Shown: piece by piece, positions 1 to 35,666 of the stretch | How positions within the stretch are numbered: position 1 is the stretch's first letter | Layout: each line of letters starts with the position of its first letter | NCBI RefSeq assembly: GCF_000003605.2 | Contig: NW_003155238.1 | Coordinates: 247,324 to 282,989 of the forward strand | Reading direction: 5' to 3' | DNA: 35,666 bases | Source: Saccoglossus kowalevskii | Lineage: Eukaryota > Hemichordata > Enteropneusta > Harrimaniidae | The notes under the pieces: model-generated | Seen by the model: only the letters and a program-made list of their open reading frames with translations | Databases searched by the model: none | What the model was told of the DNA's origin: nothing | Position numbers and translations under genes: made by a program

Positions 1-392
1 TGGCTTCATATCAAAAGAATGTTAACTGTAATTGAATTGCCAGTGTACCAAGTCAACTCGCATGGTTAACCTCTTCTATAAGAATTGAGCCAATCAGTTA
101 CATTTTACTAGTTACTCGTAAATTCACCTAACCTATTGTTCATTCAAATGTTTTAACAGAGTTGTGAATGTGTATATGATAAAATGTGCAAGTAGATGTT
201 GAAGGCCGTCGGTGAGATGTCAAAGTTCAAAAATCCTTAATATAAGCGTTTCATTTAATTAATGTTAAAGCGTTCCACCCAATAAATGTTGTGTCATGCA
301 TATTTATATCTTGTTTAATAGCAATAAAACTTTAACAACACTATTAATGAGTCAACGCAATGCATTATGGATATTTTGCATTTGCTGTATTA
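1..392. other. Non-coding AT-rich DNA, no gene seen
   Basis: No open frame, RNA gene or repeat that I can support. If the receptor exon near 14.1 kb belongs to a gene running toward lower coordinates, this is probably intron. Confidence 0.5.
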
Positions 393-509
393 TTTTGAAG
401 TCGAGACGGACGTCACCTGTGCGCGCGGGATATGAGTTCGAGCAACGATAACAGCGCACACTAAAAACACAAAGGCTCAGGGTAGACGCAGGTGACTCTC
501 CACTATAAA
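393..509. mobile_element. Short TTAA-type MITE, copy A
   Basis: The left end, TTTTGAAGTCGAGACGG then CGTCACCTG at 411, and the reverse complement of the right end, TTTATAGTGGAGAGTCACC, form an imperfect terminal inverted repeat. The interior (ATATGAGTTCGAGCAACGAT, then CACACTAAAAACACAAAGG) matches the reverse complement of the MITE at 24293-24448 and the element end at 34029-34120. Relative to the 24-kb copy it lacks about 40 bases next to the right end, so it looks internally deleted. The expected TTAA target sites have decayed to TTGA and ATAA. It is non-coding and would depend on a transposase encoded elsewhere. Confidence 0.7.
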
Positions 510-2651
510 CGAAATGCACACCAAGCACAGATCGTATGTACCTCCTTTTGGAAACATATGATTTCAGATATCACTGAAGTAATCATGACCCCCCCCTAAA
601 TAAATCAATTTACGTCATGGTAACCAAATCTTGCCGACTAATTTCTAGTTTTCTAGAATACACACAGGGCAGTGGCAGACAATGAGAATTCAATTGATTT
701 GACAATTTGTGAACGGCGTCACACGTCTTCGGAATGTACCACCTTTGTGACCCTTCCGCGCGGAGACAAATTATGTTTTAATGCAACGATCCTCGTACTG
801 GGGTGCATATATCATTCAACTCAAATATCACGTAGTTCTGATTCATATGACATTCAACGCGTACACAGTTTAGCACGTTTTTATTTCACATGAGAACTAT
901 GGAGTATCATCCAGAGAAGAAAATGATCATGTTCCTGCTGTTTTAAGGTAGTTTTCAACGTGCTAAAAGATACGAAGGCTCAGAAATACGATCTCCTTGA
1001 ATGTGCCAAAGGCAGGCAATGTTTGACAGTTGCAGATCATATGTAAGAACGTATCTCGTCTACACTGACAGAACATATCTTTCTCACGCTTCAACTGCTA
1101 GATGGGTTCAGTGATACGCCCGTAGTCTTTTTTTAGTAGAAAATAATTCGCGAGATATTTGTGTAAAATTGATTTTATTGCCTCTAGCTTCGAGAAATAG
1201 AAAGAGAAAATCGTAACAAGATGCATGGAACATTCGTTGTCTCCTACAACCGTGTTTTCCAAAGGAATCGAGTTTATTTGAAGGAGGTGTCAGCAGGCAA
1301 CGACAACGAACGCGGTGATGGACGCCACCGTGACGACAGACGAAATGACGGACGCAAGACAGGCGTGTGTTTATTCCCCAGTTGCAATTGAGTAATGGAG
1401 TCAACTTAATTAAATTACCGCTTTCGTCCTTGACAAAACTCCAACCAGGCTCAGTTCTTTTTTTTTTACAAAGTTCTGAGGATTATCAAACACTGGATTA
1501 TAATACCAGGAGGAATAATTAGGTGAAAGCTTGTGAGAGTTAAGTGGCGCTGCAGACGCTTGGGTCGTAAAACGTCCCGTGTGTCAAGTCGTGTAACACA
1601 TGACATTTACGAATGACTGGAACAGCGTAAAATTTTATGGGTTATTTATCTGGAATGGTCTGGGCTTAATTGTTTTCCCAGCATTATACGAGTTCAGTTT
1701 TTATATATTCTGGATTACTCGATAACGACTTCGGGTTTTCCTCGAGTTGCAAATATGCAACAAACAAACGGGGCAATAAATACACGCGGTGTATGTTGTG
1801 AGACAAGCAGACAGTTCGATCAGTGAGATTTATGCGATACCCCCCCCCCCCGCCCGTCTGTCACACGTAGAACAATCTGGTGGTACATATTGCTGTGTGC
1901 ACGTCATTCTGAAAGGTCGAGTTTGAGTTAGTTGGCACCATATATGAATGCATTCAATGACCGTATACGGGAATGCACGCTTTTATTACGTTATCACTTG
2001 AATATGTGTCATACTATTTGGCGCTTAAGATTGCAAACTAGTTGCTTGTAAATAAATTTCTAATTGAATCTACTGAAATGCTATCATATTTGTTTGTGGG
2101 TAAATAAGACTGTTGTTTTGTTTTTTTTAATGGGAGCCTTGTTCATAAAGTTGATTTGCGTGTTGCAGTACAATGATACAGCTAGACCATCTGTTCGAAA
2201 ATAATTTGCATCCCGGAATTAAAATAAAATCACGAATTAAAAAAAATTAAGTATTTGATCGATCTACCTAATGATAATTCAGTCGACTGCGACGGGAAGG
2301 GGCGTGATGACAACTCGGAATCTTTTTTTGGTGTCACCCGAATTTTATTTATTGTTTATTATTTGCAAAATGGCTAACGTTAACCTTATAAATATGAACA
2401 GTGCCTGTAGATGAACAGATAACACTTCAAAAATATTGTAGTCGTTGAACGAATGCTTTACCTGCTGTCTCCGGTACAAGTGCTCGCAAAAATTCTAATC
2501 ATTGTCTACGTGCTGTCACCACATTGGAATAGAGAAGTATTTGGATTCGAACGAGACAGACCATAGGATCAAGCCCCCGAATTTATAGTGAAGTTTGAGA
2601 GGGGGAGACATGGAAGAAAAGTCAGGCAACCATCACCGAGCACACCATCAA
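510..2651. other. Non-coding DNA with one long C tract
   Basis: No supportable gene. A 98-codon open frame on the minus strand (1108-1404) shows no family resemblance and no splice context. A run of twelve C residues at 1840-1851 stands out in this AT-rich sequence, with a shorter C run near 590. Confidence 0.45.
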
Positions 2652-2693
2652 CTTAAAGGGCGGTGGTCGTCGCGCTGCGCATGTGCGACGTTT
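2652..2693. mobile_element. TTAA-type terminal repeat, copy B (one end only)
   Basis: TTAA at 2653-2656 is followed by AGGGCGGTGGTCG and then CTGCGCATGTGCGACG. The layout matches the ends at 24289 and 34029: TTAA, AG, a GGnGG core, then TGCGCA-nGCG. I could not find a matching opposite end, and the interior after about 2693 does not resemble the other copies. It is probably a truncated fragment. Confidence 0.45.
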
Positions 2694-3428
2694 GTGTAGA
2701 TTTTCCCACAATCCAATGCGCTTTTCTAATGGAATCAGAAGTATGGGATCTGGCCTCGGCACGACTTGCACTAATTACCACTGGTGACTCTTTCGATACC
2801 TTCTAATCACCTAAAAAATACTTAATTAAAGTTTGGTAACGTATCAGTTTGTACTCGCTGTTCTGCCAAAGTCGCCATATTCTTTTCCACCCTGCCAAAC
2901 TTGCACAAGCACGAGATGCGAATATTCCTTTACCACTACATTTTGACCTTACACTATCTCAAGATCACGTGCTGAACAAAATAACTAACTTAATGCAATT
3001 CCGTGTAATGTCCACTTGCAGCAGCTAGAATCACGTAAACTACCACTTTCACGGGTGGTCTGTAGCAATCATTGGTATTTGCCAATATATATATTTGCCA
3101 TTTGATATTTGAACACTGTTACGTACGGTTGTATGTTCACTGCTTAAACACCTTAGAAATAATGTGCATAGTTCTGTGGATATCCTAATTTGAATGTGAT
3201 GTATTAATCATTAGGACAATAAAATACGTCTATTTCCTGGAAAAAATTTAGAGACGATCAACACAACATTTTATTTTTCGAGGTCGTAGGTACTGATAAT
3301 GTGCCGTTTTCCGTGAACTCAGAATTCATCTCCGATTTCTAAATAAATCGAACAAGCGTGATATATAATGTTGATCTAGGCATAATACGATAACTGAGCC
3401 GTAATCCGTAATATTCGGCCCAAAAATA
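2694..3428. other. Non-coding DNA, no gene seen
   Basis: AT-rich sequence leading into the 43-bp tandem array. No open frame, RNA gene or splice-flanked exon could be supported. Confidence 0.45.
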
Positions 3429-3973
3429 TGCTGCAGGTAGGTCAGAGTACACGCACTGAACGGTCAATATTTTCTGCAGCTAGGTAAAAGTACACGCACT
3501 GAACGGTCAATATTTGCTGCAGCTAGGTCAGAGAACATTCGCTGAATGGTAAACATTTGCTGCAGTTAGGTCATAGAACATTCGCTGAACGGACAATATT
3601 TGCTGCAGCTAGGTCAGAGTACATGCGCTGAACTGTGAATATTTGCTGCAGCTAGGTAAAAGTGCCGTGATACGCTGAACGGACAATATTTGCTGCAGCT
3701 AGGCCAGAGTACATGCGCTGAACGGTCAATGTTTTCTGCAGCTAGGCCAGAGTGCATGCGCTGAACGGTCAATATTTCCTGCAACTAGGCCAGAGTGCAT
3801 GCGCTGAACAGTGAATATTTGCTGCAGCTAGGTCAGAGTGCATGCGCTGAACGGTCAATGTTTTCTGCAGCTAGGCCAGAGTGCATGCGCTGAACGGTCA
3901 ATATTTCCTGCAACTAGGCCAGAGTGCATGCGCTGAACGGTCAATGTGCAGTTGGGCCAGAGTACGCGCGGCG
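3429..3973. repeat. 43-bp minisatellite, about 12.7 copies
   Basis: Head-to-tail units built on CTGCAGCTAGG, CAGAGTACATGCGCTGAAC and GGTCAATATT. Early units diverge most, for example CACGCACTGAAC in the first two and CATTCGCTGAA in the third and fourth. Units 8-9 and 11-12 are nearly identical over about 78 bases at a 129-base offset (starting 3732 and 3861), so the array also grew by copying a three-unit block. The last unit is truncated. It has no coding potential and no unique spacers, so it is not a CRISPR array. Confidence 0.97.
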
Positions 3974-6900
3974 TGGTTTAGTGTGCATTTATTTTATTTC
4001 AATATTTCAATGTAATGTTCTATCTTCATATGTATCATACATTATGTACGATAGAATTAAACTACTCATTTAATATGATTTTTGCTATGTCTTCTGAATT
4101 ATCAGGCGCCGGAGGGGGGGGGGGTCTTGAAGGTTGCGCGTGCGTAGACATTACTAGCCATCTAAAACTAACTGCTTCCACGGTGCACAGCAATCAAGAA
4201 TATTTTCAAACCATTTCATTTCTCATCCGATAAAGACAACACGTGCGAGAGTAGTCCATTCACTTGGCGGCATTGTATCTCTATTTCTGTCACATAAACA
4301 TGGGCGATATGAAATGTTGCTACGCACGCGAATATCGAACCCTCATTGTCGCATATTTTTGATCGATCACGTATCATCCTAACAATTTCCGTCACTACTT
4401 GCGTAAATTGAAAGTGTCCTTTCATGTACATAAATCAATGTTTTGATTAATACGCATGGAAAACAATTTCTTTGTTAAAATTGTGATTCTCCTTGTTGTT
4501 TTTTTCCTGTGCTGTGATCAATACCACTTGCAATGAGTTTGTCGGCGTGGAAATTGTTTTCATCTACAAATCTGCACGTTCCGTTCTCGTTGATACTCAA
4601 GCGTATGCGTGGAAATATGCCTACACCAGCCAATTTGGATGGCCCTTCAAGAGTAAGCCTGTTACGCTACAGAACCGTCCATTCCGTGTTATTAGTGAGC
4701 AAAACTCACAATGTATTTCCAAAACGTGCACACATTCTTATTGATTCTTGATGTTGAAATGGAACAATGAAGTCACTCTGTTGGTATATTGAGTCCAAAC
4801 AAGCAATGTACTACAGAATATATGCTTTTCAACTAGCATGTAATTTCAGCTGATTAGGTAATCCTTAATATCGCTGAATTTAAAATAAAGTATATTCTCA
4901 ATAAAGTGATTATGTCACTTTAGCTAAATTAAGATTCTGTTAATTTATGCTTTGAGTCAAATTCGCGGAAATGGCATGCAACTATTTTAACGCGTTTCAA
5001 CTGCAGGAGTTCAGCAGAAAAATTCGCAAAGTTGAATCATAACCTGGAGGTGTAATTTGAAATCAGTATGAAATGTGTCAATGGTACCACTGAAATAGAG
5101 AAAGGGTGCATTCCCGCGCAGTATCACTGTGTATGACCGCTTAGATGCTACTAAATATTGCTCTGAGAGAGTAGATATTCAAACCTATGATCAAAGACAC
5201 CGACATGCTACTAGCCTCGAGGACATCGGAGCTAGATGAATCTTAACGCTTGTCCTCCAGCCAGATAAAAAAGTACGCATCCTCCAACCAGCACACAATG
5301 GTAGCGGGCATACTTTCCGATGATGACGAGTACTGTACGTAGTAACGATTAATACTTTGCTGGTAAAACACAAAAAAGAAGTACAGTAGAAGGATAACGC
5401 AAGGACCGCTTAGCGTCAGTACCCGAGGGGGTAGAGCAGCTACCTGATTACAAAGACATTCGTTTACCCAGTATTAATCGTACAGAGCCATATGATTCAT
5501 ACACTGGTATATTAAACAGCATTAATCCCGGTAAATCACATTGATCCTCGGCAACGCAGTTACTAATCAGAGCTTGCCCCAAATCAATGTCTTGTATTTT
5601 GTGTTGCCAAAACTTAATGAAAATATTGCGACGTACAAATAAGGGGATATCTTTCTTTTTAGGTTAATTCATTTGAAATATGTACCACTCCGTTCTATGA
5701 CTGTAACATTTACGTCAATGTAACTGAACATGCCATATTGAATTTCCAAAGCCAATCCGCAGTTTATACTATCGACGTCTCTGCAACATTACCTCTTTAT
5801 AGTTCATAATTACTCCATTATCTCGCCGCGGCGATGCACCCGAGGCAAGCGGCGAGTGCAATATTAACTGGGGAAAAATAAGACATATCAAGATTGGTTG
5901 TGTCCCGGGATATGGTAACACCACTCATGCCATTAAATACGTGTCTCACTAGAACTATTAAAGTTGGTATCACATGATGTTGGTTGCGATGAATAATACC
6001 GGAGTATACAATAAGTAAGGGGTGTTCAAAAGTCGATGTATTGGTTTACGAAAAGGATCTAGGGCGAATTTCACATATAATTTGAATGACTGTTTACTTC
6101 GTAATTTAATTTAATTACATTAAGATAAATATATTTTTAAATCGGTGATGGTCACCAACCAACCATCCAACCCGCCAGCTGCAGCTTCACAAATCTCACA
6201 AATGTATTTAGATAATATAATTTCCATGAAAACGGGTTGTTTTAACACATTCTTGTTTTTCACATCCCACGTAGAATATAATTATTAAGATAATGTAATG
6301 TAATATTGGGATAATGAGGAATGACGTTTCCGAGCAGCATGCAACGCTATGATAACAATGTGCTTTTTAGCCGACTTCAATAAAAAAAATATGCCAAGCT
6401 TTGTGTCCGAAAAAAAAACAAAAAAAAACAGAATATACAGTATTACACTATAGAGAATTGATGTAAATAGACTTTGATGGTATGCTGATTCTTCTTTGAT
6501 AAAATATGCATTATTACTTCTTGTGGCGAGACATGCAAGTGCCATATCGTATGAGAGCGCCGAGTCAATTCGAAGACAACGCGATTTGTTTAAGTGAATT
6601 TTGAGTATGTCTCAGGAAATGTGCAGCGACAACTCACAAAGTGTGGAAAGCGTTCAATTTTTGGAGAAGGTGACATTAATTTGATTGGGCAACGACCGAG
6701 CAGTGGGAAATGCACATCGGAATTTATCGGTTAAATAAGATAATTGAATCAATTTCAAACAAAACAATGCAATGGAATGCATGCCTGTACTACATTTCAA
6801 CTAGTCTGCGGCATGTGTGCACGCCAAGCTATCGAAACGGATCTCATTTACACCTAAAGAATATTACAATTCAGATATTTTAAAACTTCAGCAGTTTAAT

Positions 6901-7275
6901 CATTCGGTCATTGGAGTATTTAAAGTTACGCAAACAAGCACTGACGAGTAACATAATGAAAAGAAAACTCAGATATCGTAAAAATGTTTGGTCAATTAGA
7001 ATTAGAATTGAATTAGAATATACGAAATTGCTGTGACAATGATATACGCTAACAACACGTTCACCAATTTAATGGTTTTCTGTTTCTGTTAGTGGCATTT
7101 CCATCGATTCTCGTCTCTTGTCTGCCTTCTAAAATTGAACTCCATCAGAATTTGATTGCCAACTCTATTAAATGGCCTGTGTGAGAGACACGAGTACGAT
7201 GGGTAAGTTTATAGAGTGGGATAATGTACATTACAACACTACTTCTTGTGTGTCGTCAAAACTAAGCAACATACT
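3974..7275. other. Non-coding DNA with a G tract and a GC-rich hairpin
   Basis: No gene supported. A run of eleven G residues lies at 4114-4124. A GC-rich inverted repeat lies at 5822-5856 and is listed separately. Around 5425 a segment resembling a tRNA A box (GGGGGTAGAGCAGC) has no B box or cloverleaf, so it is not called. Confidence 0.45.
5822..5856. repeat. GC-rich inverted repeat
   Basis: CTCGCCGC (5822-5829) pairs exactly with GCGGCGAG (5849-5856). Inside the left arm is a perfect 12-base palindrome, TCGCCGCGGCGA (5823-5834). It is an island of GC in AT-rich surroundings. Function unknown. Confidence 0.6.
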
Positions 7276-7418
7276 TGTTGTTTATAAATCCTTCAATATC
7301 TCAATATGTTGTTTATGTGTGTTTTATGTGTTCGACATAGATACATGTTTAAACGTGATTCAATGCGTTCTACATTTATGTTGTGTATACGTCCCTCAAT
7401 GTGTTCGACATTTGCCTG
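7276..7418. repeat. Degenerate tandem repeat, roughly 35-45 bp
   Basis: Three or four poorly conserved units each contain a GTTGTTTAT- or ATTTATGTTGT-like start and a TCAATGTGTTCGACAT-like end, with ends near 7338, 7375 and 7410. The 107-codon open frame across it reads as translated repeat, not as a protein. Confidence 0.35.
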
Positions 7419-10400
7419 GTACAATTGCAGTTCACAGGACTGATAACGTGACCAGCCTCGACCAACAACAAACTGATAAATATATTACTTGCTGAGTTAT
7501 TTATCGAATTATTAAATTAAATATAATTAACCATTTTATGGAATTAATATGTTCTCGACATGACACCACACGCCAAATACCACTATGAACAAGAATGGAT
7601 TACTAGAAAACTAGCTAGCCATCGCATGTGTGTACCGTTCTTTTCGCATAACAACGATAATAAATAGCCTTACATATTTATCATTCAAAACAGTAACCAG
7701 CCAGAAAAAAGCAGGAAGGTTTGTTTTGGTAAAACAACATAAACTAGACGATTTTTTGATCGAACATACAGGGAAACCCATTTTGTACAACAGATATTAA
7801 TATCGTCGCCATTTATACAACAAATTAAAAAAAACATATTATAATTGTGTTTTATTACTGTGCCTACGTATCCTAAGAAGATTGATACATTGTCAAATGA
7901 TCACTTTTCGTCCTTTTGGCTTGCATTACTAAGCGGGACATCTGTTCAATTTACATAACCAAGTGCGTTCTGATTAGCTCGAGCCTTTGTTTTGGATCGA
8001 GTTACCTCTTTAAGTAGATGCAACCATTACACGTAGTGCAATGAATTATACCTCTGCATATTGACTCGCGTGACAGGATACTGTACACATTCAAATACAT
8101 CTATTAAGAAATTGTATAGCAATTTTAATTTGAAAATTTTAAGACTGATCAACACTAACAATATACACCGGACTTCACAACATCAAACGCAATAATAATA
8201 CAATAATGGTACTAGCTTATACTCTAATGTGCTGCTAATTTAATTGTAGAACCACAAAACGACTACATTACTCATTGGATTTGTCTAATAACAAACGTCT
8301 GCTCCTTTCAGCGAGTTGAGAAGTAGATGTTAAAGAGACTACGCATCTCACAGATATATCGGATAGTGTTTCTCTACTTGGTAGTAATGGCTCAGATATC
8401 TTTCTTTAACGATGTTTATTAGGTTTCAAATGACGGGTAAAAAAAATACCTAATGACGTATTAACATTCTGAAATCGTGGCAATCTTCAAATACCCATAA
8501 TGCTCACACGTTGTCGGGTTTACGCTTGATTTTGTATTGGATTTAGGTGATGAAGATGTCTGACTTTTATTCTTTGGATGTTATCACAAAACTATTATTG
8601 CACACTAAATTAGAAAACAATGTGACTAGGTTACATTCTTGTAGCTGTATAACACTATAAAGTTAACTGAATTTTCAAACGGTGTATTAGTATCCCCATA
8701 TATGTGTCCGTTTAACACTCTACAGCATCTCGACTTCGAAATTACTGATATACATCTATCTTACTCAATGCGTCGCTCGTCAAAGTGTGACGTCTAGGTC
8801 GAGGTTCATATATATATTTTTTTTGCTGGAGACTTCTTTATGGGGTTTGGATCCTAGTTTATCGGCAACGCGAGACAGCTTCTTTAGAGACATCATACAG
8901 AATTTGAAAGGGCAAGGGCGGTTTATTACATTACGAATAACCACATTTAAAAATCTACAAGAAAATAATAAATTCATATGAACAAACCAATAAGTTTGTG
9001 AAAGCAGTAAACTTCACACTAGTTCTTCTAGTCGAAAAATAAAAGCAACTCAGCATGTAAATATGATTGCACCGTAAAAGGGTCTTTTGAAACACAACTG
9101 GCACTTATCCGACACCATTAGCTATAACTTTATATTTATTTAATTGATATTGATATGATATATGAATTCGATATACGACTACGCCATGGGTAACAATCTA
9201 CCACTATATACCCATATCGTATCTGTCAGTGTTTTCAATATCTACACATGTACTGCTCACTGTAATATGGTTTATCGCCGTTTTTTTTTTCTAAAAACAG
9301 AATGGATTGTATCTTATCTTGATACCTTCCATGACCGACAAGGCATCAAGTAATCAGAACGCATCCCCGAGCGTTTTCGATGGTACACTAGCGTACTACA
9401 CAACTGTGATATCGTTCTAGCTAGCCTTAAGGCATCGGTAATTATGGGCCTTCTGTGAGCCTGTGCACTAATAGGGTTCCGCTCCCCTGTTATAAGGTAG
9501 TCTTGTTTTGCGACTCCGATACCTAGCTCACTTCCATACTTGATATCACATTATCATTCTCTTAATTACACCGTTGCCATGGCAAGCGACATTCGTATTT
9601 CGCAACCTTTCATATCATGTAAATTCGAGTGTGGTATTTTTCCGTTCACACATATACGACCAAGTCATGTCTAGGAGTTGTGTAAATTAGCATATTGTTA
9701 TCTAGTTTTTAATTCATGCGAAATTTCTTATTATATCTCATTTTACGACTTGATTGTCCACTATTAGCATATCGTTTTCTTTTCCATCAATGCCTTTTCA
9801 TTGCAACCTCTTATTTTATTATTATATAAAAATATGTATATATGCTAATATGATAATATATATGTTTCAATTGCAGAATTTGTGGAGAGTATTCACTATT
9901 CGTGTTCGAAACCGGATAATTAGTCGGTTACGCATTTAAATACCCACATGTGACTTGGCGTGTGGCAACACGACCGTTGCGTTTGTTTGCTATGCGTATT
10001 TTTGTTAGCGAGAAGAATTGTGTTCCATTCAATATGCAATATATCAGTTTCTCGCAACTTAATTCATGTGTGTGCATTATTATGAAGTCAATTAGTTGTT
10101 CGTCATTTATGCATGTAATATAATATAACACGTGATATCACATACTTATGCACAATGACTCGCATACTCGCTTATGGTAATAAACATCGCATATACACAT
10201 AGAGAATTTCGACAATTAACTACACACCAATTCAAAAAAATGAAAACGTTAAGAAAAATGCGAATATCGACAAAAATAGTGAAAGGCCTTTTTTGTGTTA
10301 TATTTTACACAAATACGCGTAAACGGGACGGGGTAATGTTTTTGGATGAACCTCGACATCGTACAATAACCCCTTCTTGTATTTCTAGCTATGACATCAC

Positions 10401-10746
10401 AACTATTCAACCCTTGGAATATTGGACATTGGCAGACGCTACTTTGCGTGGTTTACACATAGTTGATTTAATGGTTAAGACGTAAGGGCGCAGTGCAAGT
10501 AGGGGAACGAGTGAATTACGATAGAAGAGTTTAGAGAGCAAATTATAGATAGTGAAAATACCACATGTGTACCACATGCCATATTTTCCTGGTGTTACTT
10601 ACAACATACCAACGACATAATGTATGTACGTACGATTTATTTTTCACAAGTGTTGTTGATTTTTCGAGCCGATTCAGTCACATCACGGCAGCCTGCAATA
10701 AAGGTCGTACTAATATTATTCCATTTATGGTATAATGTTATTTTCA
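7419..10746. other. Non-coding AT-rich DNA, no gene seen
   Basis: Several short open frames occur on both strands, the longest 103 codons at 10174-10485 (+). None has recognisable domains, codon bias or splice context. An overlapping sense/antisense pair near 8780-8981 is what AT-rich random sequence gives. Confidence 0.45.
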
Positions 10747-10848
10747 GGGTTTCCCGCCCTGCAACTTTAAAGAGCATGACGTATACAAGTACAGTCCGGG
10801 GTTTCCCACCCTGTAATTTAAAACAGCACGATATATATAAATACACCA
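10747..10848. repeat. 51-bp tandem duplication
   Basis: GGGTTTCCCGCCCTGCAA at 10747 recurs as GGGTTTCCCACCCTGTAA at 10798. It is followed in both units by TTTAAA, AGCA(T/C)GA and a TATA-rich tail. There are two diverged copies. Confidence 0.75.
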
Positions 10849-10958
10849 GCATGTGTTGTAAATGTAACAACTAATGTGCATAACTGTTGACAGTTTTTTT
10901 CTAGCGAAAATATTGACTCCCACTGCTTGCCTAATAACGCTTATTTTAATGAGCTGCT

Positions 10959-11160
10959 CATATGTGAAAGTGGTGGTCGAAATGCCCCAAAGGTCCCTTC
11001 GTGAATATTTTTTTTTCACTCTCATAATGTGAAAATGGTGGAAGAATCCTCCCGATATTCCTCTCGTGAATAATGATTATTTCTCTCTTGTAAGTATAAG
11101 TGGTCTGGAAAAACGCCCTAATAGTCCATCGGCTTCGTGAATAACAGTTTCTTTCATATA
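10959..11160. repeat. Three diverged units of about 65-70 bp
   Basis: Units begin at 10959, 11023 and 11089. Each reads roughly TGTGAAA(A/G)TGGTGG, then a pyrimidine- and G-containing middle, then CTCGTGAATA or TTCGTGAATA, and a T-rich CTCTC end. A fourth unit may start at 11161. The open frames across it are repeat translations. Confidence 0.65.
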
Positions 11161-11686
11161 CATACGTTGTAAAGGTACACACTTGATATGACATTTAAAA
11201 ATCATATGACAATTAAAATTAATTTATTTGATATTCATGTGTTGCCCACAGCAACGAGAGAAAGTATTAAATTAGTCAAATATTATCAATCCTGGAGCAC
11301 AGTGATTTCGTTTAAACGTTTAATATCCTGGTCTTGTTTACATCAACGTTCGTATATTTGTGCTGTTGACATTTAACGAGTGTTGAAATGTTGCAAAATT
11401 AACACCGGGACATTTTACTTCAGCATCAGAATATACGTGAATATACGTTCATGCACATGCACGTTTTTGTGCACATGTCAGTGATTCCTACATAGAGGCG
11501 CGGGTCTAACAGTTATGGCGCGGAACCGACAGAAAGGGTACAAGACTAAGGTGGAAATTCAGTATTTCAAAGACTCAAGGGTGAAGTAGGCGAAGCGGGA
11601 ATCGGGTGGAGTAATATAGTTCTACATTTAGAGAAATAAGATTCCCATTACAGGGAATGTATTAGCTATCAAAAATCCATGTTATC
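11161..11686. other. Non-coding DNA, no gene seen
   Basis: A 24-codon frame starts at the ATG at 11515, inside a purine-rich segment (11515-11600). It is too short and unmatched to call. Otherwise featureless. Confidence 0.4.
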
Positions 11687-11812
11687 CGCCCTTATCCTGT
11701 TGACTGTACTCCTGCTGGCCGTACTCCTCCTGTTGTCCGCACTCCGCCTGTTGTCCACACTCTCCTGTTGCCCCACATTCCCCGATTCACTCTGTTTCCC
11801 GCACTCTCTCCA
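11687..11812. repeat. Pyrimidine-rich short tandem repeat, about 19-bp period
   Basis: Six or so irregular units of the type ACTCCTCCTGTTGTCCGC. The plus strand is strongly C/T biased, and units diverge toward the right end. Confidence 0.75.
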
Positions 11813-14105
11813 CAGATAACTCTGAATTAATAAAACAAGTAGGAACATGTAGGTCGTCGTGAGTTGTAATTCATTGTGAATATTTGGGCTTATTTCGTTA
11901 TTATTGCATGTGTAGTCTTACATCGTGGGTTCTCATAAACAATGGAGGCTAAGTAGTGAAACCAAACCATGCAGAATGTAATCCCTTAAATCTGTATACG
12001 GGAGAAGGAGGGTGGAGAGACGTATTCGTGGATGTTTTGTAAACGCAGCCCTGCAATACCTTTTTTTTACAGCAGTAGCAGCCGCAGAGATAAATTAAAT
12101 CTATTTTTTATTGTACACGATTTGTTTATAACGGATGCGATCATCGCATGGCGCAATACGCAGCGAGTTACTGCTGTAATATACTTTTATGTATGGCAAT
12201 ATTAAATTCTGACTAAATTAAAGTTGATTATTTCATTATAGTTATAGTGTAGTTTTGTGCGGTAGCCCCAATGACGTTATTTGTTTACAATGTTGACAAC
12301 CGGTATGTTCACGCCCGGCAAAATCGCCGTGCACGGATAGGCACAATTGTACCATATCGCACATCCATTTTTATGTTCTTGGAACCACTCCTTGCGCAGG
12401 CATGCACACCTGCGAAAGACGTAAGCAAGTTCGTTCTCCTATTCTCATGTGAAAAAAAAATTGTTTTCATCTATGGGCATTTACAATTCATTACCTCGAA
12501 TTATTCCCATTATGTTTTCTTATATTTAGAACTGCGGTCTCTTCATAATACTTAATCACGTAAACCAATACTCAATATTTTAAATAATTGGAGATACATT
12601 TCCCTCTTGTTTTTGTTCAAGAATGTGCTCCATAGCAGCTACAATAACCAGCGTCGTCGTGTTTTATTTTTGAAGGAGATTGTATCAATGCTGTAACTCT
12701 TCCAAGACCCAACTACCCATTGACGTGTAGAACGCAGGTGTATGGCAATATAATGTGATTGTATTATGAATTTGTCTGTGCCACAAATTTAGTTGATCTA
12801 TATCCTGAGACATATATTAAATTGGTAGATATCTGCAACTATAATCTAAGTACGTCACAAACGCCGGTGTACATCTATGTAATATAATGAATGCGATTAC
12901 ACGTGGTGTCGACAGGAACAGGGAAACATCATGTTTAGTTGATGCATATTTAATTAAAATATTACACAATACATTTCCGACACATGACAGCCCAACTTCT
13001 TTATCAGTATAAACGACATATCCATCCTACTGAAAGTATAGCCACATATATATGTACATTTCGACACACCCTTATATATTTAGACAGCTGCTTTTGGGGG
13101 AAATTTTGTCCTGGGCGTGAGTCCAATAAAAGTAGCTATGATTTACACTTAATCAATGTATATCGACTGAAGACTGCTCGTTATCTCCATTTAATTAAAG
13201 AATGTGCAACTATATATGCACACCTCAATAATCAATAAGAGCTTAGCAAACACATATACAACTTAGCACCAGAGCAATATAAAGAACGAAAAGTATATAA
13301 ACTGATAAAGCCGTCGGTACCACTCGTTTAATACTGAACAGTTGTATAATGTTGTACCGCAAGATGTGATAAGCACCCTTGTTTTCCCGGAAAAAGACGT
13401 CGCTAAGCGACCAATGTTCAACAGAAGGGAGGTCACGTTTCTGTCGTGTCACGGTCACTAATCCGAACTACATAGTACTAGTACGTAATACCATCACCAC
13501 TACTGGGAAATCATGTGCTTGTTCATTTTTCGACTTGCCTGATTTGTCTGGGTGGGGGGATTTATTGTCTCGTTCAATTTGTACACGAGATGGTCCTTAC
13601 TGCATTATATATTAGAAATACATGTTTAGTGAAATTTGTTATCCGTCTGATTGTGCGCTATATTGGGCGAAGGTGGAATTATTTGCAGCCGTGAATCATG
13701 ACACCGCTAATGATACTCTGCCGTATGTAACCATTGATGTGAATAATTCACACTGAACTCAAAGATTACTACAAACATATAGAAATAGACGAACAACACA
13801 TTACAATGAAGATGCAGTTCTACATGAACCAGTAAACACTCTGTGTACGGTATACAGTTAATCAACTGAACAGATCAAGCACAAGTTTAGAGTCATTATA
13901 TTTATAATTTAAATATAGCGATGGTTTGGTGAAACATATTCTCTAGTATATCTTCGTGTGTGTATTTAGAAGTATCGAATATTAAGAAAACACGCCAGTA
14001 CGATAAGGCATATTCACTATATAGTGTGTATCGAAAGTAGGGGATATGATCGGATAGGCAACGGATAGTAGGACAGACAGAAGAGAGAGAGAGAGTAAAT
14101 GCTTC
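11813..14105. other. Probable intron of the receptor-like gene
   Basis: This lies directly downstream, on the minus strand, of the splice donor at 14106-14111. I found no convincing second coding exon. A diverged direct repeat links about 12735-12770 and 12862-12900 (CGCAGGTGTA or CGCCGGTGTA, then AATATAATG). A short GA-rich tract at 14082-14096 sits just inside the intron. Confidence 0.5.
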
Positions 14106-14114
14106 ACTTACCTC
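14106..14114 (-). other. Splice donor of the receptor exon
   Basis: Read on the minus strand, the sequence is GAG followed by GTAAGT, a full-consensus metazoan donor. It falls between codons (phase 0), directly after the residues N-T-E, where related receptors continue with a cysteine-containing stretch. Confidence 0.85.
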
Positions 14115-14369
14115 CGTATTGACGACTACCATTCGTAACTCATAATCTTTTAGGACGTCTTCATTCTCATTGACGTGCTCTAACGCCAGCAAAGCCGAAT
14201 CGAGACAGTCATGGGCAATCGGTCCGAGAAAATCTAGGCTGAGTATCGAGTGGTTCAGTGGGAAAAATCCTCCGATGTGAAGGGGAATCTTAGCGTTGCT
14301 GCTACCTGTCCACAGGACGATAACTAAGGTGACGGGCAGGAGAATACGCTGAAGAGTCGAGAATGTCAT
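14112..14369 (-). CDS. First coding exon of a GABA-B-like class C receptor (partial)
   Basis: This encodes 86 residues from the ATG at 14369, ending in phase 0 at a GTAAGT donor. Residues 1-26 are a signal peptide: a short polar start, the hydrophobic core LLPVTLVIVLW, and a likely cut after SSNA. Residue 27 onward starts a type-1 periplasmic-binding (Venus-flytrap) domain. It has a first strand, IPLHIGGFFPLN, a helix, SALLALEHVNENEDVL, and a second strand, YELRMVVVN. That order, and the 'alanine-leucine ... VN ... DYEL' pattern, are typical of GABA-B receptor subunit 1-like ectodomains. The mature protein would be a plasma-membrane G-protein-coupled receptor with seven membrane segments encoded by exons outside what I can see. 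Another receptor with the same fold, such as a natriuretic-type guanylyl cyclase or another class C member, is the alternative. I am confident of a secreted or extracellular flytrap domain and less so of the GABA-B assignment. Confidence 0.75.
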
Positions 14370-14390
14370 ATTTTGCGCCGTCCTGTAAAT
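14370..14390 (-). other. 5' leader and splice acceptor of the receptor exon
   Basis: On the minus strand TTATTTACAG ends at 14383 and is followed by thirteen untranslated bases (14382-14370) before the ATG. The open frame continues upstream of this acceptor and includes another ATG at 14462. I chose the inner ATG because it puts the signal peptide at the N-terminus and follows a good acceptor. Confidence 0.65.
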
Positions 14391-14444
14391 AACAATCAGA
14401 AAAGGGTACATTAAGGAAATATTTCCGCACACACGAACGCTCAC
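14383..14444 (-). other. Possible 62-nt mini-intron in the 5' leader
   Basis: A good donor, TCG then GTGAGC (GT at 14444-14443), precedes the acceptor by 62 bases on the minus strand. If both are used, a non-coding first exon lies just upstream. A more distant donor would also work, so the leader exon is not defined. Confidence 0.3.
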
Positions 14445-14496
14445 CGATTCGGAGTGAGGCAATTTACAAGCCAGGCTAGAGATACATCGAGTAACA

Positions 14497-14506
14497 TCAC
14501 GTGACC
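14497..14506. promoter_or_regulatory. Extended E-box near the receptor 5' end
   Basis: TCACGTGACC carries the CACGTG palindrome with the flanking bases preferred by MITF/TFE/USF-type bHLH-leucine-zipper proteins. It lies about 130 bases upstream of the receptor ATG. No TATA box was seen nearby on the minus strand. Confidence 0.3.
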
Positions 14507-14914
14507 ATTCATTGTGTTACGCACATGCCTGATATTTACAGTGAATATTTTTCTAAGGCGTACAGGCGAATGATTACATGATGACGAGAGCTCCTCGCCT
14601 AGCCAACACCGGCAATTGTCGTCATGCGATCATTACATGTAAACTGTTGTTCAAACATACAAACAAGAGCGTGTGTGTATTTGATATATACATAGTTTTA
14701 TATTTGACATTTGCCATTTTCTCTCTCGTAAACATTAAATAAAATACATACAGTTACCATGGTAACGATCCACGATTCCGATGTACTCACGAAAATCATG
14801 TCCATCCATAGATTTGATCATTTTAGTAATCGATACGGGAACAATGGGAAGAAAAACGCGCAACGTGAAAAATGGATGTGATCAATGGTTTATTGTATTT
14901 TATATCAGAGCGCT
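14507..14914. other. Upstream flank of receptor exon, non-coding
   Basis: AT-rich. A loose inverted repeat (ATGATTACATGATGACGA near 14570 against TCGTCATGCGATCATTAC near 14618) could fold, but it is imperfect. No gene supported. Confidence 0.35.
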
Positions 14915-14997
14915 GTGGGTCACTGAGTGTTCTGTTCACCGCCCAATACTGACGCAGTGGGTAACTGAGCGTTCAATCCACCGCCTGAGACTGGCTG
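14915..14997. repeat. 42-bp tandem duplication
   Basis: GTGGGTCACTGAGTGTTC at 14915 is repeated as GTGGGTAACTGAGCGTTC at 14957, each followed by an (A/T)CCACCGCC-like segment. The period is a multiple of three, so the short open frame crossing it shows a repeated peptide, but I see no other sign of coding. Confidence 0.65.
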
Positions 14998-17420
14998 TTT
15001 TATTCCATGAGATTCGGAAAAAACAAATTCATAAAACGTAGTTTCATATGTATTTATAGATATAGTTATCAATTAACTTAACCAACAAGATGTCACGTAG
15101 TTGCTTGTTTGTACTTAATTCTTGACAGATTCTCCTAAGACGAAGACCCTCCTGTTTATTGTGATGAAAATGAATTGAGTTGACTCAATACCTTAAGATG
15201 TGAATAATCCATTGTACAGAGGGAGAAGAAAAAACAATACTGGAATTTCTATAATTCAACGATTTTTTTTCATACCACGTCACACAGTATGCAGTAACTA
15301 TAATGAGATCTAAGGCATTATGCATGTAGCGTCAATTAGTCAGGCTTCCCTCCGGACGAATGAAATGAAGAAGTGCTGTTACATCACTGTGACGTGCGAA
15401 AGCACGTATCTCTTACGACATTCCTCATCTTACCAACTGCTTAATATTTGGCATATCTTCAAGAGATCTGTTTTAGGACGTCTTCATAATTAATTGTACA
15501 GCAAACAACAAAACGCCATTTTCATATGAAAAAATAAAAAAATCCCGCAAGGTACAAACTTTGTTGGGATATAAATACGGAACCAATGACGTCATTATAT
15601 ATTAGATACGAGTATTTCCCATTTTTCGGTGAATGTATTATTGCTCTAGGGGTGATTCGGTTTCGTGATTGATTGAATGTGTTTGCTTCATGTAAGCTGC
15701 AATCTCGTACTTAACACACAGGGTACAAAAACGCCTGCTGTATGCGTACTAGAAATGAATGCGGATAGTATGCGCCGAATTTGAAACAAACAAACTCGCG
15801 TTCGGGTTTTTTGAACAAGCCCTCGAGTTTTGAAGCACTCCGAGTCGGAATGATCAACAGTTGAGTTGCGGCCGTTATGCATTAAACTATGAGAAAGATA
15901 TTCTCGTCCCAGAAATCATGCTTTTTTTGCTGTACGCGTAATTGGCATGGGCCTCTGGAGATCTCAATAAAAAGTGCCATTTTAATGATGTGTCACACGA
16001 GTAGACCGTCTCAATATAATAAACCGGATGATATATTGCTCGGTGTGGATATACGAGTACACCAGTGTAAAAGGTGACATTTATCAAAATATATTATCAA
16101 CACTTTTTTTATATAGATTATCATATTATTTTTGGGTAGTTACATATATAGTAGCGGTAGCCATGGCAACATAAATAGTCATTATCGTTTGCCCGGGTTG
16201 CATCTCAGCTAATTTGATGCCGTATTAAATAGCTGGTGTAGTGAGAATCGAAGGCGATGCTGTCAATGTCATAGACTACACTAGTCAAACAGGGTGACGA
16301 GTACTATATGTTAGTATGCATGTACTTGATATATTAAATCTTATTTTGCCAATCGGCAGATTTAATTTCCGGTCACTACCTTGACATTCGCTTGTTTCGG
16401 GCAATTCCTTCATATGAATAGAAGAGATTAAAATGTCGATATTAGTTTTGCAGTAACCTTAGCAGAAGGTCACCTCACGGTACAAGTGTCGATGAACAGT
16501 TAGTCGTCACTTCATGCAGTCGACAACGGAGAACGGTCTTTATACCAATGTGAATGTATACGCAAATGTTACGAACAAAGTGAATGGTGTGAATGAAGTG
16601 ACGAATATTTGAATGTCAATGTAGGACATGAACAAAGGACGAAGAGTCGACGTGTGTATACGTATGGTAATTGATTCGGGGGTTGGGGGGTTTCTCTGAA
16701 TCGCGCACTGACGGGAGGGTATATTTTACTTCCTGACGAAGCACAATACAATTAGCAGTCCTGGTAGTACTAAATTATCAGACTTGGTCGCAGAATGGTA
16801 GCAGAATCCTCCTATTAGGAGTGTGTTGGATGTATAATTTCGGACGGGTTTGCTGTGTATAAACATCGTGTGTTTATATTTATTTAACAAATTCCTAAAC
16901 CGGACATAACAGCTGGTCAAGACACAAGACAATTAATTGGTCAGTATATCCGAAATCACAGTTTGAAAACCAATTATCTTTATTGGTAGCCGAGTTTAGA
17001 TTATTAGTTTGTCATTCCTGTCTTAACCAAGATGTATTGCCCAATTTCCAGTGTAAAATCGATAGTTTGATATTCGAAAAGACACAAGGAGTAAAATAAT
17101 CTTTTTTCACCTCCATGTTTGAAGGTAGCTCCATTTTCGAAATAGAACAATAATCCCAAAGCGCCCTCAACGTCGATCATTTTTGGTGCACTTTTTTACT
17201 GACACTCCGACCCAAAATTGAAGTGAGTACGTTCGCAAAGCGCGAAACGTTTTACGTTGCTATTTCAGGGTGTTAACTCTCATTGAATTATCCCAGGGAA
17301 AGGATGTATAATAAATAGGTATGCATCAGGCAGTACGGTAACGCATCGGTCGATACGATAACCTTACTGCCTTCATGCAGACTTTGCGGTATTCGCGTAA
17401 TAACCACATAGGATCTGAAA
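14998..17420. other. Non-coding DNA, no gene seen
   Basis: Contains a perfect 12-base palindrome with a full CRE core, AATGACGTCATT (15585-15596), near a TATAAATA at about 15570. Without a transcript or frame nearby these are motif hits only. Nothing else could be supported. Confidence 0.4.
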
Positions 17421-17808
17421 CAATATGCAAATATTGTACTCTGTATATCTGAACCATATGTAAATATGTACTCTGTATATCTGACCAATATGTAAATATG
17501 TACTCTGTATATCTGAACCAATATGTAAATATTGTACTTTGTATTATCTGAACCAATATTGTACTCTGTATTATCTGAACCAATATGTAAATATTGTACT
17601 CTGTATTATCTGAACCAATATGTAAATATTGTACTCTGTATTATCTGACCAATATGTAAATATTGTACTCTGCATTATCTGAACCAATATGTAAATATTG
17701 TATTTTGTATTATCTGAACCAATATGTAAATATTGTACTCTGTATTATCTGAACCAATATGTAAATATTGTACTCTGTATTATCTGACCAATATGTAAAT
17801 ATTGTACT
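17421..17808. repeat. 35-bp minisatellite, about 11 copies
   Basis: Unit: CCAATATGTAAATATTG, then TACTCTGTATTATCTGA. The first three units are shorter variants (TATATCTGA ends, ATATGTAC middles), and unit 5 has lost about 11 bases. Later units are nearly identical, which suggests recent homogenisation. All units are contiguous, with no spacers. The two minus-strand open frames across it are repeat translations. Confidence 0.96.
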
Positions 17809-18281
17809 AATGTACACGAGTATAATGTAAATGGTTGCTATGAAGCCATACCAACAAACTACTCATAGAACCATTAACTATAACTAGAAATACAAAAATG
17901 GATACATAGGCATGATATAGATATGCATTCCTAAAATCCTTTTTTTGAAAACCTAAATACCCTATCTGAATTTCTTAGTTGGAATTTCCCCCCTAATTAT
18001 TTAAATTAAAGTTCTTAATGCTCTATATCATTTCTTCGTGTAATTCCATTGAATAAATTTGAGAAATGTGTTAGTATAAGAAGGTTTCAAGCTAATTGTA
18101 GAATCTTCAAGTGTTTCTTAGAGAGAGGGGGGATTTCCATTGCTCAAATTGTAATGGAATATTGTAATTTTAAATTTGGTTTTGATTTAATGATTCAATG
18201 ATTTAATTATTTAGAAGAAAAGTCAATTCTTTGAAATCCTCATATCCTGAGAAATATATATATTATACCTGGCTAAGATTT
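17809..18281. other. Non-coding AT-rich spacer
   Basis: Sits between the 35-bp array and the LTR-like element. Very AT-rich, with no open frame or repeat I can support. Confidence 0.45.
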
Positions 18282-18560
18282 TGTCACACGCAACGTAATA
18301 TTACCGTAATTGGTATAGTACAGGTGTGATGGTTCAAATACTAAAATGGCAACAGTAACAGAAAGACTTCCCTGGCGGCGATGATAAAATACGAACACGG
18401 AGCCAACAGATGAGGTTTCAACTGGTACTGGTATTATTATGCTCTACAAACATCAAGTACAATAACGCGGTAAAACTCCACTACTCCAATAACTAGATAC
18501 TTAAACTCCAATACAATTCAACGAGATCTTCGATCTGAACTCAGTGCTGAACAACTCCCC

Positions 18561-18568
18561 TATATATA
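18561..18568 (-). promoter_or_regulatory. TATA box of the LTR-like element
   Basis: On the minus strand GGTATATATAGGGGAG, a strong TATA context. A start about 25-30 bases downstream would fall near CAGCACTGAGTTCAG (about 18533-18548). Confidence 0.5.
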
Positions 18569-18633
18569 CCTCCATTGTCTATAAATAGACCAAGACATCA
18601 GTATACATAATGAGTCTGGAACTTACTACAAAT

Positions 18634-18646
18634 TTCTAGAATGTTC
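18634..18646. promoter_or_regulatory. Heat-shock-element-like site 1
   Basis: TTC-TA-GAA-TG-TTC: three alternating pentamers in perfect HSE register, 66 bases upstream of the minus-strand TATA box. Confidence 0.5.
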
Positions 18647-18706
18647 CATTACCTTCTACTGCCTCCTACAGTGTTCTATTACCTATTCAACCAGTTTCTA
18701 AAAAAA

Positions 18707-18719
18707 ATCTAGAATATTC
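18707..18719. promoter_or_regulatory. Heat-shock-element-like site 2
   Basis: ATC-TA-GAA-TA-TTC: the same three-pentamer layout with one mismatch, in the first pentamer. Confidence 0.45.
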
Positions 18720-18737
18720 CACCCAGACACAGTACGG

Positions 18738-18750
18738 TTCTAGAACATTC
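18738..18750. promoter_or_regulatory. Heat-shock-element-like site 3
   Basis: TTC-TA-GAA-CA-TTC: three perfect alternating pentamers. All three sites share the TTCTAGAA core, so they may have been duplicated inside the element. Confidence 0.5.
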
Positions 18751-18788
18751 TCAGTGACACGGAAGTGGTAAATAAGTCGTATGCGACA

Positions 18789-20344
18789 GAATTGATATTT
18801 GATTTGGTAGTGTATTCCCTCAAATGTATTACGAGTCATTTGTCAATATGCATCACTCCATCTTTCCACGTGTTCTGTACATTTCTATACCTAATGCTTG
18901 AGTGTACATTTTACCTGCAATTACTAAACAACTAAACAGAGAAGAATACTTCTTGGAATCTGATAATTGCTATTGTGCAGCTATATTTACTATTCTGTTT
19001 TTGCATTTATGATATGCAATCTTTACGCCTTCAGACGGTTGCTTAACAAATGAAGTTGAATATATATATATATATCTATCTGCCCATGGCGCTTCAATAA
19101 TTTGAAGTTGATGCGAGTTGTTATTACAGTAAGGCTAATTCCAATCCACTCATTTAATTTCACAAAGGTCAAATACAGCTTTTTCTAACAGATCATGCAC
19201 GGGTTCGCAAGGCCAACCATGGAAGGTCGGTTTCAGCGAAAGCGTGTGGATGGACGATGCGACTGTTGTTATACACGTATGTGTTGTTTTGTCAGCTCAA
19301 CTATTATCTCACTGATACCATGAAAACCATGCTGGCAATACATGATGAGTATTTGAAGATGTCGAGTAATAGCCTTCAAAATCACAATTTGCTTTGTAAA
19401 TAATGATAAATGAAATTGCCCGAATGGGGTGTCACGTAAAAAAAACAATGTATTGTTTATCACCAGTAGTTATTGGGATCAAGCAGGTTAGATAATTCAT
19501 CTTAACCTTTAATACAAGTTGCCTGACTCGGACGGAAAACGATATAGCGCATATGTATATATCAGTGAAATCTCGAGTTTTCATTTGTTGACAAACTATT
19601 ACGATATTAGTGTATATAGGGTTGTAGGTATTGAGATTTAAGCATTTACATGTAACTATCCCGTGTTTTAACAATGGTTAATATAACAAAAATAACAGAT
19701 CACATACTTGTCACCCACTCTACGCGTATATGAATTATAAGGCAATGCCACTCATTTCCAGTAGTCAATCTACTTAAACAAACGCAGGGGAAACTAGAAA
19801 AAAATCTGGCTTCGATTTGGTATCCATTTTCTCTGGAATATCTCTGTATATGTACAGTAGCCCATCGTCGGATCTCTTCTACGAAACGATGAAAATTATG
19901 TTTTTGTATGTCGTGTGTCAGGTTTTTATCGCTCGACACCTCTGTTTATGGTGGAAGCGCCACAAAGAAAAAATCGTTAAAGATACACCTGTTAAAATCC
20001 ATCAATTTTACACATGTTTATATGTGACCTCAAACGATTAAAGTACTGATTTTTGACTACATGAAATACGCGGTAGATTAAAGTAAAACATATCAAATAT
20101 CGGTCAATGGATACCCGCTACGATATCTAAATAACAGGTATAGTATTTCGCTTTATTCGCCAACAGTGAGCGTGATATGGCGAGTCGTGGACATCATGAA
20201 CTTATATCTGTGTACTGGGAATTCAGACTGTGTTTTATCTCCGATTAATTACTTACAGCGGTGGCAATCTGAAAATGTGTCTTTCTGAGGTAAATACCAT
20301 TATACTATTGTTAATTGTCGGGTATTGAGAGATAGCTCAACTCA
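18789..20344. other. Non-coding DNA, no gene seen
   Basis: Includes a short TA microsatellite near 19062-19074. The open frames of 60-80 codons on either strand have no recognisable features. Confidence 0.45.
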
Positions 20345-20375
20345 AAATGACATTAAACTACATTTAATGTCATTT
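20345..20375. repeat. Perfect 13-bp hairpin
   Basis: AAATGACATTAAA (20345-20357) and TTTAATGTCATTT (20363-20375) are exact reverse complements around a 5-base loop. No T tract or gene end is adjacent that would suggest a terminator or a mature RNA. Confidence 0.7.
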
Positions 20376-23300
20376 AATTGAATGTTTGTGACAATCCCAA
20401 TAAATCCTGTTGTATATAATCTAAATATAACAATCTAAACACATCACCAATGACCAACCTAGTTTTGTAGTGATTCAGATGTATATTTATGTATGCTTTA
20501 CATTCACAGAGCTGAGATCTACGTGTCCTAAACGATGAGACAATGGGACACGGTTGGGAAAGATACAACACGTATTACATATGCGTGATGTGAGAACAAG
20601 ATTTTCTAAAATTTAAACAAAATTCAGTATTCTCTGCTTCTTAAGTTAATCACCCAGACGCCTAGATTCAGTTTAACTTGACAAGACACGCCAACGAGTT
20701 AATTGTCCACGAGCAAACAAACAAACACGAATGACGTATCACTGATTGAAAACCAACCAGTCTATATCATTATAAAGCCCACAAAACCCATCGTTATAAG
20801 CATATTCAGTAACAATATGGTCCAGTGACGTCCCGCACTGTGTCAGTGGTCATTCACCTCGTAAAAGACCATGCACGAGTTCTCACATATCATGCATGGC
20901 TGTAAAATACCAAATGCCTATTCGTATAATATTTTTCATGTTACCTTAAGACTTAGGCAATCGAAACATGTTGTTTTTGTTGTTTTATGCCCAAGGCATT
21001 TACACGAACACACAAAAAAGAAAAAAAAAACGGTAGTCTGTTATTACAAGTGTTTGTATTATGCACGTAACTGTACAACGTGTCACGTGATTTATCCGAC
21101 CGAGTCCGCCATCGAGACCACCATTTTGGTTTATTCTAGTTGTAGCTAGTCGTATCGTACTCATACCGTGTCACTGCAGATGAATGTTTTATTTGAAAAC
21201 GCCGTACTGTACACTCGCTTGGTGGATTATGCACGAGTAGGCGATGACATGCGCCGCGAAACAATTCATACAAGTTTCTGATGGAGTGCAACATAACGTT
21301 ACGCGTACCGGAAAGCCACAAATGGTCAATTAACTGCACATCTCGAGTCCGATCAAAATAAAGTTCTTGTAATATATGATAATTTTCACAAAAAGCTAAA
21401 ATTAACCTCTGTATTGGAAGTGCCCAGACAATATTATCATATTAGTTTTCCGATCATAAAAATAATAATATAAACCAAACAAAATGTTAGATACTTAGCA
21501 AAAATTATATTAGATGTCCGTTGCTGAGGGTTTAGTAATTTAAGGAATTTTTTAAGGAAGTCAGAAAAATGACTATAATTCAATTTCAAAGGATTCTTTA
21601 CTGATTGGAGTGATATTTGGAGTGTATCAGAACTCAACTTCTATACAGCTTCGATGCCAACAAGTCACAGTTTAGCAATATGTTATACGTCCACGTTTTA
21701 ATTTGACGAAGAGAGAAGCCGTGCAGGTATTGTAACGTATACACACCATATATGATTGGATATTAATAGTAATGCATCCACGGCTAGAACATCAAGATAT
21801 GTTTTTACCAAGGTGCGTCGTGCTTACGAGAATACGTGAACCGCGTTTTGTTTTATAATGCTCTAATCAGTTGGTAAACGTTTTCGGCGTAACACAAAAT
21901 TCGTTTCGGTTTCCCCACTGATTCCTTGTCGTTTCCTGTCAGGGGACGAGTCTTCCCGGATGAGTTTTTTGGTGTTAACCCTAGGTAGAACCTAAACACA
22001 CCATACTTGCTAATCATGGACGAAACAAATACTAGCCTAAGAGGTGATTGTTCTGACTCACCAAATTCAGGTTATCAACATGGATACTTAAAACCTATTA
22101 TTTGTTATTAGCAAAAAGCAGAAAGAGAAGTCACGTGCATGGATATGATGAGAACGTTCCCACTTACAACGCTAACATTGCAATTACAGCATGTTTTAAC
22201 AAGAAAACATATTCACGACAGAGTTCAATTCAATAAGTAATTTTTAACTACATACTATAATTACATTCTTGTAGTACCCTTCATATAATTAACTAGTAAA
22301 GATTGTACTTATAAACATATAATGACCCCTAGTTTGTTGTTATACAATCATTTATTTAAAAAAAAGTTCATTAAATAACATCAGTGAAAATAAATGCTGC
22401 AGGTTTCTTTTAAACAAATATAATCACGATCTACCTCTTTGGAGTAGAACAGTCTCGACAGTCGGCGCCTCTACATATGTGTTAGGTACGAATCTGGACA
22501 GGTACGTGCAAATATGCATTTCATTATTTCAAGCTAACGTATGACGTAATGCTATAAAAAAATGTTATAGTTATGCACACTGATAATTCACAATGTCGCC
22601 TAAGTGAAGTCCACCGTGACCAGACTTCCGCATTAATCATGAGGAAAGCGGACACCATTATTTGCTAACGCTTATATAGTACAAACTCATGGTATATACA
22701 AATATGTTTCGCAAACTGTTTTGGAAATGAATTGTTGTTGTTAGTGTTTCGACAAGGAACGCCTCGCTACATTGTGCAAGAACGGATCTTGCGAAATGTT
22801 GACATGGTGACATGGTTCCCTGCAATTATAACTTTTGCACATTAATTTTCACTGAATATTACGTGATTCGTAATTACCAATGTAAATATACAGACAATTC
22901 GCTCGCCCCTCAGGAATGCATACACATTCGGCGTGTTGCTGACAGATCTGCATGGATTGTCTACATGACATATTCAGTATATATGTTCTAGATATTCATT
23001 AACAACTACCGTTTTTGTTATACTGTCTGGAAAACCCGAAACACTTCTATCTCATTTTACTGGTTAAAAGAACTTTCCCTTCAAATTAACTTGAACGGAT
23101 GTTGGTGCCAAGTAATCGTAGTGTATTCGGAGTGAACTGAACGAAGCTCGCGGAATGTAGCATGTATACCTATCAATTTTAATTGTACGGTAAAATATAT
23201 CTAGAAAAGTTATTCCTTTGAGTATTTCAACATTTCCCAAATACATCAATATTTCACACAAAAATATGGTAAGACAAAACATGTTCTTATGTACAGTCCA

Positions 23301-23698
23301 CGTCTGTAAAAGTATTGCCGGATTTAAACTATTTCGATTTTAAACTATTTAAACTATATTGTGCAACTTCTTCGTCGTAATAAAATGTGTTATCTATATA
23401 ACTAACTATTTTCATATCACTGTCTCAGGTGACCGTTATGAAACGATAACTCTCCAAGTGTTATAACAACGTAATCAATTTTTATAAGGTGACAAACATA
23501 TACATTAGTAAATGCTTTGCAATTCTAAATACATTCACATTAAGTGAATACCAAGATTATCAAGGACTACTGTACTTTTAACAGACAACAGAGAGAGGTG
23601 TCGAGGACTTTGAGTAAAATCGATTGGTATATTACTGAACAGAACTCTTAGTCTAAGCGATGAGTTGAAGTCAATGCGAAGCTATCTACAAGATTATA
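20376..23698. other. Non-coding DNA, no gene seen
   Basis: A TATAAAG at about 20771 lies about 30-40 bases after TGACGTATCAC and TGATTG motifs, a promoter-like order on the plus strand. No gene follows that I can recognise. The rest is AT-rich with only short frames. Confidence 0.4.
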
Positions 23699-23840
23699 CC
23701 TGATTGGCTTTCCCACACTAACAGTCAGACCAATCAGGGAGTAGCTTGTATATTTTATGACGTATCACACTCTGCCTTGTATATATGCTTCGGACTCAAC
23801 TGAGAAGTCGTGCCATGGCGTTTGCTCCATCCGAAATAAA
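23699..23840 (+). promoter_or_regulatory. Promoter-like cluster: paired CCAAT, CRE-like, TATA, ATG
   Basis: Two inverted CCAAT boxes form a 9-bp inverted repeat (CCTGATTGG 23699-23707; CCAATCAGG 23730-23738). They are followed by TGACGTA (23758), TATATAT (23780) and an ATG in good Kozak context (GTGCCATGG, ATG at 23815). The frame from that ATG stops after nine codons, and AATAAA lies at 23835. TATA closely followed by AATAAA recalls an LTR, but I found no matching LTR start or target duplication. It may also be a gene start with a tiny upstream frame. Confidence 0.35.
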
Positions 23841-24288
23841 TTGAAATTCTGTGCCCGTCTTACATTATAATACTCTAATCAACGCAAGATACCGTGAGTT
23901 AGATACACTCGTACGCTCCTTTCAGAATTATCGTTCATAAATTATCACGCGGGAACTCCCTTCATGCCAGCCATTATGATGACATCAAACGACATTTCGT
24001 ATTCAGAAAATCTAAATATGTCTATGAATCAATAAAAATACTCGGTCATTTGAATGTTTGTGAAGAGCCATTCGATGTTGTAAATATGAAAGAATTTATT
24101 ATGTTCTTTGACATCATCAACAAAGCATATCTGTCAAATCTTCCAATAAGTCGAATTTTTATGTAAATTTATCGTTTTCATTTATCGAGTTATAGTTAAC
24201 CGTGACGAATAACCTATTGAAGGTATTGGCAAATATAATCCCTATTCGTTTTTTTCAGGGTCGTTAATTTAATTTAAATCTTTTATAT
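23841..24288. other. Non-coding DNA, no gene seen
   Basis: Follows the promoter-like cluster. A donor-like ACCGTGAGT near 23890 could end a non-coding exon, but nothing else supports this. Confidence 0.35.
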
Positions 24289-24452
24289 TTAAAGCGGCGG
24301 AGTCTTCACCTGCGCATGCGACACAAAGCCACAGCGCGTCGTTGTTTACAAATAAACGTCTATCCATGAGCCGTTGCGTTTTAGTGTGCGATGTTGTTGT
24401 CGTCGCTTGGTACTCAATTCCCGTGCGTACGCATGTGACCACACCGCTTTAA
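24289..24452. mobile_element. Complete 156-bp TTAA-flanked MITE, copy C
   Basis: TTAA at 24289-24292 and 24449-24452 flank a 156-bp element that starts AGCGGCGGAGTC and ends GTGACCACACCGCT. The terminal inverted repeats run about 28 bases: AGCGG, a GG core, TCACCTGCGCATGCG on the left, and the reverse complement of GCGTACGCATGTGACC on the right. TTAA duplications are the signature of piggyBac-like and some Sola elements. On the minus strand, GGAATTGAGTACCAAGCG and CACACTAAAACGCAACGG match copy A and the element end at 34029. It is non-coding and needs a transposase in trans. Confidence 0.85.
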
Positions 24453-25620
24453 ACGAAATGAGGACATTACAAAGTTGGGTGGAATAGCTTACTATGCACG
24501 CGCACATTGTTTTGATGATGACGCAATTCGACTTTCGTTTGAATCGGACTCATCGAATGTGGCAATCATTAAGTATGAGCAGATTCAGAAAAGACAATGG
24601 TACATTAAACAATATATCTTTGTTGACATCTGCATTAATTTTGATAACACATGAACACGAAGGATGTTGTTTAGGATTTTGTACATCAACGCATGCAACA
24701 ATAAGGCATGTCTGTTTCATTTTCAGTCAGAGCAACACGTGTGCTTAGTGCAGCCGGGTTTTAGGTCCGACTATGACGTAACAGATAAATGTTTCTTGTT
24801 CTTGTTCGTGTCCCTGTCCGTTTATTCCAGAATGTACAATTCTCGAAGAATTAACTAGACCTATAATAGGGTTAGTAAAGATGACGATTACTCGAATAGT
24901 GTCAAATTATGTCATCTATGCGGATTTAAGATATTTGTTATGATGGTAATGTTTTTTGAAAAAAAATTCACACTATTAGAAAATTTTTAGAAAATTATAA
25001 AATGTGGTGACAACTGCAATTATAGTGGTAACAACATTTCACGAACGTAAATATTTAATTAACATCAATTATAAGAGGTAATGTGAAGAAACAATATTAC
25101 ATCATTCGATTCGCATGGTTTGCTGAATCCGGTCATCCGTGGCCCCCTCGTGCGAGATCATGTTAGGAAAAGTTGTATTTGACGCCAGTTAGATTAACTT
25201 GATTGGATTGGGTGCGCCAGGGAGATGGGTCCGTCATTCAGCGTTCCTGTAATGCCAATCCGCACCAATTTCAAATTTAATAGATTGTATCGTCTTATAT
25301 TACGCCATATCTACCTGACAAAAACACGCAACCTTGTGTTCCAGTTATCAACGAAAAAGGACCAGGGCTGTATATAGATGAACTGGCGAAGACGGACGAA
25401 TGAAATACTGTGACATGATTGAATGATGACTGATATGTTTACAAGTATACTCCGACGAACACTACGTTATAACACATGCATGCAATACTAATAAAGGTCA
25501 TTACACCTCTTCGATCATTTCAAACTTTCAGTTTTAAAAAACTTGAAATGTTTGACATGCAATTACGATGGGTTGAGCGTGTGGCTCATACACATTTTAG
25601 CTGTACAACCATGTACGTGC
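24453..25620. other. Non-coding DNA, no gene seen
   Basis: Short open frames only. Nothing supportable. Confidence 0.45.
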
Positions 25621-25810
25621 AGTACGTAACCATAGTGATTATTGGCCAGGAAAATTAGGGTTTTAAATACATTTACAAAAGTATGTAGTCATTGGTCGGA
25701 GATATCAGGGTTAATTAAGTTGGAAATATATTGTCCAAAGGTATGTAGCATGCATAATTGTTATTGGTCAGTTATATTAGGGTTAGTTCTGAAAATGCAC
25801 AAACGTAGGT
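25621..25810. repeat. Telomere-like-core repeat, block A (about 3 units)
   Basis: Diverged units of roughly 60-75 bp: ATTGGCCAGGA, then a TTAGGGTT-like core, then GGAAATATATTGTCCAAA and GTATGTAGCATGCATAATTG. The core varies (TTAGGGTTTT, TCAGGGTTAA, TTAGGGTTAG). It is the same family as block B. Confidence 0.8.
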
Positions 25811-26504
25811 AATTTCAAGATCGTAAATATATGAAAAGAATTACGTGTTGTACACAAAATATGCACTTACGTATTTAATTATTATCATAGTATAAACTAT
25901 CTACATTCAGAGATAGGGTAGGGTACAACCCAGCTTTAGGCAGATTTAAAACTACACGTACTATACTGGACTTCACTGGATGAGTATCTTGGTGATTGAT
26001 GTACAGGTGTTGTGAACCAATCAACGATTGGCACAATAGACTGTGATGTCATAGCTGGTATTTAATGTCCGATGACGTGTTTTAACTTGGTGCATGGTTG
26101 CTCATTATTTTGCCCAACGAAGACAGTTCACGCTTTGAGTGACCCTGAAATCTGGTGAGCAGATCCACAAACTACCACAGGCAAACCCTACATTTAACAT
26201 CAATGTATGAAAAGACAAAAAACAAAATGAGACGTGCTGATGTTATGCGAGAAGTAGACACAGGTCGACACTTCGTAAAATTTACTTAGCCAACAAACTC
26301 AGACTTGACACACGTCGGGAAATATCTGGTATCGAACATTCCTACACTCACAATAGTTAGTTCTGTCCTATTATACTAAGCATGCTAATTTATATAATTT
26401 ATTTTACAAATATGTATATGAAGATTACTGAACGATGCCCCCCCCCTCGCATGATTGCCAACCCTGCTGTGGTGTGTGTAGTGCGTAATTTCCTGGTAGA
26501 ATAT
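25811..26504. other. Unique DNA separating the two repeat blocks
   Basis: Contains a double CCAAT palindrome (CCAATC, AAC, GATTGG at 26017-26031) followed by GTGATGTCAT and GATGACGTG. This CCAAT plus ATF/CRE arrangement resembles the cluster at 23.7 kb. A donor-like CTGGTGAGC occurs at about 26154. A C tract lies at 26438-26446. No coding frame. Confidence 0.4.
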
Positions 26505-26925
26505 TGAATATTATTGGCTGTTTCGGGTTAATATTTGACCTGACCACGTGAAAATGCATAATGATTTATGACCAGAGATATTACGGTTTGGGTTGGAAAT
26601 ATGTTGTTCAAATTAAAGAAGTATGTACATTGGTTATTTGCTAGGAATATTAGAGTTAGCGTTAGAAATGTATTGTATAAACGTAATGCATTATATATAA
26701 CTATCATTGCTCAAGGATATTTGGGTTAGGGTTGTAAATACATTGTACAAGCGTATGAAATATACACAGTGGTTAATGGCCAGTGGTGTTAGGGTCCGAA
26801 ATATATTACATGAACATATACAGTTTGCATAATGGTCATTAATAGGAGATATTTGGGTTAGGGTTAGAAATATATTGCATAAACGTGTGTAGTATGCTTA
26901 ATGATATTTGACCAGTGATAGTCCT
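26505..26925. repeat. Telomere-like-core repeat, block B (about 6 units)
   Basis: About six units with a mean period near 68 bp: (G)ACCAGAGATATT, then GGGTTAGGGTT or variants, then GAAATATATTG, TACAAACGTATG, and GCATAATGGTTATT. Two units keep a full TTTGGGTTAGGGTT core. Divergence between units is high, so the array is old. Confidence 0.85.
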
Positions 26926-29900
26926 TGTCACACATCGATATACGAGCTAGATTGCACAATGCTTTTCTGTGTTGTCTCTACTACGTCGTTAAAAAACAAC
27001 TCTTTGGCGAGACCAATTACACTTATATTTCAGCATCTTACAAACACAGTCTTCGAGGAGAAGACATTGTATATTGATATTAGTTTTTTACACATTCACT
27101 GTGACTGCGGATACCCTGATTAAAGCACTTAGCAACACAGACATAAGAATAGATCTTTTCATTACGGATTGAATCGAGCGTAATGTTGACTGACAGTGAC
27201 ATGCAATCTAGTTATATCAGAGACAGTAATCAATGCGTCGTCTATTGATAATGACAACAGAATGCAGTATTTCTAGGTGTTTTTGTTAACTAGTCGGGAT
27301 TATTCCATTGTTACACAGTGTAATCAATCACTTTAAAAGAAAATCGTTCATTATAAATGCTTTTGTAAAGACATTTTCAAAATGTGCTTACACTATTTTC
27401 ATTTTTATAACTGGGTACACTTAATATTATTTCCGGTCTTATAGAGACATTTAGCTTCTCCAATTTCTACTGTTTAATTAATCGTAACACGTTGTCATCG
27501 CGGAAAACCAACAAATCGTGTATGGATGATTTCCAAAACAACTTGGTAACCTAATCGCAGACCGCCATATCAAGATGCTGGAACGGTGAAGATTAACAAT
27601 AACATAATAAGATACATTTTAAACCGACCGACAAACACCATCGCCCGATAAACATAAATATAACGTCCTTTTATTGTATGGCTAATGGGTAAATTAGGTG
27701 AATTAGATCAGATCGAATATGTTTTTCGATGTGTGGCTATTAACACAAAGCAACGTGACGTTTACCCTAGTTATTTTGTGGAGAATACTAATCCCAACCG
27801 GGAACCCTTTTTTGAATTACACTTGAGCTTTCCGTGATAATTAACTTAACAAACTTGCAATAACATTTTTAGTTCGGTGAACCATTGAGAACTCCAGCTT
27901 AGCGGCGCACGGATTAACGGCGTATTGGAAATACAACTACAGGAACTAGGCAATCAGAGAAGCGACAAAAAAGGTAAAGCGTACAAGGGCCAGAGGTAAT
28001 TACTATAATGGGGAAAGAGACTAGGTATCCTGGATGATTCAATCCCATCTACAATTACAAAAATGATTGCACCAATAAGATGCAAAAAGGATCGCGTTCA
28101 GACTGAAGCAAATTGGTCCTTCTTGTCTTTGCTAAAATACAGAGTAAATTGCTAGATAATAACATTTCGCATCAGTAGAAACGGTGTGCTCGCTACGTGA
28201 CAGGTCATTGCGAGTTACCCTCCTCGAATAAGGTCAAATAAAGACATAGTTATTCCTAGAGACATTTACTCGATTGCATGCTTACTTGTTCTTGTTTCAA
28301 AATTGTTAAAACAAATAATCAGAAATTATAATATCTTTCAACCCATTACAAAGGAGGGTTACCCTCCGCACGAACTGCTATAATATGATTCACTTTCGCT
28401 GTAATTGTTAGTAATATCAATAAAATACCTGACAGACATAATAATACGGTATTCAGGGAGTGTTTTTAAAACATTTTAATAACCATTATCAAAATAGTAG
28501 GCTCACAAAATGTATGGGGAACAAGTTCGTGGTCGAATACATTATTTGGCAGGAGTGATCGGTGGAAGCAATAGGCTACAGATTTGTGTTTATCAGACGA
28601 GCGTGGTAAAACAGTTTGCAGAGTAGATTTACACCTGTTGTTGATGAACAACATGTACATTACTTTACTTGTACATTTCATTTAATAGTACACATAACAA
28701 TACGTAATCATGGCACGCTAATAGAAAACAAAACAAAATACCATTAAATCAATGAGCTGCACGCTATATTTGACATATTTTATTTCTTTTAAGTTTTATA
28801 CTTATTTCTAGTCTAACATTTGGTTACAAATAGACGTTAATAGGGTTGTTCTATCGGAATTGAAGCAATCCTAATAATTATTAAAATGTTCACGTTTACT
28901 GATTCCATCTGATTATATATTCTAATTATATTCAATGGGGACATACCTCCCATAATGCATTGTAAATATCCCTCGATATATGATCAGTTGTTTAAACTAT
29001 GCACTCTTGCACTCTCAAGTTATTATATGAAATTAAAAAGCACTTATTGATACAACCACATCGATATTTTGATATGTTGTGATCATGGCTCAAATGTATA
29101 TATAACCTGAATCTCCTTGTGGTTAAACACTGACCGAATAACACTTACTCAGCTCAGATTATGGTAATTCTAAAAAGTGTGTTTGAATTTTCCGTATAAG
29201 ACTCCATTCACTCACTATGGTTATACTGTTGTAAAACGTCTTTACATATTGTAATTATTTCCCTGCGACCCAAAACATCCAAGTCTGGATAATGCACTTA
29301 TTTAACTTATCTAACATTGACCTTAACTTGTCACTAAGACGGAAGTCTGTTGTAGACACACATATTTGCAACAGACACCATGCAATAAATAATGCAGGTG
29401 AATTCCCTCCTGCATACAGTGAGGGTAATAAACGCGATCGCCGGATTACCTATGGCATATGCCAGGGATATTTTTAGATGGTTTCGATTACACCCAGAGG
29501 AGAAGCTTTTGAAAGATTTGGGTTGATATTGCGACGACGATTTGCATTAACGTCGCTCTTGTCTCCTGGATTCTAATAACTCCATATTACGGCGCTAATG
29601 TTGCGCAACGCCGTGGGTGTTTACGTCATAGATTGAAGACTACTACTATTATTATCATTAGGTAAAGTATAGTCATATAAGATTCAGACATTTGAACCGA
29701 TTTAAATGTACTAAAAACTAATATTCTGAGCGTTGTCGGTGGCGATAATGACCGTATTCCGATAGCAGTGTTCTTGTGAAATAAGCATTTTGGTATAGCT
29801 ATTATTGTAAGATCGGGATTGGGACAGGAACGTCGTCGTTATACTGTTAAGCATGTTGTAAACGTATTAGAAGATAATTTATTTTGTCTAGAAAGCGTTA

Positions 29901-30036
29901 CAACTATTATAAGATTCAAGGATACGATATATAATTTCTTGTTATTGATATGTTTTCATTGCAGTCTCTAAAACTGCGAGTGATTACTCAAAGTACAGAA
30001 TACACACGCCCTAAAGCTGTATATGACCCAAAAAGA
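26926..30036. other. Non-coding DNA, no gene seen
   Basis: AT-rich. It contains a perfect 15-base palindrome, GGAGGGTTACCCTCC (28353-28367), and a palindromic TTGCGCAA inside ACGGCG...CGCCGT near 29591-29614. No protein or RNA gene supported. Confidence 0.45.
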
Positions 30037-30238
30037 GTTTTACTTAGGTTACATACGGCTTGAAGATGAACAGTTTAACTTAGATACATAAGGCCTTAAG
30101 TTGAATAGTGTGTCTACTAGTACTAGATACACGCGACTTCAAGCTATCGAATAGTTTAACTTAGATACATATCAATGCCTTAAGTTGAATATTGTGTCTA
30201 CTACTACTGGATACACGCGAATTGAAGCTATCGAATAG
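30037..30238. repeat. 81-bp tandem duplication, about 2.4 units
   Basis: GTTTAACTTAGATACATA begins units at 30073 and 30154. Each continues with CCTTAAGTTGAATA, TGTGTCTACTA, GATACACGCGA and AAGCTATCGAATA. A diverged partial unit (GTTTTACTTAGGTTACATA) precedes them at 30037. Confidence 0.9.
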
Positions 30239-30617
30239 TGTTGGTCATAACCTGGAGATAAAACCGTACGATCACAATTCACGGTTAGTTTAACTTGAGA
30301 GACAGACAGAAAGATCTTGTCGTGAAATGAATTGGCATCAACATACACGTGATTGTATCGTATTTCCTAATAATTCTACTGCAATACTCTTTTGCAATTA
30401 TTCGTGTTTGATGTCGGCGTATTTATCTCTACGTGCGTGAAGCCGTATAGTAGACAGCGATTGCTTCTCTCATTTAATTACGCGTGCCAAACGAGCTCTT
30501 TTTTGAGGTAGTAGGAAGAAAAAAAATCTCCGTTTCATTTTCCGTGCAAACATTTCTTCGAAGTAAGAAATATCACCGCCGCTTTTAAAAAAAATAAATA
30601 TTCGAGATACTTCGTGA
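30239..30617. other. Non-coding DNA, no gene seen
   Basis: Unique sequence after the 81-bp duplication. No frame or motif supportable. Confidence 0.4.
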
Positions 30618-30806
30618 ATGGGTGCTTTAGTGGAAATTGAAGCCAGTTTGTGCATATCCAGTTTTTTAGTATTGTTTAGTATATTATCTGTTACACTTGA
30701 GGGATATCATATTAGTAAAAAAATAAGTGAATACTGTAGAACAATGTTTTCCAAAAAAGAACGATGTGATAAGTTGGCGAAACGTGTACAGGATTGCATA
30801 TATTGA
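30618..30806 (+). CDS. Doubtful 62-residue single-pass membrane-like frame
   Basis: The predicted peptide has an acidic N-terminus, one hydrophobic stretch (CISSFLVLFSILSVTL, about residues 12-27) and a Lys/Arg/Cys-rich tail (KKISEYCRTMFSKKERCDK). The order resembles a small membrane protein with a cytosolic basic tail. I recognise no family. No promoter is evident upstream, and the frame is short enough to arise by chance. An overlapping antisense frame also exists, which weakens the case. I list it because its composition is less random than the other short frames here. Confidence 0.12.
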   Translation: MGALVEIEASLCISSFLVLFSILSVTLEGYHISKKISEYCRTMFSKKERCDKLAKRVQDCIY

Positions 30807-30850
30807 GACCACCGAGCAATTTGTTCTTTGTGGTCTGGGGTATATAAAAG
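30806..30850 (+). promoter_or_regulatory. Hairpin followed by a TATA box
   Basis: AGACCAC (30806-30812) and GTGGTCT (30830-30836) are exact inverted repeats. Immediately after comes GGGGTATATAAAAG, a full-consensus TATA context. The nearest ATG, near 30896, opens only 14 codons. It could be a promoter for an unrecognised or non-coding transcript. Confidence 0.3.
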
Positions 30851-33800
30851 AATCGCTCGCTTATCGTCAAATTTTGTTTATCCAATTTTAACATTATGGC
30901 ATGCTCTATATTGGGGCAGTTGACCAAGATGTTTGCTTAGCATCTGCATACAGGCAAAGTCAATAAGGTTCATTAACACGCGACAAACTATGTCCGCTCT
31001 GAAAACATATCGCGGTTTGTATGAGATAAGCAGTAAAATTAATTGTGACACTATTGTTCGTTATACATTCCATTATACATTAACTTAAATCAATTAGTAG
31101 CAACTTTTAATTCACTGCATTTGCCGAACCACCGCTAGTCGTTTTATTGCCCTTCATATACCGAGAGGTTTACAGTTAATAAATGTGTTTTCATCTCGAA
31201 TTCCGGGGGAAAATGTCTCTGGACTTAGCGGCATGTACTAGGCAGTGCGGCGTGCACGGGCATAGCGTAATAGTCTCCAGACAACGATACTGTGCGAGGA
31301 GATATTTATCCTGTTGTCAAGAAAGCGTTGGATATAATATAGTCACTTAACGACCCAGATGCCAATATAGTTGAATTTGTTTACGATTTCAATTTGTACG
31401 CTTCATTTGCGCTGTAATGTTAGCCGGATGCGATCTACTACCACCGCACAAGTGGAATATTGTTGTGTGCGTAGATGCTAACTGAGGTTGTTATTGTATA
31501 TACTGCTGTACTATTTCGAGTTAGTTTTATGTCAAGTAAATACATTATGGCAGAACGCCTCCTGACCTAGCGCTGACGTTTGTGGTGTGAGGAAGCTATT
31601 TTCATGAGTGATCTGGCGTGTCTTGCAAAATACAGCATGAATACACCGCATCACTCGTAGAATTAACCTCACATACCTAACAAACGTCGGGGCAAGGGCA
31701 TAGATTTCTGTTCGTATTATATATGTTCACAGACTTTATGAATATATCTCCAGGGAAGTTCTGATCACGTCATCCACAATTTGTGTATAAGAGCGCGAGA
31801 TTGCAATGGCCTATTTCAAATAACGCAACATTTCATTTATTCATATGCGAATACTGGCAGACGCACGCGCGCTCGCTCAGTGTTTTTACCAAAAATGCCC
31901 CCGATAACACAAAAAACTAAACAAAATTAAAGAGCTTTTTAAATTAAAAACAACACAATATACTTGTATATATATATATATATTATTGTGTGTGACATGG
32001 TGGAATTCTTTCAGTGTATTCTAAAATCCACACAAAAATAAACGTATATTGTAAATATACGTTGTGTCCATATGCTATAATTTTACTGTCCACTCTCGTG
32101 AAAATATGGCTGCAGAATACACCGCTTTTATTGTGGATAGAATTGCCGTCCGGTAGTATGGTTTGTGTAGTTGCGAAGCCTTTGTCGTTTTTTTTTTAAC
32201 TTTGCGTATATTTGCGACAGTGTTGTAAGTGTGCGGTTTCCTTTTCTCAGAAATCAATAAAGAAACAGTACATCACTATCGTGTAATTAGAGTGTACGAT
32301 AGTAACAATCTGTAATAGTATGACGAAATTGACTAATTTAAATGGGAAATGTGCAAATGAAGTAGCTGATGTCAGATTGCATATATGTGACAAATGAATG
32401 GGGGTAATATATGTGTTATACACAAGACAGTCAAGTAACAGAGCCGCGGAGAGAGGTATGGGTGTCCACATGTTAGATTAATTCTTGTGGTTTTTTTAAA
32501 TCACACTCTAATATCACTTCATTTGACTTTCCCCCTTTATAACACAATTCCACACTAATATAAATAGCAAAACCACACTTTACATTGGTATTTATATATT
32601 TATATAATTTGCATAATTAGTTTCAATAACGCTGTTCTTTTATATTAGTACATCGCTGGTCACGTGCACCACAGATGTGCGAGTAAATTTAATACGCCAT
32701 GTGATAAACACGATAAATAAATCATACATCTATTATAACTGTTTCATTCGCCACGGCCCCGTATTACGTATTTGTTTTCAAGTGATGTATTCTATATTGA
32801 ATATTTATATTACTTATGACTAAATTTGTGTGTCATTATCAATACGCGGATAACGATGTATTAGTACCCCCTAACTGAGTGTTATTTAGTTCTGGCTAAA
32901 ATGTTGCTTACCGTTTACCATAGAGCGTATCATTTTGCCGTAAAAGATATAACCCCCACGCGGTAGTTATTAAGTGTAAAGGATATCAAGAATCTCGACA
33001 GAATGTTAAGTTTCAACGTGTTTCGTTGTCGCAATAGGCTTACTTTTATTTCTCCCCGCCCCCACCGCACACCAGCGCTCCTTGTTACAGTTTTTCTATC
33101 CATTTTTTTAAACAGATGGATTACCCTATTGGGAAATTAAGAACGGGAATTCTCCAAATGGTTTACTTTATGATCAGCCAGAATGTGCCTTATATAATTT
33201 AGCAATAAATTATCCTGCGTCTATTAATTGCTACCGACTGAATAAATGACACGCACTTTATATCACGTTCGCAAATAATTACAAATAACTAACACAATGG
33301 TTGGTGTGAAAATCGTAACTCAGATTTAAAAGATTCATCATTTGACATTATGATAGTACTTGCCACAGATGCAACGAGACGGCAGTAATATCACACGATG
33401 TCTGCGTTGTACAGATACTGATACGGCTCCGATGTACGAATGCAGACAGGGATTTGGACGGCTGTGGCGCCTACTGAAGTTTATGAGTATGTGGTGACAC
33501 TACCAACGACACACCGAGAACACAATAAACACGAGAACGATCTCTGACAGGCGAGCAATACAACTGCGTCAATCTTCAACGTGTTTCTCATCGACTAGGA
33601 TTAGATAATAAATAGACAAAAACATATATATTAAGTTTAAAAAAAAACACATACCGTGTGTATCACAGAATTCAGATTGCCTGCCTCTTCAGTGAAATAT
33701 AAGCGCTCCACAGACGTGACTGTCGACGATTTCACATCGACTGAAAGGCGGGGTTAAAATAACGTGGACATCATAGTCGTGTGAGGGCAGACTCACGTCA

Positions 33801-34028
33801 CGTGCTTGCAGGAATGACGCGAATTAATATCTCGTGTCGTTGAATACAATAACAATCCACTTTGTTTATAATGTTAAACTGATTGCGTGTTTTAGTTTCG
33901 ATAATTTTAATTTAAAAGGCGATCAATAGTATTGCGGCCGTGTTTCGAGTTACACTCTAATTCGGCACATGCCTTTGTAGACTAGTATACGGTTTATTCC
34001 ACTCGACTCAAGTACAAGTGTTTGGAAC
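30851..34028. other. Non-coding DNA, no gene seen
   Basis: Contains a TA microsatellite at 31966-31984 and a perfect 10-bp hairpin with a 3-base loop at 32041-32063 (AACGTATATT, GTA, AATATACGTT). Short frames only, with no recognisable gene. Confidence 0.45.
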
Positions 34029-34231
34029 TTAAAGCAGGAGGGTTGTCACCTGCGCACGCGCGAGAATTGAGTCCCGAGCGATGATAACAACACGCGCAAA
34101 TAACACAATAGTCGAGTAGGAAATATGGGTCCCCATGCACCCCAATGATATATTTTTTTAACTTGTATTTTTGGAATCGTCAGGTTGTCTAGTACACGAA
34201 TTTTGATGTTCCCATTGCGAAATTTTGTCCC

Positions 34232-34275
34232 ATGACGTCACTAGGCGGCCATTTTGGCAGCCATTTTTGGATTTT
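34232..34275. promoter_or_regulatory. CRE palindrome with two YY1-like motifs
   Basis: TGACGTCA (34233-34240) is followed by GGCGGCCATTTTGG and GCAGCCATTTTTGG, each resembling the reverse complement of an AAnATGGCnGCC YY1-type site. It lies in the 3' region of the decayed gene, inside the putative element. It could be an internal promoter or simply conserved element sequence. Confidence 0.3.
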
Positions 34276-34593
34276 TTTTACAGAAATCAATGAGCCGTAG
34301 AACTTTTGAACCAAACATCCCAGAGAGACAAACAAATGCATTTATCCATATAATTTGAACATGGGGAGTTCAATGAGAATGTTATTTTTGATATTGAAGC
34401 AGTATAAATGCCCGAAAGCCAAAATATCTTTTTTGGTCAATTAGCATAAGTAGTAAAAATAAGTACACAATATTTACTCACCAATATATCTGTAAACTAA
34501 AGTCAGTGAAAAGCACAAAAGCGTAGTTCAGTTGACATAAAAGTTGACAGAAAAATGATATTTTTTTTTTCGCTACAGGTTTTGGTAATGTCA

Positions 34594-34900
34594 TCATTTA
34601 GTCGTCAAATCTTCATAATCAATCTCTTGCTCCTCTTCTTCTTCTTCCTGATCGTCATCTACAGTTTTCACCAGCAAGTAAATTAGAGAAGAAGGGAGGA
34701 TCGGACCACATGACCACAATGACTCCAAGATACCTTTCTCATTCTTCGCCCAGCCCTGTCCTGGATCATATGGTTTGGGGGACCAGTAAAAAGGTTTGTC
34801 AGCTCACTTGAAGATTGCAAGCCGATAATTTACACATGCAACATGTGGAACAAGATAGTCCCTATTTATTCGTCAGCTTTTCATCCTCATTTTCATCCTT
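34594..34900 (-). pseudogene. Segment 3: C-terminus of the decayed gene, too broken for a long frame
   Basis: An acidic piece, KDENEDEKLTN (34900-34868), is out of frame with what follows. The next frame starts at NRDYLVPHVACVNYRLAIFK (34866-34807), meets TGA at 34806-34804, then reads ADKPFYWSPKPYDPGQGW and KGILESLWSCGPILPSSL. It finishes with a run of acidic residues, IDYEDLTTK and a stop. The TGA occupies the place where Arg follows Lys in relatives, so a CGA-to-TGA change by CpG decay is likely. Confidence 0.75.
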
Positions 34901-34910
34901 CCCTACCAGA

Positions 34911-35315
34911 GAGAGCCAAGTTGTTAGTTTTCACAGAATACTGCAGCATTAGAATAAGACGTGCATGGTCTATCACACTAAGCCAAAAGATTGCTGTCTT
35001 GCCAAGGTGGCCTGTACGTACTTTGTCTTCATAGGCAACATACATCTCAAGGACGGTGAGAGTAGAGGGGTCCTGCAAAGCAAGGTTGAGGGTCTCACAA
35101 CTACATGACTGGACAAGATTGAGTAGAGCTGCAGGATTGATTATCTCAATTTCTTCTTCTTCAATGAATTTCTCAATCAACAATCGTTCCATGACTTCAC
35201 TGACAGTTTTCAGACAAAAGAGAACTTTAGTGTATGCCTTCCCTTTCAACACACTAACTAGGCAGCCACTTGTGATGAGTTCAGCCTCAATTAGTATTTC
35301 AGAGTATCCTGAGCC
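34911..35315 (-). pseudogene. Segment 2 of the decayed gene
   Basis: This frame is open from GGC at 35315, just after an in-frame TGA at 35318-35316. It reads GSGYSEILIEAELITSGC and continues through KGKAYTKVLFCLKTVSEVM, an acidic stretch (EEEEIEII), and GHLGKTAIFWLSVIDHAR to SVKTNNLAL. Family similarity ends at about 34911. The last residues of the open frame (to 34893) are junction sequence. A start at GTG 35252 would be an artefact. Confidence 0.75.
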
Positions 35316-35666
35316 TCAACACGACCAGTTACCATGCCCATGTAATTCACCCCAGTCTCGAACGACCCTATTGTGACAATGTGTTTCTTGTATTCACCTG
35401 GAAACTTCCAAATTAGTGGTAGTGCCTTCATGCAACCTCCAAGGTCGAACGTGTTGAGGACATACTCCTGTCCCACCTCCATGGTAGCCTCCTCAGACCT
35501 CTTTAGCAGCTCCTTAATGACAGAGTACTCGGTGAAGGGTTGATTAATTGGGGTGAAGTAATCGATGGTTGACTTTTTGGAAGGCTTGTCACTAGTTGGT
35601 GATAAAAAACCCACCAACTCCTGGAATGAGTTGTTTTTCTCCACTGCTTCCAACCACCCGTGCAAA
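35291..35666 (-). pseudogene. Segment 1 of the decayed gene (open at the window edge)
   Basis: The frame is open to the right edge, so the true start is outside the window. It carries FTPINQPFTEYSVIKELLK, then EEATMEVGQEYVLNTFDLGG and KHIVTIGSFETGVNYMGM. It leaves the family pattern at the residues after MGMVTGR and stops at 35291-35293. Homology resumes in another frame from 35315, so one base has probably been lost at about 35310-35325. Confidence 0.75.

Follow-up and report, generated by a model that had tools for sequence, protein, structure and literature searches.

Two nested DNA transposons at the end of the window

The window (the whole 35,666-bp stretch of DNA analysed here, i.e. G000:C4442:247324–282989 of a 572-Mb genome) ends in two nested DNA transposons, a gene-bearing element with terminal inverted repeats (TIRs) lying inside an unrelated MITE flanked by TTAA. 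The gene of the inner element most likely encodes an AcademX-type transposase, which would combine a DDE-type core with a FEN/XPG/XRN-like nuclease. We set the element beside Academ on the basis of the features printed for that superfamily, from which the name AcademX would follow, and give this reading a probability of roughly 0.77.

The boundary between the two elements was located by a genome search with window positions 34029–35666 as the query. In total, 44 matches were listed; scoring covered 40 of the 1412 candidates, so that these matches sample the copies. Apart from the window itself, 43 matches were listed, and none of them spans positions 34108/34109: 29 are confined to query positions 1–83, which correspond to the TTAA repeat, and 14 start at query position 76 or later, nine of them at 76–81. 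The sequence-only reading had described the repeat as running into the gene-bearing DNA without a visible boundary; the edge is in fact sharp.

The other half of the MITE was found past the point at which the window copy of the inner element ends (C4442:286390 onward). When the two flanks were joined with a single CAA, an uninterrupted MITE was obtained that can be aligned over its full length with 10 of the 11 fetched MITE copies, the one outside this set (L026) being the copy that lacks the right half, and also with the MITE at window positions 24293–24448. Because the joined flanks restore the MITE, the MITEs do not derive from the gene-bearing element. The order of events would thus be that a short, non-autonomous TTAA element with 5'-AG...CT-3' ends inserted first and that a transposon of 4–5 kb with TIRs of ~280 bp later landed in it, duplicating CAA.

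Ends and target duplications of the gene-bearing transposon

The in-window part of the gene-bearing transposon spans 34109–35666, and the whole copy (C4442:281432–286389) is ~4958 bp in length, including 3162 bases of N. Its TIR, which begins TAGTCGAGTAGG..., occupies 34109–34387, sister copies matching to about 34387, and the far TIR of the window copy, which ends at C4442:286389, matches 34109–34337. The sequence from 34109 recurs in inverted orientation beyond the gene: the window copy has it at C4442:286389, and the copies L010 and L014 have it at both ends. The TIR identities are 84.7% over 229 columns in the window copy (L009) and 86.5% over 289 columns in L010. The terminus TAGTC(T/G)AGTAGG is present in 10 of the 11 terminus matches of the fetched loci (query included), two of the ten belonging to the window copy; the eleventh, in L012, begins inside the repeat (query position 36). 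Read at the junctions, the flanks of these ends look unrelated to each other.

All three copies with both ends are bounded by 3-bp target duplications, namely CAA, AAT, and TTT (the last, which sits in a run of T, is possibly TTTT). The left CAA of the window copy lies at 34106–34108, and its right counterpart follows the far end. These copies are 4958, 4315, and 5441 bp long, all with internal N runs, and the gene is located between the TIRs in L009, L010, and, in part, L014. An end search in the relative on C1850, which has 2756 N on one side, revealed no convincing TIR. These data indicate that the gene family is carried by its own TIR DNA transposon, which generates 3-bp target duplications. 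The family is thus mobile, as the sequence-only reading had supposed, while the mobile role that it considered not to have been described appears to be on record already under Academ, an identity that we infer.

Judging from the observed TIRs and target duplications, transposition would most likely proceed by cut-and-paste: the core would recognise the TIRs and join them to the target, the transposase cutting the element out at the TIRs and pasting it into staggered 3-bp cuts, and the nuclease may have a role in processing ends or flaps.

The TTAA-flanked MITE

In the window, the left TTAA of the interrupted MITE was read directly at 34029–34032, and the left half of the MITE proper occupies 34033–34108 (plus strand). 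The whole MITE, including the right half that lies outside the window from C4442:286390, is ~165 bp in length and flanked by TTAA. A complete MITE of a related subfamily, with the ends AGCGG...CCGCT, is present at 24293–24448 with TTAA on both sides (24289–24292 and 24449–24452), and a degraded or partial member of the same family lies at 393–509. A within-window repeat search with lenient scoring aligned the terminal repeat at 34029 with 24293–24448 in inverted orientation (76% over 82 columns, E = 3e-9) and also with 405–472, where the match is partial (73% over 71 columns, E = 3e-6). The earlier statement that the TTAA repeat is shared with two MITEs of the window therefore holds for the complete copy and, as far as the repeat itself is concerned, for 405–472, whereas the copy at 393–509 is degraded and has no intact TTAA.

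The 11 fetched MITE loci represent 13 of the 29 MITE rows of the genome search. The left TTAA is present in 10 of the 11 copies (the exception is L027), as is the right TTAA (the exception is L026), and the ends are mostly AGC(G/A)GG...CCCGCT, i.e. AG...CT. At one locus, L025, two MITE copies adjoin, the second beginning within a few bases of the end of the first. Kolobok elements are characterized by TTAA duplication and 5'-RR...YY-3' ends, according to PMC9587614. Because the TTAA duplications and the 5'-AG...CT-3' ends of the MITE match these features, including the RR...YY pattern, the MITE looks Kolobok-like, a label that its ends and target site suggest.

Protein pieces and their relation to DUF6589

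The gene in the window is decayed, its minus-strand reading frame being broken up over 34594–35665. Two pieces resemble a transposase core, i.e. a frame of 124 aa at 35291–35665 and one of 140 aa at 34893–35315, which differ in reading frame, and a third piece, within 34594–34803, represents the C-terminal tail (ADKPFYW...) of the protein encoded by the transposon, a tail which in L012 follows the nuclease-like region; all three are on the minus strand. The 140-aa piece gave 17 rows in the window's own genome, with identities of 28–100%; these include the window itself and two rows from one copy on C4071. The description of the locus as a decayed gene of a multi-copy family was thus confirmed. 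No Pfam match to the three window pieces was found up to an E-value of 1, the piggyBac domain included, in line with the earlier impression that the protein is not piggyBac-like. Against the PDB sequences, the 140-aa piece yielded nothing up to an E-value of 1, and the profile of the core alignment (A4) yielded nothing up to an E-value of 10. The structure model of the core is poor (pLDDT 45.5) and reveals no RNase H fold and no DDE triad, and in an alignment of DUF6589 with the relatives (A5) the first catalytic acid was not locatable and the alignment was not interpretable.

DUF6589 (Pfam PF20231), which had been proposed as a model for profile searches, turned out to be a good lead. An intact frame of 367 aa in L047 matched this family at an E-value of 0.0083 and 15.3 bits, which is under the cut-off of 27, and L036 matched it at 30 bits, which is above the cut-off. 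Two frames of L036 align with the core alignment A4: the upstream frame P0004 at an E-value of 0.00099, with a probability of only 21.7, and the downstream frame P0003 at 1.5e-7, with a probability of 93.9. P0003 also matched the start of the nuclease region weakly (E = 0.0012, probability 19.3) and, in a single comparison, L066 (E = 4e-7). The DUF6589-bearing locus L036 therefore resembles the gene family weakly in the core and strongly downstream of the core, whereas no match to DUF6589 was obtained from the window pieces, and Pfam lists the function of the family as unknown. There are 11 DUF6589 matches in this genome and none in the 14 control genomes, and the literature searched contains no mention of DUF6589. 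Long intact frames of 402, 258, 411, and 587 aa are present at four other DUF6589-bearing loci (L030, L031, L033, and L035, respectively).

These alignments suggest a distant relationship between the core and DUF6589. The gene probably encodes the transposase of the element, the core of which would be of the DDE type. A broader proposal is tentative and, in our estimate, rather doubtful: nuclease-bearing TIR transposons would have DUF6589 as their catalytic core, and the large invertebrate gene family seen in the window would form one branch of this transposase.

The nuclease-like region of the relatives

A close relative of the window copy, L012 (85–88% identical in two matched parts), carries the sequence ...EETDTR...RTPDTDIFVI... 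upstream of the shared C-terminal tail, and a genome search with a 56-residue peptide from this nuclease-like region gave 19 matches, counting L012. Across the expected site of this region, which corresponds to approximately 34803–34930 of the window (minus strand; the exact position is an estimate), the alignments of L010 with the window copy (L009) and with L011 are unbroken. Because the alignment is contiguous across the site, the absence of the nuclease-like region is shared by L009, L010, and L011; L012, for its part, is without a stretch retained by these three copies. The window copy therefore belongs to a subfamily of at least three copies without the nuclease-like region; the subfamily would have lost the nuclease part, and the window copy is now decayed.

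Thirteen pieces of the nuclease region were aligned (A2), and the frame of a distant relative, L060, served as the folding target. The predicted structure of its nuclease-like region has a pLDDT of 76.1 and a pTM of 0.79. Foldseek searches of this model against PDB returned 491 matches with E-values of ≤10, nine of which have E-values of ≤0.001 and are all XRN1, XRN2, or Rat1. Among the best 50 of the 491 matches, ranks 1–29 are all XRN1/XRN2/Rat1, T4 RNase H, Exo1, GEN1, or Rad2, with TM-scores of 0.31–0.49, rmsd values of 8–20 Å, and identities of 8–14%, i.e. a match at the fold level only. The A2 profile gave three matches to PDB sequences, all to Exonuclease 1 at the GCD motif, with E-values of 1–1.4 that are not significant alone. 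In Pfam, no nuclease family was matched by the 13 pieces at E-values up to 10, and the four scattered matches obtained, each confined to a single piece, belong to unrelated families. The relatives' nuclease-like region contains the acidic clusters ...EEADTR...PDTDV...GCDT, which we take to resemble XPG motifs.

The nuclease-like region is thus predicted to be of the XRN/FEN type, the folded protein being the distant relative L060 and not L012. The predicted fold of L060 is like that of FEN/XPG/XRN 5' nucleases (Exo1, GEN1, XRN2, and T4 RNase H), but the identity is 8–14%, no nuclease family is matched in Pfam, and the region is absent from the window copy. In another relative, L066 (450–2432, minus strand), two long open stretches of 308 and 352 aa, which share a frame and are separated by a single stop, span the core tail, linker, and nuclease-like region.

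Superfamily assignment

The Academ superfamily and the AcademX lineage were described by Kapitonov and Jurka (2010) and Kojima (2020), as cited in PMC4455052 and PMC10045372. According to the latter, AcademX elements generate target duplications of 3 or 4 bp and AcademH elements those of 9 or 10 bp, a difference that seems to be tied to the encoded enzymes, helicase and nuclease. The mean length of Academ elements in a bivalve library is given as 5565 bp in PMC10294476, and TIRs are a general feature of DDD/E transposons according to PMC9587614. The gene-bearing element is alike in its 3-bp target duplications, TIRs, and size of ~5 kb, and the protein of the gene family has a nuclease-like region, although neither the window copy nor two of its sisters has it. 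Because the length of the target duplications, the nuclease-like region, and the size all fit the features printed in these papers, an AcademX-type transposase is the best reading.

The strongest competing explanation is that the element represents a separate, undescribed TIR superfamily, in which a DUF6589-type core and a FEN/XRN-like nuclease are combined and which is distinct from AcademX. This reading is consistent with the lack of a Pfam match from the window pieces and of any mention of DUF6589 in the literature searched, and the likeness to Academ is one of described features. The same three features, however, all agree with the printed descriptions of AcademX and Academ, and we regard a separate superfamily as improbable.

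Far less probable is another superfamily with 3-bp target duplications. Such duplications are generated by EnSpm/CACTA and Harbinger elements, and CACTA is the terminal motif of the former. The ends of the present element read TAGTC and not CACTA, no transposase family was found among the Pfam matches of either the three window pieces or six pieces from relatives, and a nuclease-like region is, to our knowledge, not expected in either superfamily. A piggyBac or Kolobok identity was also rejected for the gene-bearing element, which shows no TTAA duplication but CAA, AAT, and TTT instead.

It is equally improbable that the gene was captured from the host as cargo and that the transposase is encoded elsewhere. 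The window copy is decayed, the fold of the core is unproven, and the 4.3-kb copy L010, of which 422 bases are N, has other frames, which were listed only; nevertheless, L009, L010, and, in part, L014 carry the gene between their TIRs, and the family recurs across the genome (17 rows, identities of 28–100%).

Least likely of all is the proposal of the sequence-only reading that the terminal repeat and the gene form a single TTAA-target transposon, with the MITEs as its internally deleted derivatives: the two do adjoin in the window and the repeat is common to the MITEs, but the joined flanks refute it, as do other gene copies, which begin at 34108/34109 and have independent flanks; none of the 43 other listed matches crosses this position (40 of 1412 candidates scored), the MITE resumes after the far end, the gene-bearing element has its own TIRs and duplicates 3 bp rather than TTAA, and the boundary between MITE and gene-bearing DNA that this reading had itself set against the proposal, near 34120, was found at 34108/34109.

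Other features of the window

Two tandem arrays of ~12 copies each were identified in the window, one with a 43-bp unit (3429–3945) and one with a 35-bp unit (17413–17808). An open frame of 204 aa at 13902–14516 (minus strand), for which Pfam gave no match at 0.001, presumably resembles, as judged by eye, the ligand-binding part of a GABA-B-type receptor.

Significance

A multi-copy, unnamed gene family now has its place in a defined transposon, the ends and target duplications of which are exactly known, and a false link between this family and TTAA elements has been removed. The nested insertion, together with its exact empty site, also shows which of the two elements came first. Should no Academ sequence match, the element would represent a separate superfamily with a DUF6589-type transposase and a FEN/XRN nuclease, and the link to DUF6589, if true, would provide this Pfam family, whose function is unknown, with a role.
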